This document shows, piece by piece, positions 1 through 64,000 of a DNA stretch of 64,000 nt. The stretch spans positions 3,472,001 through 3,536,000 of the forward strand of contig NZ_CP028136.1 of the NCBI RefSeq assembly GCF_003024155.1. The letters run 5' to 3'. Position numbers and translations under genes: made by a program. The notes beneath the pieces are model-generated. The model was not told the DNA's origin and did no database searches. It saw only the letters and a list, made by a program, of their open reading frames with translations. The stretch's first letter is position 1. Each line of letters starts with the position of its first letter. The DNA comes from Christiangramia fulva. Lineage in GTDB: Bacteria; Bacteroidota; Bacteroidia; Flavobacteriales; Flavobacteriaceae.

Positions 1-3000
1 AACACCTTCATCACTTGTTCCATTGTCCGGCAGTTCTTCGCCCCCCGTAAAAATTTGGGTAGTCCCTAAATCCCAAGCGGTTTTTTTCAGGGCTTCCTGG
101 TTTTCTATTTCCAATTGGGCCGACTTTAACCTCGGATAGTTCGCTTTGGCTTTTTCCACCGCCTCCTTTAAGGAAATCGGGGTAAAGCCATGTTCAACCT
201 GAAGGGTATCCTGCAGGACCTCATTTTGTTGTAGACCATCCCGCGTTTGTGCACTAGCACTTGTAGGGATAGCCATTGATCCAAGACCCAGTAAGACGGC
301 AATGAGTGCAGGGTTTATGGCAACTTTATCCGTTTTTCCATTGTTGTCTTTTCCCGTTTTTTCAACAAAACTGTATAAAATGGGAACTATGATAAGCGTG
401 AGCAAGGTCGCCGTTATTAAGCCTCCAATCACTACCGTTGCCAGCGGTCGCTGTACCGAAGCTCCCGCCCCGTGAGAAAGCGCCATTGGGAAAAACCCCA
501 TTATGGCGGCTAGTGCCGTCAGTAAAATAGGACGAATCCGTTCCTGTGTTCCTATTAAAATACGTTCTTGTATATCCATAACTCCTTCTTCTTTCAATGA
601 ATTCAACCTGCTGATGAGCACCAGACCATTTAAAACCGCAACCCCAAAGAGCACTATAAAACCAACGCCTGCGGAGATACTAAAGGGCATCCCCCGAATG
701 GCCAAGGCAAAAATGCCACCGATCGCTGCAAGGGGTACTGCCATATAAATCATAATGGATTGAGAGAATGAGCCCAGGGCGAAATACAGCAATAGGAAAA
801 TAAGCGCTAAAGCAATCGGTACTACTATGGTCAACCGGTCTTTTGCACGTTGCAGGTTTTCAAAAGCCCCGCCGTATTCAATATGGTAGCCGGGCGGCAA
901 ATCCAACTGAGCATCCAGTTTGGCTTGAATATCATTTACCATCGATTCCACATCCCGTCCGCGGACATTAACTCCCACGTAAATTCTACGCGATGTATTG
1001 TCCCGGGAAATCTGCATCGGGCCTGGTTGATAACTGATGTCGGCCACCTCTTTAATGGGAATCTGGTTTCCGCCCGGTAGGTCGATCAACAGGTTTTTTA
1101 AATTATCGATGCTCTGGCGGTGTTTCTGATCCAAGCGTACCACCATATCAAAGCGCTTTTCACCTTCAAAAACGACCCCCGCGGTACCCCCGGCAAAAGC
1201 GGTACTCACATATTGATTTAATTTCTGAATATTTAGGCCGTACTGGGCCACTTTCCGCCTGTTAAAGCGAACCGTCATCTGGGGCAATCCTGAAGTGGCC
1301 TCCAGGTTCACGTCACCAGCTCCCGGAACGGTTTTAATGATATTTGCCATTTTGGAGGCTTTTTCGGTAAGTACATCCAGATCCTCACCATATAATTTGA
1401 TGGCTACGTCCTCACGAACACCGGTAAGGAGTTCGTTGAACCGTAGTTCTACAGGTTGGCTAAACACAAAATTCACCCCGGGCACCACTGATAATTTTTC
1501 TTTTATTTCTGCAATCAGTTCTTCTTTGGTTTCTGCAGAGACCCAATTGTCTTTATTTTTATCCAAAATGATATACGTATCGGCAATATCCATCGGCATC
1601 GGGTCGGTAGGTATATCTGCTACCCCTATTCGGGCCACCATTGTTTCCACTTCGGGGAAATTATCCAAAACGATATTTTCAATTCTTTTGGAAGTTTCAA
1701 TGGATTCACTCAGCGAGCTACCTGGCCTCAATAAAGCCTGCATGGCGATGTCTCCCTCATCGATGCTGGGGATAAATTCACCTCCCATTCTGCTAAAGGA
1801 ATAACCTGCACCTACCAACAGCAGGACAGCTATGACCAAAACGATGACACGGTGGTTCAGTGATTTCAGGATAACCGGTCGGTAACCGTTATTGATGCGG
1901 TTCATCATCCCGTTACTGAAGCTGGAAATTTTATCTTCCGCTTTATGAAACCAGTTTTTCTTTTTGGTTGCCGGTTTCATCGTAAGTGAAGTGATCATTG
2001 GCACATAAGTAAGGCACAAAATGATCGCTCCCAATACAGCAAAACCAAAGGTAAAGGCCATTGGACGAAACATTTTTCCTTCGATCCCTGTTAAAAACAA
2101 AATCGGTGTAAATACGATTAGTATAATAATCTGGCCGAAGAAAGCAGAATTCATTACCGTACTACTTGCATCATACACCACTTCGTCCATTTGTGGCTGA
2201 TCGAATTTCTGTTTTCCGGCCTTGATGCGTTTTTCTATTTCGTGCACCGTTCCTTCCACAATGATCACGGCCCCATCCACGATGATCCCAAAGTCAATGG
2301 CCCCCAGGGACATCAAGTTGGCCCAGACTCCAAAGGCTTTCATCAAAATAAAGGCAAACAATAAAGAGAGTGGTATCAAAGATGCGGTAACCAGTCCGCC
2401 ACGGAAGCTTCCCAGGAGGAATACCAGTACAAAAATTACGATTAGTGCCCCTTCAATAAGGTTTTTTTCAATAGTTGCCGTAGTCCTTCCTATGAGTTCG
2501 CTGCGATCTAAAAAGGGCACGATCTTCAATCCTTCCGGCAGGGATTTCTGTACCTCTTTAATACGTTTTTTAACAGTATTGACAACGGAATTAGGATTAT
2601 CTCCCCGTAGCATCATAATTGTTCCCCCCACGGCTTCCTCACCATCCTGGGTAAAAGCTCCGTAACGTACCTGATTGCCAAAATGTACTTGTTCGGCCAC
2701 GTCCTTTACTAAAATTGGCAGTCCGTTTTCGTTTTTGATAACAATTTGTCGGATGTCATCCAGCGAACGTGCCAGGCCTTCCCCACGGATAAAATTGGCC
2801 ATTTTGTTCTTTTCAATATAAGCACCACCCGTATTTACATTATTTTCCTGAAGGGCGTCAAAAACCTCCGTCATTGTAACATCCATAGCATTGAGTTTTG
2901 CAGGATCGATTGCTATTTCGTACTGCTTGATCTTCCCACCGAAGGCGTTTACTTCCACTACTCCTGGGGTAAGCGCCAGTTGCCGCTTTACGATCCAGTC

Positions 3001-3492
3001 CTGTATGGTACGCAGTTCGGTAGGGGAATATTCATTTTCATAGCCTTCCTGTGGCACCAGGGAATATTGATAGATTTCCCCCAGGCCTGTGGTAATCGGG
3101 CCCATCCCGGGACTACCGAACTGTTCGGGGATTTCAGATTTAACCTCATTCAGTTTTTCAGAAATGAGTTGGCGGGGCAAATAGGTACCCATATCGTCCT
3201 TAAAGACAATGGTCACCACAGAAAGCCCGAACCGGGAAACGGAGCGGATCTCTGTAACTCCCGGCAGGTTGGCCATTGCTAGTTCTACGGGATAGGTTAC
3301 AAATTGCTCAATATCCTCGGTGGCCAGATTGGGGGACTGGGTAATTACCTGTACCTGGTTATTGGTAATATCGGGCTGAGCGCCCAGATTGATGGTGGAC
3401 ATCGAATACAGGCCTACCCCCACGAGTGCAAGTACCAATAGTCCAACGATAAGCTTATTCCGTATGGAAAAAGCGATGATTTTATTAATCAT
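1..3492 (-). CDS. czcA: CzcA-type heavy-metal RND efflux pump fused to a TolC-like domain (3' end outside window)
   Basis: Inner-membrane proton-driven pump of the heavy-metal RND family. 1164 codons are present and the frame is still open at the window edge. The start at 3492 gives the usual first membrane helix of the family. Transmembrane helix 4 carries D400, D406 and E413 in the context AIDFGIIVDGAVIIVE, the acidic triad of pumps for divalent cations (Co/Zn/Cd/Ni), not the Cu/Ag type. After the RND part (about residue 1050) comes a new signal-peptide-like hydrophobic stretch ending in ASAQ (about 1060-1083), then the beginning of an outer-membrane-factor domain. This RND-OMF fusion is a known Bacteroidetes layout. 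It lies downstream of the small DUF6660 gene with an inverted repeat between them. The substrate is inferred from the motif. Confidence 0.93.
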   Translation of the reverse strand, partial: MINKIIAFSIRNKLIVGLLVLALVGVGLYSMSTINLGAQPDITNNQVQVITQSPNLATEDIEQFVTYPVELAMANLPGVTEIRSVSRFGLSVVTIVFKDDMGTYLPRQLISEKLNEVKSEIPEQFGSPGMGPITTGLGEIYQYSLVPQEGYENEYSPTELRTIQDWIVKRQLALTPGVVEVNAFGGKIKQYEIAIDPAKLNAMDVTMTEVFDALQENNVNTGGAYIEKNKMANFIRGEGLARSLDDIRQIVIKNENGLPILVKDVAEQVHFGNQVRYGAFTQDGEEAVGGTIMMLRGDNPNSVVNTVKKRIKEVQKSLPEGLKIVPFLDRSELIGRTTATIEKNLIEGALIVIFVLVFLLGSFRGGLVTASLIPLSLLFAFILMKAFGVWANLMSLGAIDFGIIVDGAVIIVEGTVHEIEKRIKAGKQKFDQPQMDEVVYDASSTVMNSAFFGQIIILIVFTPILFLTGIEGKMFRPMAFTFGFAVLGAIILCLTYVPMITSLTMKPATKKKNWFHKAEDKISSFSNGMMNRINNGYRPVILKSLNHRVIVLVIAVLLLVGAGYSFSRMGGEFIPSIDEGDIAMQALLRPGSSLSESIETSKRIENIVLDNFPEVETMVARIGVADIPTDPMPMDIADTYIILDKNKDNWVSAETKEELIAEIKEKLSVVPGVNFVFSQPVELRFNELLTGVREDVAIKLYGEDLDVLTEKASKMANIIKTVPGAGDVNLEATSGLPQMTVRFNRRKVAQYGLNIQKLNQYVSTAFAGGTAGVVFEGEKRFDMVVRLDQKHRQSIDNLKNLLIDLPGGNQIPIKEVADISYQPGPMQISRDNTSRRIYVGVNVRGRDVESMVNDIQAKLDAQLDLPPGYHIEYGGAFENLQRAKDRLTIVVPIALALIFLLLYFALGSFSQSIMIYMAVPLAAIGGIFALAIRGMPFSISAGVGFIVLFGVAVLNGLVLISRLNSLKEEGVMDIQERILIGTQERIRPILLTALAAIMGFFPMALSHGAGASVQRPLATVVIGGLITATLLTLIIVPILYSFVEKTGKDNNGKTDKVAINPALIAVLLGLGSMAIPTSASAQTRDGLQQNEVLQDTLQVEHGFTPISLKEAVEKAKANYPRLKSAQLEIENQEALKKTAWDLGTTQIFTGGEELPDNGTSDEGV

Positions 3493-3504
3493 AGAAAAGA
3501 AAAA

Positions 3505-3595
3505 TTTAATTCAGTTTTTGATAATGAAAATGGGGTCAAAACAGTATTGACCTAAAGAAAATAGGATATAGCTATCCTATAAAAACTGAATTAAA
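3505..3595. repeat. Inverted repeat with nested hairpins in the czcA leader
   Basis: Perfect 15-bp arms, TTTAATTCAGTTTTT at 3505-3519 and its complement at 3581-3595, enclose two smaller hairpins: GGTCAA-N7-TTGACC and AGGATA-TAGC-TATCCT. The right arm overlaps the stop codon of the DUF6660 gene and the left arm is close to the czcA start. It could act as a terminator/attenuator or a processing site between the two genes. The function is inferred. Confidence 0.6.
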
Positions 3596-3908
3596 CCCTT
3601 GGAGGATCTAAAAGGGAGAGAATAGGTTCTTCACCTATACTGTCAAAATGAAGGAATACTTTTGAAGAAATTTGCTGGTTAATTGGCTTAAAGATAACAG
3701 AGCCAAAATCCACCGTATGTACGTGGCAACAATGGCAGGTACAAAAAGGAGGGCAAAGGTCTAAAGCGCTATGTTCGTGATTCAAATTTGACGCGACTAT
3801 GACCTCAGTTTGAGAATTATCGGAAACCACATCCGCATTAACATCAGTACAGGGAAACGCATTGAGTGTTAAAACATATAGACCGAATATGAATGCTAAT
3901 AATTTCAC
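3591..3908 (-). CDS. DUF6660-like small Cys/His-rich exported protein
   Basis: 105 aa with an N-terminal signal peptide and a dense cluster CPPFCTCHCCHVH near residues 52-64 that looks suited to binding metal. I recognise it as the DUF6660 type found beside Bacteroidetes heavy-metal efflux genes. A periplasmic metal-binding or sensing role is inferred only. It precedes czcA on the same strand and is separated from it by a structured inverted repeat. The placement closely parallels the HYC_CC_PP protein in front of the CusA fragment at 33187-33744. Confidence 0.75.
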   Translation of the reverse strand: MKLLAFIFGLYVLTLNAFPCTDVNADVVSDNSQTEVIVASNLNHEHSALDLCPPFCTCHCCHVHTVDFGSVIFKPINQQISSKVFLHFDSIGEEPILSLLDPPRV

Positions 3909-3983
3909 GTTGCAAAGATAACAAAATAGTGATGCATAGGGTGTGCAAAAGGCAATGAACTGCTTTTTAATTTCTATGCAATC

Positions 3984-5315
3984 TCAAAAATTAATTACAC
4001 TATCCAAGGCTTCATCAGCCTCGCGATGAATAAAATTGGCCTGATAATTTAGCGTTGTTTTTAAGTCACTATGCCTATATAATTTCTGTAGCATTAAAGG
4101 GTGAATTCTATCACCTGCAATATTTCCGAAACTATGTCGGGCTATATGATTCGATAATGTTTTATCAATACCACAGAGTTTAGCTATCCTTTTTAAATAT
4201 TTATTGAGAAGTTTAGTAGTGCTTTTTGTCCGGGTATAAATTTGTTCGGCTTGGGTTTTATCTACTTCCCGTAAGAAAGGAAATAAATATCCATTATTGA
4301 TTTTCTTATCAGGCCTATAATATTCAATAATAGCCTTAGCCTTATCCGGTATTTTTAAACTTAATGGTTTTCCATTTTTTTCCATGACATAATATAACCG
4401 GTCGTCCCTGAAATCAGACCATTTTAATTTAATTACATCTGAAATTCGCATCCCAGCAAAATAAAATGAAAACAACCATATGTTATGAGTATGCCATATA
4501 GTTGAATATTCCTCTAGCTCGAGTGATTCAATCTTCTCAATTTCTTCTACATTCAATCCTATTTTATTACCTGAGGATATTCTAATTTTTTCCTTTTCAC
4601 CAGCAAAAGGGTAATACTTCTGCGCAATTATTCCTTCTTTAATAGCAATATTATAGAGAGTTCTTATGAAAATAAGCTGGTTGGTTATCGTTCTTGGTTT
4701 TTGATTCAGATAAGAAGTACAGAATGTTTTATATTTTCTTATAAATGACTCATCTATATCCCGGAATTTCAGGTTATCATTTTTTTTAAAATAGGCAACT
4801 CCATCCATCCAATGATATTTAGACTTTCGTGCATCACTAATTCGCTTTAAACGACGTTGTTTAATCTCTCGAATGGCTTTTGATTTGTTTCTGGAACTCT
4901 TTAGATTTATAAATTCTTCAATATTATAAAGTATTGATAATTGTGCTTTTGCAACTGAAAACACCCTTGTATCATATTTACTCTGTATATGTTCAGTAGC
5001 AATAGCAAAGAATGATTTTAAACCATCTGGACCTTTTAATTTTTGCTTTATTTGATTCGGAGTAATTTTAGTCTCTGAATTGAAATAAATATCATTGACC
5101 TCAATCATTTTTTTCATCAAAAAATGATTTAACTTTTTAAAGTTTGGATGAGTCTTTCTTACCTTACCAGCAGTCTCATCCCAATCCTTTTCAAAAACAG
5201 AATGTCCCAGCCAGACATAATTCGTTTTATAATTTTCGCTAATTCTCAAGGCTAGAGGTATTCTTCCATCCTTCTTTTTCATGTTTTTTCTCAAAACAAT
5301 CTTCAAATTTGCCAT
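3984..5315 (-). CDS. Tyrosine recombinase/integrase (copy 1)
   Basis: 443 aa site-specific recombinase of the Bacteroidetes mobile-element type: an N-terminal arm-binding region (about 1-85), a SAM-like core-binding domain (about 110-240) and a catalytic domain (about 250-443). Catalytic residues visible are R290 (GMRISDV), H390 and R393 (HIARHSF), H415 and the nucleophile Y424 (LNYQ). It has the same length as the integrase at 54175-55506 and aligns without gaps at about 70 percent identity by eye. It lies between the czcA segment and a truncated multicopper oxidase, which suggests it integrated an element at that place. A two-copy AGTACAGAAT repeat lies just upstream. Confidence 0.93.
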   Translation of the reverse strand: MANLKIVLRKNMKKKDGRIPLALRISENYKTNYVWLGHSVFEKDWDETAGKVRKTHPNFKKLNHFLMKKMIEVNDIYFNSETKITPNQIKQKLKGPDGLKSFFAIATEHIQSKYDTRVFSVAKAQLSILYNIEEFINLKSSRNKSKAIREIKQRRLKRISDARKSKYHWMDGVAYFKKNDNLKFRDIDESFIRKYKTFCTSYLNQKPRTITNQLIFIRTLYNIAIKEGIIAQKYYPFAGEKEKIRISSGNKIGLNVEEIEKIESLELEEYSTIWHTHNIWLFSFYFAGMRISDVIKLKWSDFRDDRLYYVMEKNGKPLSLKIPDKAKAIIEYYRPDKKINNGYLFPFLREVDKTQAEQIYTRTKSTTKLLNKYLKRIAKLCGIDKTLSNHIARHSFGNIAGDRIHPLMLQKLYRHSDLKTTLNYQANFIHREADEALDSVINF

Positions 5316-5364
5316 TCATTTAAAATTTAACACCTTGTAATATAATAAATTACCTCCAAAAACT

Positions 5365-5385
5365 AGTACAGAATAAGTACAGAAT
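5365..5385. promoter_or_regulatory. Two AGTACAGAAT repeats upstream of integrase 1
   Basis: AGTACAGAAT occurs at 5365-5374 and 5376-5385, an 11-bp period (one helical turn). The same decamer occurs four times, with the same phasing, upstream of the second integrase (55556-55597). These are probable binding sites for the integrase arm domain or for a regulator of the gene. Confidence 0.6.
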
Positions 5386-5458
5386 CCGTTGATTTTAAGC
5401 CATATTATATGATATCAAAATTTATTAAAAATTTGTAATCTATTGATTTTCAGTACTT

Positions 5459-6226
5459 TTACCAATAGTTGGTCTTTACCAGAATATTTTCGAAATCCGG
5501 GTACTGTTTTTCAGGAAGGCCGTTGACCAGGAAAAGATCGTGGTAATTATCAGAAATGGCCATATCGGGCATACGTTGCCAGCTCATTTTCAGCTTGGCT
5601 CCCAGGGCATTTTTCGCCAGCACTTTGTTCAGACTTTGCACCTGCCCTTTCTTGATCAGGTACCATTCATTCCCTCTTTTGAGATTCCGAAGCTGTTCAT
5701 GAGGCTTTTCATCCATCCAGTCTGAAAGTACCAGCACAAGATCTTTATCGTATTCCATAGTTTGCACCCGCGGATTGATCTGGATAGACCCATATACCCC
5801 ACGTTGCTCCTGAAGCCCGGTGTGGGAGTGATACCAGTAAGTACCTGACTGTTTCAGGGCGAATTCGTAAGTGAAGGTCTCTCCCGGTCTTATGGGAGGT
5901 GTGGTGAGGTAAGGCACGCCGTCATAGAAATTGGGAAGCAAAAGTCCGTGCCAATGTACTGAAGTCTCTACGTCCATCTTGTTGGTAACATGGATCTTCG
6001 CATACTCTCCTTCTGTGAACTCCAAGATGGGACCCGGAATACCGCCATTGATGGTCATGGCCTTTACCGGATCCCCGGTGAGATTGACCATTTCTTCATC
6101 TATGGTCAGTTCATATTCGTGTACCGGCCAGTTATCGACATTACCTTCAACAGATTGAGGACGTTGAGCAAGTAAAGGAAGAGAAAGGGTGGCAGTGAAA
6201 AAAAGGGTGAAGAGAAGATTTTTCAT
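5459..6226 (-). pseudogene. Multicopper oxidase (CopA-like), truncated at the 3' end
   Basis: N-terminal part of an exported multicopper oxidase: signal peptide (1-20), then a first cupredoxin domain with copper ligands in VHWHGLLLPN and YWYHSHTG. Homology stops at about residue 246 (PDFE) and nine unrelated residues run to a stop. The third cupredoxin domain with the type 1 and remaining type 2/3 copper ligands is missing, so oxidase activity is not expected. The break is about 150 bp from integrase 1, which makes interruption by the mobile element the likely cause. The protein would be periplasmic and belong to copper resistance. The start at 6226 gives a proper signal peptide. Confidence 0.85.
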
Positions 6227-6458
6227 TACAATTTCTTCAGGATTACAGGAAAAGCGATTACTTACAAGTTAGTCAGCTTCTACCGTTTTCTGTATGAAAG
6301 TACTGTTAAAATTCAGCCGGGTATAAAGTATCCGGAGCATAAGAAAAAATCCAAATATAACCTGTCGTATTATGACTGATTAACAGGTATTTAACCCGTT
6401 AGCCTGGCTAAATTACTTAACTTATAGATCCTTAGGAAAAAATCTAAAAACTATAGTT
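6227..6458. promoter_or_regulatory. Divergent promoter region between the multicopper oxidase and sugar dehydrogenase genes
   Basis: AT-rich 232-bp spacer that must carry the promoters for both neighbours. Two dyads are visible: CCGG-N11-CCGG at 6316-6334 and ACCTGT...ACAGGT at about 6360-6388. Either could be an operator. No consensus promoter was convincing. Confidence 0.3.
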
Positions 6459-7772
6459 ATGAAATTAAAATTGCTCTTCGTATTATTTAGTCTTGGTTGG
6501 GTGCTAACGGGTTCCTCACAGGAATCGATAGGATTGGAAGTAGTAGCTGATAACCTGGTTTCACCTGTGGCTTTGGTAGAATCGCCTGATGAGTCGGGAA
6601 GGTATTTCATTGTTGATCAGGTAGGGGTAATCCGACTACATACTCCTCAAAAGGGTCTTCTGCAAGAGCCTTTCCTGGACCTTAAGGATAAAATAGTTTC
6701 TCTTAAGGACGCTCATGAGGAGAGGGGACTTCTTGGTCTGGCTTTTCATCCCGACTACAGCACGAACGGCAGATTTTTCGTGTACTACAGTGCACCCCTT
6801 AGTGAGGATGGTCCAAAAAACTGGGATCACACCAGCCACATTTCAGAATTCAGAGTCTCTCCGAATAATCCCGATATAGCTGATAAGGCTTCAGAAAAGA
6901 TCATTCTGAAGGTCGATCAGCCGCAGGATAATCACAATGCGGGAACTTTGGCATTCGGTCCGGACAATTACCTCTACATTGCCCTTGGCGACGGTGGAGG
7001 TGCAAACGATATTGATAGGGGCCATGTACCCGATTGGTATGACAAGAATGCGGGCGGAAACGGGCAGGATGTAGAACAAAATTTGCTTGGGAGTATTCTA
7101 AGAGTAGATGTCAACGGAGATTCTCCCTATGGAATTCCTGAAGATAATCCCTTCGTAGATAAAGACGGAATGGATGAGATCTATGCCTATGGGCTTCGGA
7201 ACCCATACAGATTTTCCTTTGATCTGGAGGGAACTAATGATCTCATAGCCGGAGATGCCGGGCAGGTTTTGTGGGAAGAAATTGATGTAATTACTAAAGG
7301 CGGCAATTACGGGTGGAATGTGAAAGAAGGAACTCATTGTTTCAATTCCTACAACAATGATAAAGAGAAAAAGGAATGTCCCGAAAAAGATAAGATGGGC
7401 AACCCTCTGATAGATCCCGTCATCGAATTTAAACAAGGCGGACTTGACCATGGAGGAAAAGGCCTGGTGGTAATAGGGGGTTATGTCTACAGAGCTGAAA
7501 TGATTGGAAATCTGTCGGGGAAATACATTTTTGGAACCTGGACACAGCACCATGGAAAACCTGCGGGGGCAGTGTTTGTGGCAACTCCGAAAGAAACCGG
7601 AATGTGGGATTTTAAAGAGCTCAAAATAATTCAGACTAATTCCAATTCTATTGGTCACTATCTGTTGTCTTTTGGCCAGAACAACGAAGAAGAAATGTTC
7701 GTGCTTACAACCGATGAAGAAGGACCTACAGGGAACACCGGGAAAGTTTTTAAAATGGTTGCGGGCAAATAA
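6459..7772 (+). CDS. PQQ-dependent sugar dehydrogenase (GSDH family)
   Basis: 437 aa exported six-bladed beta-propeller of the glucose/sorbosone dehydrogenase family. A signal peptide (1-20, ending SSQ) is followed by the family motifs RGLLGLAFHPDY (catalytic His region), FGPDNYLYIALGDGGG and YGLRNPYRFSFD. Members oxidise sugars in the periplasm with pyrroloquinoline quinone and pass electrons to the respiratory chain; the sugar here is unknown. Divergent from the multicopper oxidase and convergent with the TonB receptor operon. A second propeller of the related type is encoded at 14252-15869. Confidence 0.88.
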   Translation: MKLKLLFVLFSLGWVLTGSSQESIGLEVVADNLVSPVALVESPDESGRYFIVDQVGVIRLHTPQKGLLQEPFLDLKDKIVSLKDAHEERGLLGLAFHPDYSTNGRFFVYYSAPLSEDGPKNWDHTSHISEFRVSPNNPDIADKASEKIILKVDQPQDNHNAGTLAFGPDNYLYIALGDGGGANDIDRGHVPDWYDKNAGGNGQDVEQNLLGSILRVDVNGDSPYGIPEDNPFVDKDGMDEIYAYGLRNPYRFSFDLEGTNDLIAGDAGQVLWEEIDVITKGGNYGWNVKEGTHCFNSYNNDKEKKECPEKDKMGNPLIDPVIEFKQGGLDHGGKGLVVIGGYVYRAEMIGNLSGKYIFGTWTQHHGKPAGAVFVATPKETGMWDFKELKIIQTNSNSIGHYLLSFGQNNEEEMFVLTTDEEGPTGNTGKVFKMVAGK

Positions 7773-7784
7773 TTCGGAGTAAAC

Positions 7785-7869
7785 GTCATTCTGAATTTAT
7801 TTCAGAATCTTTTTGAAATTGGCATTAGTCTTAATAGAACCTGAAACTCCCGAAGCTTCGGGACAGGTT
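7785..7869. repeat. REP-like palindromic spacer and terminator
   Basis: ATTCTGAA-N5-TTCAGAAT (7788-7808) followed by CTTTTT is a plausible terminator for the dehydrogenase gene. Next comes the perfect palindrome CCCGAAGCTTCGGG (7849-7862) nested inside AACCTG...CAGGTT (7839-7869). Such GTCATTCTGAA and CCCGAAGCTTCGGG pieces recur between genes in flavobacterial genomes, so I read it as an intergenic repeat that also ends transcription from both sides. Confidence 0.6.
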
Positions 7870-7892
7870 GACGAAGATCCTGGATTTTTCAA

Positions 7893-10259
7893 TCAAATCT
7901 TGAATGATAAAGTCACTCCCGTAGTAGCGGGATTTCCGAGGTGAACTGCTCCAAAGTTATAGCCGTAGCTAATGTATTCTGTGTCAAAAATATTTCGGCC
8001 CCATAGCATGAGCTTAATATCCCGGTAAGAGACACCAATATTGCCATTGTACAGGCTGTACGGCTCCTGCTTTAGATTATTTGCAAGATCGAAATACTGT
8101 TCCCCCAGGTACTTCCATTCTGCACGGGCCGTGAATTCCCAATTCTCATTCAGGCCGAGGTTTGACCGGTATTGTAGAGCGAGCATTGAAGTTACTTCCG
8201 GAGTATAGATCTGCTTGTTATCTTCAAGATTGACTTCCTCGCCATCTTGTGCAATGAGGAGTGATTCATAACCAGCGTCTGTAAAACCAAGATCATAACT
8301 GAATTCCAGGCCGGTGGTCAATAAAGCTTTTAGTTCTACTTCCAGACCTTTACTGGTTAGCTTTCCTGTGTTTCGGGTAACGATAACTCCATCGGGCATG
8401 ACCAGGGTCGGCACCTGTACGTCGGTCACTTCGGTATAAAAAACAGTGGCATTCACCAGCAGCTTAGTCTCCAAAAAGGAATTTTTAGTACCTATTTCAT
8501 AATTATCGCTGAACTCCGGTTGGTATTCGTACAGCGGTGGTTGTGTAGGATCTGCGCTTAAAGGAGTGAGTCCTCCCGCCCTAAAACCGCGACTGTAGGT
8601 AAGGAAGATGAGGTTTTCTTCTGAAAGATCATACGTGAGCCCGGCTTTTGGCGAGAAGGCATTGAAGCTGGCAGTGGCAGTAGTATCCGGCTGATATTCG
8701 AAAAGCGGTTCGGTATCAGAATCCAACTGGTATTCCCCAAGCACAGACTGCTTCTTAAATTCGTGGTCATACCTTAAACCGGCGATCAGACCCAGTTTTT
8801 CTACAACCTGATAATTCAGTTGTCCAAAAAAGGCAATTCCTTTTCCTGTTGCCTCACTTATATTGATGAGGGAATAATTTGTTTCTTCAGATCCCATTAC
8901 CGCAGCATCCTCCCCAAAATGGGTGGCCTGTTTCACCGGACTTTCCTGGTAGAACATATAAGTTCCAGCAGTCCATTCCAGGTCCCTGCCGGGTCCGCTG
9001 GCAGAGGAGAGCCTGAACTCCTGGGTCGCTACTTTCACCGTATTCCAGTCCTTTCCGTAGTCATTGATGATCGACATCGCGTCCAAAGGAGAGAAGTCTG
9101 CATCAATAGGATTTTGGTAATATCTGTAATTCTGCTGGTAGGCAGTCTGTGAGCTAAAGTTGAGGTTTTCCCCTTTATTGTCGATGACCAAAGAAGTATT
9201 AAAGGTGTTGTCTTTCATTGTTGAAAGCTGGTTCTGGTTGAGGGTATAAGGATTTTCCCGCGCGGCCTCGATCCCCATGTTCAAAGGGAAAGCTCCTTCA
9301 TTTTCGGCTGAAAAATGTTTAAGGTTTAAGGTAGCATTCCAGGTAGGGCTAAAAAGGTATTTTAAATAATAATTTCCGGAAAAATTTTGCTGATCATCAT
9401 AACTGGAACCGGTGAACTCATTAGTGTAAAATCCTTCCCTTTCCTCATACAATCCGGCTGCACCAAAAAATAACTTATCAGTTAAGGACGTTCTTATTCC
9501 TGCCATATATCGCTGTTGGTTATAATTTCCCAAACTGGCCTCTCCAAAAATTGTCGTTTCTTTTTGCGGCTCCCGGGTAATAATATTGATTACCCCGCCC
9601 ATAGCATTTCTTCCGTAAAGAGTTCCCTGCGGTCCCCGCAACACTTCTATTCTTTCAATATCAAAGAGCTGGGTGATATAGGTGTCAAGGTTGTACTGAT
9701 TTACTCCGTCTATATAAGTTGCAACGGCAGGATCATAGGAGGTAGTAACAATTCCCCTGATTGAGGTCACGGTTCTTCTATCTCCGGGATCACTGGCGTA
9801 CAGATTCGGCGAAACAGCGGTGAGATCATTTGCATTCTGGATCTGGCTCTGCTTTACATTTTCATAGGACAGGCTTATAATACTCAATGGGATCTCCTGG
9901 ATGCGCTCTTCCCTTTTCTGAGCAGTTACAACTACATCCTTTAAACGCTCCCCTTCGGAAGAGAGAATGATTTCCAGCTCAATTTCTTCGGAATCAATTT
10001 TTACTGTGCGGGTAGTTTCTGAATATCCGCGTTTGCTTACACTAAGGATGTAAGAACCATAAGGCACTGCCGAAAATGAAAAGGTTCCGTCTCCGGAAGT
10101 TTTGGTTTGGAAGGAGGAATTCAGCAGGTTGACCTCTACATTTTCAAGCGGTTCTCCAGATTCTGAAAGAACTTTTCCCGTTAAGCGCCCTCTTTCCTGT
10201 GCGCCTGCGGTCATAGAAATAAGAGAAAAAAATATGCTGAAGAGTAGACAGTGTTTCAT
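7893..10259 (-). CDS. TonB-dependent receptor
   Basis: 788 aa outer-membrane receptor. Order of parts: signal peptide (1-20, AGAQ), carboxypeptidase-regulatory-like domain (about 22-100), plug domain (about 110-230, with the RGPQGTLYGRNAMGGVINI signature) and a beta-barrel ending in hydrophobic FKI. The sequence just before the plug (VVVTAQKREERIQEIPLSI) is typical of the iron/siderophore or small-molecule receptor group. The ligand cannot be told. It is the last gene of the minus-strand operon that starts with the propeller lipoprotein at 15869, 17 bp after the TMEM220-like gene. It could import a substrate or cofactor (perhaps PQQ) for those quinoproteins; this is inference. Confidence 0.92.
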   Translation of the reverse strand: MKHCLLFSIFFSLISMTAGAQERGRLTGKVLSESGEPLENVEVNLLNSSFQTKTSGDGTFSFSAVPYGSYILSVSKRGYSETTRTVKIDSEEIELEIILSSEGERLKDVVVTAQKREERIQEIPLSIISLSYENVKQSQIQNANDLTAVSPNLYASDPGDRRTVTSIRGIVTTSYDPAVATYIDGVNQYNLDTYITQLFDIERIEVLRGPQGTLYGRNAMGGVINIITREPQKETTIFGEASLGNYNQQRYMAGIRTSLTDKLFFGAAGLYEEREGFYTNEFTGSSYDDQQNFSGNYYLKYLFSPTWNATLNLKHFSAENEGAFPLNMGIEAARENPYTLNQNQLSTMKDNTFNTSLVIDNKGENLNFSSQTAYQQNYRYYQNPIDADFSPLDAMSIINDYGKDWNTVKVATQEFRLSSASGPGRDLEWTAGTYMFYQESPVKQATHFGEDAAVMGSEETNYSLINISEATGKGIAFFGQLNYQVVEKLGLIAGLRYDHEFKKQSVLGEYQLDSDTEPLFEYQPDTTATASFNAFSPKAGLTYDLSEENLIFLTYSRGFRAGGLTPLSADPTQPPLYEYQPEFSDNYEIGTKNSFLETKLLVNATVFYTEVTDVQVPTLVMPDGVIVTRNTGKLTSKGLEVELKALLTTGLEFSYDLGFTDAGYESLLIAQDGEEVNLEDNKQIYTPEVTSMLALQYRSNLGLNENWEFTARAEWKYLGEQYFDLANNLKQEPYSLYNGNIGVSYRDIKLMLWGRNIFDTEYISYGYNFGAVHLGNPATTGVTLSFKI

Positions 10260-10276
10260 TACATGGCTTTTAACTT

Positions 10277-10651
10277 CTATTCAATTTTATTTTTACGGAA
10301 GATCAGGTTTAAAAAAAGGGCGAAACTCAGGATGAGTAATCCGAAAAATTCCCGGGTGTACTCGACCCACGGTTTTTCATCTGACATTGATCCGGTAATA
10401 TTTTCAGCACCATGCCTGGTTATCCAGGAGAGAACTCCATCAGGTATAAAGAAAAGATAGAGGGCATATGCAAGGAAAATAAGAATTCCTGCGTAGTGCA
10501 GCATTCTGTTGTCCTTTCTAAATATTGCGAGCAGACAAACAAGGGCTCCATACCCATAGATAACCATCCACAAGAGAGGATCGGGATCATTATATTGTAT
10601 AACGGCAGAAATAGTGAAGATGATTACAAAGAATGCATTAAGAAATTTCAC
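10277..10651 (-). CDS. Transmembrane 220 (TMEM220) family protein
   Basis: 124 aa, four predicted membrane helices, with the conserved N-terminal pattern VIQYNDPDPLLWMVIYG that marks the TMEM220 family. The biochemical function of this family is unknown. It sits in the operon between a small membrane protein and the TonB receptor. Confidence 0.8.
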   Translation of the reverse strand: MKFLNAFFVIIFTISAVIQYNDPDPLLWMVIYGYGALVCLLAIFRKDNRMLHYAGILIFLAYALYLFFIPDGVLSWITRHGAENITGSMSDEKPWVEYTREFFGLLILSFALFLNLIFRKNKIE

Positions 10652-10671
10652 TTTTTGCTATTTAGGATAAT

Positions 10672-11043
10672 CTAATTTTTTTCTTTTTTGTGTTGCTGAT
10701 TCTCCTTATGAAGCGGAGGCGACAGGCGCAACATTTTTCGAATTCCCATTACACTTCCTAACAAACCACCTATCCCACTTCCCACGACGAATCCGAAGAA
10801 AGCTCCCGGCCCGCGATTGCCTGAAGACATCTGCCCGAGGCCCACTACTGCCCAGCTGCCATCGGCAACCATCCAGGCAAGAAAAGCAACAATAAGCCCT
10901 CCCACAATAGCGCCTATTACGGCAAAAGTGAAAATGGAGGGGTGATAAAAAAGCTTGCCGTGAGGATCCCTGTCTGTGGTTTCCAGTACGAGATCGGGAC
11001 CCGGTTTTTTATGCGGCTTATGTTGATTTTTTTCGTGTTCCAT
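10672..11043 (-). CDS. Small membrane protein, unknown function
   Basis: 123 aa from the start at 11043, one base after the stop of the lipoprotein gene. An earlier in-frame start at 11112 would overlap that gene by 68 bp and adds an unlikely leader. The N-terminus is His/Lys-rich and cytoplasmic. Two Gly-rich helices follow (about 45-67 and 85-105), which may pack against each other. The C-terminus is again His/Lys-rich. No family recognised. Confidence 0.7.
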   Translation of the reverse strand: MEHEKNQHKPHKKPGPDLVLETTDRDPHGKLFYHPSIFTFAVIGAIVGGLIVAFLAWMVADGSWAVVGLGQMSSGNRGPGAFFGFVVGSGIGGLLGSVMGIRKMLRLSPPLHKENQQHKKEKN

Positions 11044-11044
11044 A

Positions 11045-12286
11045 TTAATCTTTTTTTTCCTGCAGTATAGGGGCTTTGGGTAAATATGCTGTAGTGTCCA
11101 CGGGAATATCAAAGGGAGATAGCAACCTATCTACCGATTGCTGGGTAGCTGTACTAACAGAGGTAGTGTCACCAATGATCCATGCAAAGTTTAGAATTGT
11201 TTCCTGAGGCCCGGTCTTAAAAGGTTTTACCATTTTTAAATAATCTGCTGTAGGCTTTGGCACGCTATCGGGTTTTACCAGTAGGATAGGACCGTGTTTT
11301 CCCATGTGTCCCAGGACAGCTGCGGGGATCATGTACAGCATATCATCCGGATTTCCGATAATGTAGTTGTGGCCCGCCTGCGCAATTCCCCAACCAAGGG
11401 ATCTGGGAGACCAGTCCCACCACCAGCCCCAGTTGCGGCCAAAGTCTTTGTACCCGGCGTTCACTGAATTGGAGGCGAAGACATTCTTGCCCGCAATTCT
11501 TCGAACCAGTCCGTAGCGGCCCAATTGTTTGGCGACCTTGTCTGAGATGACATCAGAACCTCCGGTCAAATACATGAAAGCGCCAAAATCCCCATACCTT
11601 CTCTCCAGAATATCTTTGGTAGCCTGGGGAATGGAATCTTTATACACCCAGGCAAAACCTTTTCCCATATGGGCATTCCAGCCCATTGCACCAATTCCGT
11701 GCTCAATTCCTTTAGGATGGTCTATGGCCGAAATGATCACCTCATCGGGATGATCGGCTTTCAATGCTGCCTGCCACCTGTCAAGCACAGAGGCAAGTTG
11801 TATAGGGTCTTCTTCATAAAAGGTACGCACCCTATAGCCCAGGATTTCCCTTACTTTTTCTACCTCCTTCGCCGGAACATTGACAGCATAGACATCTGTT
11901 CGTTCATCCTGTAGGACACCATCGGGTTTAAGCCGCTTCATTTCCCGCAGCGTTTGCTCTGAGACTGTATTGTCCTGTGAAAGGTATAGCATAGGGGCAT
12001 TGACAGGCATATGAGTGATACGGTGCATAGCAGTAAAAGCTATCTGTTCGTCCTGGGGAACTAAAATAATGGCTCCAACTGCATTATCTTCCCTGGTGGC
12101 GGGATACACCGTTTGAGTCAAGAGAATTGCCTGTTCTTCCGGATTACTTCCCGGCAGTCGAACTGTATACGCAGTGGCCGTAGCTTCCTGTTGTAAAGGA
12201 TGGCTGCCACCGCCAGGTCCCCCTTCGGTATTTCCGCAGGAGATCAACAGGCTTCCTATTAAGATGCTACAAATATATTTTATCAT
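11045..12286 (-). CDS. Lipoprotein with cell-wall-binding-repeat-2-like domains
   Basis: 413 aa with a lipobox (LLISC) at about residues 13-17. The body shows the rhythm of CW_binding_2 repeats (Pfam PF04122), such as GPILLVKPDSVPKPTADYL, GGSDVISDKVAKQL and RRIAGKNVFASN. This family is best known from Gram-positive and archaeal cell-surface proteins; its use in a Bacteroidetes lipoprotein is unusual. A Trp-rich stretch (about 270-290, GWWWDWSP) is an additional feature. It overlaps the next upstream gene by 4 bp, so the two are translationally coupled, and that protein also carries CWB2-like sequence. Location is expected to be outer membrane or periplasmic face. The function is unknown. Confidence 0.75.
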   Translation of the reverse strand: MIKYICSILIGSLLISCGNTEGGPGGGSHPLQQEATATAYTVRLPGSNPEEQAILLTQTVYPATREDNAVGAIILVPQDEQIAFTAMHRITHMPVNAPMLYLSQDNTVSEQTLREMKRLKPDGVLQDERTDVYAVNVPAKEVEKVREILGYRVRTFYEEDPIQLASVLDRWQAALKADHPDEVIISAIDHPKGIEHGIGAMGWNAHMGKGFAWVYKDSIPQATKDILERRYGDFGAFMYLTGGSDVISDKVAKQLGRYGLVRRIAGKNVFASNSVNAGYKDFGRNWGWWWDWSPRSLGWGIAQAGHNYIIGNPDDMLYMIPAAVLGHMGKHGPILLVKPDSVPKPTADYLKMVKPFKTGPQETILNFAWIIGDTTSVSTATQQSVDRLLSPFDIPVDTTAYLPKAPILQEKKD

Positions 12287-13902
12287 ACATTTCCCGGTTT
12301 TAATTGTTTTTTAATCAGCAGCCAATTGATGGGCCAGGCAATAAGGAATCCAACAAAAGATGCGAGCCACATACTGGCGAACCAAAGGACATCATCTTCC
12401 TTAGGCATCATGGGGATTTTGTTCATGAGCATGAACCAGGAAGTGGTCATCATTCCTAAACTCACTGCCAGCATGCTGAGGGCAGTAGTGATAAAGGCCA
12501 TTTTTGAGACCTGTTTATTTGACATACCCGGCATCATGCTTTTCTTCATCGGATATTGAACAAGTGCCCAGGCAATAAGTACGGCAAAAACGTACATGGC
12601 GATCATCATGATTGGCATTCCCGCCCCCAGCCAAAAGAACGGACCTTCCATGCCCTCTCCAAAGAAAAGTGGAAAGCCGAACCATACCAGGATAAAACCT
12701 ACCACGATCATTAAATTGGCTCCATAACCAAATCCCATAGCGGTTGCTGTGGCACTTTGCTGGTTGTGAGACCTGATCCATCTCCAGTCTCCTTTTTCGA
12801 CTTCTTTGGCGGGTCTCCTGTAGGAGTTTATATATAGTACGGGACCAAGAATTGGGAGTAGTAAAGAAGCAAGGGCCCAGGATATTTTTATCGGCATTTT
12901 GACCATGGGGAGGGTATACATTGAATGAATCCACACGAAAAGGGCCGAGGCAATTCCCCATATCACCAATATCACCAATAAGGCTTCCATATCACCTAAA
13001 GCTACAGGGCCCATACTCGCATATTCTGCTTTCTCCACGGCAAAATCCATACGCCCCTGGGCTGCATAGCTAATCCGGTTACTTACGATCCAAAAATGAC
13101 GAAAGGGTCCTTCAGACGGAGTGACAAACCAGTCAGATCTTTGGGCAAAAGCATAACGATCCAACTCTCCTGAAATACCGCCATCTTCCTCGGCATATAA
13201 TAAAGTGGCGTTATTACTCCGTGCGTAACTAAGAGCTGCCAGTCCCAGTAAGGCATCATCGGGTGTAGTGAGCACGTAATGAAAATATCCGTTGTCACGA
13301 TCCACTTCCCGACCCCATCCAAATTCAGCTTCTTCATCACGATATTCGGCAAGTTTTAGCGCCAGTTGTTGAGGCGAGCTGGCTGTGACCCTCTCTGCTT
13401 CCGCAAAATCATCGAGTTCAGGAATTATATCTGTAGAACCTATAACGAAGGCTTTTTTGTTTTCCAGGTGCTCTTTACTTCCGGAGAGTTGTCCATTTTC
13501 ATAGAATAGAACCGGGGAGCCATTGAAGTAGGCGTAGTAGAGTGCCGGAAGCGCCCATTCCAGGGCTTCTTTTCCCCCTCCGGGTACAATGATCACATTT
13601 TTTGCTTCAGGGTCCACTTGCAGGGATTGAGAAAAAAAGGTCTGCCAGTTCTTTTCAGAAGGGGACATCTCTGCCGTCTTGGCCTCTTCATAGGGAATCG
13701 CAGTCTTGAGGTAAGCATGAAGATCTGCGGCACCGGCATTGACCAATCGGGTCACATTTTTGGTATGAGCCATTAACCTTCCTTCTTCAGCGCCAGATTC
13801 AGACCAGGGAGAGACCTCCAGCTCTTCCTTTATCAGGTTGGTCAATCCAAAGCCGAGAACGAAAACGACAATAAAAGCTACTACAGGATAGGTCCACTTC
13901 AT
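12283..13902 (-). CDS. Membrane protein with CWB2-like ectodomain and DUF4396-like helices
   Basis: 539 aa. One N-terminal helix (about 5-25) is followed by a roughly 270-residue soluble part with alternating VIIVPGGGKEALEWALPAL and VLTTPDDALLGLAALSYA segments that resemble CW_binding_2 repeats. The C-terminal half has about six helices. Its last part (MMPGMSNKQVSKMAF through the end) resembles DUF4396, a Met-rich membrane domain. Met and His pairs in the helices hint at a metal such as copper, but this is inference. Coupled by a 4-bp overlap to the CWB2-like lipoprotein gene downstream, so the two may form a complex across the envelope. Confidence 0.72.
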   Translation of the reverse strand: MKWTYPVVAFIVVFVLGFGLTNLIKEELEVSPWSESGAEEGRLMAHTKNVTRLVNAGAADLHAYLKTAIPYEEAKTAEMSPSEKNWQTFFSQSLQVDPEAKNVIIVPGGGKEALEWALPALYYAYFNGSPVLFYENGQLSGSKEHLENKKAFVIGSTDIIPELDDFAEAERVTASSPQQLALKLAEYRDEEAEFGWGREVDRDNGYFHYVLTTPDDALLGLAALSYARSNNATLLYAEEDGGISGELDRYAFAQRSDWFVTPSEGPFRHFWIVSNRISYAAQGRMDFAVEKAEYASMGPVALGDMEALLVILVIWGIASALFVWIHSMYTLPMVKMPIKISWALASLLLPILGPVLYINSYRRPAKEVEKGDWRWIRSHNQQSATATAMGFGYGANLMIVVGFILVWFGFPLFFGEGMEGPFFWLGAGMPIMMIAMYVFAVLIAWALVQYPMKKSMMPGMSNKQVSKMAFITTALSMLAVSLGMMTTSWFMLMNKIPMMPKEDDVLWFASMWLASFVGFLIAWPINWLLIKKQLKPGNV

Positions 13903-13911
13903 AGTTTTGTT

Positions 13912-14250
13912 TTAAGGTAATACGTAGGTTAGCAGCCAGAAAAATCCGAACAGACCAATTAGCCCGTACATCATGGCGAGGGCTTTTTTGGTGGCCATAT
14001 CTCTTTTACCGAACAGGATCAAAAGGCCCGGAATCATTGCTATTCCAAAGATGACGAGTATGTTATAATGTTTTTCTACTTTTTCTGTGGCCAATGCGTA
14101 AATGATGAGGGCGACTACTCCCAGAATAACCATGATCAAATGGATCATCCAGGTCATCCTGGGTACTTTCATGTTCATGCTGAGGTGGGTAAAGGCCATA
14201 AAGCCGAATACTACACCTATGAATAATAAGATCGTAGCGGTTAGTTCCAT
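13912..14250 (-). CDS. Four-helix membrane protein, unknown function
   Basis: 112 aa, nearly all hydrophobic, with four predicted membrane helices (about 3-24, 34-54, 64-83, 91-110). No family recognised. It starts one base before the propeller lipoprotein stop and ends 9 bp before the DUF4396-like gene, so it is clearly in the operon. Confidence 0.75.
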   Translation of the reverse strand: MELTATILLFIGVVFGFMAFTHLSMNMKVPRMTWMIHLIMVILGVVALIIYALATEKVEKHYNILVIFGIAMIPGLLILFGKRDMATKKALAMMYGLIGLFGFFWLLTYVLP

Positions 14251-14251
14251 A

Positions 14252-15869
14252 TTATTTCTTGCTTACTTTCCAAATTACGCCGGTAAAAGGATGTGCGTTC
14301 ATACCCGTATCGTCAAACTCAACAACGCCGAAGTCGACTATATAAAGATTGCCTTCTTTGTCCCATTCCAGCTGAATGGGCCTTTCCAGGCCACCTCCTT
14401 GATCAGCCGAGGCCGGCAGCCCTGATTTGTTGTAGATAAAGTCTGTAGCTTTCCCTGTAGAAAGATTGACTTGCTGTACCTTGAAACCCGGCCAGTTGTA
14501 TTTGACATCTTCTGGCGCCTCAGATTCAGGTGGTACTCCTGGAGGCCGGTTGGGGTGGAATTTCTCACCTTTAAAAACCGGTACTATGGTACCAAATTCG
14601 GCTACAAGTATATTTGTTTCAGGAATATTCATATTTCCACGGCCAAAGACCATTCCCTGTGTCGCCGAATGTGAGGATAACTTGGCGAGGGGCTGTCTTG
14701 GTCTGTCTTTCCCCTTTAACAACTTTTTATGGGTTTCGGGTGTAAGTACAAATTTTCTTTCCTCCTTTTTCACGCCGAAGCGCTCATTGGTAATAGGAAG
14801 CCCGCTATAGAAGTCGGGCCAGCCATACCACTCATCCTGTACTACCTCATAAATAGGTTCCCAGTCAAACATTAGCCCTCTTGGCGGCATTGGGTTTGCA
14901 CTGTTCATCGTTGTAATAAGTCTGCCGTCGGGGCTAAAACGGTAACCAAAACTACTGCGCAAGCCCCAGGCAATTCTCTTTATGTCAGATCCATCCAGGT
15001 TGCTTACAAAGAAAGCTCCATTAGCTATTTTTTCTCCCGGTACCACTTGTCCGGCTGTGGTCGTATCCCCCAGAGCGGAATAGGCGCCGGTCCTGATCGA
15101 ATCGGCCTCAGTGAGTTTAACTTTAGAGGTAGGAACCCAGAAATTTTGTCCGGTAAGGGTAACATCCTCTCCGGGGATTTCCCTTGCTTCGGGCTTATTA
15201 AACTGGTCGATCACCCGCACCCAATGGGCTTCAATAACTCCGCTATTTCCCTGGGTGGAAAGGAACCAGTACATTTTATCGTCTTTAAATATGGGCTTGG
15301 CGTTGAGGAATTCTCCCCAGGAAGGCAGACCGTTAATTATCGTTTCAAATTCTCCTGTTTCAAGATTATAAACTGAATATCTACTGCGGTGGGAAACGTA
15401 CAGGTTTCCTTTGTAGAAGGTAACTCCGGTGACAGGAGGGATCAACCCTTCTTCCATGTCTTCGGAAGAATCTTCTTCCTTAATCTCTGTCATGGGTACC
15501 ACCTGGTCAAAAAACACTTCGGGTTTTTTATTGGGGGCGACCTTTAAAATTCGCGCTTCGGGAGCTCTTGGTGGTTTGGTGCCATAGGTGTGGCCGCCGG
15601 CCTCGGCGATATAGTAATTTCCATTCTCATCAAAAGTGATGTCCACAGGATAGGTGAGACCTTCTACGAGCGCTTCGATCTTATATCCCTCGGGTACGGC
15701 AATATCTGTTGCATTTACTTCTCGTTGTCCAGGCTGGGAAATCTCAGAAATAACTTCCTCTTCGTCTCCTCTTTCTTCTTCGGCTTTTTTACAGGAAAAG
15801 ACCAGGAAAAGAAGAATGAAAAAAAACCAGGAAAAGAAGAATGAAAAAAAATGGGGAAAATTTCTTCAT
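14252..15869 (-). pseudogene. Beta-propeller (PQQ sugar dehydrogenase-like) lipoprotein, signal peptide frameshifted
   Basis: The body (14252 to about 15790) encodes a propeller of the quinoprotein/NHL type with VPGEKIANGAF, GLRSSFGYRFSPDG and similar blades, about 460 residues. The only convincing start is the ATG at 15869, which opens a lipoprotein signal peptide. A 25-bp tandem duplication (15802-15851) shifts the frame, and the leader ends at TAA after 26 codons. With one repeat unit removed, the leader reads straight into a lipobox (LVFSCKK) and the propeller. The GTG at 15646 is the only other start and would lack a signal and part of the first blade. It may be a null allele, a reversible switch or an assembly error. 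First gene of the seven-gene operon. Confidence 0.8.
15802..15851. repeat. 25-bp perfect tandem duplication
   Basis: Two identical 25-base units, 15802-15826 and 15827-15851. Each begins CCAGGAAAAG on the + strand and ends in a run of eight A. 25 is not a multiple of three, so copy number sets the reading frame of the lipoprotein leader on the minus strand. Confidence 0.95.
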
Positions 15870-16121
15870 TGTCTTTAATGATTGGTTCGCTATTTAAAGG
15901 TAAGGACGAAGCAGAAGCTGAACAAAAGCCTTAACAAGTTTTCACAGAAGATTATGATGCCTTTTAGATATTGAACGCCAGCAATGAAAGGAGGTGCTTT
16001 TACAATAAACTTAAGAAAATAATTGTTCACTAATTGTAATTTCGAATGAGGGAGATTAATTCCATGGGTTTTCTTTTTCCTGTTGCGAATTTCTCCACTA
16101 TTTATCCAAAATCTGTTTAGA

Positions 16122-17441
16122 ATGAATGATTATAAGAAAAACAGCTTAAGTCTTGGTAATGCCGTAGCCATGGGAACAGGTGTAATGATAGGTGCCGGTA
16201 TTTTTGCTTTACTGGGGCAGGTGGCTGAACTTTCGGGAGAATATTTTGCTCTTTCCTTTGTAGTGGGCGGTATAATTTCTGGTTTTAGCGCCTATTCCTA
16301 TGTGAAGATGGCGAAGGCATATCCGTCTGCAGGGGGTATTGCTATGTTTCTTCAAAAAGCTTACGGAAAAGGCACTATCACAGCTTCCGCAGCACTTTTG
16401 ATGGCTTTTTCAATGATCCTTAATGAAAGTCTTGTGGCGAGAACCTTTGGATCTTATGCAATGCAGCTATTCGATGGTGGCGAAGACAGTTTTTGGGTGC
16501 CGGTATTAGCTGTGGCTCTTTTAGTGGTTGCATTTATTATTAATATTTTAGGTAACAAAGTCATCGGAAAAACCGCAATGACTACTGCTGCAATAAAGAT
16601 TGGAGGAATCCTGATTTTTGCAATTGGAGCACTTTGGGCAGCAGATTTTGCCGTAGGTTCAGCCTTGCCCTCTTCTGCACCCACTAATTCCTTGACTGAT
16701 TACATTGCTTCTTTAGCGCTTTCGATTCTTGCGTACAAAGGTTTTACCACCATCACCAACAGTGGAGGTGAAATTGTGAATCCGAAGAAAAATATCGGGA
16801 AGGCAATTATTTACTCGCTGATAATATGTGGGGTAGTATATTTTCTTACCGCATTAGCCGTGGGTGCCAATCTGGAGATATCAGAAATCATAATAGCGAA
16901 AGACTACTCCCTGGCCGAAGCAGCAAGGCCTTTGTTTGGGAATTGGGGACTTAATTTTACAGTAGGAATAGCACTGGTTGCAACAATAACAGGGGTGATA
17001 TTTAGTGTTTTTGCTGTATCTCGTATGACCGCTATGCTGACTAACATGAAACTGGTACCACATTCTCATTTTGGAATGAAAGGTAATATCCAACAGCATA
17101 TGTTGATTTATGTTATTGTAATTTCAATTGCACTGACCGTGCTCTTTGACCTCTCGGGAATTGCGGCAATGGGTGCCATTTTTTACCTGATCATGGATAT
17201 GATTATCCACGTGGGGGTTTTAAATCGCATGCGAGAGGAAGTGCAGGCGAATCGATTTGTGGTAATAACTGCTATTGTACTAGATGCGGTGGTCCTCATC
17301 GGTTTTGTGTGGGTGAAAATTCAAACCAATCTCACCGTGATCCTTGTCTCTTTAGCACTCATCCTGATCACGTTTGTGGGAGAAAAATTGTTCTTAAAGG
17401 GAAAGGGGACAGATGAGGACGAAGATTCATCCGGTCATTGA
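16122..17441 (+). CDS. APC-superfamily amino acid permease
   Basis: About 439 aa from the ATG at 16122, a better start than the upstream TTG at 16083 because it begins right before the first helix. Twelve predicted membrane helices. Helix 1 has the unwound Gly-rich motif GVMIGAGIFALLG that binds the substrate amino group in APC transporters. The substrate is probably an amino acid, not identifiable from sequence. Monocistronic, divergent from the propeller lipoprotein operon, and followed by a hairpin. Confidence 0.88.
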   Translation: MNDYKKNSLSLGNAVAMGTGVMIGAGIFALLGQVAELSGEYFALSFVVGGIISGFSAYSYVKMAKAYPSAGGIAMFLQKAYGKGTITASAALLMAFSMILNESLVARTFGSYAMQLFDGGEDSFWVPVLAVALLVVAFIINILGNKVIGKTAMTTAAIKIGGILIFAIGALWAADFAVGSALPSSAPTNSLTDYIASLALSILAYKGFTTITNSGGEIVNPKKNIGKAIIYSLIICGVVYFLTALAVGANLEISEIIIAKDYSLAEAARPLFGNWGLNFTVGIALVATITGVIFSVFAVSRMTAMLTNMKLVPHSHFGMKGNIQQHMLIYVIVISIALTVLFDLSGIAAMGAIFYLIMDMIIHVGVLNRMREEVQANRFVVITAIVLDAVVLIGFVWVKIQTNLTVILVSLALILITFVGEKLFLKGKGTDEDEDSSGH

Positions 17442-17492
17442 AGCTAAGAAATATTTTTGTAATCTTTTGGAATGGGTTCTACAACGAAAAAT

Positions 17493-17523
17493 AAAAGCCG
17501 AAGATTTCAGATCTTCAGCTTTT
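17493..17523. terminator. Terminator hairpin after the permease gene
   Basis: AAAAGC-C-GAAGAT, loop TTCAG, ATCTTC-A-GCTTTT: 12 paired bases with one internal mismatch. The A-rich and T-rich ends make it usable in both directions. Confidence 0.6.
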
Positions 17524-17683
17524 ATCAATTCCAAAAGAGACAGTTCAAATTTTTTTCAGCCCGGTTGTATAACTTATGATCTCGGCTTTTTTCCTCTATA
17601 GAAAAATAGGCATCTGGATGAAGCGATGTATAGGAATCTATAGGCATTTCTCCCTCTGCTGTCTGGCTGACAACACCCGAATT

Positions 17684-17896
17684 TTATTGTGTCTGTTCAA
17701 TAGAAGTATCCTTAATACCTGCTAACCTACAAAAAAGGCTTTGTACTGGGTTTACCCTTAAAATTTCTTCAGATTGATTCTCTGTTGTGATTGACTGGCA
17801 GAGTATTTCTCCACCTATGTACCACGCCATTTCCACAATTACAATTGCTGCAAAAATCAGAAGTAAAATTCGTCTTTCTTCTTTTTTTCTGATCAC
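17684..17896 (-). CDS. Small single-helix membrane protein, unknown
   Basis: 70 aa, charged N-terminus (MIRKKEERR), one membrane helix (about 10-30) and a soluble tail with two Cys. No family recognised. It stands alone between the permease terminator and the PRC-barrel gene. Coding potential is plausible but not proven. Confidence 0.45.
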   Translation of the reverse strand: MIRKKEERRILLLIFAAIVIVEMAWYIGGEILCQSITTENQSEEILRVNPVQSLFCRLAGIKDTSIEQTQ

Positions 17897-18101
17897 TGTT
17901 AATTAATCATCAACAACTTTTATCATAAACCTGTATGAGTTCTGTAAAAATTTTTATCCTTAGTAAAATGATGAGTGAATGAGGCCAGGCATCAAGTTTT
18001 GAATGTCTTCTTCTGTCGTCTTTAGGCAGGATTCGATGTGATGGAATGAATTGTTGTAAACTTTAAGAGCATAGATAGAGGAAAGAAATTGAAAACCGAT
18101 C

Positions 18102-18665
18102 CTAACCCTTGTCATGTAAATCACCAAAGAAGTTTTCCTCCCTAAACTCTTCACGGTCATAAAAATTCTCTTCGGTGTACGGAATTTCTTTTGTAGAAGA
18201 ACCAGCAAAGGCTCTTACTGTTTCTTTTTCATCTTCAATTGCCAGGCTTTTAACGTTTGTGAATTCTGGTAAGTTCAATAGTTCTTCTGAAGTAATTTCT
18301 TTTTGTATTATTATCTTTTCTGGCTGTTGATTTATTTCTGCTTTTCCTACAGGAATCAAAATGTTTTTATTCTCTTTTGTATTTCTGCCTTTCTCCAGGG
18401 TCACAACTAAATATCTTATTCTTTTGTGATTTCTGTCGAACAGAAAATCCTTCAGTCTTCCCACTTTACCTCCTGTATTTAAAAGGACTTGCCAACCGTA
18501 AATTCCCGACAGATGATCAGAAATCTTGTAGTCACTCTTCTTAAGCTCTTCTAAATGCTCAAGTGGTGCAGAAATTTCGTTAGGATCTCTTGAGGTACTT
18601 CTTTTTACATCCTGACCAGCCTCATCGTATTTCCATTTTTCTATCATTATTCTGTGTCTCGTCAT
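18102..18665 (-). CDS. PRC-barrel domain protein
   Basis: 187 aa soluble protein with a PRC-barrel domain (about 45-125: GWQVLLNTGGKVGRLKDFLFD followed by RIRYLVVTLEKG). Such domains bind RNA, reaction-centre subunits or other partners and are common in bacterial stress proteins. The start at 18665 could alternatively be the internal Met at position 7 of the protein. It lies after the long stress/metal operon on the same strand, separated by 180 bp. Confidence 0.8.
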   Translation of the reverse strand: MTRHRIMIEKWKYDEAGQDVKRSTSRDPNEISAPLEHLEELKKSDYKISDHLSGIYGWQVLLNTGGKVGRLKDFLFDRNHKRIRYLVVTLEKGRNTKENKNILIPVGKAEINQQPEKIIIQKEITSEELLNLPEFTNVKSLAIEDEKETVRAFAGSSTKEIPYTEENFYDREEFREENFFGDLHDKG

Positions 18666-18847
18666 AGCTTTCTTTTAATCAGGTTCAATTTTTTAATCGC
18701 GCAATCATTTAAAATTAAACATATTGTTTTTGAAAGGAAAAATAGGACTCCTAATGTTATTTTAAAATTTTTAATCATTGAGATACAGACATTTTAGCCG
18801 TAGCAGTTTCTCTGGTATTTAAAATGATCTTCTCTAAGGACTTTTTT

Positions 18848-20992
18848 TTATTTTCCAATCTTTTTCTTTAGTAACTGCGCATTAATTGCGACTATAACTG
18901 TACTCAGGCTCATAAACACGGCTCCAACAGCAGGTCCTAAAATAAATCCTGTGGAATATAACACTCCGGCAGCTAATGGAATGGCAACTACATTATAACC
19001 CGTTGCCCAAATCAGGTTCTGAATCATCTTATCATAAGTAGCTTTTCCAAAGAGGATAAGATTGGCAATATCCTGAGGGTTGCTGTTCACCAGGATGATA
19101 TCGGCAGTTTCTGCGGCCACGTCTGTTCCCGAACCAACGGCAATACCCACATTTGCCTGAGCCAAAGCCGGGGCATCGTTAACCCCGTCACCGGTCATGG
19201 CTACAAATTCTCCCTTACTTTCCAATTCTTTGACAATTTCTACCTTTTGATGGGGTAAGACTTCCGAATAATATCCATCCAGCCCGAGTTTATCACTAAC
19301 TGCTTTAGCGGTCTTCTCGTTATCTCCTGTGGCCATGAACACTTTAATATTATTCTTTTTAAATATCCTGATGGCATCTGCCGATTCCGGTCTAATCTCA
19401 TCGGCAAGTGCTATATACCCTGCTAATACCCCGTCGATCAGTACAAAAACCACGGTTTCGGCTGCATCACTATAGGCATCTTCTGGGATGTTAATGTTTT
19501 CATCTCGCAAGTATCCGGGACTTACTACTTTCACCTCTTTTCCCTCTACAATCGCTTCCACCCCTTTACCTGTAATTGCATTAAAATTTTCGGGCTTAGG
19601 AATAGCGACTTTATCATCTTTTACTTTTTTGATGATCCCAACAGCAATAGGGTGTTCAGAACTCTGTTCCAACGCACTGGCGAGTCGTAAAACCTCTTCT
19701 TTGGAGAATTGATCATTCACAGATTCGATACGGGTGACGCCGAAGTCTCCTTTGGTAAGGGTTCCGGTTTTATCAAAAAGTAAGGCGGTAATTTTTCGGG
19801 ATTCTTCAAAAGCCGTTCTGTTACGAATTAACAACCCATTTTGAGCAGATACTGCTGTAGAAATTGCAACTACAAGTGGAATTGCCAGTCCTAATGCATG
19901 AGGGCAGGCAATGACCATTACGGTGACCATTCTCTCAAGTGCATATACAAAAGGAAAGCCTAAGATCAACCAAACCGCAAGGGTGCCAAAACCGATACCC
20001 AAGGCTATGTAGGTTAACCATTTTGCGGCTCTGTCAGAAAGATTTTGCATCTTGGATTTGGACTTTTGTGCTTCCTCCACCATAGTGATCACTTTATTGA
20101 GGTAACTATCTTTCCCTGTGTGTTCTACTTTAGCCTTTAAAGACCCATTGCCATTAATGGATCCTCCGATTATTTTTTGATCTGTACTTTTCTTTACCGG
20201 TTTTGATTCTCCGGTGAGCATCGATTCATTCAGGTAGCTTTCGCCTTCTACGATTATAGCATCTGCAGGCACCTTTTCACCGGGTTTCACAAGAATTATA
20301 TCTCCTTTTTTTAAAGTATCCAGCTTTACATCTTCAACCTGATCTCCGTTTACCCGATGCGCTTCCGCAGGCATCATACTCACCAAAAGCTGTAAAGCTT
20401 TAGAAGCACCCAAAACAGACTTCATTTCAATCCAGTGCCCTACCAGCATGATAGCTATAAGGGTAGCGAGTTCCCAGAAAAAGTCAACTCCCTCAAGACC
20501 AAAGACTGTAGCAGAACTGTAAAGATAGGCCACTGTAATTGCCATAGAAATAAGGGTCATCATTCCGGGCGCAGCTTTTTTCACTTCGGACCAAAAGCCT
20601 TTTAAAAATGGCCAGCCTCCATAGAAGTAAACAACAGTGGAGAGGGCAAAAAGGATGTACTTATTTCCAGGCAGAAGAAATTCGTACCCAAGAAAATCCT
20701 GGATCATTGGCGACAGGAAGAGGATTGGGATAGTTAGAACAAGAGTTATCCAAAAACGCTTCTTGAAATCTTCAATCATTATTTTGTGGTGGTCATGGCC
20801 TGCATGGCCATGAGCGGGTTCATGATCGCCATGCTTACCCTTGTCATGATCCATCACATCCCGGTCCATCGCCTCATTATGCCCATGTTTCGTTTTTTCG
20901 GTCAGATCATCCTTTAAGTTGGTTTCTTCTTTTCTGGCTTCCCGCTTCGCTTTATTCTTTGACTGCTCCTTGTGTTCGTCGTGATGTTCCAT
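18848..20992 (-). CDS. copB: CopB-type copper/silver P1B ATPase
   Basis: 714 aa inner-membrane heavy-metal ATPase. The N-terminus is very His-rich and has no CxxC HMA domain. The transport-site motif in the sixth helix is CPH (VIACPHALGLAIPL), which defines the P1B-3/CopB group exporting copper or silver. Other motifs: DKTGTLT with phosphorylated D at about 407, SEHP in the nucleotide domain, and TGDGVNDAPAL. Last gene of the same-strand run that begins at 31724, 10 bp after a small cytosolic protein gene, so metal export is tied to the nucleotide and stress genes. Confidence 0.93.
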   Translation of the reverse strand: MEHHDEHKEQSKNKAKREARKEETNLKDDLTEKTKHGHNEAMDRDVMDHDKGKHGDHEPAHGHAGHDHHKIMIEDFKKRFWITLVLTIPILFLSPMIQDFLGYEFLLPGNKYILFALSTVVYFYGGWPFLKGFWSEVKKAAPGMMTLISMAITVAYLYSSATVFGLEGVDFFWELATLIAIMLVGHWIEMKSVLGASKALQLLVSMMPAEAHRVNGDQVEDVKLDTLKKGDIILVKPGEKVPADAIIVEGESYLNESMLTGESKPVKKSTDQKIIGGSINGNGSLKAKVEHTGKDSYLNKVITMVEEAQKSKSKMQNLSDRAAKWLTYIALGIGFGTLAVWLILGFPFVYALERMVTVMVIACPHALGLAIPLVVAISTAVSAQNGLLIRNRTAFEESRKITALLFDKTGTLTKGDFGVTRIESVNDQFSKEEVLRLASALEQSSEHPIAVGIIKKVKDDKVAIPKPENFNAITGKGVEAIVEGKEVKVVSPGYLRDENINIPEDAYSDAAETVVFVLIDGVLAGYIALADEIRPESADAIRIFKKNNIKVFMATGDNEKTAKAVSDKLGLDGYYSEVLPHQKVEIVKELESKGEFVAMTGDGVNDAPALAQANVGIAVGSGTDVAAETADIILVNSNPQDIANLILFGKATYDKMIQNLIWATGYNVVAIPLAAGVLYSTGFILGPAVGAVFMSLSTVIVAINAQLLKKKIGK

Positions 20993-21002
20993 AACCCTGA
21001 AT

Positions 21003-21308
21003 TTACTGATTAATTTGTTTTAGTTTGGTTCTCATTGTTTCCGAAATATTCTCTGAATAGATACCGTATGCATCTACCAAAATCCCCCTGACCCCGTAAC
21101 GGGAAGAGATAGCAAATAATATACTGCTGTCATCTGTACTGCTCATCCCTTCGAATCTATATACTTCATTGACCAAAAAATCCTGTGGGTGTATCTCCAG
21201 CTTTAAAGAGGGGCACTCCAGACAGTGGGTCTTTAGGTTAAAATCGTATTTGTAACCTCTGGCCTGGAGGCCATTCACAGCTTCTGAAAGGGTGTCGTAA
21301 TTGTTCAT
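21003..21308 (-). CDS. Small protein of the family often labelled phosphoribosylpyrophosphate synthetase (function unknown)
   Basis: 101 aa soluble protein (MNNYDTLSEAVNGLQARGYKYDFNL...). Homologues in Bacteroidetes are often named PRPP synthetase, but the sequence has no PRPP-binding motif and is far too short, so the name probably came from the neighbouring real enzyme. Two Cys (HCLECP) may bind metal or be redox-active. Packed between an exported protein gene and the CopB ATPase gene. Confidence 0.75.
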   Translation of the reverse strand: MNNYDTLSEAVNGLQARGYKYDFNLKTHCLECPSLKLEIHPQDFLVNEVYRFEGMSSTDDSSILFAISSRYGVRGILVDAYGIYSENISETMRTKLKQINQ

Positions 21309-21315
21309 TTTCGTT

Positions 21316-21960
21316 TTATTTATAAGTCATTGTAAAATAACTGTTGTCTTCTTCGGTAAATTTTTGAAAGTTCAATAGACCTTGTGCATTTAATTTCTCG
21401 TTAACAGTATAATTGAGTTGCTTAATGCGAATCCCCCACGCATAGGCCTTAATATTGATCTTTGAAGTAATAATGTTTTTGTTTTCGTTTAACTTTCGGT
21501 CATAAATCTTTATAATGCTTTTGGAACCAAAAAAATTCAACAGCCCTGAATCAAAAGTCATTTCCAATTCTATATCTTGAAGATTGTCCAAATCGTAGAG
21601 CTCCTTAAATTTTTCAGAGGTGGTATTGATTTCGGTCTCCTTTGAATTTGGATTCGAGAATGGAAAAGCCATTACCATTACACTTGCTTCATCAGGCTTA
21701 CAGCGATAGGTTGTAGTGTATTTGTCGGTCAATTTTTTGTCTTTATCAAACAGCTCAGTAACTACCTCAATTTCATAGGATCCATTTTTCTTTATTGTTT
21801 CCTCAGCTTTAAAAGTTTGTTTGTTCAGAAAACCACCTTTTTCATCAAAATTTTCCCGAACGATAACTCTGCCCGAAATCTGTCCAATAAGCATTTCAGT
21901 TTGTCCATTCATTGTGATGCTGAATAAGATAAATAATACTATAAATCCTTGTTTTCTCAT
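21316..21960 (-). CDS. Exported protein, DUF3108/TapB-like
   Basis: 214 aa with a signal peptide (1-19, MNGQ) and a mostly beta-strand body resembling the DUF3108/TapB group of periplasmic beta-sheet proteins. The start codon overlaps the end of the PRPP synthetase gene by 4 bp, so it is translationally coupled. Function unknown. Confidence 0.7.
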   Translation of the reverse strand: MRKQGFIVLFILFSITMNGQTEMLIGQISGRVIVRENFDEKGGFLNKQTFKAEETIKKNGSYEIEVVTELFDKDKKLTDKYTTTYRCKPDEASVMVMAFPFSNPNSKETEINTTSEKFKELYDLDNLQDIELEMTFDSGLLNFFGSKSIIKIYDRKLNENKNIITSKINIKAYAWGIRIKQLNYTVNEKLNAQGLLNFQKFTEEDNSYFTMTYK

Positions 21961-22850
21961 ATCTGGTGCATTAATTTTTTCACCTCTTTTGCCATAATAT
22001 CACTTAAATCTATTCCATTTGAAGGATGCGGGATGGTATGGCAAGTCACTATTTTTTCCACCCCGGAACCCAATAAATCTTTATAGGAATTTCCTGAAAA
22101 AACGGCGTGAATGCCTACGCAGATAGGTGGTTTCATTCCTGCTTTTTTCAAATGTTGTACGGTTTCAATCATTGTTCGGGCTGTGGAAATAATATCATCA
22201 ACCAAAATAGGTGTAGCATCTTTGTATTTATCCACATCTGGAACAGAGACCTCTACATCACGGTCACCGTGGCGCATCTTTTGTAATACTATAAATGGTG
22301 CTCCAGCATTTTTGGCGACTTTGGAAACCCATTGTTCGCTTTCCGAATCAGGTCCGATAAGTACCGGGTTTTTGATGTTTTCCTTGATCCATTCTGAAAT
22401 GGCATCGGCTGCGTGAATCACTTTATTAGGTATTTGATATACTTCTCCCAAAGAACTAATTCTATGTAAGTGAGGGTCAACTGTGGTAATGCTATCGGCA
22501 AAGCCTGAAATCAATTTTCCAAAAAAACCGGAAGTAACGCCTTCACCTTCATTAAAAACTTTGTCCTGGCGCATATACGCCAAATAAGGTGCTACCAAAC
22601 AGGTACACATTGCTCCCAATGATTTGGCTGTGTGGCTTAAAAAATATAGAGGCAACAGTTTCTCGTCCGGTTCGTGCAAGGTGCATACTAGTACCACACA
22701 TTTTTCTTTAACATCAGATAATATACGCGTGTACGACTCCCCGTCAGGGAATTTACGCACGTTGGCTTTCCCTATTTCAGCATCCATTTTTTTTGCTAAA
22801 AGTTCTGTAAGTATTTCATTTCCGGGAAGGCTAAATAATATTGTTTTCAT
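21957..22850 (-). CDS. Ribose-phosphate pyrophosphokinase (PRPP synthetase)-like
   Basis: 297 aa cytosolic enzyme of the PRPP synthetase family, which transfers pyrophosphate from ATP to ribose 5-phosphate. Visible parts: FPDGES near the N-terminus, the ATP/metal region VDPHLHR, the flexible-loop region KMRHGDRDVEVS and the PRPP loop VDDIISTARTM, which differs from the housekeeping DDMIDTGGT. It is divergent and shorter than the usual 310-320 aa, so it is probably an accessory paralogue. It lies 7 bp downstream of the AMP phosphorylase-like gene, which suggests a shared nucleotide-recycling role. Confidence 0.87.
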   Translation of the reverse strand: MKTILFSLPGNEILTELLAKKMDAEIGKANVRKFPDGESYTRILSDVKEKCVVLVCTLHEPDEKLLPLYFLSHTAKSLGAMCTCLVAPYLAYMRQDKVFNEGEGVTSGFFGKLISGFADSITTVDPHLHRISSLGEVYQIPNKVIHAADAISEWIKENIKNPVLIGPDSESEQWVSKVAKNAGAPFIVLQKMRHGDRDVEVSVPDVDKYKDATPILVDDIISTARTMIETVQHLKKAGMKPPICVGIHAVFSGNSYKDLLGSGVEKIVTCHTIPHPSNGIDLSDIMAKEVKKLMHQI

Positions 22851-22857
22851 AGCACGT

Positions 22858-24360
22858 TTAAATTATGGTTATGATGTCGTTATGGTTATTTTTATATTCC
22901 AATGCATAGTTAAGTTCGCCTTTGGATTCAGCATATAAAGTATATAGCAATTGATTCTTTTCTATTTGTTCTCCCAAATGGATGTTTAATAGAATTCCTG
23001 CCGAAATAGATTGAGGTGCTCCTGAAAGCTTTGCGAGCTTTGCGATTTTTCGGTTATCAATTCTTTTTAAAATTCCGGATCTTTCGGCTGTAATTTCAAT
23101 TTTATGAGGTGCTAAAACTGGTTTTGAAAAGCGACCTTGTGCTTTACAAATGGCGATAAACTTTTCATATGCTTTTCCAGATTTGAGAATTTGACGTGCT
23201 GTTTCCAGTCCCAATCCTTTTTCTTCTTTTCCAGAAAGCTCAAATAGTTCAGCGGCTAAAAGCAATGCTCTTTCTGTTAGGTCTTTAGGTGCATCAGCTT
23301 CATTTTTCAAAACTTTTAATATATCAATAGCTTCTAACGTGGGACCGATTCCCCTTCCAACAGGCTGCGTGCCATCAGTAACCACAGCTTTTACCTTCAA
23401 CCCAACAGCAGTGCCAACGGTTTCCATATGATTTTTTAATTTTAGAGCCATTTCAGTACTGCGAACCTTGGCGGTTTCACCACTTGGAATATCAATGACA
23501 ACGTGAGTGGATCCTGCTGCAGCCTTTTTAGAAAGTACAGAAGCTATAAGCTGACCTTCACTATCGATATCCAAAGCTTTTTCAATTTTAATGAGCACAT
23601 CGTCGGCAGGACTTAATTGCGCTGTACCTCCCCAGACAAAACATCCTCCTTCTTTTTCGACTACAGCTTTTATTTCTTTGGAAGAGAGCGTTACATTGGT
23701 CAATACTTCCATTGTATCTGCTGTACCAGCTGGTGAAGTGATGGCACGTGACGAAGTTTTAGGCATTGTAAGTCCATAAGCGGCAACAATAGCTACTACC
23801 AATGGGGTTGTTCTATTGCCTGGTAAACCACCAATACAATGTTTATCGACCACAATATCTTTACTCCAATCCAATTGTTTTCCTGAAGCTATCATCGCTT
23901 TAGTAAGGTCTGCTATCTCATCAATATCCATTCGGTCGCCCGCACAGGCTGTAATAAATGCCGATAGGTGAATGTTAGAATAATTGCCTTCTACGATATC
24001 GTTGATGATGTTGTTATAGGCTTTAAAATCCAGTTTTTGATTATAGATTTTAGCTCTTACGTGGCTTAACGATTCAATAGGCTCCAAATGGGAAACATAC
24101 AGCATTTCATTTTGGGAAACATTCAGTTTTTTTGCTGCAGCATCCGAAAGGCCTATTTCATTTGGTAAAAGAAGGCCGGAACTCAAAACGTTAAGGCTTG
24201 CGACGATTGAGGTGGTTGCATTTGATATCCTGATCCTTGTTAGTGCTACAAACCCTTCAGAACTACAGACGTGGCAATCCTCACGCATATACACTACATA
24301 TTCGTTTTGGGTGTAAATCCCGAGATGTTTGTATTTTAGTATGTTTGAGTGTGGGTCCAT
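22858..24360 (-). CDS. Thymidine/AMP phosphorylase family protein
   Basis: 500 aa, the length of the archaeal-type NMP phosphorylases (about 500) rather than bacterial DeoA (about 440). It has the extra N-terminal domain (about 1-85). Family signature SSRAITSPAGTADTMEVL lies near residues 200-217, preceded by the phosphate-binding KHCIGGLPGNRTTP. Such enzymes split AMP, CMP or UMP with phosphate to a base and ribose 1,5-bisphosphate. The gene is followed by a PRPP synthetase-like gene. No R15P isomerase or RuBisCO is in the window, so the fate of the product is open. Confidence 0.87.
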   Translation of the reverse strand: MDPHSNILKYKHLGIYTQNEYVVYMREDCHVCSSEGFVALTRIRISNATTSIVASLNVLSSGLLLPNEIGLSDAAAKKLNVSQNEMLYVSHLEPIESLSHVRAKIYNQKLDFKAYNNIINDIVEGNYSNIHLSAFITACAGDRMDIDEIADLTKAMIASGKQLDWSKDIVVDKHCIGGLPGNRTTPLVVAIVAAYGLTMPKTSSRAITSPAGTADTMEVLTNVTLSSKEIKAVVEKEGGCFVWGGTAQLSPADDVLIKIEKALDIDSEGQLIASVLSKKAAAGSTHVVIDIPSGETAKVRSTEMALKLKNHMETVGTAVGLKVKAVVTDGTQPVGRGIGPTLEAIDILKVLKNEADAPKDLTERALLLAAELFELSGKEEKGLGLETARQILKSGKAYEKFIAICKAQGRFSKPVLAPHKIEITAERSGILKRIDNRKIAKLAKLSGAPQSISAGILLNIHLGEQIEKNQLLYTLYAESKGELNYALEYKNNHNDIITII

Positions 24361-24381
24361 TATTTTATTGATTGCTGGGAT

Positions 24382-25758
24382 TTATTCTATTTCTTCGATG
24401 GTGTATAATTGCGGAATTTCTGTATTCCATCCATAGGTTTCCTTGATACCTTTTTGTAATGCTTCTGCACTTTCTTTTTCACCGTGGACAATGAATATAC
24501 GTTCGGGCTTATTTTTAATGTCGCCCATCCATTCTATAAGTTCTGCGTGGTCTCCGTGTGCCGAGAGACCTTCAATTTCAGCGACCTGCATATTGAAAGG
24601 CACCCATATTCCATAGACTTTTAGTTCTTTCTCACCTTCCAACAGCTTTCTACCACGTGTGCCTTCAGCTTGATAGCCTACAAAAAGCAAGGTGTTATTC
24701 GGATTTTGTGCCTGTGTTTCAAGATAGTTGAGCATTCTTCCACCTGTGAGCATTCCACTCCCTGCAATTACAATTTTTGGTTTGTTATCAGTTCGTAATT
24801 CCATTGTTTCACGATAACTACTTACTACTGTAAAGTGCGAACACATTTCATCGCATTCATTCTCTTCCAATCTGTGCCAATCACGAGTTCTATGAAACAG
24901 TTCTAATACGTTGGCACCCATTGGGCTATCCATAATCATTTGAACTTTAGGGATTTTGTTCTCCTTGAGTAATTTCCAAAAGATAAGCATCATTAGTTGG
25001 GCACGCTCTACCGAAAAACTGGGAATAAATAAGCTGCCACCTCTATTGATGGTATCGTTGATTAATTTTTCAATTTTTGGAAGCGCTTCTACTTCATCAG
25101 GATGAAACCTTCCTCCGTAAGTGGACTCAACGAAAAGTATATCCGCTTTTTTTGGTTTAAGGGGTGGATAGAGCAATAAATCATTGGTTCTACCAATGTC
25201 TCCAGAGAAGACAAAGCGTTTTCTATAAATATCCAACTCAATATAAGTTGCACCCAGAATATGCCCGCTGTACTGGAAGCGAGCCCTGATACCATCAAAT
25301 AACGTAATCCATTGTGCTTGTGGAATGCCCTTGAAATGCGGAATGGTTTTTTCTACATCCTTTAAATCGTAAAGCGGTTCCGCAGGATTATGTTTGGAAT
25401 AACCTTCTTTGTTGGCACGTTCGGCTTCCTGTTCCTGAATTTTTGCACTATCATTCAAAATGATTTTTGCAATGTCCAAAGTAGGATTCGTACCATAAAT
25501 GGGACCATTGAAGCCTTGTTTTACCAATCTGGGTAGATATCCTGTGTGGTCCATATGACCGTGTGTGAGCAATACCATATCAATTTCTGAAACTTCAAAT
25601 GGTGGATACTCCCAGTTTTTAAGGCGTAATTCCTTCAAACCTTGAAAAAGGCCACAGTCTATGAGTATCTTTCTCTCTCCCGTATTCACTAAATATTTTG
25701 AGCCGGTTACTGTACCTGCCGCCCCTAAAAAGTGGATGTTTATTTGATTAGTTTTCAT
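24382..25758 (-). CDS. MBL-fold beta-CASP RNase-like hydrolase
   Basis: About 458 aa from the ATG at 25758 (FLGAAGTVTGSKYL follows at once, as in the family; an in-frame ATG at 25785 would overlap the upstream gene). Metallo-beta-lactamase domain with the zinc motif HGHMDH, a beta-CASP insert (about 210-370) and the RNA-specificity tail with GLSAHGDHAEL. Relatives are endo/exoribonucleases of the CPSF/YSH1 type. Its place in front of an AMP phosphorylase-like gene fits a path from RNA to nucleotides to ribose phosphates, which is inference. Confidence 0.9.
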   Translation of the reverse strand: MKTNQINIHFLGAAGTVTGSKYLVNTGERKILIDCGLFQGLKELRLKNWEYPPFEVSEIDMVLLTHGHMDHTGYLPRLVKQGFNGPIYGTNPTLDIAKIILNDSAKIQEQEAERANKEGYSKHNPAEPLYDLKDVEKTIPHFKGIPQAQWITLFDGIRARFQYSGHILGATYIELDIYRKRFVFSGDIGRTNDLLLYPPLKPKKADILFVESTYGGRFHPDEVEALPKIEKLINDTINRGGSLFIPSFSVERAQLMMLIFWKLLKENKIPKVQMIMDSPMGANVLELFHRTRDWHRLEENECDEMCSHFTVVSSYRETMELRTDNKPKIVIAGSGMLTGGRMLNYLETQAQNPNNTLLFVGYQAEGTRGRKLLEGEKELKVYGIWVPFNMQVAEIEGLSAHGDHAELIEWMGDIKNKPERIFIVHGEKESAEALQKGIKETYGWNTEIPQLYTIEEIE

Positions 25759-25772
25759 TGGTTGTTGTAGGA

Positions 25773-26612
25773 TTAGATTTTGCATAGTTCAAGTGAATCT
25801 TCCAGAATTCTTTTGTGTCGGGAGTTGGGAATTCCTACTTTATCTAGTAATTCGGGATTTTCGTGAAGCTCTTTGCAGAGCACGATACCTTCATCTAATA
25901 ATTTTGTTTTTTCAGCTTTGGTAAGGGTTGTTAATGCTGTTAATGGATGCAGGCCAGATTGGTCTATTCTATCTTTAAGGCCATTTCCTCTTGGATAATC
26001 CCAACTGGTCATCAGTAATCCAACACATTTTCCGTACTGAATGGCATCGGTTGTGAAACGCGTGTTGGTGTACACCCCACCTTTGTGAAGTTTAGCCCTG
26101 TGACCTTTTTGGTTTTCCCATTGCTTTTCCACGTCCAAAAAACGGGAATGGATATACAACGGGATTTTCACGTTGCAAAACCTGCCTTGGTCGCTATGGT
26201 ATTTACATTCAATCATATAGTGTTTGTCGCCTTTTTGGGCGATAACATCAACTTCGTGCTGTACACAATTACCTTGAACAATAACTCCCACATTTGCGCT
26301 AAAGCCTTCCATCTCCAAAATCTTACCAACAAATTTTTCAAAGGGAAATCCTGATGGCCCTAATTCCATAATGGCATTTTTGAGCTTGTATTTTGAAGCA
26401 TTTACCCTTGCTTTATTCTTAAGAATTTTAAATGCCATCTGATAGATCGTTTTTGTGGTAATTCCATCATAAAGCTGGCTTTCAACTTGTTCAAGTATTT
26501 GCTGAATTAAACTATCGCTTGCCTGAGACCGTTTCAGGGAATTGATGAGTTTGTCAATACGGAACTCCTCATACTCACCCGAAGACTTTTGAACCATGAC
26601 TGATTTTTTCAT
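25773..26612 (-). CDS. ATP-cone domain protein with PD-(D/E)XK nuclease-like domain
   Basis: 279 aa. Residues about 1-90 form an ATP-cone, the nucleotide-sensing module of ribonucleotide reductases and NrdR. Residues about 105-200 have the restriction-endonuclease-like pattern HEVDVIAQ...YMIECKYH, giving an acidic residue followed by ExK as in PD-(D/E)XK (Mrr-type) nucleases. This suggests a nucleic-acid-cleaving domain gated by ATP/dATP level. Three bases separate it from the universal stress gene upstream. Confidence 0.82.
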   Translation of the reverse strand: MKKSVMVQKSSGEYEEFRIDKLINSLKRSQASDSLIQQILEQVESQLYDGITTKTIYQMAFKILKNKARVNASKYKLKNAIMELGPSGFPFEKFVGKILEMEGFSANVGVIVQGNCVQHEVDVIAQKGDKHYMIECKYHSDQGRFCNVKIPLYIHSRFLDVEKQWENQKGHRAKLHKGGVYTNTRFTTDAIQYGKCVGLLMTSWDYPRGNGLKDRIDQSGLHPLTALTTLTKAEKTKLLDEGIVLCKELHENPELLDKVGIPNSRHKRILEDSLELCKI

Positions 26613-26614
26613 AG

Positions 26615-27445
26615 TTACATTTTTATAGTCATTACAGGCAATTCAGAATGGTTGGTTATCTTTTCAACAGTGCTACTGGAGAAGAGGCTTAGAAATCCCG
26701 TACGTCCGTGAGTACACATAGCAATAAGATCCACATTCTTGTATGCCAGAAAATCATTTATGCCTTCCTCTACACCCGATTCGTTATAGACATTCATTGT
26801 GTAAGCGGTGAACCCTGGAAAATTTTTAAGAAAATCTTTAATAGGTTGCAGACCCTGCTCAATACTATTAAAATCGGTTATAGTATTTACCTTTAATAAA
26901 TGGACGCGGGCATCACATTTTTCAGCAAGTGATTTTACGTGTTGAAATTCTTCTGTCACATCTTCTTTAAAATCTGAGACAAATAAAATATCTTTAAAAG
27001 GAAAAGAAACTTCCTTATCTTTGACTACGATGACAGGCACCTCGGCTTTTCTCACTATTTCTTCCACGTTGCTTCCAAGTAATTCACGAATTCCTCCTTT
27101 TGTGCCACTACTACCGGTAACTATAAAGTCGTGTTCAAAATGACCGCAGTGGCTTAGTATGTTGTTGATCTCACCATTAAATTCCAAAAAGGTCCTGCAT
27201 TTGAGTCCTTGTCCCTCTGCTTTTTTTTCTAACTCTCTCAAATCGGCTTTTGCACTGCCAATCTCTAATTTTGTTTCAGGATATCGATCTTCCTTCTGTT
27301 TGTCCAGTCGAACCCAGTCTACGGGAGTTTTAATCAAATGGAAGAAATGGATTTCCGAGTTATAAAATTCGGCCATTTTGAGCCCCAGCTCCTCTGCTTT
27401 TCGACAATTTTCAGAAAAATTGGTAGGTACGAGTATATTGTTCAT
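26615..27445 (-). CDS. Universal stress protein, tandem UspA domains
   Basis: 276 aa with two UspA folds (about 1-140 and 150-276). The first has the ATP-binding signature GSSGTKGGIRELLGSNVEE and the second a related CTHGRTGFLSLFSSSTVE. Expected to be a cytosolic stress protein that binds ATP or AMP. Packed in the operon between the PII-like and ATP-cone genes, so three adjacent products are probable nucleotide sensors. Confidence 0.9.
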   Translation of the reverse strand: MNNILVPTNFSENCRKAEELGLKMAEFYNSEIHFFHLIKTPVDWVRLDKQKEDRYPETKLEIGSAKADLRELEKKAEGQGLKCRTFLEFNGEINNILSHCGHFEHDFIVTGSSGTKGGIRELLGSNVEEIVRKAEVPVIVVKDKEVSFPFKDILFVSDFKEDVTEEFQHVKSLAEKCDARVHLLKVNTITDFNSIEQGLQPIKDFLKNFPGFTAYTMNVYNESGVEEGINDFLAYKNVDLIAMCTHGRTGFLSLFSSSTVEKITNHSELPVMTIKM

Positions 27446-27461
27446 AATTTCACATTATTAG

Positions 27462-27797
27462 TTACTTCACATTATCGTTTTTGGTATCTCTTATTTTAAA
27501 TGTATCCTGCACATCAGAAACATATATTAAACCATCACCACTCTTTCCTGTTTTGCCATTTTGACGAATGATTTCACAAATAGCCTCAACTTTACTATTC
27601 TCACAAACGATTTCCAGTTTAAACATCTTGCTGTGGAGGAATGGTAGTTTGAGGGAAGGCCATTCTTTTTCGGGATCAGTATAATCTCCGGTTCCTTCTC
27701 CTTCGAAGACTGTTAAACAGCAGTGTCCTTCTCTTCTCAAGGAAGAAATCACCTCCTTGATTTTATTTGGCCGAATGAATGCTTTTATTTCTTTCAT
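27462..27797 (-). CDS. PII-like signalling protein
   Basis: 111 aa. It has the PII C-terminal signature in the variant form TGKSGDGLIYV and an N-terminal MKEIKAFIRPNKIKEV strand-helix. The T-loop (about 37-56) is unlike that of GlnB/GlnK and lacks the uridylylated Tyr context, so it is not a classic nitrogen regulator. It could bind adenine nucleotides like other PII-like proteins. Neighbours are type II GAPDH and universal stress protein. Confidence 0.83.
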   Translation of the reverse strand: MKEIKAFIRPNKIKEVISSLRREGHCCLTVFEGEGTGDYTDPEKEWPSLKLPFLHSKMFKLEIVCENSKVEAICEIIRQNGKTGKSGDGLIYVSDVQDTFKIRDTKNDNVK

Positions 27798-27832
27798 AAT
27801 CTTAGTTTTTTATTTATTCCGTTAAGGATTAA

Positions 27833-28843
27833 TTATATTCCTAAAATACGGTTAGTCTTTATAATAGAATCTTGAGCATTCTTTTCAAGACCTGTGAGTG
27901 CTCTTATGGCGTCAATAGTTTCAGGGATTACAATCGCCTGATTATCTACTACATATGCATAAAACAGTTCATCCCCCTGTACCTTCAACATATCTTCCCA
28001 AAGTGCTACTTCGTACATATCTCCCCAAGGTCGACCCATATCCAGAAAAAATTCTTTAATGGTGTTATTGGAAACCAAACCCTGGTCATACCGGATCATC
28101 TTTATTCTTGTCGAGGTTTTAAAAGCATTTAAAACGTCATCTTTTGAGGCCTTTTTCTTCAGTTTTACATTCCAATAGTGCATGTGGCTCAGGGTTTCAG
28201 GTACTTTGACTGCAGCAGTAATAACATCCAGTTCGGGATCTACACTTTGAGCATCGGGACCCTGATGACTGGGAATATCTTTTTCAGGAACCATTGTATT
28301 CATGATTCCCCCCATATGGCTTTCCCAGGGATCTGTTGCTCTTCGCAATAGAGTACCGCGGGCACTTAGTAATAGATCTGCTCTTTTGAGGGCCGTAAGA
28401 GTTCTTAAAATGGAGGTGGTGTTGCACGAAACCACCCGCGTAGCATCTATGTTTAGAGCGGTTTGGTAATTGTTTTCGGCACTGAATGAATGGCCCGCAG
28501 TTTCATGCTTTTCACCTCCTTGTACAATAAATTTTTTACCTTGACTTTTGTATCGTTCAACGTTTTTTGCGGCAACTTTTTTAGGGGTGCAATCCACAAC
28601 CAGGTCCACCTGATCTAAAAGCTCTGTCATTCCGCCTTTAACGGAGAATCCGGCATTTTTCATTTCCTTTTCTGCTTCTTGTGTGGCGCTATAAATATCG
28701 TAGTTCTTTCTTACCGCATTTTCTATGCGCCAGTCACTTATGATATCACAAATGCCGGTTAACTCCATATCATCTTGTTTGTCAATGGCATCGGCAACTC
28801 TTTTGCCAATAACCCCGTATCCTACTACTGCTATCTTTTTCAT
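27833..28843 (-). CDS. Type II (archaeal-type) glyceraldehyde-3-phosphate dehydrogenase
   Basis: 336 aa NAD(P)-dependent phosphorylating dehydrogenase. The Rossmann motif is GYGVIGKRVADAI at residues about 8-20. The catalytic Cys is C140 in VSCNTTSILR, matching the archaeal SCNTT pattern and position. Bacterial glycolytic GAPDH (GapA) has a different sequence, so this gene was probably acquired from an archaeal-like source or lies on a stress island that spreads laterally. It may feed triose phosphate into the pathway when NMP breakdown yields sugar phosphates; this is inference. Confidence 0.9.
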   Translation of the reverse strand: MKKIAVVGYGVIGKRVADAIDKQDDMELTGICDIISDWRIENAVRKNYDIYSATQEAEKEMKNAGFSVKGGMTELLDQVDLVVDCTPKKVAAKNVERYKSQGKKFIVQGGEKHETAGHSFSAENNYQTALNIDATRVVSCNTTSILRTLTALKRADLLLSARGTLLRRATDPWESHMGGIMNTMVPEKDIPSHQGPDAQSVDPELDVITAAVKVPETLSHMHYWNVKLKKKASKDDVLNAFKTSTRIKMIRYDQGLVSNNTIKEFFLDMGRPWGDMYEVALWEDMLKVQGDELFYAYVVDNQAIVIPETIDAIRALTGLEKNAQDSIIKTNRILGI

Positions 28844-28928
28844 TATCTTAGATTTTCTGGTTAATCATTGATTATAAATCTCTTTGTTTCGGAATGGTGG
28901 GTTAATTTACGTTTCACAGTGAACCGTC

Positions 28929-30602
28929 TTAAACAACATATTTATCCCAAAGTCCATAGGTTTCCTTTATTTCTCCTTTTGAGTAAGAGAGAATTATTAC
29001 TAAAATTCCAGTTATACTTGTGCTTAACATGAACGCTAAACTCACACTTTCAATAAACCACGGCATCACGGCCAATACCAGCCCGAGTAAAACATTTAAG
29101 TAGCGTAAGCTTCTAATAACTTCAGCCATGGCCATCACAGCAAATACAATTACAAGAGCCCCACCCAGATGATTCAAATCGGCAAACGGAGTTTCTATTC
29201 CAATTCCGAAGACTGTAGGAAAGACCATCAGCCAGATTCCTAAAAAGGTCGATACTGTCAACCTCCAGGGGAAGCTCATTCCCCAGATTGAAGATTTAAA
29301 TACCTTCCAGGGATTATCATTCAATTCTGCTATTTCAGGGGAGCGTACATCTGTTTCTGTGGATAATGCTTCACCACCTTTCCAGAACACCCTCCATAGG
29401 GAATCTCCTTTTTGTTTTCTTTGAACCATATGTTGCCACATTGCGATTACCTCATCAATTTGCAAAGGGATCATTGGAAGCATAACTATAGCTGAAAAGA
29501 GGCAGATAGCACACCAGGCGCCTACCGACAGCGGCTGAGAAATGATCAAAAAAATACTTACGAATCCAAGTGGAATGACCAAAATTCCAAAAAGAGTTAC
29601 CATCCAGGGCATGGTGCGCCAACGGGACGTGCCGCCCATAAATCCCATCAGAAATTCCAGAGTGTATGCAAAGGTCCCCAGGGCAGCATCAGATATAGGA
29701 AAGGAATGAGACATATCAGAATTTAGAACGGTCATGGTGCCGTTATCAAAAAAGGGATCCCAGGCATAGTCTATATATCCCAACTGGAAGGCTCCCAGAT
29801 ACCTGGAGGCTAACCATCCTAAAAACGCCAGCCCAATCATAATCGAACGTTGGGGCCAGCTTGAAGGATTATAACTCCACCCCATAGGTACATCGCCTCC
29901 CATTTTCATGAATGTGATCATGTTTGGCATCCCCGGAATAAGAATGGTCAGCGCAATAATTAAGGCGCCCACCATGGTTCCGTTATAATAAGCAATAGCA
30001 GTTGGCGCCCAGAAAACAAAGGGAGCTAGACTGATCCACACCCCAATAAAACAACATATCCAGACGCTGTAGGGGCGGTTTGGTTTAAGAGAACGCCATC
30101 CAAAATACACCAATAGTATTCCGCTAATAATATCGCTCCAGCGCATTGCAGCTATCCTATCGGCAAGAGTTAACCATACATCTCTTCCGCCACTGGGTTC
30201 AACCACATTCTTTCCATAATCAAAAGTGAGGGGAGAAATGATCATCCAAAATCCCAGTAATACCACCGCCCAAAAAACCCAAAGCGTTTGCTTGTGGTGA
30301 TTCACCAGCATTTTCATACGATCTTCTGTACTCATTTTCATGCCACCCATATCCTTGTGTTCGCGGCTTTCCATGTGCATCATTGGACGGGTGACGCCCC
30401 GTGAACCCATACCTTCCATTTTGTGGCCTGACATTTCGTTTTTTGCTTCCTCCTTTTTCACCAACGTCATTCCGCATTTCGGGCATTTGCCCGGTTCATC
30501 ACTCAGGACCTCAGGATGCATAGAACAGGTGTACTGAACCTTTTTTGAAGATTTATCATCATTACCCGGGTGGGCCATTGAGGAAGGATCATTTTTTTTC
30601 AT
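28929..30602 (-). CDS. Heavy-metal-binding / SPW / VKOR-like membrane protein
   Basis: 557 aa. Order: a cytosolic heavy-metal-binding domain with CSMHPEVLSDEPGKCPKCGM (about 26-45), a Met/His-rich linker (52-90), a first SPW-repeat membrane unit (about 95-230), a vitamin K epoxide reductase-like four-helix unit (about 310-410) with the redox motif CAIC, and a second SPW unit (about 450-545). VKOR proteins reoxidise disulfide-forming partners, so it may combine metal sensing with envelope thiol redox. A multi-domain build like this is typical of heavy-metal islands but not functionally described that I know of. 85 bp upstream of the GAPDH gene. Confidence 0.8.
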   Translation of the reverse strand: MKKNDPSSMAHPGNDDKSSKKVQYTCSMHPEVLSDEPGKCPKCGMTLVKKEEAKNEMSGHKMEGMGSRGVTRPMMHMESREHKDMGGMKMSTEDRMKMLVNHHKQTLWVFWAVVLLGFWMIISPLTFDYGKNVVEPSGGRDVWLTLADRIAAMRWSDIISGILLVYFGWRSLKPNRPYSVWICCFIGVWISLAPFVFWAPTAIAYYNGTMVGALIIALTILIPGMPNMITFMKMGGDVPMGWSYNPSSWPQRSIMIGLAFLGWLASRYLGAFQLGYIDYAWDPFFDNGTMTVLNSDMSHSFPISDAALGTFAYTLEFLMGFMGGTSRWRTMPWMVTLFGILVIPLGFVSIFLIISQPLSVGAWCAICLFSAIVMLPMIPLQIDEVIAMWQHMVQRKQKGDSLWRVFWKGGEALSTETDVRSPEIAELNDNPWKVFKSSIWGMSFPWRLTVSTFLGIWLMVFPTVFGIGIETPFADLNHLGGALVIVFAVMAMAEVIRSLRYLNVLLGLVLAVMPWFIESVSLAFMLSTSITGILVIILSYSKGEIKETYGLWDKYVV

Positions 30603-30641
30603 AATACGATTGAATTTTGGTTAATGAATCTGCATTCCTGA

Positions 30642-31724
30642 TCATTTATTCAAATGATTCTCCCGATAAAATTTCTTTGGATCGTCGTTTAAGTTTTTTA
30701 CCATTTTTGGCAAAGTATCACGAAGACTATGTTCGGGTTTCCAGCCCAACAATTTTTGCGCTCTGGAGCTGTCCATCTCAAAATGGTCATTTGCGAGATC
30801 GATCATCCAGGGTTTTATAAAAGCTTTGCCGAACAGATTTTGCATAAATGCCCCGGCTTTGGCAAACCACTTTGGAATGCCGATAATGGGCATTTTTTTT
30901 CCATGGATTTCAGTGCTTATTATATCCTGGAGTTCTTGGTAAGTGAGGGTTTCATCATCCCCAATATTCAGGATTACTTCGGCTGGGAGATCTTTTCGTT
31001 TTTCAACAGCTAAAGTCATCGCATCGATAACATCATCCCGGTGTACATAGGTGCTGCCATGGGCTGTATTGGCAGGATATAGTTTTGCTGTAATTTGTTT
31101 CTCGTAAATTCGCTGAACCTGATTGGTGATGGGTATTGAACTCCCCTCTTCACTGTAAACTCCGGCTATACGCATCATCACTATAGGAATTTCACCCCGT
31201 TTTTCGTGCATTACTTTTTCAGTTGTAACCTTCGATTTAGGATAATCCCATTTAGGTTCCAGAGGCGAATCTTCTGTTATTCTCACCCCGGGAGATGAAG
31301 GTTTATACACCAACATACTACTCGAGAAGATAAATTGCTCAACCTCAAAATCCTGCAGGTATTTAAGCAAACGCTCAGTACCTTTTACAGTCACTTTGTC
31401 GTACAGATCAGAGGGTCTCCCCAGAAAATCATAATAAGCCGCAAGGTGTACGACTGAGGCGATTTTGTTACCGTAGGCATAACGGATCCTTTCAAAAGCA
31501 AAGGCCATTCGGCTATCACTTGTGAGATCCACACAAACACATTCGGCTTCTACCGGTGGAAAAGGATAACCATCCTGATCAAATCCCACGACGTCGTATT
31601 TTTTAGCAAGCTTGTGAATTAAAGCTGAGCCAATCATTCCACTGCTTCCTGTTACAATCACAACCTCTCTCCCAAGATTCCCTTTCGACCTAAGACTATT
31701 TTTTAAAGGAGTTATACTTTCCAT
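30642..31724 (-). CDS. NAD-dependent epimerase/dehydratase (extended SDR)
   Basis: 360 aa Rossmann-fold protein with VTGSSGMIGSAL at about 22-33 and the active-site pair YPKSK. The substrate is not predictable; relatives act on nucleotide sugars or other sugar phosphates. First gene of the tightly packed run to 18848, 39 bp before the metal-binding VKOR-like gene. Confidence 0.85.
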   Translation of the reverse strand: MESITPLKNSLRSKGNLGREVVIVTGSSGMIGSALIHKLAKKYDVVGFDQDGYPFPPVEAECVCVDLTSDSRMAFAFERIRYAYGNKIASVVHLAAYYDFLGRPSDLYDKVTVKGTERLLKYLQDFEVEQFIFSSSMLVYKPSSPGVRITEDSPLEPKWDYPKSKVTTEKVMHEKRGEIPIVMMRIAGVYSEEGSSIPITNQVQRIYEKQITAKLYPANTAHGSTYVHRDDVIDAMTLAVEKRKDLPAEVILNIGDDETLTYQELQDIISTEIHGKKMPIIGIPKWFAKAGAFMQNLFGKAFIKPWMIDLANDHFEMDSSRAQKLLGWKPEHSLRDTLPKMVKNLNDDPKKFYRENHLNK

Positions 31725-31805
31725 TGTTCGAAATTTTAATGATTATTCAACTTTCTTTTTTTATGCTCCTTGAATTTAATAGAAGAATTATGAGATTGTT
31801 GCCTT

Positions 31806-31967
31806 TCACCAGCATGTCCGGAGCAGCAGATCGGGTCCGGGCGACTTCATCCAACCGGAGAAATCGCTGGTAAACCCTATAATGGTCAAACCTGTACTTA
31901 ATATCTTATAACTCTTCCACATTGTGAGCTGTTGTTGCGAATAATTGATAAAAAGCAGCCTACTCAT
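31806..31967 (-). CDS. Possible 53-aa ORF in the spacer 31725-31991
   Basis: A short open frame starting MSRLLFINYSQQ, without a recognisable family. It occupies the only open stretch of the spacer upstream of the epimerase gene. It could equally be non-coding; nothing else was seen here. Confidence 0.2.
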   Translation of the reverse strand: MSRLLFINYSQQQLTMWKSYKILSTGLTIIGFTSDFSGWMKSPGPDLLLRTCW

Positions 31968-31991
31968 GTCGCTATTGAAGTAGCTCCCGAA

Positions 31992-32267
31992 TTATTTGGC
32001 CTTTACTGTCACATTGTAAAATCCAGCCACACAAGCCCCTATAAGCCAGGCAATAATGAAAGTTTGAGCCAGACCTAAACCGGCTTCCCAAAGGGGTATA
32101 TCCATTCGGATTATAGTGGAGGTGTCCAGGCCATGTAAGAGGCTGTTAAAGAATAGTACTGTTCCTTCGCGGCCCATAGTGGCCATCACTAATATACACC
32201 CCAGATAAAGGAGCGCTCCTGTGAGGCCAAGGGCCAAACCGAATTTTTTTACATTTAATTGATACAT
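31992..32267 (-). CDS. DUF5676-like membrane protein
   Basis: 91 aa from ATG 32267 (MYQLNVKKFGLALGL), the start that matches the family pattern. The earlier Met at 32291 overlaps the upstream gene. Two to three membrane helices. Function unknown; common in metal and stress islands next to SHOCT proteins. Confidence 0.72.
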   Translation of the reverse strand: MYQLNVKKFGLALGLTGALLYLGCILVMATMGREGTVLFFNSLLHGLDTSTIIRMDIPLWEAGLGLAQTFIIAWLIGACVAGFYNVTVKAK

Positions 32268-32283
32268 AATATTGGAATTTAAT

Positions 32284-32499
32284 TTATTCATTCGATTCTA
32301 ATACTTTCTTTTGTTCTTCAAACTCTTCCTTTGAAATTTCACCCCGTGCAAATCGCCTTTTTAGAATATCCAGCGGTTCGTCTCTTCTGGTTCTTTTTCC
32401 CCACTGTGTAGGTATCAGGAAAACCCAAATAAGAAAGGCTATCCAGATAAACCACCAAATGAGGTGCATTCCTCCCCAAAATCCATCATAATCGTGCAT
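32284..32499 (-). CDS. SHOCT-domain small membrane protein
   Basis: 71 aa: one Trp-rich helix (about 9-29) and a C-terminal SHOCT motif (LDILKRRFARGEISKEEFEE, about 43-62). SHOCT modules mediate oligomerisation. Four bases after the upstream small membrane protein gene. Confidence 0.85.
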   Translation of the reverse strand: MHDYDGFWGGMHLIWWFIWIAFLIWVFLIPTQWGKRTRRDEPLDILKRRFARGEISKEEFEEQKKVLESNE

Positions 32500-32503
32500 A
32501 GCT

Positions 32504-32746
32504 TTATTTTTTTTGAGGTTCCTTTTTTACCTGATCTTTGCTGTTATTCTTTTCCCTTAAGTTCTCATCAGATAAGCCGTGAGTGTGATCTCCATGCCGC
32601 ATAGGCATCATTAAATGAATGGCGAACATTACGATGATAAATGTAAACAGCCAGACATCGCCACCTAATCCTATTGATGGCGCCAGAAAGATGAGCAAAA
32701 GAGGTAAAACACATCCGATGATCATCCACAACCGGTGATTTTTCAT
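32504..32746 (-). CDS. Small DUF2933-like membrane protein
   Basis: 80 aa with two helices (about 7-25 and 30-47), followed by the Met/His patch MMPMRHGDHTHG that may bind metal, and a charged tail. It resembles the DUF2933 group found with copper resistance genes. First gene of a three-gene unit with the SHOCT and DUF5676 genes. Confidence 0.7.
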   Translation of the reverse strand: MKNHRLWMIIGCVLPLLLIFLAPSIGLGGDVWLFTFIIVMFAIHLMMPMRHGDHTHGLSDENLREKNNSKDQVKKEPQKK

Positions 32747-33186
32747 TTTAGTTTATTTTTAATTATTAAACAATTTATTTAGATAGTATATCAACAAGTT
32801 AACTAAAATGTTATTTTTTTAAATATGATAATGCTCACTAATGTTAAAAATTAAATATTTTTTTACATCTGTATGGTTTGGGTATTCTCATCTATTTACC
32901 TTAGTTTTATAAATATTCAATTACTTTAATTGATTTATCGAAAAATGTAAAAGACTGATTCTTAAATTGAATCTTTAAATCACATTCAACTTCATCCAAA
33001 GGCTGTTGTTCATCGATGAAATATATCTCCCTTCTCAGGATACCTTCAGAGATATCACGTTCCTGAACATAATTTAGGACCTGTTTTTTTTCTAACTAAA
33101 ACCAGTTCTTATCTCCTTCCACCCTGAAGCTTAAGTCAGCCTGTTAGGCCAATTGACTAGACCTTCATTTTTGATGGTCTTTCCTG
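32747..33186 (-). pseudogene. AT-rich spacer holding a gene relic
   Basis: The minus strand at 32907-33096 reads LEKKQVLNYVQERDISEG and continues open to a stop after FFDKSIKVIEYL, about 62 residues. It has no start codon and an in-frame stop just upstream, so it is the tail of a lost gene. Family not recognised. The rest (32747-32906) is very AT-rich and probably holds the promoter of the small membrane protein unit. Confidence 0.4.
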
Positions 33187-33744
33187 CTATTTGTGATTTA
33201 AGCCTGTTGCAATAGAGCGAAGCTCTTGAGGCTCCCATCCTCCGGTTGGCTCTCCTGTTTTAGGATTCCGACCTTCCAGGGTGTACCAGTAAACCTGCCC
33301 CAGGGCTGTGGCATCCGGTCCTAATGCAGGTTGAACGCCGGGTGGCAAGGTGCCGGCAGGGAGAGAATTCAACTTCTCTAAAATTCTGGACCGGCTCCAG
33401 TAGAATTCTACATTTTCTTCAAAAATTATATATATACTAGAGAGGCCAAAGAGGGAACTACTGCGTACTGTTTTAACTCCAGGAACTCCTAAAAGTGTAG
33501 TAGTGAGGGGATAGGTGATTTGATCTTCAATATCCTGGGGCGATTTGCCCATCCACTCCGTATAGACAATCTGCTGATTTTCACCAATATCGGGTATAGC
33601 ATCTACGGGAACGGGATCCCTTGGCATCCAGTCAAGGTTCCAGTTAAAAGGTGCTGTAGCTACTCCCCAGGCCATTAAGGCAACCGTAAGTAAAGCGGTC
33701 ACCAATTTGTTCTCTAAAAAGAACTTTATAGTTTTATTAAGCAT
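33187..33744 (-). pseudogene. cusA: CusA-like RND pump, N-terminal fragment
   Basis: 185 aa covering the first membrane helix and the start of the porter domain of a CusA pump (WMPRDPVPVDAIPDIGENQQ, VKTVRSSSLFGLSSIY). Homology stops at EPQELRSI and seven foreign residues precede the stop, so about 80 percent of the pump is gone. The sequence is of the Cu/Ag CusA type rather than that of the czcA at 1-3492. The gene lies after the HYC_CC_PP gene with an inverted repeat between, the same order as czcA. A non-functional remnant of a copper efflux operon. Confidence 0.88.
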
Positions 33745-33754
33745 TTCGTTTTAA

Positions 33755-33850
33755 TTCTGAATTAATACTCTTTTGAAGCTGCACGGTTGCAACATCAAAA
33801 AAAACTCTGCTCCGGCGGTAAAGCACCAGAGCCTAATTATTAATTCAGAA
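33755..33850. repeat. Inverted repeat in the cusA leader
   Basis: Perfect 12-bp arms TTCTGAATTAAT (33755-33766) and ATTAATTCAGAA (33839-33850) enclose a terminator hairpin. The right arm ends at the stop of the HYC_CC_PP gene, as the repeat at 3505-3595 does for the DUF6660 gene. Both share the core AATTCAG. Confidence 0.6.
33797..33833 (-). terminator. Terminator of the HYC_CC_PP gene
   Basis: On the minus strand GCTCTGGTG, loop CTTTAC, CGCCGGAGC (one mismatch), then AGAG and eight T. A strong intrinsic terminator between the small exported protein and cusA, so it may attenuate the pump gene. Confidence 0.75.
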
Positions 33851-34246
33851 TCAAATTAAGAAGGTCTCGTTCAATATGTGGATTTCCTGAACGATTAAGG
33901 GAGGTATATACTTAGTATAAGGAATATCTTTCGCAGGCAGTTCTTCAAAAAGCCCGCTAAATGAATAAGCAAAACTTACAAGAAATACTTGCTGATCAAA
34001 ACTAAGATCGTAAAAGGGTATCTTCAAATCTTTCTGACCATCAATAGCTATAGAATCATCATAACAACCTTTCTCATCAGCTACTCCGGAATCATGTTCC
34101 ATTCCGCAGGTATCAGCTTCAAAAAAGACTGATTGGTCCACAAGAAAATCACCACAAAAATGTTGATGTACGGTAAAAGACATTGTAGACAGGAACATTA
34201 AAAATGCCAGAGCCGAAGATGATATTTTGTAGAGTGAAGATTTCAC
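33851..34246 (-). CDS. HYC_CC_PP-like exported Cys/His protein
   Basis: 131 aa with a signal peptide (about 1-25), then HQHFCGD, separated Cys residues (TCGMEHD, GCYDD) and YIPPL, the order that gave the HYC_CC_PP family its name. Members sit next to Bacteroidetes copper genes and probably bind metal in the periplasm; no proven function is known to me. It precedes the CusA fragment. Confidence 0.75.
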   Translation of the reverse strand: MKSSLYKISSSALAFLMFLSTMSFTVHQHFCGDFLVDQSVFFEADTCGMEHDSGVADEKGCYDDSIAIDGQKDLKIPFYDLSFDQQVFLVSFAYSFSGLFEELPAKDIPYTKYIPPLIVQEIHILNETFLI

Positions 34247-34614
34247 TATGTTCCTTCCTTTTACGCCAAAAAGAGATTTTTGACTGCTTTATGAATTAAA
34301 AGCCGGCTTTTTTACCAGCGATATTTCCAAAATTATATATTTTTTACTCTTTAAAACATGACATATATCATGTTTTGAGAAATGAATGGCAGAAAATTTT
34401 CTCATTTTGTGCAAAATCCTGCCTGTGAACGTAAATCACCATATAGGACATGCCTCATAAAAATTTTAGAAAAAAATTGTAAAGGGGAGTTCGCCATAGA
34501 ACGAAACTAGTTATTTTTTGGATTGGTTTAATTTGAGTAAAGATTTGAGCACAGGATTTATCCATTTACACCAGAAAAGATTTCAAAGCACCTTAATAAT
34601 AAAAATTTCAAATA
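34247..34614. promoter_or_regulatory. Divergent spacer with a CRP/FNR-like palindrome
   Basis: 368 bp without genes. It contains AAAACATGA-N6-TCATGTTTT at 34353-34376, 11 of 12 positions symmetric, with the inner ATGACATATATCAT typical of sites for CRP/FNR-family regulators. The palindrome lies about 110 bp upstream of the HYC_CC_PP start. Regulator identity is inferred. Confidence 0.5.
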
Positions 34615-34798
34615 ATGAAATTCACAAAAACATTTAGTATTTTTTATTTATCCTTATTGGCCTTCACCACAATTTCCTGTGTAGAGGAAAAAAAGGAAAA
34701 TGTTGCTCCTGGGAAATATAGGTGAATGAAGATTCTGAAGCTGAAAAAACAGCATCTACAAATTCAGATAATCCAAGCGGTTCAATTTCAGTTTTACC
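34615..34798 (+). pseudogene. Frameshifted small lipoprotein remnant
   Basis: The ATG at 34615 opens a lipoprotein signal (ending TTISC) and stops after 36 codons. A shifted frame continues VNEDSEAEKTASTNSDNPSG before running into the AraC gene end. The two halves look like one Ser/Thr/Glu-rich lipoprotein N-terminus, broken by a frameshift and cut off at its 3' end. Confidence 0.6.
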
Positions 34799-35410
34799 TC
34801 AGAACCTATTCAAATCTATTTTTCGTTTTTCTTCTTTATTTTTATAATCTGACGGAATTACACCTGTAGGCTTTTTAAACTGAGTTGATAAGTAAGTAGC
34901 ACTACTATATCCCATCTCATGAGCAATCTCTGAAATAGTAAGCTCGTTATACTCCAATAGCTCCTTTATTCTTTCTATTTTTACTTCACTATGGAACTTC
35001 TGAATATTCTTTCCCTCAAGTTTGGTAAAGATATGAGTAAGATGACTATAATCGTAGTGCAAACGGTTGATCAACAGATCTGAAATCTTCTGTTCTCCAA
35101 AATCTTCCTCCTTGTAAATGCGCGCAATTATTATTGATTTTATCTGATTCACCAGTCGCTCATTTTTTTCAAAAATAAGCTCAAATCCCACTTTGTGCAA
35201 TTGCTCCTGGAGCAACGGGAACTCAAGATCAGAGAGATCCCTTTCCAACTCTGCTTCTCCCAAAGACACTCTCTTAAAAGGAATTTTTAATGCAGTCAAT
35301 ATTTCTCTTACGCTCCTCTTGCATCGCTGGCAAACCACATTTTTAATCTGAATAACTCTATGATTTTCAATATTGATCGAATTCCTGTCAATTAAAATTT
35401 CCTTTTTCAT
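34799..35410 (-). CDS. AraC-family regulator with N-terminal CxxC metal-binding region
   Basis: 203 aa. The N-terminal region has VVCQRC, an HMA-like CxxC motif at about 26-30, followed by a degenerate HMA-like fold (about 20-85). The C-terminal AraC DNA-binding domain (about 105-195) has two helix-turn-helix units, the second with ISEIAHEMGYSSATYLSTQF. Such regulators are common beside Bacteroidetes copper genes and may sense Cu(I). No intact target operon remains next to it. Confidence 0.85.
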   Translation of the reverse strand: MKKEILIDRNSINIENHRVIQIKNVVCQRCKRSVREILTALKIPFKRVSLGEAELERDLSDLEFPLLQEQLHKVGFELIFEKNERLVNQIKSIIIARIYKEEDFGEQKISDLLINRLHYDYSHLTHIFTKLEGKNIQKFHSEVKIERIKELLEYNELTISEIAHEMGYSSATYLSTQFKKPTGVIPSDYKNKEEKRKIDLNRF

Positions 35411-35466
35411 GGTTGATGGTTGGTTAGTTAGTTCTTTAGGTTGTACGCTTAGTCATTCATTCACTG

Positions 35467-36035
35467 TCACTCGGTCCTGACCTGAAAAGGAATACTAATT
35501 TTCTTTCTTTCCCAGGTGAGAGAAATTGCTCCTTCATCACTTTCTATTTTTTCAACTTCATAAGTCAGCGCCTCCTGGACATTCTCCAGCGTCTCAGAAT
35601 GAACTTCCAAAACAACTACGTTTTCTTTTTCATCATATTCATCCTTTCCATGCTGATCCCAACGGGAATTGAACATGACTTTCCAATTTTCTTTTCCGGG
35701 AACTGTAAAAAAAGCATACTTCCCGGCAGGCAATATTTTATCACCAATTAGCAAATCCTTACTGGTTTCTATCCAGGTAGCTTTGTGTGCCCCAGCTTGC
35801 CAAACTGTGTTGTAGCCAACCAGTCCGCCAAAAATTATCCTGTCACGCACGCGTGGTGAAGAATAATCTATATGAATATGAGCGCCATCAATTATGGCCA
35901 TGGTACTGGTATGCGGACTTAACACCTTTTTTTTTGTGTTGCCACCTTTTCGGCCTGGTGGTTTTCATGTTGCGCCTGCATCCCACTTGTGGAAAATAAT
36001 ACAAGCAGCACGTAAATATATGCTCGTTCCGGCAT
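35467..36035 (-). pseudogene. DUF2911 exported protein, frameshifted
   Basis: The C-terminal part (35467 to about 35925) is a clear DUF2911 domain starting SPHTSTMAIIDGAHIHIDYSSP. The N-terminal signal peptide (YVLLVLFSTSGMQAQ) is in another frame. The break is a run of nine A at 35927-35935 on the minus strand; ten would restore the frame as QKKKVLSPHT. The ATG at 36035 would be the start but lies where the transfer genes begin, so the native start may have been lost. An ORF starting at 35925 lacks the signal and is probably not functional. Confidence 0.75.
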
Positions 36036-36235
36036 TTTTCCTGGTAAACGTTTTTATTAATGCCATATACACGGAAATTAATACCAATTTTTGGACGAAC
36101 CTTTTCGGTACTGACGTGGGTAGTGATTTTTTTGCCCCGGTAGTTGAACTGGGATCCATCGGGTTTATCTTTTTCCTGAAGTTTAAACTTTACAGGCGGG
36201 CAACTTCTTTTACACTAAGACTTTTTACATCATGA
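36020..36235 (+). pseudogene. C-terminal piece of a transfer-operon membrane protein (traJ position)
   Basis: About 71 residues with two hydrophobic segments (MLVPAFFLVNVFINAIYTE and ELGSIGFIFFLKF). Its stop overlaps the traK start (ATGA), which indicates translational coupling and a real gene end. In related elements traJ stands here, but I cannot prove this is its tail. It is opposite to and overlaps the DUF2911 signal region, so the junction between transfer segment and copper island is near 36010-36030. Confidence 0.45.
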
Positions 36236-36846
36236 AAACACCTTATCAAAATATATATTCCGTGTTAAAGTTAAACAGGTTTGTAATTATTGCTGTAGTT
36301 ATTTGCGCATTCTCTTCGAGCATCTTTTCGGGATGGATAGCATTTTCAATCAATAAAAAAGCACTAAACAGTGCCTTTGCGGTTAATACAAACGGAGAGG
36401 TAATCCCGTTAAAACTGGTTTCCCAAAAAGAAAACTTCAAGGTGGAAGCACTGGCACATTTGGAGTTATTTCACAATTACTTCTATAACATCGATGCCAG
36501 CAATTATGAGAAAAATCTTGAAAAAGCACTTTGGCTGGGAAATAGCTCTGTCGATAATCTATACCGTCAGAAGAAAGCTGATGGTGTTTACAACAGATTA
36601 ATTCAATATTCACTGGTTCAAAAGGTACTTAGTGTTAACTCTGAACTGGAGGAACAAGAAGAAAAGTACAGCTTTAAAACCACAACAATTTTTGAGATCA
36701 ACCGCGGATCTGTAATTGACACTTATGAGCTGGTTTCCACAGGAAACCTGATCACTGTAGATCGAAATTTCCCAAACAACCCACACGGGTTGCTTATCAC
36801 CAACTACTTTGAAAACACTTTAAAGAAACTAGATAATGAAAATTAA
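36232..36846 (+). CDS. traK: Conjugative transposon protein TraK
   Basis: 204 aa bitopic protein with one N-terminal helix (about 14-37) and a periplasmic domain, the VirB8-like TraK of Bacteroidetes conjugative elements. It ends IENTLKKL-type, with the stop overlapping traM by 11 bp. Part of the type IV secretion core; only traK, traM and traN of the usual traG-traQ set remain. Confidence 0.88.
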   Translation: MKTPYQNIYSVLKLNRFVIIAVVICAFSSSIFSGWIAFSINKKALNSAFAVNTNGEVIPLKLVSQKENFKVEALAHLELFHNYFYNIDASNYEKNLEKALWLGNSSVDNLYRQKKADGVYNRLIQYSLVQKVLSVNSELEEQEEKYSFKTTTIFEINRGSVIDTYELVSTGNLITVDRNFPNNPHGLLITNYFENTLKKLDNEN

Positions 36847-37765
36847 GAAGAATAAAATAGTGTTTGGGACTGTAATCGCAGTAATATTCATATTTCTAAT
36901 TTCCTATTCGCTTATGATTCTTGGCGATGACAAAAGTGAAAGCCAAAATTTGAAACAAACCTTGGTGCCTGAACTAGAACAGGAATCGAAGGAATACGAT
37001 TCTAAACTTGATGCCATAAATGATTTGAGGGAAGTGCGGGAAACCAACGCTCCCAGTATCTACGATGAGAAGCTGATAGATTCCCTGGGTTTTTATGACT
37101 CAGATTTAACCGAAAAGGAAAAGGAAAGGATTGTTGACAGTATCTATGAATCCGGACGTATAAAATATTCAGAAGGAATACACCAGGAATTCAGTCCAGA
37201 ACAAAAATTAGATACCCCCACTGCTCGAGTGGCAAGTGAGGAGACAGAGAAAGAGCAGAAAATCGAGACCAAAGAGATGGGATTGGAGCATCAACTGTTC
37301 TTTGCCTCCTCCCCTACTTCAGATAGTAAGCTTATTGCTTCGGATATCCCTTCGGTTGTATATGCTGTGGTGGATGGAAACCAGGTCGTAAAAGCCAATT
37401 CCAGACTCCGGATGCGCTTGACATCCACTGCAAAGATCAATGATCAATGGATTCCCAAAAATACTGTTGTCTATGGTTTTATCAGTTTTCAGCCGAACAG
37501 GACACTGGTCGAAGTTGAAAATATAGACCATCATCCGGTAAACCTGAAGTCGTTCGACCTCCAGGATGGCAGCGAAGGTATTTACGTGGAAAACAGTTTC
37601 CGCGCCGAGGCAACCAGTGAAGTCCTGGATGATATTATTCAGGACATAAACATTCCAAGTGTGCCACAAATTAGTGGAATAACCAAGGTACTTAGGCGCA
37701 ACAACCGGAACGTAAAAGTAACCGTACTCAATGATTACAAACTCATTTTAAAACCAGGTTTATGA
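36836..37765 (+). CDS. traM: Conjugative transposon protein TraM
   Basis: 309 aa, VirB10-like. One helix (about 8-28), a charged coiled-coil-like linker (about 35-150), and a C-terminal domain with VYAVVDGNQVVKANSRLRMRL and NTVVYGFISFQPNRT, typical of TraM. Overlaps traK and traN, so it is part of one operon. Confidence 0.9.
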   Translation: MKIKKNKIVFGTVIAVIFIFLISYSLMILGDDKSESQNLKQTLVPELEQESKEYDSKLDAINDLREVRETNAPSIYDEKLIDSLGFYDSDLTEKEKERIVDSIYESGRIKYSEGIHQEFSPEQKLDTPTARVASEETEKEQKIETKEMGLEHQLFFASSPTSDSKLIASDIPSVVYAVVDGNQVVKANSRLRMRLTSTAKINDQWIPKNTVVYGFISFQPNRTLVEVENIDHHPVNLKSFDLQDGSEGIYVENSFRAEATSEVLDDIIQDINIPSVPQISGITKVLRRNNRNVKVTVLNDYKLILKPGL

Positions 37766-38601
37766 AAACAAATGTATTATTTCTATTGTTCCTCACCGCT
37801 TGTGCATTTCACCCCAGTTTGGCACAAGAAAGAAAAATCCTCGACACCATTTTTGCAAATGACCAAAAGAATGTGGCTCTGTTCTTTCCGAAACCTATAA
37901 GGCAGGGAATAACAGGTTCTGACAATTTTGTTTTTACATATAACCGGGAAGCGGAACAGCATTTTGGACTCTTACAGGCCAAACCCGGAAAAGAAAGTAA
38001 TCTTCTGGTAATCAACTCAAACGGCTCTATTTTTTCTTATATTTTAAAATATAAGGAACACCTTGATCAGCTGAATTATTTTGTTTTAAAATCTGACACC
38101 ATAGGCAATGAAAAACCTGAGGTCATCGGTGAATCGCGGGTAACCAAGGAAGAGCCTAAAGAAAGCGACAAAACCTACTACTACGACAAATTTTGCTCCT
38201 TTCTGGTTGAACGCAAACAGAAAATAGGGGGGCTAAAAAAACGGAATCAGGATATCGTCTTAACTGTTGAAAATATTGTATTTGATAAAGAAGAACTGTA
38301 TTTCGTTATCCATATAGAAAATAAATCGTCCCTGGATTATGATTTAAATTTTCTGAATGTGGGAATTGAGACCAGGCAAAAAGGTAAAAAGAAATCTTCT
38401 CAGACCATTTATCAAGAACCAATATTTACATATGGTCTGCCCACTAGAGTCAAAGAAGGTGAAACAGAGAAACTGATCTATGTGCTACCAAAATTTTCTT
38501 TGGGAGATGACCGTAGGGTAGTACTGGAACTGAATGAAAAAAATGGCGGGAGAAATATTAAATTAAAAGTACCACATAAACATATCAATAATCCTAATTA
38601 A
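37762..38601 (+). CDS. traN: Conjugative transposon protein TraN
   Basis: 279 aa exported protein (signal peptide 1-21, SLAQE), the VirB9-like outer component of the Bacteroidetes transfer apparatus. Most of the chain is beta-strand. Coupled to traM by a 4-bp overlap. The usual downstream genes traO, traP and traQ are absent; instead a frameshifted lipoprotein and the NdpA pair follow. Confidence 0.88.
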   Translation: MKTNVLFLLFLTACAFHPSLAQERKILDTIFANDQKNVALFFPKPIRQGITGSDNFVFTYNREAEQHFGLLQAKPGKESNLLVINSNGSIFSYILKYKEHLDQLNYFVLKSDTIGNEKPEVIGESRVTKEEPKESDKTYYYDKFCSFLVERKQKIGGLKKRNQDIVLTVENIVFDKEELYFVIHIENKSSLDYDLNFLNVGIETRQKGKKKSSQTIYQEPIFTYGLPTRVKEGETEKLIYVLPKFSLGDDRRVVLELNEKNGGRNIKLKVPHKHINNPN

Positions 38602-38609
38602 AAAGCGTC

Positions 38610-38971
38610 ATGAAAAGAATCCTCCTTTATTCTGTCATTCTAGCTTTGGTAGGTTGTAATGAAAAGAAAATGGCCCACACAGAGACCGCTAAAATTGTTG
38701 CAGAAAGTTTCTACTACAAGGACAATGCTACCCTGAAAAAACATACCACCACCGAAAGTTATGCCATTTTATCAAGCCTCCAGGATTTATTTGCTGAAGA
38801 TGAAAAATCCGAAATCAACTTTGAAGTCATTGAGGATCCATTAATAGTGACGTAGCCTGGGTGCGCTATTCTACTTCGTTCGAAGAAAAACCGAGCATTT
38901 TCAAGTTAGTTAAAGAAGATGGGCAGTGGAAGGTAACAGAGCAGAAACCGCGGGAGGAAGAACCATTTTAA
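38610..38971 (+). pseudogene. Small lipoprotein (NTF2-like), frameshifted
   Basis: A lipoprotein signal (ALVGC) is followed by HTETAKIVAESFYYKDNATLKKHTT, reminiscent of small NTF2/DUF4878-like lipoproteins. The frame stops at 38855. The next frame continues DVAWVRYSTSFEEKPSIFKL to 38971, the expected C-terminal strands. Loss of one A in TTAA(A)TAGT near 38848 would explain the shift. Function unknown; the gene lies 8 bp after traN. Confidence 0.7.
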
Positions 38972-39053
38972 TTTAACATTTTGCTATCCGATTTTCGAGT
39001 GCTGTGATTTTAAATTACATTAGTGGCCCTAAATGATAGAAACCCTCCACTTT

Positions 39054-40079
39054 ATGGAATTAGAAATCCGACAAATTGCCATACATTATTTAGAAAAAGA
39101 AGCTAAAAAAACGATGGCTGATATTGATTACTCCGACCAGCCGTTGGAAAAAAATGAATTTGCTTTAAATCTTATTGAACAAGTCCATAAGGCAGTAAAT
39201 ATCAGTCCAAGCTTAAAAAATGCATCCTTTAAGGAAGATGAAGAAAATAAATTTACCCTCACACTAAAGGATTATATAGAAAATCCATCAGATGATAATT
39301 TTTCCTCATTTACACATTCTTTAGATATATTGAGAGAAAAGGTTGCCAAAGAACCTTTTGCGGTAGGGGGATATTATCTCTTCGCGGATTATACTATTCA
39401 AAAAGTCAGATATCTTTCAGTAATACTGCTTAGAAAAAAATCCGGGATAAACATTATTAAAAAGGAAGGGGCTTACGTTTTAGATAGTACTGAAAACATA
39501 AATATTGAGAAAATAGCGATGGGAGTGAGGCTTAACTTCAGTATCTACAATTCCCAATCAGATGATCGCAATTATTTAGCTTTAATAACCACTCAACAAG
39601 ACGGGGAAGTGTCAGGTTATTTTAAAGATTGGGTACTTGCAGCAGGCTTAATTAAGAATTCTGTAAATACTGAAAACATGATTAAGCTAATTAAAACAAT
39701 TCCTTTACCAGTGGACGAAGAGGGCAAAGAACTTTTTAGTCGCGGAGAATTCAATAAAGCTATATTTGAGCAGGTAAACAATAGAAAAGATAAGCGTGTT
39801 AATTTATTTGAACTAGGGGCTACTTTCTATGGCGAAGAAAACAGAAATTCTCTTCGAGATTTTGCCGATTCTAACGGGATAACTATAGATTCTGAATTCA
39901 AAAGAGACGCACCGAAATGGAAATCGTTGATTTCCATAAAGGCATCAGTTCCAGGAATTAATATAAATGTTGACTTTGATCAATTTGGGCAACATGGAGT
40001 GCAAATAAAAAATGGTAAGGTGATTATAAATTCCGAAGAACTGGCTAACTCTATGCAGGAGCAATATGATCAATACTAA
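39054..40079 (+). CDS. Nucleoid-associated protein, YejK/NdpA family
   Basis: 341 aa from ATG 39054 (MELEIRQIAIHYLEKEA), which aligns with the start of E. coli YejK; an in-frame ATG at 39033 adds seven residues. Matching blocks are KEPFAVGGYYLFADY (YejK: KYPFADGGFVLFCHY), YLSVILLRKKSGINI, YFKDWVLAAG and a C-terminal INVDFDQFGQHGVQI. YejK binds nucleoid DNA. Here the gene is cargo of a conjugative element and overlaps the next gene by 14 bp, so both are made together. A role in element maintenance or phage defence is inference. Confidence 0.88.
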   Translation: MELEIRQIAIHYLEKEAKKTMADIDYSDQPLEKNEFALNLIEQVHKAVNISPSLKNASFKEDEENKFTLTLKDYIENPSDDNFSSFTHSLDILREKVAKEPFAVGGYYLFADYTIQKVRYLSVILLRKKSGINIIKKEGAYVLDSTENINIEKIAMGVRLNFSIYNSQSDDRNYLALITTQQDGEVSGYFKDWVLAAGLIKNSVNTENMIKLIKTIPLPVDEEGKELFSRGEFNKAIFEQVNNRKDKRVNLFELGATFYGEENRNSLRDFADSNGITIDSEFKRDAPKWKSLISIKASVPGININVDFDQFGQHGVQIKNGKVIINSEELANSMQEQYDQY

Positions 40080-41268
40080 GACCGGAAATAAAAATATTGA
40101 TACATTTTTAGAATGTTATAATAAGAACCTTAAATCTGGTTCACCCAGATATGATGGTAGTAGATTGATACTAAATATTAAGTCTGATTTTCAGGAAGCA
40201 ATATCAAATATTGAAAATGTTTTTTATGAGGTGAACACGCTGGTGGCAGGTTCAATTGAAATTAAGTTATCTTCTTGTAAAATTACCAATGTCAGCTTTT
40301 TTTTTGGCACGAATGATTTTTCTCAAAAATATGACCGCATAAAAAAGAACTTCATTCTTCAAAATATAATTATATTAAATAGTAGCGGACATCATATCCT
40401 GAAGAAAGAATATGACACCTATGACGAAGGCAATGCTGTCATTTACAATATTCATGAGTATCATCAGATTTTGGACTACTTCTTACGTACCCCGGAATTT
40501 ACTCCATATAAGAGCGATACAGATAATCAATTTACCCTGATAAGTAAAACCCACGGCGTATTTAATGTAGGATACAACTTGCCTGATGTTACTTTCTTTC
40601 AGAACGTGAATCTAAACGGCTTATTCAGCCGATTCCAAGAACAATTTGAAAAGAAAGAATTTATACAATTTTTTAAGGAGATTGTAATAGCAGGAGTACA
40701 TAATACTCCTGAAGAAAAACGGTATAATGAAATTATCAGAGAACATAATAGTCTTCTGAATCTCGCTAAAAGAGATTATGAAACCTACGTCTCAAATTTT
40801 GCTTTTGATAAAATCAAATCAGAATTTAAAGAAGAGAGAGGGAAATATTTTGAAACTATCGATCGAAATATAGATTCGATTGGTAAGCAAGTAATATCAT
40901 TCCCTCTTACGTTTGGGGCGACCGTATTCGCAAGTTATAAGGTAAAGGATCAACCTGAATTTTTAATTCTCATACTTGCGGCATATTTACTCTATACAAT
41001 TATAGCTTTTCTAATCCTAAGAATGACCGCTTATAATGTAAAATGCCTTTGTAAAGACGTTAACGACGAAGAACTAACGATTCAAAAATCTTATGGAGTA
41101 ATTTATGAGGGGTTCAAATCAGATTTTAAAAAAATTAAGCATAAAATATTAAACCTTCGGTTTATCATTGGTGTGTTATACTTTGTACTAATAATGTTAT
41201 TACTCCTTTTTACAATTTTCACTTTTTATTATATCGATATAGATTATTTATCCTATTTAATAGAATGA
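40066..41268 (+). CDS. Uncharacterised membrane protein paired with NdpA
   Basis: 400 aa, no family recognised. About 260 N-terminal residues are soluble with a beta-rich start (CKITNVSFFFGTND). A Lys/Glu-rich helical region (about 215-275) follows, and then three to four membrane helices (about 285-300, 305-327, 370-395). The start codon lies inside the end of the NdpA gene (14-bp overlap). The layout of soluble sensor plus membrane domain beside a DNA-binding partner resembles toxin/effector pairs, but nothing proves that. Confidence 0.75.
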   Translation: MINTKTGNKNIDTFLECYNKNLKSGSPRYDGSRLILNIKSDFQEAISNIENVFYEVNTLVAGSIEIKLSSCKITNVSFFFGTNDFSQKYDRIKKNFILQNIIILNSSGHHILKKEYDTYDEGNAVIYNIHEYHQILDYFLRTPEFTPYKSDTDNQFTLISKTHGVFNVGYNLPDVTFFQNVNLNGLFSRFQEQFEKKEFIQFFKEIVIAGVHNTPEEKRYNEIIREHNSLLNLAKRDYETYVSNFAFDKIKSEFKEERGKYFETIDRNIDSIGKQVISFPLTFGATVFASYKVKDQPEFLILILAAYLLYTIIAFLILRMTAYNVKCLCKDVNDEELTIQKSYGVIYEGFKSDFKKIKHKILNLRFIIGVLYFVLIMLLLLFTIFTFYYIDIDYLSYLIE

Positions 41269-41313
41269 GATCGGTCAATTTAAGCACAGTCAAACTACAA
41301 TTTAAAGACTCGT

Positions 41314-41442
41314 TTACACCGCTCTATTTTTTTTAAAATTTTCCACTTGTTCAAAGATTTCCTCACAAATCTCATCTCGTTCTATCGGTGGATAACCATG
41401 TTGATCAGGCAATAAAAAGTCCGACTTTAGGGCCAATTTCAT
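41314..41442 (-). CDS. Small 42-aa protein downstream of the coupling protein
   Basis: ATG at 41442 opens a 42-residue frame (MKLALKSDFLLPDQHGYPPI...) rich in acidic residues. The same frame is open upstream as far as a TAA near 41492, just after the coupling-protein stop, so it may be the tail of a slightly larger gene. Function unknown. Convergent with the NdpA pair. Confidence 0.4.
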   Translation of the reverse strand: MKLALKSDFLLPDQHGYPPIERDEICEEIFEQVENFKKNRAV

Positions 41443-41499
41443 GTCTTTTCTTTTGCTCCAGTCCGGGAATTTTGGAAGAAGGAATCTTTAGGCAAGTCT

Positions 41500-43083
41500 T
41501 CATTCACCAAAAATAGACTTTGCTTCAGAATAAATTTTATTAAAATTCTCCTTTAGTTCAGCCTGCGAAAATATTCTATATTTCTCAGGAAGCTGTCTTG
41601 AAATATCAGGAAGTTTGAACTGGACCTTTTTATCCTCCCCATCCGCATAGGTAATAAACTCTCCCTGCTTTAAACGAAAAAAGGCATCTGCCCTTATTTT
41701 AGGAATTTCCCGTTCCCCGATAGTAATTCGGGTATCAAAATCAAGGCTGTATCCTCGGTTGATACTGGTAGTTTCTTTTTTCACTATTTCGAAGAAGCGT
41801 TCATAATATTTAGCCGTGTTTGGATCATTCACCTTCCCGAAAAATTGATAGGAAAGGTTACTTAAAATTGCTTTACTAGCTTTATCACCATACATCATAT
41901 CGTTTTGAATCTTGTCCTGCATTACGTAAATGGTCGCTATATCGTAACTTCTCAAGGTAGCCGGAATGCGATGCATATTCAATAACCGAATGGTTGGTGC
42001 TTCTTCCATCAACAAGAAAGACGGCTTAGAATTGCGCACACTCATTTGTTTAATAACCGTATGGATAATCGCGGCAATAACAGGAGAATAGGATGTTTCA
42101 AATTTTGGATTGTTCACGACTGAAATTACAGCAGGATTTTCCGGATTATTAATATTTAATGGCACTTCATCTGCAGACAGGGCCATAAAAATATTTTGGG
42201 TGCTTATGCGTTTCAGAGCATTGGCCAGAGTACTTTTCACTCCAGCAGTCTGTCGTTCAGAATCTTTGCCGCTAATAAACGCGTCTGCCATTGCCCTGGA
42301 TGTTGTGTTGGTCTCTAAAAATTTTATGAGACTATCGGTATCCAAAAATTGGTAAATAGCGATTAGATGGGGTAAAGTGCAAAAGTTAGGATAGGATGTT
42401 TTCAGTTTCCAGATCAATCCGCCAATCAGTCCTTCAGCTGCATCGTTAAAAAATTTAGAGGTTCCCGTAGTTCCCGATTCCCGCTGTTCCAGAAGATTTT
42501 CAATAAGTACTCTCGAAATCTCATTCACACTTTCTTCGTTTTCAAGATACCGGGGTGCAATGGGATTGACCCTATGAATAATTTTGTCAAAGGAGATAAT
42601 ACGAAAAGGAATATCCGGATTTTTAAATAGCGGGTAGGCCATTTCGGTAAGTTCAAAATCCTTGTAGTCGTGAATAACCCCACAGAAGTTATGTTCCTGG
42701 AAATGTTTTAAAAATCCGTAAACGACGCTTTCGGTTTTTCCGCTTCCGGCAGACCCAATAATGGATGCACCGCGTCTGATGTTTTCAATTTTAAAACTTT
42801 TCTTGTCTGTTTTAAAAGTTACCCGATATTTTTCAGAGGTATTTTGCTTTAAATCCGGTTTATGCCGAAAAACGTAAAATACCGTATTGACCAACAATAA
42901 AGGACAGCCTAAATAAAGTAATGCTTTTATCGCATTATGAGGATAAAACGTAAAGGCTAGTATTCCAAAGAGCAGCATGATGTTTATCAAAAAGGCATAT
43001 TTTGATAACCGATACAGTGCGTAAAATACTGAAATTGTCAAAACGATCATTAAAAGTATGTGTAGTGGATTAGCTAGTTGCAT
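41500..43083 (-). CDS. TraG/VirD4-type conjugative coupling protein
   Basis: 527 aa. N-terminal membrane helices (about 5-70), then a cytosolic ATPase with Walker A GSAGSGKTES (about 110) and Walker B FLLMEEAP (about 305). It links the relaxase-DNA complex to the secretion channel. 13 bp after the relaxase gene, so the mobilisation genes form one unit on the minus strand. Confidence 0.9.
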   Translation of the reverse strand: MQLANPLHILLMIVLTISVFYALYRLSKYAFLINIMLLFGILAFTFYPHNAIKALLYLGCPLLLVNTVFYVFRHKPDLKQNTSEKYRVTFKTDKKSFKIENIRRGASIIGSAGSGKTESVVYGFLKHFQEHNFCGVIHDYKDFELTEMAYPLFKNPDIPFRIISFDKIIHRVNPIAPRYLENEESVNEISRVLIENLLEQRESGTTGTSKFFNDAAEGLIGGLIWKLKTSYPNFCTLPHLIAIYQFLDTDSLIKFLETNTTSRAMADAFISGKDSERQTAGVKSTLANALKRISTQNIFMALSADEVPLNINNPENPAVISVVNNPKFETSYSPVIAAIIHTVIKQMSVRNSKPSFLLMEEAPTIRLLNMHRIPATLRSYDIATIYVMQDKIQNDMMYGDKASKAILSNLSYQFFGKVNDPNTAKYYERFFEIVKKETTSINRGYSLDFDTRITIGEREIPKIRADAFFRLKQGEFITYADGEDKKVQFKLPDISRQLPEKYRIFSQAELKENFNKIYSEAKSIFGE

Positions 43084-43096
43084 TAGACTTTTCCCT

Positions 43097-44128
43097 TTAG
43101 ATACCTATTGAACTTGATTTTATAGCGATGTCCACACCACGTCTTAAGCGATTAAATACTTTCATTGCCAGTTGTGCCTGTGTAACCGGAATACTTGGTA
43201 ACATTGGAACATCACTTTCTTTCATTATTCTAAAGGCAATCGCTCTTTCACTGGTCGGCAATTTCATAAGCGAAGCAAAATAGATTTTAGGGTTTCTGAT
43301 AAAATCCTTGCGAGCCTGATAGGTTTCGGCAAAGTTTCTTTGGTAGCCAAAAGTTCTGTCAAAGGTCTTTTCTGCCCGGTCAAAAAACTTATCCCGGTCG
43401 AAGCCCCGTTTTATGTTCTTACCGTGCATCTCGACTTCCGAGGCCTTATGTTTGCTCCCGGGTGAAAGGCTAAAGGTATTGGATACGTCTTTTCTGCTTA
43501 CGATGATATGGATATGGCTTTGATTTCCTGCCTTTGGCATCCCCTGGACAATTCGCTTCCCGTCTTGTTGCTGCGGAGCCTCCTTTTCCAATCGGTCAAT
43601 TTTATTCTGCAATAGTTTAATATTGCCTTCAGCTCGCCCCTCTTTAACGTTTCTGATTTCAGTTTTGAGCTGCAATATTTTGGTAGCAAAGGGTTGGTTT
43701 TCCCAAATCTGCCAATCCGTTCCCTTAAAAGTTCGTTGGTGTTCTATTTTGGCGTAATATTTTATATCATCGATGTTAATCGGTCTTCCGTTGATTTCCC
43801 GATTGAAGGATGCCACATAGTCCTTCATCAGTTCACGGGTGTATCTCTTTAGATCCTCGCTGTTATTCTGTAACCGGTTCAGTTCATATTTGGAAGGACT
43901 GACCGTAATCGAATAGAATTTCGGCTCGGTCTTTTTAAGCTTGGCACCATTTCCATCAATTTCCTTTACAACTTCATCCGCTGATATTCCCTCATCATAT
44001 TGATTGAAAAAATGTTCCATAGCTCCCTGTTCCAAGCCCTGGTTTTCTTTCTCCAGATAGCCCACAAAATCCGCTGAACTTTGTGAGTAATTGTTCCCTA
44101 ATTTTTGGGGTGTGATGGTGATGTACAT
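43097..44128 (-). CDS. Relaxase-like DUF5712 mobilisation protein
   Basis: 343 aa. Starts MYITITPQKLGNNYSQS, the family pattern. The motif HIHIIVSRKD (about 210-219) is the HxH metal-binding motif of a relaxase, and the Tyr-rich N-terminus (GNNYSQSSADFVGYLEKEN) may supply the nucleophile. Expected to nick at oriT, which should lie near this gene or the bfmA gene; no oriT could be defined by eye. Confidence 0.85.
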   Translation of the reverse strand: MYITITPQKLGNNYSQSSADFVGYLEKENQGLEQGAMEHFFNQYDEGISADEVVKEIDGNGAKLKKTEPKFYSITVSPSKYELNRLQNNSEDLKRYTRELMKDYVASFNREINGRPINIDDIKYYAKIEHQRTFKGTDWQIWENQPFATKILQLKTEIRNVKEGRAEGNIKLLQNKIDRLEKEAPQQQDGKRIVQGMPKAGNQSHIHIIVSRKDVSNTFSLSPGSKHKASEVEMHGKNIKRGFDRDKFFDRAEKTFDRTFGYQRNFAETYQARKDFIRNPKIYFASLMKLPTSERAIAFRIMKESDVPMLPSIPVTQAQLAMKVFNRLRRGVDIAIKSSSIGI

Positions 44129-44138
44129 AGCTCAAAAA

Positions 44139-44517
44139 TTAGAGTTCGCTGTTGTCGTTTAGCTTTTCCCGAAAACCTACTTCATTCTTTTCTTGAAGGA
44201 TTTTCTTTTCCAGAATCAAGGGCTTCTTTTTGGGTTCCTCGGTTTGGAAAAGAGATTCCAACATTGCGACGGTGGGTTTGGTCTGGCTCTTTTCCATATC
44301 CCTCATAATGGCAATCACCGCATTGATTCGCTTCTTGATTGAAGCTTCGATTGTCCTTCCCGTAGGCCCTAGTTTTTCCTTTGGGGAAATTTCGTTGTAG
44401 AAGAAAAAGTCAAGCATTGTATCTAATGCTTCAGTGTGTGATTTGAAGTGTTTTTGAAAATTCCTGAAAACGTTTTGCCGTTTTCTTTTTAAACCTGATG
44501 CCGATAAATGAGTCCAT
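44139..44517 (-). pseudogene. bfmA: BfmA/BtgA mobilisation protein, frameshifted in a CA repeat
   Basis: ATG 44517 opens MDSFIGIRFKKKTAKRFQEF, a ribbon-helix-helix-like start, and stops after LQITH. The other frame carries HTEALDTMLDFFFYNE and INAVIAIMRDMEKSQTKPT, the conserved BfmA/BtgA body. Adding one CA in the short repeat ATCACACAC near 44437-44446 joins them as LQITHTEAL. The 187-codon open frame beginning at 44702 reads through unrelated sequence and is not a real N-terminus. Helper of relaxase binding at oriT; probably inactive in this copy. Confidence 0.75.
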
Positions 44518-44702
44518 AATTCGCCGATTTGTCGCAAATCCTTCCCTAAAAATGGGCATTCACAGGGCATTTGTCGCAAAGTGTAGAAAGTCGGGAATTT
44601 ATATTTTTTACAATACGCTGAATATGAGCGTACTAAAAACAGAAAGGAGTGCTTAACATCGCATCGCGTGTTACCCTCTTGCTTGCTTGTTTTACCACTC
44701 AA

Positions 44703-44964
44703 CCATGGAATGCTTTTTTTACTTCAATTCATGGGAGGCAGAACATGAACCTAATCACTATTAGTATCATGCCCGTTTCATAAGCAATTCCACTGTAATG
44801 GCCATCAACTGGGTTTATGGAAGTTGCTTTCCCTTCTCGCTCCGAATCAACTGACGCTATCATTCTTGATTAACACTTTTTTACATTAAATAACAATGAT
44901 TAACTATGTTCCGGTAAATGAATGCTTTGTTTTAGACCATTACTAATCACAAATTATTTAAATT
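44703..44964. other. Spacer between mobilisation genes and the peptide locus
   Basis: AT-rich, no open frame of note. It must contain the promoters of the bfmA-relaxase unit and of the peptide gene. No clear TTTG-N19-TAnnTTTG promoter was found. Confidence 0.4.
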
Positions 44965-45228
44965 ATGAGAAAGTTATTTTTACTTTCAGCATTTGGACTT
45001 ATGTCTATGGGAGCTTTTGCCGCTAATGACAAAGCAAAACCAGAGTTTTCGAATCTCGAGACTGAAGTTATCGGAAGCAGCATGGAAACCATGGAAGCTG
45101 AAACAACTATTGACGTCGTAAGGGCTGAAATCATCGTAAACTGTGAGGATGGATCTTCTTACACTGTAAGTTGCGATACATGTAGTACCTCTCAGCTTGT
45201 GGGAATAGCAATGGCTTTATGCGCCTAG
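44965..45228 (+). CDS. Small exported Cys-containing peptide precursor
   Basis: 87 aa. Signal peptide (1-20, GAFA), an acidic middle (about 21-55), and a C-terminal tail with four Cys in NCEDGSSYTVSCDTC and ALCA. Size and layout resemble precursors of exported peptides. Followed at once by a strong terminator and then by GLPGLI and receptor genes. No family recognised with certainty. Mature form and role (signal, bacteriocin, structural) are unknown. Confidence 0.65.
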   Translation: MRKLFLLSAFGLMSMGAFAANDKAKPEFSNLETEVIGSSMETMEAETTIDVVRAEIIVNCEDGSSYTVSCDTCSTSQLVGIAMALCA

Positions 45229-45236
45229 ACAACATG

Positions 45237-45270
45237 CCCTTCCTCTTATTACCAGGGGAAGGGTTTTTTT
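45237..45270 (+). terminator. Terminator/attenuator after the peptide gene
   Basis: CCCTTCC, loop of 13 bases, GGAAGGG and seven T, starting 8 bases after the peptide stop. It would give high peptide mRNA with lower read-through into the GLPGLI gene. Confidence 0.8.
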
Positions 45271-45293
45271 CAATTAAATACAACTATAATAAT

Positions 45294-46088
45294 ATGAGAT
45301 TTTTATTATTTTTTTTCTTTATAACCTCAATTACGGTTTGCCAGGCTCAGGATAAGGGTATTGTTTATTATGGTCACATTGAGAGTCCGGGAAAAGGCGG
45401 TCCAGTCGGTCTCGACTTTAATGCATATCTAGTTTTTAATAAAGAAGCATCCTATTACGTTTCAGCTAAAGATTCTCTTGAAAAGCAGATGGAATTAGAA
45501 GAAAACCAAATCAAAGAGGTAAATGGAACTAAACAAATTTACCTAGGAAAACATACACTACCGCAAGGTAAGCAGGTTTACTATAACCGTAAAAAAGACA
45601 GTCTGTGGTGGAATAAAAAATATAAAGAACCAGTTTACGGACGAGAGAAACGAACCCAAATAGATTGGAAGTTAGGTTCTGAAACAAAAACCTTCGGTGA
45701 TCTTACCTGCCATAAAGCAACCGGTGCTTTTAGAGGAAAAAATTATACGGCATGGTATACTGATGCAATACCATTACCCTATGGTCCATGGAAACTACAA
45801 GGGCTGCCAGGCTTAATTCTAGAAGCATACGATGATAAGAAGGAGATGTATCTTTATTTTAAATCTGTTGAATATCCGCTAGAGAGAAATCTTACTGTCG
45901 GACCGATGGATAAACCTAAAGTAGATAGTCAATATCCATATATTTCAATTGAAGAATACAAGCAAACCCTAGATAAATTAGTTGAACGTAATAAGACAAA
46001 AGCTATTCTTATTGCAAAACAAATGGGTGGTGATGTGACGGTTAATCCTGGGGGTATTGAAACCCTTAGCGTTGAAATATTTGATTAA
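45294..46088 (+). CDS. GLPGLI family protein
   Basis: 264 aa from ATG 45294, which begins a good signal peptide (MRFLLFFFFITSITVCQAQ); the upstream in-frame ATG at 45219 reads through the terminator. The family-naming motif is present as KLQGLPGLILEAYD (about 180-193). Periplasmic protein of TIGR01200; its function is not known. Usually next to a carboxypeptidase-regulatory-domain receptor, as here. Confidence 0.88.
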   Translation: MRFLLFFFFITSITVCQAQDKGIVYYGHIESPGKGGPVGLDFNAYLVFNKEASYYVSAKDSLEKQMELEENQIKEVNGTKQIYLGKHTLPQGKQVYYNRKKDSLWWNKKYKEPVYGREKRTQIDWKLGSETKTFGDLTCHKATGAFRGKNYTAWYTDAIPLPYGPWKLQGLPGLILEAYDDKKEMYLYFKSVEYPLERNLTVGPMDKPKVDSQYPYISIEEYKQTLDKLVERNKTKAILIAKQMGGDVTVNPGGIETLSVEIFD

Positions 46089-46112
46089 TACAATATTCTT
46101 ATTATACACAAG

Positions 46113-46141
46113 AACCCCATGTAAAATGGGGTTTTATTTTT
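46113..46141 (+). terminator. Terminator after the GLPGLI gene
   Basis: AACCCCAT, loop GTAAA, ATGGGGTT, then TTATTTTT. It lies inside the spacer of 64 bp before the receptor gene, so each gene of this locus is followed by its own hairpin. Confidence 0.75.
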
Positions 46142-46152
46142 ATCCATCCTTA

Positions 46153-48762
46153 ATGAAGTACATTCTCCTACTTTTTTTATTTCTCCTTTGCGGAAGCAAT
46201 TATGCGCAGGAAATGGTTATTCGGGGAACTATTAGGGATAAGCAACTTCAACCTCTTTCAACAGTTCTATTACAAGCGAGGAATTCACAAAATCAAGTTC
46301 TTGACTATACATACAGCGACCAAAATGGACATTATCATTTAAATTTTATAAAAAACAACGAGTTAATAATTATTGAAGCTTCCAGTTTAGGATTTTCATC
46401 TATTAAAAAGGAAGTAACAATTGCCGATCAAAAAATGTTGGAGGCTCTGGATTTCGAATTGGAAGAAAAAGCGGAGTCTTTAAAAGAAGTAATTGTTGAA
46501 GGTCATCAAAAAATTAGAATAAATTCTGATACCACGTTTATCCGTGTTTCACAATATGCTACCGATACGGAACAAACGGTTGAAGACCTTTTAAAAAGAT
46601 TGCCTGGTATTGAAGTTTTACCCGACGGAAGTATTAAAGCCCATGGTAAGCCTATTGAAAGCCTTTTAGTGGAAGGAGAAAATATACTTGATAAAAATTA
46701 TAAAATTCTATCTAAGAATCTAGATGCAGAAACCCTCGAAGAAGTACAGATTTTAGAAAATTATGAAGAAAATCCTATTTTTAAACAATTATCAAGCTCT
46801 GAAAAAGTAGCTCTTAATTTAAAGCTCAAGGATAAATTCAAATATGTCTTATTTGGTAATATTTCCGGAGGGTACGGTTTGAAAAACCGATATGAAACAG
46901 CCTTAACCTTGGGATTACTTAGAAAGCGAATTAAATTATTAGAATTTAGTAATGCTAATAATACCGGGAACAAAGCAGCCAACTTATTACAAAGTGAAAG
47001 AACAGTAATCGATCTATCCCAAATGTTTCAAAAGATCGAGAAACAGCCATTAACTATTTTTTCGATTGATGAACAAGAAGAAAATATTTTCAATAACAGA
47101 AGTATTTTCAACACATCCATGCTGCATTCAATCGGATTATCCACTAAAATGAATAATGAACTATCTTTAAGAGGGGATGTAACTGTTATTTCAGACATAA
47201 CCACGCAAGATTATCAGGCTCAGACCGAATATTTCACGGGTGCGAACAGCACTACTTTTTTTGAAACCAGCAGTTATAAGAATAACAATAGAATAGGAGA
47301 TACGGAGCTAGAAATTAAATTTACCCCCAACTCTAGCAATTACCTCATTAATACTGTAAGTTACAATATGAATCCTCACGATGCCTTGAATAGCATCACA
47401 TTAAGTGATCAAGAGATTAGACAACAAAATGATATTAATTCAGAAAAGTTTTACAACCATTTAGAACATACATATTTGGTTACTAAAAAAAGCGCATTGA
47501 ACAATTACCTTTATTTCGGGTATGGTGATTCTAAAGAAAGTGCAGAAATTATTTATCCAAGTTTGAGTGAGCTGTTTAAGAAGGAAATCGATGAAACCTT
47601 TTATCAGGATGTTCGCAATAAGTTCAATTATTATGGTTTGCAAAGCACCCTGCTTACCAAATCTCAAAAATGGGAAAATCATTTGCAGTTACATATTCAT
47701 AATGAGGTAGAAACTGCAAAAAGCAGTCTTATTACTGAACAGGAAGAAAGTTTTGAAGGATACACTAATAACCTGAAAATTGATAATATTTTTGTAGCAA
47801 TAAGTAATTCCTTAAAATTTAAACTCACCCAGGATAATTACCTAAGGGGAGGTATTTCTCTCAAGAGGAGTTGGTTTAATGGTGACGAATATCTTCTTAA
47901 AAATGCCAATTTCACTTTACGGCATAAATTGAAAAATAAGGGAGTAGTTCGATTAGGTTATAGTTTTAAGGAAGAATTACCTGAGTTGCAATTACTTTTA
48001 CCTAATTATGCGCTGAATTCGTATCAGGATTTTATCAGTGGTTCTGATGATATCAAAAAACTGGGAAACTCTGTGTTTTCTTTAAACTATAGTTTATATA
48101 ATGATATTAAAGGGTTCTCAATAAATGCCTCTGCTTTACATACTATAACTCATTCTGGATATGCTCCGGGAGCATTTACAAATGAAAATTTTATTTTTAA
48201 TGAGTTCATACCTTCACCTAACGGTAAAAATACCTTAGCTAATTTGATCTTAACTAACTATTTCAGTAAGCTTAAACTGGCAACTAAGGTAGAAACCAAC
48301 CAGAGCTTCATTCAGTCTCCATTTTCTATTGATCAAACTAGTGAGCTTAAGCTTCAGAATTATTCAGGAGATTATTCATTTTCCGTGAGTTCCTATTTTG
48401 ATAAATGGTTTAATTTTTCAAGTGGTTTTGCCTATCGTTATTCTTCTTCCGAGCTTAGAGATGAAACTAATTCTTTTGAAACATCGAAAGTCTTTGCTGA
48501 CTTCGATATAAAGATTTTTGAATCTATAAAGTTCAATCTCAACAATGAACTTTACGTTTTAAACAAAGAAAATTACACCTTTATGAACGCAAATATCGTA
48601 TACGAACCCAAGCAAAGCAGATGGTCAGGAACCGTTCAATTGAACAATCTATTAAACGAGCGTGAATATCTATTACAAAGTATTAATTCCTTTAAGTCGT
48701 ATCAGAAACGGATTAGTCTTGTCCCTGCCTATGCGCTATTGAGTATCAAATACAGATTTTAA
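46153..48762 (+). CDS. TonB-dependent receptor-like outer-membrane protein
   Basis: 869 aa from ATG 46153, which gives a signal peptide ending NYAQ; the open frame extends upstream to 46057 without a signal. Parts: carboxypeptidase-regulatory-like domain (about 20-105), plug (about 115-230, with DLLKRLPGIEVLPDGSIKAHG) and a beta-barrel to the C-terminus. The plug is of the divergent type that pairs with GLPGLI proteins. Ligand or cargo unknown; peptide export or uptake is a guess. Convergent with the response-regulator gene, which begins one base away. Confidence 0.87.
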   Translation: MKYILLLFLFLLCGSNYAQEMVIRGTIRDKQLQPLSTVLLQARNSQNQVLDYTYSDQNGHYHLNFIKNNELIIIEASSLGFSSIKKEVTIADQKMLEALDFELEEKAESLKEVIVEGHQKIRINSDTTFIRVSQYATDTEQTVEDLLKRLPGIEVLPDGSIKAHGKPIESLLVEGENILDKNYKILSKNLDAETLEEVQILENYEENPIFKQLSSSEKVALNLKLKDKFKYVLFGNISGGYGLKNRYETALTLGLLRKRIKLLEFSNANNTGNKAANLLQSERTVIDLSQMFQKIEKQPLTIFSIDEQEENIFNNRSIFNTSMLHSIGLSTKMNNELSLRGDVTVISDITTQDYQAQTEYFTGANSTTFFETSSYKNNNRIGDTELEIKFTPNSSNYLINTVSYNMNPHDALNSITLSDQEIRQQNDINSEKFYNHLEHTYLVTKKSALNNYLYFGYGDSKESAEIIYPSLSELFKKEIDETFYQDVRNKFNYYGLQSTLLTKSQKWENHLQLHIHNEVETAKSSLITEQEESFEGYTNNLKIDNIFVAISNSLKFKLTQDNYLRGGISLKRSWFNGDEYLLKNANFTLRHKLKNKGVVRLGYSFKEELPELQLLLPNYALNSYQDFISGSDDIKKLGNSVFSLNYSLYNDIKGFSINASALHTITHSGYAPGAFTNENFIFNEFIPSPNGKNTLANLILTNYFSKLKLATKVETNQSFIQSPFSIDQTSELKLQNYSGDYSFSVSSYFDKWFNFSSGFAYRYSSSELRDETNSFETSKVFADFDIKIFESIKFNLNNELYVLNKENYTFMNANIVYEPKQSRWSGTVQLNNLLNEREYLLQSINSFKSYQKRISLVPAYALLSIKYRF

Positions 48763-48763
48763 C

Positions 48764-49444
48764 TTAGCCGATTAACTTATAACCGACTCCTCTAACATTC
48801 AAAATTTTCAGCGTTTTATCTTTATGCAACAATTTCCTGAGTTTACTTATAAATACATCCATACTCCTGGATGAATAGAAATCATTATTTGTCCACATTA
48901 AATCCAAAACCGTATTACGTTCTACTATCTGATTTTTATTCTGGGCTAAAAATAAGAGCAATTGACTCTCTCTGCTTGTAAGGGTCTCAATTTTTTCTTC
49001 CTTATACTGCAGTGTTTGGTTATTCGGATTGAACTTATACTGCCCTAAAATTAGCTCGTGCATGTTATCCTGCCTAGGTTTCCGGTTTACTAGGTTTTTT
49101 ACACGTACAATTAGTTCTTCTATACTAAAAGGCTTTTTGAGATAATCATTTCCACCAGTGTCAAAACCAGTAACTACATCCTGGGGTTGAGATTTGGCAG
49201 TAAGAAAAATGATTGGTGTTTGAGTATCATTACTTCTAATCTCTTTTGTTAAAGTAAGTCCATCCTTTACAGGCATCATAATATCAACCACCAAAATATC
49301 AGGAGAATGATCCTGATACATTTGGAAAGCTTCTTCCCCGTTTCGGGAATGTAGTACAATAAAATCACGTGTTTCCAGGCTTTCTTTAATTATCTGAGCC
49401 ATAGTTATTTCGTCTTCAACTAATAACAGTTTTATTTTATTCAT
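48764..49444 (-). CDS. OmpR-family response regulator
   Basis: 226 aa. Receiver domain with the acidic pair at E10/D11 region, phosphorylated D at about 54 (VVDIMMP) and K in LTAK. The C-terminal winged helix (about 130-226) is of the OmpR/PhoB class. It overlaps the kinase gene by 8 bp. The tail-to-tail position to the receptor gene suggests it controls the peptide-GLPGLI-receptor locus. Confidence 0.92.
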   Translation of the reverse strand: MNKIKLLLVEDEITMAQIIKESLETRDFIVLHSRNGEEAFQMYQDHSPDILVVDIMMPVKDGLTLTKEIRSNDTQTPIIFLTAKSQPQDVVTGFDTGGNDYLKKPFSIEELIVRVKNLVNRKPRQDNMHELILGQYKFNPNNQTLQYKEEKIETLTSRESQLLLFLAQNKNQIVERNTVLDLMWTNNDFYSSRSMDVFISKLRKLLHKDKTLKILNVRGVGYKLIG

Positions 49445-50807
49445 TAGGTATAGAAATGATAAATGAGGTCTTATTATTTTTTAAAACGATTTCTGCAGCA
49501 CCATTATGTTTTTCGGCTATTTTTTTAACATAATATAAACCAATACCATATCCTTTTACGTTGTGAAGATTGCCTTGCGGCACACGATAAAATTTATCAA
49601 AAATATTAGTCGCCTGCTCTTTGTTCAAGGTATTTGCATTATCGCTGACCCGAATTTTTAATTCCTTTTTATTCTCAATGTTTACTTCAATTCGATTTCC
49701 TCCATACTTAATAGCGTTATCCAGTAAAGCCCCTAAACAATTACCAAGATGGAACGGTTCAATATTGGAGTTGCTTTTCGAATCTTCAGAAATTTTAAGA
49801 ATAATTTCTTTTCCATTAGAATTCATCCTATAATTTTCAACAATATCTGCTGCCCATTTTGGGATATCTACCGAATGTTTGTCAAGTGTCCAATTTTCAG
49901 AATCTAAAAGTGCGGTATCCATAAGTTGATCAACCATTTTTTCTAACTTTTTAAGCTGTTGATCAGAATAGTCTAGATATCTATTTGTTTTCTCAACATC
50001 GTGGTTTGTATTGAAAAAACGTATGCTTTCAATGGCAGCGCCAATAGTTGCGATTGGAGTTTTAAATTCATGTGTTATATTGCTAATAAGGTCATTTTTT
50101 ATTTCAGAGAGTTGTTTCTGCTGCTTTATCACCCATTGCAAATAAAATAATGCAAATAGGATTGAGGTCATTAATAAAAGGGAAATAAGTATACTTAGAA
50201 GACTTTTTTTTACGATGATTTGAATTGCATTTGGAAATTGCAACTCTAAGCTCTCCCGATTTTTCAAATAGGTAGATTTTCCAGTTACACTAAATTCACC
50301 TGATGAGAAGGATTTGCTCAGAGAGGTAGCAAAAAGTGAATCTTTTTTATAATGATTTAATTTATACGGAATGTTATAATCCCTTCTTTTGAGTTCGGCG
50401 TTTAGGAGACTTTTTAATTTTTTAAAATTAATAGAGTCTTCATTGATTGATATATAAATATCCTTTATGTTATTTAACATCTTCAGACTGTCCGAAGATT
50501 TACTAACATTCTTTGAATCGGTAGTATCAGGACGGAATTTATCTATAATTTTTTTATTCCCACCAGTGATGGTAAAATTGTCAGGATTTTTACCGGATTC
50601 TCTTTCAACCTTCAACGAAACCGAATTTTCCTTCGCAAAATCCACAAAGTAATTATCGATAGCAACGTCCAGTGCATTTTGTATTTCGTTTTTAAAAGCC
50701 ACCGTATTTTTCTGGTATTCTGTATAACTCCAATAGAGCTGAATGGTTATAGTTACAGCTATAACAATAATTAATAAATAAGGGATACGTTGATATGATT
50801 TTTTCAT
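49437..50807 (-). CDS. Sensor histidine kinase
   Basis: 456 aa from ATG 50807 (MKKSYQRIPYLLIIVIAV, start of helix 1); the open frame runs on to 50918. Two membrane helices (about 8-25 and 200-222) frame a periplasmic sensor region of about 180 residues with no recognised fold. Then the H-box SNITHEFKTPIATIG, N-box LDNAIKYGGN and G-box KGYGIGLYYVKK. An IS21 element ends 134 bp upstream of the start, so normal promoter activity may be altered. Confidence 0.9.
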   Translation of the reverse strand: MKKSYQRIPYLLIIVIAVTITIQLYWSYTEYQKNTVAFKNEIQNALDVAIDNYFVDFAKENSVSLKVERESGKNPDNFTITGGNKKIIDKFRPDTTDSKNVSKSSDSLKMLNNIKDIYISINEDSINFKKLKSLLNAELKRRDYNIPYKLNHYKKDSLFATSLSKSFSSGEFSVTGKSTYLKNRESLELQFPNAIQIIVKKSLLSILISLLLMTSILFALFYLQWVIKQQKQLSEIKNDLISNITHEFKTPIATIGAAIESIRFFNTNHDVEKTNRYLDYSDQQLKKLEKMVDQLMDTALLDSENWTLDKHSVDIPKWAADIVENYRMNSNGKEIILKISEDSKSNSNIEPFHLGNCLGALLDNAIKYGGNRIEVNIENKKELKIRVSDNANTLNKEQATNIFDKFYRVPQGNLHNVKGYGIGLYYVKKIAEKHNGAAEIVLKNNKTSFIISIPNE

Positions 50808-50940
50808 TATTCCGTTGAAGATACTAATTAATAAATTCATCAAGGTATTTATGATTGTGGGTGCTAACAATGCTGTAAAAGATTTATCATATATTTTCCA
50901 GATTAATGAGAACAGCAATTTTTGAAATAAATATTTTTAG

Positions 50941-50966
50941 TGGCTATTTCGGTTCGAATTGTGCCA
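50941..50966. repeat. IS21 left terminal repeat
   Basis: TGGCTATTTCGG then GTGCCA, followed by further partial copies to about 51082. Confidence 0.85.
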
Positions 50967-51127
50967 GTCATTTCGGTCGGTTAGTGCCAGGTATTTCGGT
51001 TTGATTTGTGCCACTTCCGGTGTGGATTAAATCTGTAACGGTTCAAATTGTGCCACCCGTTTCGGTTCGTTTTGTGCCACTTTGAAAGATCAAGTAACTC
51101 CTATCTTGTCGCAAAATGTGAGAAGAT

Positions 51128-52681
51128 ATGGCCAATACACTTGATCCTATGGACCTGAAACAAATTATTACTTTACATCTTGACGGGTATAGCAACCGTA
51201 AAATAGGGATTACTCTTGGCATCTCCCGCAATACGGTGAACTCCTACATGAAGCTCTTCAAGGCATGTGACTACAGCTATGAAGAGCTCCTGCGCTTTGA
51301 TGATCCCGCTCTGAAAGAACTCTTTCCCTCTCATTCCACCATCGACAACCAGCGTTACGATGAGCTGATGGTATATTTTGAGGGGGTCAATAAGGCCCGG
51401 AATCATCCTGGGTTTACCTTTCTCCATCACTATCAGGAGTATGCCCAAAGGGCCAGAGAACCCTATAGCTACACCCAATTCATGGAGCATTACCGCAGGA
51501 AGTACTCCAAGATCAAAGGATCTATGAAACTGGAGCACGAGGCCGGGAAAGAGATGTTCATCGACTTTACAGGCAAAAAGCTTCATGTGGTTAACAAGGA
51601 AACCGGAGAGTTAGTACCAATGGAGGTCTTTGTAGCTATATTGCCTAATAGCCAGTATACCTATGTGGAGGCTTGTGAGAGTCAGAAACGAGAAGATCTT
51701 ATCTCCTGCTGCGCCAATGCTCTTCGCTTTTACGGTGGAGTTCCCCAGGCTATCGTCTCGGATAATTTAAAATCTGCAGTAACAAGAGCCAGTAAATACG
51801 AACCAGAAATAAACCGCAGCTTTAAAGACTTTGCAAGGCATTACAACTGTGTCATCAATCCTACCCGTAGTTATGCACCTCAGGATAAGGCCCTGGTGGA
51901 AAATGCTGTACACCTGGTTTACCAGCGGATCTACTATCCGATGCGTGAGATGACCTTCTTCTCCCTGGAAGAACTAAACCGAGAGATAAAGCGCTTGCTT
52001 GTGAACTACAACACGCTTTTGTTCCAGCGAAAGGAAGCCAGCCGCAGAGAACTTTTTCAATCCGTGGAACGGGAGTATCTAAAGCCTCTGCCGTCACAGC
52101 CATACGAAATGAAGGACTACAAAAGAGCCAAAGTCCAGAAGATGGGATACGTGTACTTCTCTCCGGATAAAAGTTACTACAGTGTTCCTTACCGCTATAT
52201 CGGAAAAAGAACCTTGATCCATTACACAAGAACTACAGTAGAGGTGTATTACAATCATCAGCGGATAGCCCTTCACAAGCGGAATCCGGCAAAAGGCACC
52301 TACATTACCAATAAAGAACATCTGAGCAGCACCCATAAAGGATATACTGACTGGAGCCCGGAGTTCTTCGAAAACAAAGCTGCTCCTCATGGAGCTCATG
52401 TGCTGAGTTGTGTAAAAAAAATACTGGCAGCTACCGAATATCCGGAAATAGGATATAAGCGCGCTATGGGGCTGATCCAGCTCCACAAAGCTTATGGATC
52501 TAAAAGATTAGACAGCGCCTGTAAGAGGGCTCTGGCAGCAGATACATCATCCTATAAGCGGATCAAGAACATCCTGGAGAATAACATGGACAAAAACTCC
52601 CTGTTCCATCAGGACCTGGAAGAAAATCAAACCCATATCCCGGTACACCAGAATATAAGAGGCGCCTCAGCCTATCAGTAA
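51128..52681 (+). CDS. istA: IS21 transposase IstA
   Basis: 517 aa. N-terminal helix-turn-helix (about 16-45, GYSNRKIGITLGISRNTV), DDE catalytic core with D in MFIDFTGK (about 147), D in IVSDNLKSA (about 216) and E in LVENAVHLVY (about 257). Followed after 20 bp by istB. Full length with no interruption. Confidence 0.95.
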   Translation: MANTLDPMDLKQIITLHLDGYSNRKIGITLGISRNTVNSYMKLFKACDYSYEELLRFDDPALKELFPSHSTIDNQRYDELMVYFEGVNKARNHPGFTFLHHYQEYAQRAREPYSYTQFMEHYRRKYSKIKGSMKLEHEAGKEMFIDFTGKKLHVVNKETGELVPMEVFVAILPNSQYTYVEACESQKREDLISCCANALRFYGGVPQAIVSDNLKSAVTRASKYEPEINRSFKDFARHYNCVINPTRSYAPQDKALVENAVHLVYQRIYYPMREMTFFSLEELNREIKRLLVNYNTLLFQRKEASRRELFQSVEREYLKPLPSQPYEMKDYKRAKVQKMGYVYFSPDKSYYSVPYRYIGKRTLIHYTRTTVEVYYNHQRIALHKRNPAKGTYITNKEHLSSTHKGYTDWSPEFFENKAAPHGAHVLSCVKKILAATEYPEIGYKRAMGLIQLHKAYGSKRLDSACKRALAADTSSYKRIKNILENNMDKNSLFHQDLEENQTHIPVHQNIRGASAYQ

Positions 52682-52701
52682 AGAATCTTTAAATCAATAT
52701 C

Positions 52702-53439
52702 ATGAACAACAATCAGACTATCGAAAAATTAAAACAAATGCGCCTGGGTGCTATGGCCTCCCTGCACCTTCAGCACATCAAGGATAACCGCCTGGAGTCT
52801 CTCACTGCCGATGAATACCTGGCTCTCTTGACAGATCATGAGTGGGATCATCGTCAGAACAGAAAGATCGACCGGCTGCTGAGCCAGGCTAACTTCAGGC
52901 AAAAAGCAAACCTTACAGATGTGAATTACACCCAAAACCGAAACCTGGATAAGAACATGTTTACCCGTCTTGGAACCCTTGACTTTATGAACCGAAAGGA
53001 AAACATTATCCTTACCGGCGCTTCTGGAGTAGGGAAAAGTTACCTGGCTCAGGCTTTAGGTCATGAAGCTTGTATAATGGGGCACAGAACTATTTACTCC
53101 AACACTGCACGTCTGTTCAAAAAGCTTAAGCTCAGCAAAATGGATGGTACTTACCTTAAGGAGCTGAAAAAACTCCTCAAGGCAGATCTTCTTATTCTTG
53201 ATGATTTTGGTCTGCAGGCCTTTGATAATCACGCCAGGGAAACTCTCATGGATATCATTGATGATCGATACAATAAAAGTTCAACCATCCTCTCATCCCA
53301 AATCCCCGTCTCCGCCTGGTACGACATTATTGGAGAAGGCACTATTGCAGATGCTATTTTAGACCGGATCGTCAACTCCTCACACCGCATAGATCTCAAA
53401 GGTGAGTCGTTGAGGAAAGGTGTTTTAAAAAACGAGTAG
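52702..53439 (+). CDS. istB: IS21 helper ATPase IstB
   Basis: 245 aa AAA+ protein with Walker A GASGVGKSY (about 105-113) and Walker B LLILDDFG (about 160). It assembles with IstA on target DNA. Complete. Confidence 0.95.
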   Translation: MNNNQTIEKLKQMRLGAMASLHLQHIKDNRLESLTADEYLALLTDHEWDHRQNRKIDRLLSQANFRQKANLTDVNYTQNRNLDKNMFTRLGTLDFMNRKENIILTGASGVGKSYLAQALGHEACIMGHRTIYSNTARLFKKLKLSKMDGTYLKELKKLLKADLLILDDFGLQAFDNHARETLMDIIDDRYNKSSTILSSQIPVSAWYDIIGEGTIADAILDRIVNSSHRIDLKGESLRKGVLKNE

Positions 53440-53498
53440 ATTAAATTTTTATATAATTGCAGTATCTTTTAAAGTGGCACTGTTTGAACCGAAATAGG

Positions 53499-53523
53499 TG
53501 GCACGGTCACTCCGAAATAGCCA
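53499..53523. repeat. IS21 right terminal repeat
   Basis: Complementary to the left end; followed directly by the TTTTTAG target duplication. Confidence 0.85.
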
Positions 53524-53530
53524 TTTTTAG

Positions 53531-54174
53531 AACCCGGTTTTGTACAATACGGGAATGGGAGGAGCCTAATTGAAGAATTAATCTTTATTTTTTTTGCCAG
53601 AAAGAAAGGAGTAATTACTGTAAGTCAATAACCTTAAAAAATGCGAGCTGCCAACGAAGTATCAATGACAAGATTTTTCCTATATCATTTTTTAAACTTT
53701 TGAGATGGCAGTAATGGATCTTAATTCCAACTTTTTGTTTTCGGCTACAAAATCCGACAAAAACTTCCTACACCATGTAGAATAGTCTATTAAGTCAAAG
53801 ATGTAAATGTATTTTGGTTTAAACAAAATTTAATTCAGCCTCAGTTTTTAAATTAAAAAGCCAAGGGAATCATTAGAATTTGTATGGAAGATGTTCTTAA
53901 TAAACATGCGCAATCAAGAATAATCGGTAAAAAATAAATCATTTACTACCTTTACAGAACAGAAAAGAGCAAATAATATTTTCTCCTCAAGTTCTTAGAT
54001 ATTAGTGAATGATTCGGTGAACAAATTGAAGATATACTGGGCGAGGTACCGTGGATAAAGAGATTGCTCTCAAAAAGAATATCCTGCCACACTCATAATC
54101 TTCCATAAGAGCGTGAATTTCACCTTCTCATATTGGTTGCTAATTATATTCTTCACAAAATAATCTTCACATAT
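53531..54174. other. Gene-free spacer between the IS and integrase 2
   Basis: 644 bp, AT-rich, no convincing open frame. A short plus-strand stretch near 54005-54060 reads EQIEDILGEVP and could be a relic of an HlyD-like exporter start, but stops lie on both sides. Probably what is left of genes lost around the element end. Confidence 0.4.
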
Positions 54175-55506
54175 TCAAAAATTTATCACACTATCCAAAG
54201 CTTCATCAGCATCTCGATGAATGAAATTGGCCTGATAATTCAGAGTAGTCTTTAGATTACTATGACGATAGAGCTTTTGCAGCATCAAAGGATGAATTTT
54301 ATCACCTGCAATATTCCCAAAGCTGTGTCTTGCAATGTGATTGGACAAATTTTTATCTATACCACATTCCTCTGCAATTCGTTTTAGATATTTATTGAGA
54401 AGTTTGGTAGCATTTTTTGTTTTAATATAAATTTCTTCAGCATCTTTAGGATGGACATTTTTTAGAAAAGGAAATACATATCCATTATAAAGTATCTTAT
54501 CCTTTCTGTAATAGCTTAATATTTTTTCGGCTTTATGAGGAATTTTTAAGCTCAACGCCTTTTCATTCTTATTCATTACATAATAAAGACGATTATCCTT
54601 AAAATCAGACCATTTCAGTTTAACCACATCAGAAATACGTATGCCTGCAAAATAGAAAGCAAACAGCCATACATTATGAGTATGCCAAATTGAAGCACCT
54701 TCTTCAAATTTTAGAGCTTCTATTTTTTCAACCTCTTCTATAGTTAGTCCGATTTTATTACCAGAACCAATTCGAATTTTCTCTTTTTCCCCTGCAAAAG
54801 GATAATACTTTTGATCAATAATACCTTCTTTTATTGCTAAGTTAAAAAGTGTTCTAATAAAAATAAGCTGATTAGTAACAGTTCTGGTTGTTTGGTTTAA
54901 ATAAGAAAGACAAAAAGTTTTATATTTATTTATAAATGCCTCATCAATTTCCTGAAATCGTAAAGCTGTACTTTTTTGGAAATAGTTCACTCCATCCATC
55001 CACATATATTCGGCTTTTTTTGCCCTACTTATACGCTCTCTACGCCGTTCTTTGATCTCTTTAGTAACTGTAGATTTGTTTTTAGATTTTTTTAGATTTA
55101 AAAATTCTTCTAAATTATAGAGGATTGACAATTCGGATTTGGCTACAGAGAATGTCCCCCTTTCATATTTGTCTTTTATACGTTCAGCTGCTAATGCAAA
55201 AAAAGATTTTAAGCCCCCAGGTCCTTTTAATTTTTGTTTGATTTGTTTGGGAGTAATACGATCTTTTGACTCAAAATAAATATCATTGACCTCGGTCAAC
55301 TTTTTCATCAAAAAATTGTTCAATTTTCTATAGTTGGGATGAGTTCTTTTAACTTTTCCAGCAGTTTTATCCCAGTCCTTTTCAAAAACATATTGTCCAA
55401 GCCAATGATAGTTTGTTTTATAATTTTCACTAATCCTCAATGCAAGTGGAATTGTGCCATCCTTTCTTATCATGTTCTTCCGTAAAACAATCTTTACATT
55501 AGCCAT
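54175..55506 (-). CDS. Tyrosine recombinase/integrase (copy 2)
   Basis: 443 aa with the same domain order as the integrase at 3984-5315. The gap-free match places the same catalytic residues (R290 in GIRISDV, H390 and R393 in HIARHSF, H415, Y424). About 200 bp beyond its start lies a partial tRNA-Met that looks like the attachment site, so this copy most likely integrated the element into that tRNA gene. A four-copy AGTACAGAAT array lies upstream. Confidence 0.93.
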   Translation of the reverse strand: MANVKIVLRKNMIRKDGTIPLALRISENYKTNYHWLGQYVFEKDWDKTAGKVKRTHPNYRKLNNFLMKKLTEVNDIYFESKDRITPKQIKQKLKGPGGLKSFFALAAERIKDKYERGTFSVAKSELSILYNLEEFLNLKKSKNKSTVTKEIKERRRERISRAKKAEYMWMDGVNYFQKSTALRFQEIDEAFINKYKTFCLSYLNQTTRTVTNQLIFIRTLFNLAIKEGIIDQKYYPFAGEKEKIRIGSGNKIGLTIEEVEKIEALKFEEGASIWHTHNVWLFAFYFAGIRISDVVKLKWSDFKDNRLYYVMNKNEKALSLKIPHKAEKILSYYRKDKILYNGYVFPFLKNVHPKDAEEIYIKTKNATKLLNKYLKRIAEECGIDKNLSNHIARHSFGNIAGDKIHPLMLQKLYRHSNLKTTLNYQANFIHRDADEALDSVINF

Positions 55507-55555
55507 AATGATCTGATTTAAAACTTAGTAAAGATAGTGAATTGTTTAGGCACTT

Positions 55556-55597
55556 AGTACAGAATAAGTACAGAATAGTACAGAATAAGTACAGAAT
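55556..55597. promoter_or_regulatory. Phased array of four AGTACAGAAT repeats
   Basis: Starts at 55556, 55567, 55577 and 55588, spaced 11, 10 and 11 bp, so all copies face the same side of the helix. Identical decamers stand upstream of integrase 1. Likely arm-type recombinase sites or a regulator array at the element end. Confidence 0.75.
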
Positions 55598-55702
55598 AAT
55601 TTGAATTTAATACCTTCTAATTATAATCAGATAATATATAAAGCACTGTAAATCAAATATTTTGAGTGGTTTTAGTTGAAATTGCATAGATAAAACATCA
55701 AG

Positions 55703-55745
55703 TTCATAACCCGGAGGTCCCGAGTTCAAATCTCGGTCTCGCTAC
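55703..55745 (+). other. Partial tRNA-Met(CAT), 3' half, attachment-site remnant
   Basis: From TTCATAA (anticodon loop, CAT) through CCCGG, then CCGAG-TTCAAAT-CTCGG (T arm) and TCTCGCTAC. The 5' anticodon stem strand and the D arm are missing; ATCAAG replaces the expected CCGG-type strand. This is what remains when an element recombines at the anticodon loop of a tRNA gene. The intact gene should be at the other end, outside the window or elsewhere. Confidence 0.8.
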
Positions 55746-55797
55746 ATAAATCCCCCGATCTTTTTTGGGGGATTTTTTTATGGAAGAATTGGTGACT
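55719..55797 (+). repeat. Direct repeat A: tRNA T-arm end, terminator and first GIY-YIG codons
   Basis: 79 bp that recur as repeat B at 56067-56144 with three small differences (about 95 percent identical). The common block runs from CCCGAGTTC of the tRNA through the terminator to codon 6 of the GIY-YIG gene. Confidence 0.85.
55751..55779 (+). terminator. tRNA terminator A
   Basis: TCCCCC-GATCTTTTTT-GGGGGA followed by seven T. It lies directly after the tRNA end and directly before the ATG of the GIY-YIG gene. Confidence 0.85.
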
Positions 55798-56040
55798 TAC
55801 GTGCTGTATTCCAAGAAATTCGATAAAATATACATCGGGTTCACTTCTTCTATCATTCAAAGATTCTACTCTCATAACCTGCTGGCCACCAAAGGTTATA
55901 CGATAAAATTCCGGCCGTGGATGGTGATTTTAGTTGAATTTCACAAATCTAAAACCGAAGCATTAAAAAGGGAAAAATTTCTCAAATCAGGTAAAGGGCG
56001 TGAAATGATCAAAACACAAATTTTACCCAATTACATATAG
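55780..56040 (+). CDS. Small GIY-YIG endonuclease
   Basis: 86 aa from ATG 55780 (MEELVTYVLYSKKF); the upstream in-frame ATG at 55765 lies inside the terminator. GIY-YIG motif as YVLY...YIGFT, then R in IQRFYSHN and E in ALKREKFLKS. Single-domain proteins of this type are scattered next to tRNA and rRNA genes in Bacteroidetes and are often called excinuclease subunit C-like. The gene is bounded on both sides by the same tRNA-end/terminator block, so it may be a mobile cassette using the tRNA end as a target. Confidence 0.85.
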   Translation: MEELVTYVLYSKKFDKIYIGFTSSIIQRFYSHNLLATKGYTIKFRPWMVILVEFHKSKTEALKREKFLKSGKGREMIKTQILPNYI

Positions 56041-56042
56041 TC

Positions 56043-56093
56043 GGATTCATATCCGCCAGAGGCGGACCCGAGTTCAAATCTCGGTCTCGCTAC
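56043..56093 (+). other. Second partial tRNA-Met 3' end with an inserted palindrome
   Basis: GGATTCATA of the anticodon arm, then the palindrome TCCGCCAGAGGCGGA (56052-56066) in place of the ACCCGGAGGT segment of copy A, then CCCGAG-TTCAAAT-CTCGG-TCTCGCTAC. Not a functional tRNA because the 5' half is missing. Part of repeat B (56067-56144). Confidence 0.75.
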
Positions 56094-56144
56094 TACAATC
56101 CCCCGATCTTTTTGGGGGATTTTTTTATGGAAGAATTGGTGACT
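56067..56144 (+). repeat. Direct repeat B: tRNA T-arm end, terminator and truncated GIY-YIG start
   Basis: 78-bp copy of repeat A. It holds a terminator (56099-56126) and ATG 56127 with MEELVT, after which the GIY-YIG homology ends and a short open frame runs to a stop near 56222. So the second cassette is truncated after its first six codons. Confidence 0.85.
56099..56126 (+). terminator. tRNA terminator B
   Basis: TCCCCC-GATCTTTTT-GGGGGA followed by T; one base shorter in the loop than terminator A. Confidence 0.8.
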
Positions 56145-56226
56145 GGTGGAGAGATAGGATTCCTATTGAAAAAAATATTTCGGATCAAGACCATTTCTGG
56201 ATTGCCTCAAATTAAAATCTGATTTA

Positions 56227-56703
56227 TTAGAAAAAATACCAGCCATGGCTGCCTGCCACTGCACCAATGATGGTAATTAAGCTTAAAATAAGTAAAACCC
56301 AATGCGCCCGGTGAAGAATATTAAAAGTCTTTTCAGGGTTCTTTATGCCATATTTTTTAAAAAGCTTATGTAGCACGAAAGGTTCCAGAATAAACAAAAC
56401 AATGGTGAAGATCAACCAAATGCAAACCATCGCGTGCAACCACCAAAACTGAATATATTTAAAACGCTCCCAGGCATCCATGGAATACAACATAAAAAGT
56501 CCGCTTAAGGCAGTTAGAACGGTGGTGATCTTTGCCTGTAAAGAAAACCTGCCTTCAATCTTTTCAAAAGTTTCCATCCGTTCTTCAGGAGAATTCATTC
56601 TTTTAACCGCTGGAATAATTACCGTGGTAACCATGGCCACTCCGCCAATCCAAAAGACAACCGCGAGTACATGAATAACTCTTGCGAGGCTTAAATAATC
56701 CAT
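56227..56703 (-). CDS. CopD/DUF2269-like four-helix membrane protein
   Basis: 158 aa with four membrane helices and conserved His near their ends (ARVIHVLAVVFWIGG in helix 1, WWLHAMVCIW in helix 3, ILHRAHW in helix 4), reminiscent of CopD and of haem-binding membrane proteins. The role is not established. First chromosomal-type gene right of the tRNA remnant. Confidence 0.72.
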   Translation of the reverse strand: MDYLSLARVIHVLAVVFWIGGVAMVTTVIIPAVKRMNSPEERMETFEKIEGRFSLQAKITTVLTALSGLFMLYSMDAWERFKYIQFWWLHAMVCIWLIFTIVLFILEPFVLHKLFKKYGIKNPEKTFNILHRAHWVLLILSLITIIGAVAGSHGWYFF

Positions 56704-56877
56704 AATCGAAATTTCAAATTTTTGAGATGGCTAATATTACAAAAGCTTTTAAAATTAAATTCCTTTCCCTATCATAGTTTTAAAGAAACCTGATTCTCAT
56801 CATATCCTGTGAGAATTTAAGCTTTTAGTTTTACTTCTGTAAAGAATAATGCTGTTCAAAAAATTAAATTTTCACTC

Positions 56878-57228
56878 ATGATATACGCTTCATTAACAAA
56901 AGATCTGGAATATAATGATAAAAAACCTGCAGTAACCGTGCTTTTAGATACCGATACCACCCGGGAATTAAGGATAATCATGAAAAAAGGACAGGTTATG
57001 AAGGAGCATCAAACTCCCTACCCCATTGTCGTGGAGATCTTTGAAGGCCAGATAACTTTTGGTGCCAATGGAGAAAGCCATAAGCTTAAAAAAGGAGATC
57101 TGGTTTACCTGGAAGGCGCCGTACCGCATATTCTCAAAGCTGAAGTAGACAGCACAGTGAGATTAAGTCTTTCAAAATCTGATTCGGCAGAAAGGGTAAA
57201 AGGAGTAGCCGATAATTCTTCTAAGTAA
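56878..57228 (+). CDS. Cupin-domain protein
   Basis: 116 aa single cupin fold. Motif 1 is degenerate (KEHQTPYPIVVEIFEGQ), motif 2 is LEGAVPHILKA, giving at least H, E and H as possible metal ligands. Small cupins of this kind bind small ligands or act as isomerases; the substrate is unknown. Alone on the plus strand, convergent with the tolC-like gene by 6 bp. Confidence 0.85.
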   Translation: MIYASLTKDLEYNDKKPAVTVLLDTDTTRELRIIMKKGQVMKEHQTPYPIVVEIFEGQITFGANGESHKLKKGDLVYLEGAVPHILKAEVDSTVRLSLSKSDSAERVKGVADNSSK

Positions 57229-57234
57229 AAGTGA

Positions 57235-58629
57235 TTAAAAATTGGCGGTGACCTTCTGAAGTTCAGCCTGGCTTTTTAAATATTTTACGATCACTGATAT
57301 TTCTTTCAGTTTAGCTGAAACAAAAGAATTTTCACGACTGTTTACAAGGAACAGAGAACTGTCCCCCAACTCAAATTTTCGCTGTTCTGCAGTTACCAGT
57401 TTGCCATAATCGGCTACCAGCCCTTTTATTTTAAAACCCTGATTTCTGAAGGAGTTAATTTCCATCTGAAGCGATCGAAGTTTATTCTGTATTTCCTGCC
57501 TTGCACTAATAAGTTCATAATTAGAACTTTCCAGCTCGAGTTTTGCCAGTTGAAGGTCTCCCCTTTCTTTTCGCATAAAAAGTGGTAAACTAAATTTAAA
57601 TCCGAATTTGTAATCTTCGGTATTCAGGCGCTGCCAGTCTTGGGGCTGCTCCGTTAGAAAATTATAACTTAGATTGATATTAGGTAAAAGTTTATTTGCC
57701 CGTAGCCTCTTTTCAACATCATTGATAGCCACATTATATTCCAGGTACCTGATTTTCGGATTTTGCAGGATATTTTCCGAAGCAGTGATCTCATTTTCAA
57801 GCCACATTTCATTGACTTCTTCAAAAAGATTTTCATTGGGTTTCACTAAAGAAGTGATCTCTAAAGGAATATCATTTTCTGCCCACAGGTAATTTGATAA
57901 TTTTAAAGATGCTTTTAAATAATCAAGTTCTGCCTGCTGCAACCCGATTTCACGGTTATTATAGGCAATATTAGCCTCCAGGGTATCCACAGCGGGCTTG
58001 TCACCGAGCTTGAAGGAAATTTTTACCGATTTCAATCTGAATTCGGCATTTCTTAAAAATTCCTGATACAGCAGTAATTCCTGGTGCGCGGCAAACCATT
58101 CAAAATATGCTTTGGAAGCATCATATAAAATTTCTGCTGACATAAGGTCTTTTTTCATTGCGGACTGTTCGCGATATATTTTTGCCTGCTTCAAAGCCGC
58201 CATACGTTCGCTGAGAAATATTCCGTTTGTGACATCTAGCGAAACTCCCGCCGAAAAAAGGCCTTCTTCGGGAACCAGGTTTTGCTGATTTAGATATTTG
58301 CCAGAATTTTGCTCGTACTTCGCATTCAGTTCCAATCCGTAATAAGTAGGGATCTTAAATGCCGCGCCTAACAGGTTGTAATATTCGGTGGATTTATAGT
58401 CTTTTTCTGTAAGATCGGCTTCTAATTTAGGATCAAAAGCGCCCCTGGCCTTCATTAACTTAAAATTACCTTCTTCCACTATTAGGCTTGCCTGTTTCAC
58501 CAGCGGATGATATTTCTTAACGATGCTTAGATACTCTTTAAAATCAAGTTTTAAGGTATCTGGTTCCTGTGCGAAAACTCCGTGAGTCAGGCCCGACAGC
58601 AATAATAAAACGAGAATTAGTTTTTTCAT
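57235..58629 (-). CDS. TolC-like outer-membrane efflux protein
   Basis: 464 aa. Signal peptide (1-20, GVFAQ) and two outer-membrane-factor repeats of long amphipathic helices, as in TolC. Coupled to the HlyD gene by a 4-bp overlap. Last gene of a TetR-ABC-HlyD-TolC operon that makes a complete type I-like exporter. Confidence 0.9.
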   Translation of the reverse strand: MKKLILVLLLLSGLTHGVFAQEPDTLKLDFKEYLSIVKKYHPLVKQASLIVEEGNFKLMKARGAFDPKLEADLTEKDYKSTEYYNLLGAAFKIPTYYGLELNAKYEQNSGKYLNQQNLVPEEGLFSAGVSLDVTNGIFLSERMAALKQAKIYREQSAMKKDLMSAEILYDASKAYFEWFAAHQELLLYQEFLRNAEFRLKSVKISFKLGDKPAVDTLEANIAYNNREIGLQQAELDYLKASLKLSNYLWAENDIPLEITSLVKPNENLFEEVNEMWLENEITASENILQNPKIRYLEYNVAINDVEKRLRANKLLPNINLSYNFLTEQPQDWQRLNTEDYKFGFKFSLPLFMRKERGDLQLAKLELESSNYELISARQEIQNKLRSLQMEINSFRNQGFKIKGLVADYGKLVTAEQRKFELGDSSLFLVNSRENSFVSAKLKEISVIVKYLKSQAELQKVTANF

Positions 58630-59981
58630 TTTTTCTGATCTTTGGCATTTACGGCATTTTCAGCAGAATAATAATTAGGCGGAAAACCATTGAGTTGTCG
58701 CCAAATCTCATACCAGATAGGAACATCTTCCAGCAAAGCAAGCGTGGAAGCGCCGGAACCAATTTTTATCTCTTTTGGCCATTGATAATCATCCTCATTA
58801 GGAGCCAGTAAAACCCTGTATTTCCCGTTAGAGCTGATAAAATTCTCGATGGCCACGATCTCCGCGCCAAAAGTTCCGTAAGAGCTATTTGGCCATCCGC
58901 TAAACACAATTGCCGGCCAGCCATCAAATTGCACTCTCACTTTTTCCCCCAGGTGAAGCAATGGCATATTAATAGGGTCTATATAAGTTTCTACCGCTAA
59001 TTCATAATTAGAAGGCATGATCCCAACCAGAGCTTCGCCCTCTTTGAAGGTCTCTCCTATTCCACCTTTGATCGCTTTATTAATGTAGCCATCCTGCGGC
59101 GCAAGAATGTAATACAGGTCTCTGCGCTTATCATAATTTGCATAAGAGGTCTCGAGCTTACTAATATCAACCTGATTTTGGAACATTGAACTTTCGGCTG
59201 AAGAGCGGTCGCTTTGCGCTTTGGAGATCTTTTCGCTGTATTCGGCATCTACACGATTGAGTTCAATTTTGGCGTTGATGATCTCATTTTTCGCAGCCAG
59301 CATTTTATTTTGCTGCGCGATTTTTTTCGCCTGCGCTTCCTGAAATTTTAAGCGATAGTTTTCCATATCGGTGGTTGATTTCAAGCCTTCTTCATTCAAG
59401 GTTTTAATCCTTTCATATTGCCTTTGAGCAATTTCCAGATTGGTTTTTGCAGCTTCAAGTTCAATGGAATCACTTTGAAATTTCAATTGACTTTGCTGTA
59501 ATTTGTTGTGAGCCTGATCTGACTTTAATTTTCTTTCCTGCTCAAGTGAAACAATCTGATTGTTCAAAAACTGAATTTTACTGGTATAAGAATTTTGTGA
59601 ACTTTTTTTGGCAAGGATCTGATCTCCGGTTCGGTCAACCAGTTGTGGGTCGAAATAATCATTTTTAATTTCTGAGATATATAAAATGGTATCGCCTTTT
59701 TTCACGTGATCTCCCTCATTGATAAACCATTTCTCAATACGCCCGGGAATGGGAGATTGAATAGTTTGTGGCCGCTGCTCAGGCGTTAATGTGGTAACAT
59801 AACCTTTGCCCGGCACGGTTTGCGTCCAGGGCAAAAAGAGCATGATAATTAAAAGGATCCCAAAAATGATCAGGAACCGGTTAAAGTATTTTTGATTTCT
59901 GTCATTAAACACCTTTTTTCCGGAAGCATACTGTCTAAGATCTACTTTACCATGCAGGCTGTTTTTGGTAATATTCAGCAT
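58626..59981 (-). CDS. HlyD-family membrane fusion protein
   Basis: 451 aa. One helix (about 33-52), a biotinyl-lipoyl-like half (PIPGRIEKWFINEGDHVKKGD), a long coiled-coil hairpin (about 120-285) and the second half (LAPQDGYINKAIKGGIGE). It links the ABC protein to TolC. Confidence 0.9.
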   Translation of the reverse strand: MLNITKNSLHGKVDLRQYASGKKVFNDRNQKYFNRFLIIFGILLIIMLFLPWTQTVPGKGYVTTLTPEQRPQTIQSPIPGRIEKWFINEGDHVKKGDTILYISEIKNDYFDPQLVDRTGDQILAKKSSQNSYTSKIQFLNNQIVSLEQERKLKSDQAHNKLQQSQLKFQSDSIELEAAKTNLEIAQRQYERIKTLNEEGLKSTTDMENYRLKFQEAQAKKIAQQNKMLAAKNEIINAKIELNRVDAEYSEKISKAQSDRSSAESSMFQNQVDISKLETSYANYDKRRDLYYILAPQDGYINKAIKGGIGETFKEGEALVGIMPSNYELAVETYIDPINMPLLHLGEKVRVQFDGWPAIVFSGWPNSSYGTFGAEIVAIENFISSNGKYRVLLAPNEDDYQWPKEIKIGSGASTLALLEDVPIWYEIWRQLNGFPPNYYSAENAVNAKDQKK

Positions 59982-59984
59982 TTT

Positions 59985-61643
59985 TTAGGTGTTAGATTTA
60001 ATTTTTCCGTTTTCTAAACAGATAACCTGGTCACAATATTTTTCCCATTTTTCGTCTTTGCTGGAAACAAGAATCGACCAGTTATTTTCTTTGTTAAATA
60101 AAAATTCGATGATCCTGTTTTCTTCCTCTTGATCCAACTGGTCCAGCGGCTCGTTCAGGATCAGTAAAGACGGCCGCTTTACAATGCTACGCGCGAGAAT
60201 GATTTTCCTGGAAATTGAATAAGGCATCTGGATACCCTCAGGATAGATCATAGTATTAAGGCCTTTTGGCTGCTGTTTTACAAACTCCTGTAAACCGGTT
60301 TTATCAAGGGCCCATTGAATATCTTGTTTCGGAATATTTAGTTCTCCCAAAGTGATGTTTTCAAGTATAGTGCCTTCAAATGGAGATTCTTCGGCAATAG
60401 AATGTCCAAGTAGGGCCCTGTAGTGGTTTAGTTTAATGCTTTTCAGTGAAATATCATTTACATAAATTTCCCCGATATTCGGCTGAATAAGGCCTGCCAC
60501 CATCTTAAGTAAAGTAGATTTACCCGCTCCATTTGCTCCTTTCAGCAAAATTTTGTCTCCCTGCCTGATCTTTAAATTACAGTTCTTCAGGATCTTTTTT
60601 TCATTAAAACCTGTATAATTAACGCTGTCTAATTCAATATTCAGAGGTTCCCCAATTTTAAAAGGTTCTTCCCCCGTCTGGTCTTCCAGTTTTTTATCGA
60701 CTACCTGACCCATTTTCTCTAAGGAAGTCAATATATCGTAGAAGGATTCCAGTCCTACTATTATCTTTTCAATAGAACCTATAATGAGAAGAATGATAAT
60801 TTCAGCCGCGACAAACTGCCCAATATTCATTTGCTGATTGAGAACAAGAATACCACCTATGGCAAGCAGACCGGCCGTAACCAGAACTTTAAAAATGATA
60901 AGTTGTATAAACTGAATTTTCAGAACCTGGAAATGGCTTTCTCTGGCATCCAGGTAATCATTCAGTATTCGGTCATTTTTCGAAATGGCAAGATTGGTTA
61001 ATCCTGAAATTTTGAAACTAATAAGGGTTCTGGCAACTTCCTGGATCCAATGAGCGATGCGATATTTATATTTAGATTCTTCGATGCTGGCATCAAGCCC
61101 CCTCTTCCCGGTAATTTTGAAACCTATGTAAATAAGGAACACCAGAAGGAATCCGTAAATAATAAAGAATGGATGGTATAACGAAAGTAAGATCAGCCCA
61201 AAAAATACCTGTACAAGCGCTGAGGGAAAATCGATGATCACCTTGGAAAGGCCTTTCTGTACCGTAAGTACATCAAAGAAGCGGTTGGCCAGTTCTGGCG
61301 GATAAAAATTGCGCAGTTCCTCCATTTTGATCTTCGGAAAACGGTAAATAAATTCAAAAGAAGCCCTGGTGAAGATCTTTTGCTGAACGTTTTCTAAAAT
61401 CCTTATCTGCATTAACTGAAGTACACCTACAAAAGCGACGCCCAGCGTAACCAAGATTACCAGTACAAACCAGGAAGTAGAAATTCGGGCTCCCTGCATA
61501 AGGTTCACTATAGCCTGAATTCCCAGCGGAACCGAAAGGCTCACCAGTCCGGCGAAGATGGCATAATAAAAGATTTGAAGAAAATCCTTTCGCTCCAGCT
61601 TTAAAAGGCCGGTGAATCTCTGAAATGGTTTTAATTTATCCAT
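59985..61643 (-). CDS. ABC exporter with degenerate nucleotide-binding domain
   Basis: 552 aa with membrane domain (about six helices, 1-310) and an ATPase domain. Walker A GANGAGKST and Walker B LLILNEP are intact, but the signature SGGQ is YSISRK, no Gln is seen in the Q-loop (LGHSIAEESPF), and the H-loop His is replaced in VSSKDEKW. It may hydrolyse ATP slowly or act with another partner. It starts 8 bp inside the end of the TetR gene. Confidence 0.85.
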   Translation of the reverse strand: MDKLKPFQRFTGLLKLERKDFLQIFYYAIFAGLVSLSVPLGIQAIVNLMQGARISTSWFVLVILVTLGVAFVGVLQLMQIRILENVQQKIFTRASFEFIYRFPKIKMEELRNFYPPELANRFFDVLTVQKGLSKVIIDFPSALVQVFFGLILLSLYHPFFIIYGFLLVFLIYIGFKITGKRGLDASIEESKYKYRIAHWIQEVARTLISFKISGLTNLAISKNDRILNDYLDARESHFQVLKIQFIQLIIFKVLVTAGLLAIGGILVLNQQMNIGQFVAAEIIILLIIGSIEKIIVGLESFYDILTSLEKMGQVVDKKLEDQTGEEPFKIGEPLNIELDSVNYTGFNEKKILKNCNLKIRQGDKILLKGANGAGKSTLLKMVAGLIQPNIGEIYVNDISLKSIKLNHYRALLGHSIAEESPFEGTILENITLGELNIPKQDIQWALDKTGLQEFVKQQPKGLNTMIYPEGIQMPYSISRKIILARSIVKRPSLLILNEPLDQLDQEEENRIIEFLFNKENNWSILVSSKDEKWEKYCDQVICLENGKIKSNT

Positions 61644-62319
61644 TTTCTAATTTTAATAAACCTGAGGCCATTGTTTTATAGAACATCGAGGGCGTAACTT
61701 CTTCAATGGGATCGGTAATACTGCTAAAATGTTGCCTGAGAAAATGCTGGTGCAGCACTCCGTCAATAATAGTGGTGGCGAGGGAAAAAGGAAATTCATA
61801 GCCAGCATTCACCTCAACAATCATATCGCTAAGCCTTTTAACCAGCCTTTTATAAAGCATGAAATGACCTTCTTTATTCTCTTCATCCACTGTTTTTGTG
61901 AGATAAGATTTCGAAGATTCATTAATGATAATATTATTAAGCGCGATCTCATTAATATGCTGAAAACGCATATCCTCTTCTACCGGCTGCGCCATAACTT
62001 CTATGGCAGTCATCAATTTTTGCTGTGGATCCTGGATGCCGTAGGTAGAAAAAGTAAGCTGATATTCCTTCCAGCCCCAGAACCAGTTAGTGATGTATAC
62101 CAGAAATTTATGTTTGTTTTCAAAATAGCGATAGATCGAACTTTCATTTGAATTGATCTCCTTTCCCAGTTTCTTGAAGGTGAATTTTTCAAATCCGATC
62201 TCATCGATCAGTAAAATTCCGTTACCAATAATTTTCTTTCCTAAGGCAGTTGATTCAGGATCTTTCAGGTACAGATTTTCACTAACGGAAATTTTTAAAT
62301 TTTTGAGCAAAGCATCCAT
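61636..62319 (-). CDS. TetR-family repressor
   Basis: 227 aa. N-terminal helix-turn-helix (about 40-75, with FKKLGKEINSNESSIYRYFENK, the TetR recognition-helix pattern) and a ligand-binding C-terminal domain. First gene of the exporter operon, so it probably represses its own promoter. A palindrome overlaps the -7 box just upstream. Confidence 0.88.
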   Translation of the reverse strand: MDALLKNLKISVSENLYLKDPESTALGKKIIGNGILLIDEIGFEKFTFKKLGKEINSNESSIYRYFENKHKFLVYITNWFWGWKEYQLTFSTYGIQDPQQKLMTAIEVMAQPVEEDMRFQHINEIALNNIIINESSKSYLTKTVDEENKEGHFMLYKRLVKRLSDMIVEVNAGYEFPFSLATTIIDGVLHQHFLRQHFSSITDPIEEVTPSMFYKTMASGLLKLENG

Positions 62320-62336
62320 TACAAAAATATTTTTGC

Positions 62337-62367
62337 CAAATGTAATAGTATTACTTTTACTTTTAAA
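62337..62367 (-). promoter_or_regulatory. Bacteroidetes-type promoter with overlapping TetR operator candidate
   Basis: On the minus strand TTTA (62364-62367), 19 bases, TACATTTG (62337-62344), one mismatch to the TTTG-N19-TAnnTTTG consensus. The perfect palindrome GTAATA-G-TATTAC (62342-62354) overlaps the -7 box, as expected of an autorepressor site. The start codon is about 18 bases downstream. Confidence 0.7.
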
Positions 62368-62472
62368 TGTTTTACTTTTATTTAACTATTGTTGAAGAAA
62401 ATATTTTAGGAAATCTGGAAATAATTATATCGGAAAAAGTGAATTTAAATAGCCAACAAAAAACCCCTTCAG

Positions 62473-62658
62473 CTAACCAAAGGGGTTTAAATTGGTATTT
62501 CTGTACAAGAAACTCCAAATTTTAACCGATTCATAAATACCTTCATCTGAAAAATTCAGCTTAAGTTTTTCTGAAATTAATTTTTGGTATTCCCGATCAG
62601 CAACCCATTTGTTGTAGTTAATAAGCACTTTTTGTCCGAGATAATTTTTCTTACTCAT
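62473..62658 (-). CDS. Small hypothetical protein
   Basis: 61 aa, charged (MSKKNYLGQKVLINYNKWVAD...) with no family recognised. Parts such as LNFSDEGIYESV resemble sulfotransferase or glycosyltransferase tails, so it may be a fragment. It follows the glycosyltransferase gene on the same strand. Confidence 0.4.
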   Translation of the reverse strand: MSKKNYLGQKVLINYNKWVADREYQKLISEKLKLNFSDEGIYESVKIWSFLYRNTNLNPFG

Positions 62659-62710
62659 AAATCGGAATTAAAGCTCTTTTTATAGCCAGCTTTAGACATT
62701 TTTATGATTT

Positions 62711-63778
62711 TTATGATTTTTCCATTACCTCCTCAACATAAGATTCCAGTTGTTGTGCACGCGCGCGGGAAGTGTGATATTTCAGGACTTTTTGCCGTGC
62801 CCGTTGGCCGATTAATTTTCTTTCTTCCTCGTCTATGGAATCGAAACATTCAATAGCGTCTGAGGAGGAACCTGCTATTAAAATTTCTTTATTGATCTCA
62901 AAAATACTGTCTATGCCGTTCCAGAAATCGGAAATAATAGGAACTCCACAGGCAGCAGCCTCAAAAAGACGTGCAGTGGGAGAATAGCCGGCACGTATCA
63001 TATCCTGTTGCGTAATATTTAGCGTATACCTTTGGGAGTTATAGAACCGGCGATGTTCAGAAGGGGGTAAATGATCAATTCTTTCCACATTTTCAGCCCA
63101 TTGAATATCTTCAGGATATTGCGGGCCGGCAACGATAAATTTCATATCCTTCTTCTGTTTTGCCGTTTCGTTAAGCAATTCTTCAACTGATGCTTGCCGG
63201 TCGTCACTGTAGGTCCCCAAATAGCCCATTTGCCATTTTTTTTCATGGTCTTCAGGAAAATATAAATTAGTATCGACCGAACAGTAGAGGGCTTTAGCAT
63301 TGGGTGAATCATAATGCTCTTCCAGATAATCAAGAACCCTTCCACCGGAAAAAGATAAATAGAGCTGGTATTTTTTTATTAGCTCTTCATTGATGTATTC
63401 GTAATTTTCATTCCTGAGCTTTTCCAGGGTAACCGGCGTATCTAAGTCGTAAAATGCGGTAACTCCCCTGGCGGTTTCTATCACCCAATTTCCAATTTCA
63501 ACCCCTTGGGGAACAAAAGATCCTACGATCACCGCATCGGCTTTTGCTACTTCGTTGGCATACCTTGTTTTTAGTTCTTCATTGGTTTCATACAGTCTAA
63601 GCCTGCAAAAATCAGGATTTGGCATATCACGGTGACCGGCATACCAGGGAACATCTTTTTCCAAAAATAGGACTTCATTTCCCAGTGCAGTCAATTCCTT
63701 CAAAAGCGCCCGAAAAGTGGTCGCGTGGTCATTTCCCCAGGAAGAAGTTATCGATAAGCCAATAACTATATATTTCAT
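62711..63778 (-). CDS. Glycosyltransferase, CgeB/GT family
   Basis: 355 aa. Rossmann-like N-terminal half (MKYIVIGLSITSSWGNDHATTFRALLKEL) and a C-terminal half with LFEAAACGVPIISDFWNG (about 268-285), the nucleotide-sugar binding loop of the GT-B fold. The family is CgeB-like. Sugar and acceptor unknown; cell-surface decoration is likely. Cytosolic. Confidence 0.85.
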   Translation of the reverse strand: MKYIVIGLSITSSWGNDHATTFRALLKELTALGNEVLFLEKDVPWYAGHRDMPNPDFCRLRLYETNEELKTRYANEVAKADAVIVGSFVPQGVEIGNWVIETARGVTAFYDLDTPVTLEKLRNENYEYINEELIKKYQLYLSFSGGRVLDYLEEHYDSPNAKALYCSVDTNLYFPEDHEKKWQMGYLGTYSDDRQASVEELLNETAKQKKDMKFIVAGPQYPEDIQWAENVERIDHLPPSEHRRFYNSQRYTLNITQQDMIRAGYSPTARLFEAAACGVPIISDFWNGIDSIFEINKEILIAGSSSDAIECFDSIDEEERKLIGQRARQKVLKYHTSRARAQQLESYVEEVMEKS

Positions 63779-63952
63779 TTGTTACTGTTTATTTGTTTTC
63801 TTTGGTCAGATACAATTCTCTTATTATCATTTCCGAATGTTTTTGCAACTTTTGATTAATGAGTTTCTCTAAATTTATTTAAGAGCCAAAACTCAAGCTG
63901 AATATGAGAATGGTATAACCTATTTAGAAAGCCTCCTTAAAAAATTAAAGCT

Positions 63953-64000
63953 TTAGGATCGTATCCACTCCCAGGCCATATCTTTTTGATTAAGTTCGAA
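63953..64000 (-). CDS. C-terminal end of a gene leaving the window
   Basis: The minus strand reads FELNQKDMAWEWIRS and a TAA at 63953-63955. The frame is open to the window edge. Too short to identify; may belong with the glycosyltransferase cluster. The spacer 63779-63952 holds nothing else certain. Confidence 0.35.
   Translation of the reverse strand, partial: FELNQKDMAWEWIRS

Follow-up and report, generated by a model that had tools for sequence, protein, structure and literature searches.

A mobile gene pair of an NA37/YejK-family protein and a predicted membrane protein, a candidate anti-phage module

Why should a flavobacterial conjugative element carry, among its transfer genes, a relative of the nucleoid-associated protein YejK whose gene overlaps that of a predicted membrane protein? 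The two genes, here called A and B (Table 1), lie in the window, by which we mean the whole stretch of 64,000 nucleotides of Christiangramia fulva that was analysed. We recognised no description of the NA37-B pair among the open-licence papers listed by our literature searches. The results presented below establish A and B as a real and widespread two-gene family, and they allow several explanations of its function to be weighed.

The two genes and their surroundings

Gene A is complete in the window; its longest open reading frame (39033-40079) would encode 348 amino acids, and the start at 39054, an internal methionine, agrees with 341-aa homologues that open with MEIKIR. The only Pfam family on the protein is NA37 (PF04245, E 8.8e-28; score 98.1 bits, cut-off 24.6), which bears out an earlier assignment as a YejK/NdpA homologue. 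A also matched the PHROG profile phrog_3767 (E 7.2e-35) and, as a model compared by Foldseek, the solved YejK structure 9be2 (E 1.2e-16). At 103.7 bits against 341 it fell below the NCBIfam equivalog for YejK (NF001557) and is not a member. That A binds DNA is an assumption drawn from its family, and the available text on NdpA2 of PAPI-1 counts against it, as the purified protein did not shift the promoter tested (PMC8565334).

AlphaFold models B (mean pLDDT 83) with an alpha/beta part up to about residue 225, followed by long helices at residues 227-292 and 297-389. Mean hydropathy over 21 diverse B homologues peaks at about residues 285, 309 and 377-381, and from these peaks three membrane segments are likely. 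The preliminary description had proposed a soluble front half followed by several C-terminal membrane helices, and as a prediction this holds; the 14-bp overlap and the completeness of both reading frames are confirmed by the coordinates. Pro280 is the only fully invariant column among 18 diverse B proteins. No family above cut-off was found for B in Pfam or NCBIfam, a PADLOC search with the window's B gave no match, and a structure search with the B model found no structural relatives. B belongs to phrog_5023, a cluster of phage proteins to which no function is assigned (E 1.1e-14, residues 111-390), a match judged by E only since PHROGs have no curated cut-off. The statement that B is of no known family is thus correct for Pfam and NCBIfam, but not for PHROGs. 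The 8xMP family (PF24838) did not match the window's B; six of 40 B relatives matched it at E<=0.1, with P0287 reaching 26.3 bits against a cut-off of 30, and it is present in the precomputed tables for P0016, P0287 and P0291.

Table 1. Positions in the window of the gene pair and of the features predicted in B.
Feature	Position	Strand	Basis
Gene A, NA37/YejK-family protein, 341 aa, predicted DNA-binding sensor	39054..40079	+	PF04245, phrog_3767, Foldseek vs 9be2
Gene B, predicted membrane protein, 400 aa, predicted effector	40066..41268	+	phrog_5023, AlphaFold model, hydropathy
A/B overlap, 14 bp	40066..40079	+	ORF coordinates
B, predicted membrane helix 1, ~residues 275-292, contains Pro280 (40903-40905)	40888..40941	+	model, hydropathy, alignment
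B, predicted membrane helix 2, ~residues 297-319	40954..41022	+	model, hydropathy
B, predicted membrane helix 3, ~residues 366-388	41161..41229	+	model, hydropathy

Upstream of A lie genes for TraM (PF12508, E 9.9e-41) and for a DUF4138 protein (E 3.1e-29) that we take to be TraN; downstream of B follow a TrwB/TraG-type coupling protein, encoded on the minus strand, and then a DUF5712 protein (PF18976, E 1e-114). The pair had been placed between transfer and mobilisation genes; Pfam assigns DUF5712 no mobilisation function. Two further features of the region may be mentioned. An 81-aa lipoprotein-type frame directly upstream of the pair (38610-38855), with no Pfam family, is shorter than the 121-aa counterpart at the same neighbour position in the Salegentibacter locus L004 (6526-6891), and at 33187-33744 lies a fragment, 185 aa long, that belongs to an RND efflux protein (ACR_tran, PF00873, E 3.9e-20, covering the first 146 of 1021 profile positions).

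Linkage and distribution of A and B

When places were found by B first, A lay directly upstream in 24 of 26, namely 14 of 15 genome loci, four of five plasmid records and six of six phage records. The genome loci came from a scan with 40 B homologues, and the one exception (L012) begins inside B at a contig end. The plasmid and phage records came from a B query from a Sphingomonas plasmid, which matched eight plasmid and seven phage records; the count covers five of the seven plasmid records besides Sphingomonas itself and six of the seven phage records, all but H45, H48 and H52 (Acinetobacter), and the exception is a Cupriavidus plasmid with a 209-aa B remnant. In all 32 loci where both genes were detected they share a strand, with A first and a gap of -44 to +27 bp. 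Since it recurs across two phyla, the adjacency goes beyond chance. For B the association is nearly obligate, and it is ancient. The coupling of the two genes proposed earlier is well supported, and B is not found mostly without the NdpA-type gene.

Scans by order and phylum give the complementary picture. In a set of 395 genomes from the order, at least two (that of the window and G335, which has both A and B at L022) matched the flavobacterial B profile, and the A profile matched at five or more places. Three of the A places had no called B; two of these (L021 and L023) have a divergent B adjoining, and L024 has none. At L024:4805-6832 the NA37 gene adjoins a 317-aa gene of another kind, perhaps another NA37-based cassette. 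At the level of the phylum, 82 of 395 genomes carry NA37, at 89 places, and B stands beside five of these (the window, G211, G409, G697 and G537); all 89 were scanned for B, 30 of them over just about 1.5 kb per side, and at L111 the NA37 frame was not recovered.

When 104 NA37 proteins, duplicates and rows under 250 aa having been dropped, were placed in a maximum-likelihood tree, all 20 B-paired rows fell into one clade of 21 rows (support 100/96), the exception in that clade being L081, and neither a 77-row clade nor the six other rows contain any with B. The B label changes twice on this tree against 18.7 times in shuffles, none of the 500 shuffles being as low. Because the label clusters in the 21-row clade, a dedicated branch of NA37 travels with B. 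NA37 genes alone are common on phages and plasmids (for example L116, L128, L129 and L130), and NA37 there is for that reason no sign of B: the NA37 protein of the Sphingomonas plasmid matched 69 phage records, mostly of Vibrio and Pseudomonas, against the seven matched by its B. The four loci named are Vibrio plasmid and Pseudomonas-type phage NA37 genes, and in F116 recombination and methyltransferase genes adjoin.

Flavobacteria carry the pair on integrative conjugative elements (ICEs) and prophages; in Alpha- and Gammaproteobacteria it lies on plasmids, phages and prophages. Of the 88 plasmid records matched by the window's A, two were read first: a Sphingomonas plasmid, where the NA37 gene is overlapped by a 391-aa B homologue, and a Vibrio plasmid with NA37 and no B. 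Plasmid hosts of the pair include Methylobacterium, Methylobacter, Pseudomonas and Pseudoalteromonas, and the phages include Sinorhizobium phage phi2LM21, one Acinetobacter phage and two Klebsiella phages. B thus occurs in phages and prophages that have no tra genes in the stretches read, which rules it out as a transfer gene of the ICE and leaves the proposal that the pair is cargo well supported.

Further copies were found in E. coli. Pair DNA of Klebsiella P7641 had matches in 39 of 5426 genomes, in no case over at least 80% of the query, and that of Klebsiella Kp4865-4 matched 35 of 5426, 14 of them over at least 80%; the two sets may overlap and are not additive. As the pair itself was the query, these loci carry no linkage information. 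All five loci read lie in prophages by annotation, and comparison of the B proteins of these five with the B profile gave E 1e-27 to 2.6e-39. In three lambdoid prophages the pair is inverted between the Q antiterminator and the lysis genes. The other two appear from their transposase and head genes to be Mu-like, and in these the pair is downstream of a same-strand helix-turn-helix (HTH) gene, directly in L135 and after one extra gene in L134. The L135 HTH protein has a CI-type repressor domain (PF07022), an arrangement that resembles cI-rexA-rexB. As a separate observation, in one of these pair-bearing E. coli prophages annotated SLATT-domain and reverse-transcriptase genes lie by the integrase (L131:1296-3195), perhaps a second defence cassette.

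Candidate functions of the pair

Our results lean, if only slightly, towards A and B being a mobile unit for anti-phage exclusion or abortive infection that would work like RexAB, the roles of both proteins being predicted. According to this hypothesis A would sense invading phage DNA, or replication or recombination intermediates, by binding them, and would signal through the soluble half of B; B, in the inner membrane, would then open or damage the membrane in the manner of RexB-type effectors, and this damage would stop the infected cell. As in RexAB of lambda and of the P. putida prophage P1, the gene of a DNA-binding protein is followed directly by that of a membrane protein, on prophages and sometimes linked to a repressor; the order was found in every locus with both genes, binding and membrane location being predicted. 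In P. putida, according to the available text, RexA binds DNA and sets off membrane damage through RexB, which did not depolarise the membrane (PMC12894663); the damage proposed for B may accordingly take various forms. The likeness has limits insofar as A is NA37 by sequence, and as P. putida RexB is given in that text as a four-helix protein whereas B has three predicted helices and a 225-residue soluble part, a comparison made by description only. Moreover, in a DefensePredictor screen, E. coli MG1655 was protected against phages by an E. coli system that contains a YejK nucleoid-associated domain (PMC13092281). It is plausible that this is the same pair as here; its partner gene, the same as B or another, is not named in the text available. 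The earlier suggestion of a defence layout gains support from this protection and from the accessory-gene positions of the pair in prophages. The frequent occurrence of NA37 without B on mobile elements and the unpaired L081 within the paired clade count against a module.

A Kiwa-like mode of action would silence phage DNA instead of killing the cell: B would tether A at an undamaged membrane, and A would coat injected phage DNA and block its replication and late transcription. Both systems have two genes, for a membrane protein and a DNA-binding protein, and there is a faint fold likeness between A and KwaB, with structural scores that the tool itself flags as lying in the range of chance. 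Sequence gives no support for either gene as a member of Kiwa, as A is NA37 only in Pfam and profile comparison with seven KwaA/KwaB pairs (the KwaA set chosen by position beside KwaB genes; positive controls 100%) gave 0.1-1.4% between A and KwaB and 0.2-0.6% between B and KwaA, by eye no better than reversed controls (0.1-0.2%). With PADLOC, one of 18 B relatives and not the window's B matched KwaA. The gene order is also opposite, and the large soluble part of B is missing from the KwaA-position proteins of about 190 aa. We therefore consider silencing unlikely and place it below the RexAB-like reading. Still less likely is that A tunes transcription of the element or, through B, works on the element's DNA at the membrane, so that the pair would control transfer, lysogeny or partition and have no anti-phage role. 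The position of the window's pair by transfer genes and of two E. coli pairs by an HTH gene would fit such a regulator, as would NdpA2, an NA37-type protein on the conjugative element PAPI-1 that together with the regulator TprA raises transfer; an overlapping membrane partner is not mentioned in the text available (PMC8565334). However, nearly all searched relatives in the order do without the pair (B profile in at least two of 395 genomes), it sits in unlike elements in which no other common genes were noticed, and the protective YejK-domain system speaks against a purely regulatory role (PMC13092281). An addiction or stability module, in which B would be a membrane toxin restrained by A that retains the element in the cell, is very improbable. 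The overlapping genes, mobile location and predicted membrane effector would suit it, but neither protein matched a toxin-antitoxin family in Pfam, NCBIfam or PADLOC, and an A protein of about 340 aa in first position is large for an antitoxin.

Origin of YejK and neighbouring genes

Housekeeping YejK shares the Pfam family of A, and both kinds occur in this genome, where a second, housekeeping-type NA37 gene (G000:C1:2568342-2569319; L002, L025) stands without B. They differ in their neighbours, as B accompanies neither E. coli yejK nor any row in the main Bacteroidota clade of 77. In a 49-row tree that includes Pseudomonadota, 27 rows have B and the label changes three times against 16.3 in shuffles; E. 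coli YejK, the Vibrio plasmid NA37 and the Pseudomonas-type phage NdpA fall inside the paired radiation, with a weak backbone and some long branches. Because it is nested there, E. coli YejK could be read as an orphaned sensor of an immune lineage. We propose, tentatively and with considerable doubt, that the pair is a distinct and ancient immunity class, which phages and conjugative elements would have carried into two or more phyla. Such a class would combine a DNA-clamp sensor (of a fold common to NA37, RexA/RdgC, KwaB and kinetochore CENP-L/N) with its own family of membrane effectors, and E. coli YejK would have been domesticated from it. The origin of YejK thereby becomes a testable question. 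In addition, some mobile-element NA37 proteins annotated just as nucleoid-associated acquire a partner, and hence a testable mechanism; a family with over 200 unnamed members is linked to likely phage exclusion; and a flavobacterial conjugative element and E. coli prophages are seen to carry the same module.

The neighbours of the pair include restriction-type genes of defence-like appearance. In L004 it follows tra-type genes, judged from their ORF sequences, and precedes HsdM and HsdS; the latter two also adjoin it in L055, an Mrr_cat-nSTAND3 protein is encoded next to it in L008, and a Type ISP enzyme lies near it in L015. These four were picked for that appearance, four ICE or island loci having been scanned. 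In a PADLOC search (E<=1e-5), 115 of the 132 listed neighbour frames of pair loci matched 337 families, against 52 families for 115 of the 171 listed frames near NA37 genes without B. Both subsets were chosen by hand, near-duplicate loci and edge frames being left out on the pair side and three loci and further frames on the control side. The counts are of families, of which 25 are listed per side, and many models fit one restriction gene. The control side also gave defence-named families (DndA, SspA, PDC-M32A, mad and QatD), and as evidence of defence we regard the comparison as weak. In several Flavobacterium prophage-like loci, two more genes follow the pair (L009:9274-10916, L011:9274-10919 and L007:9260-10949); the L009 copies gave no PHROG match, and the two genes may be additional parts of the module there.
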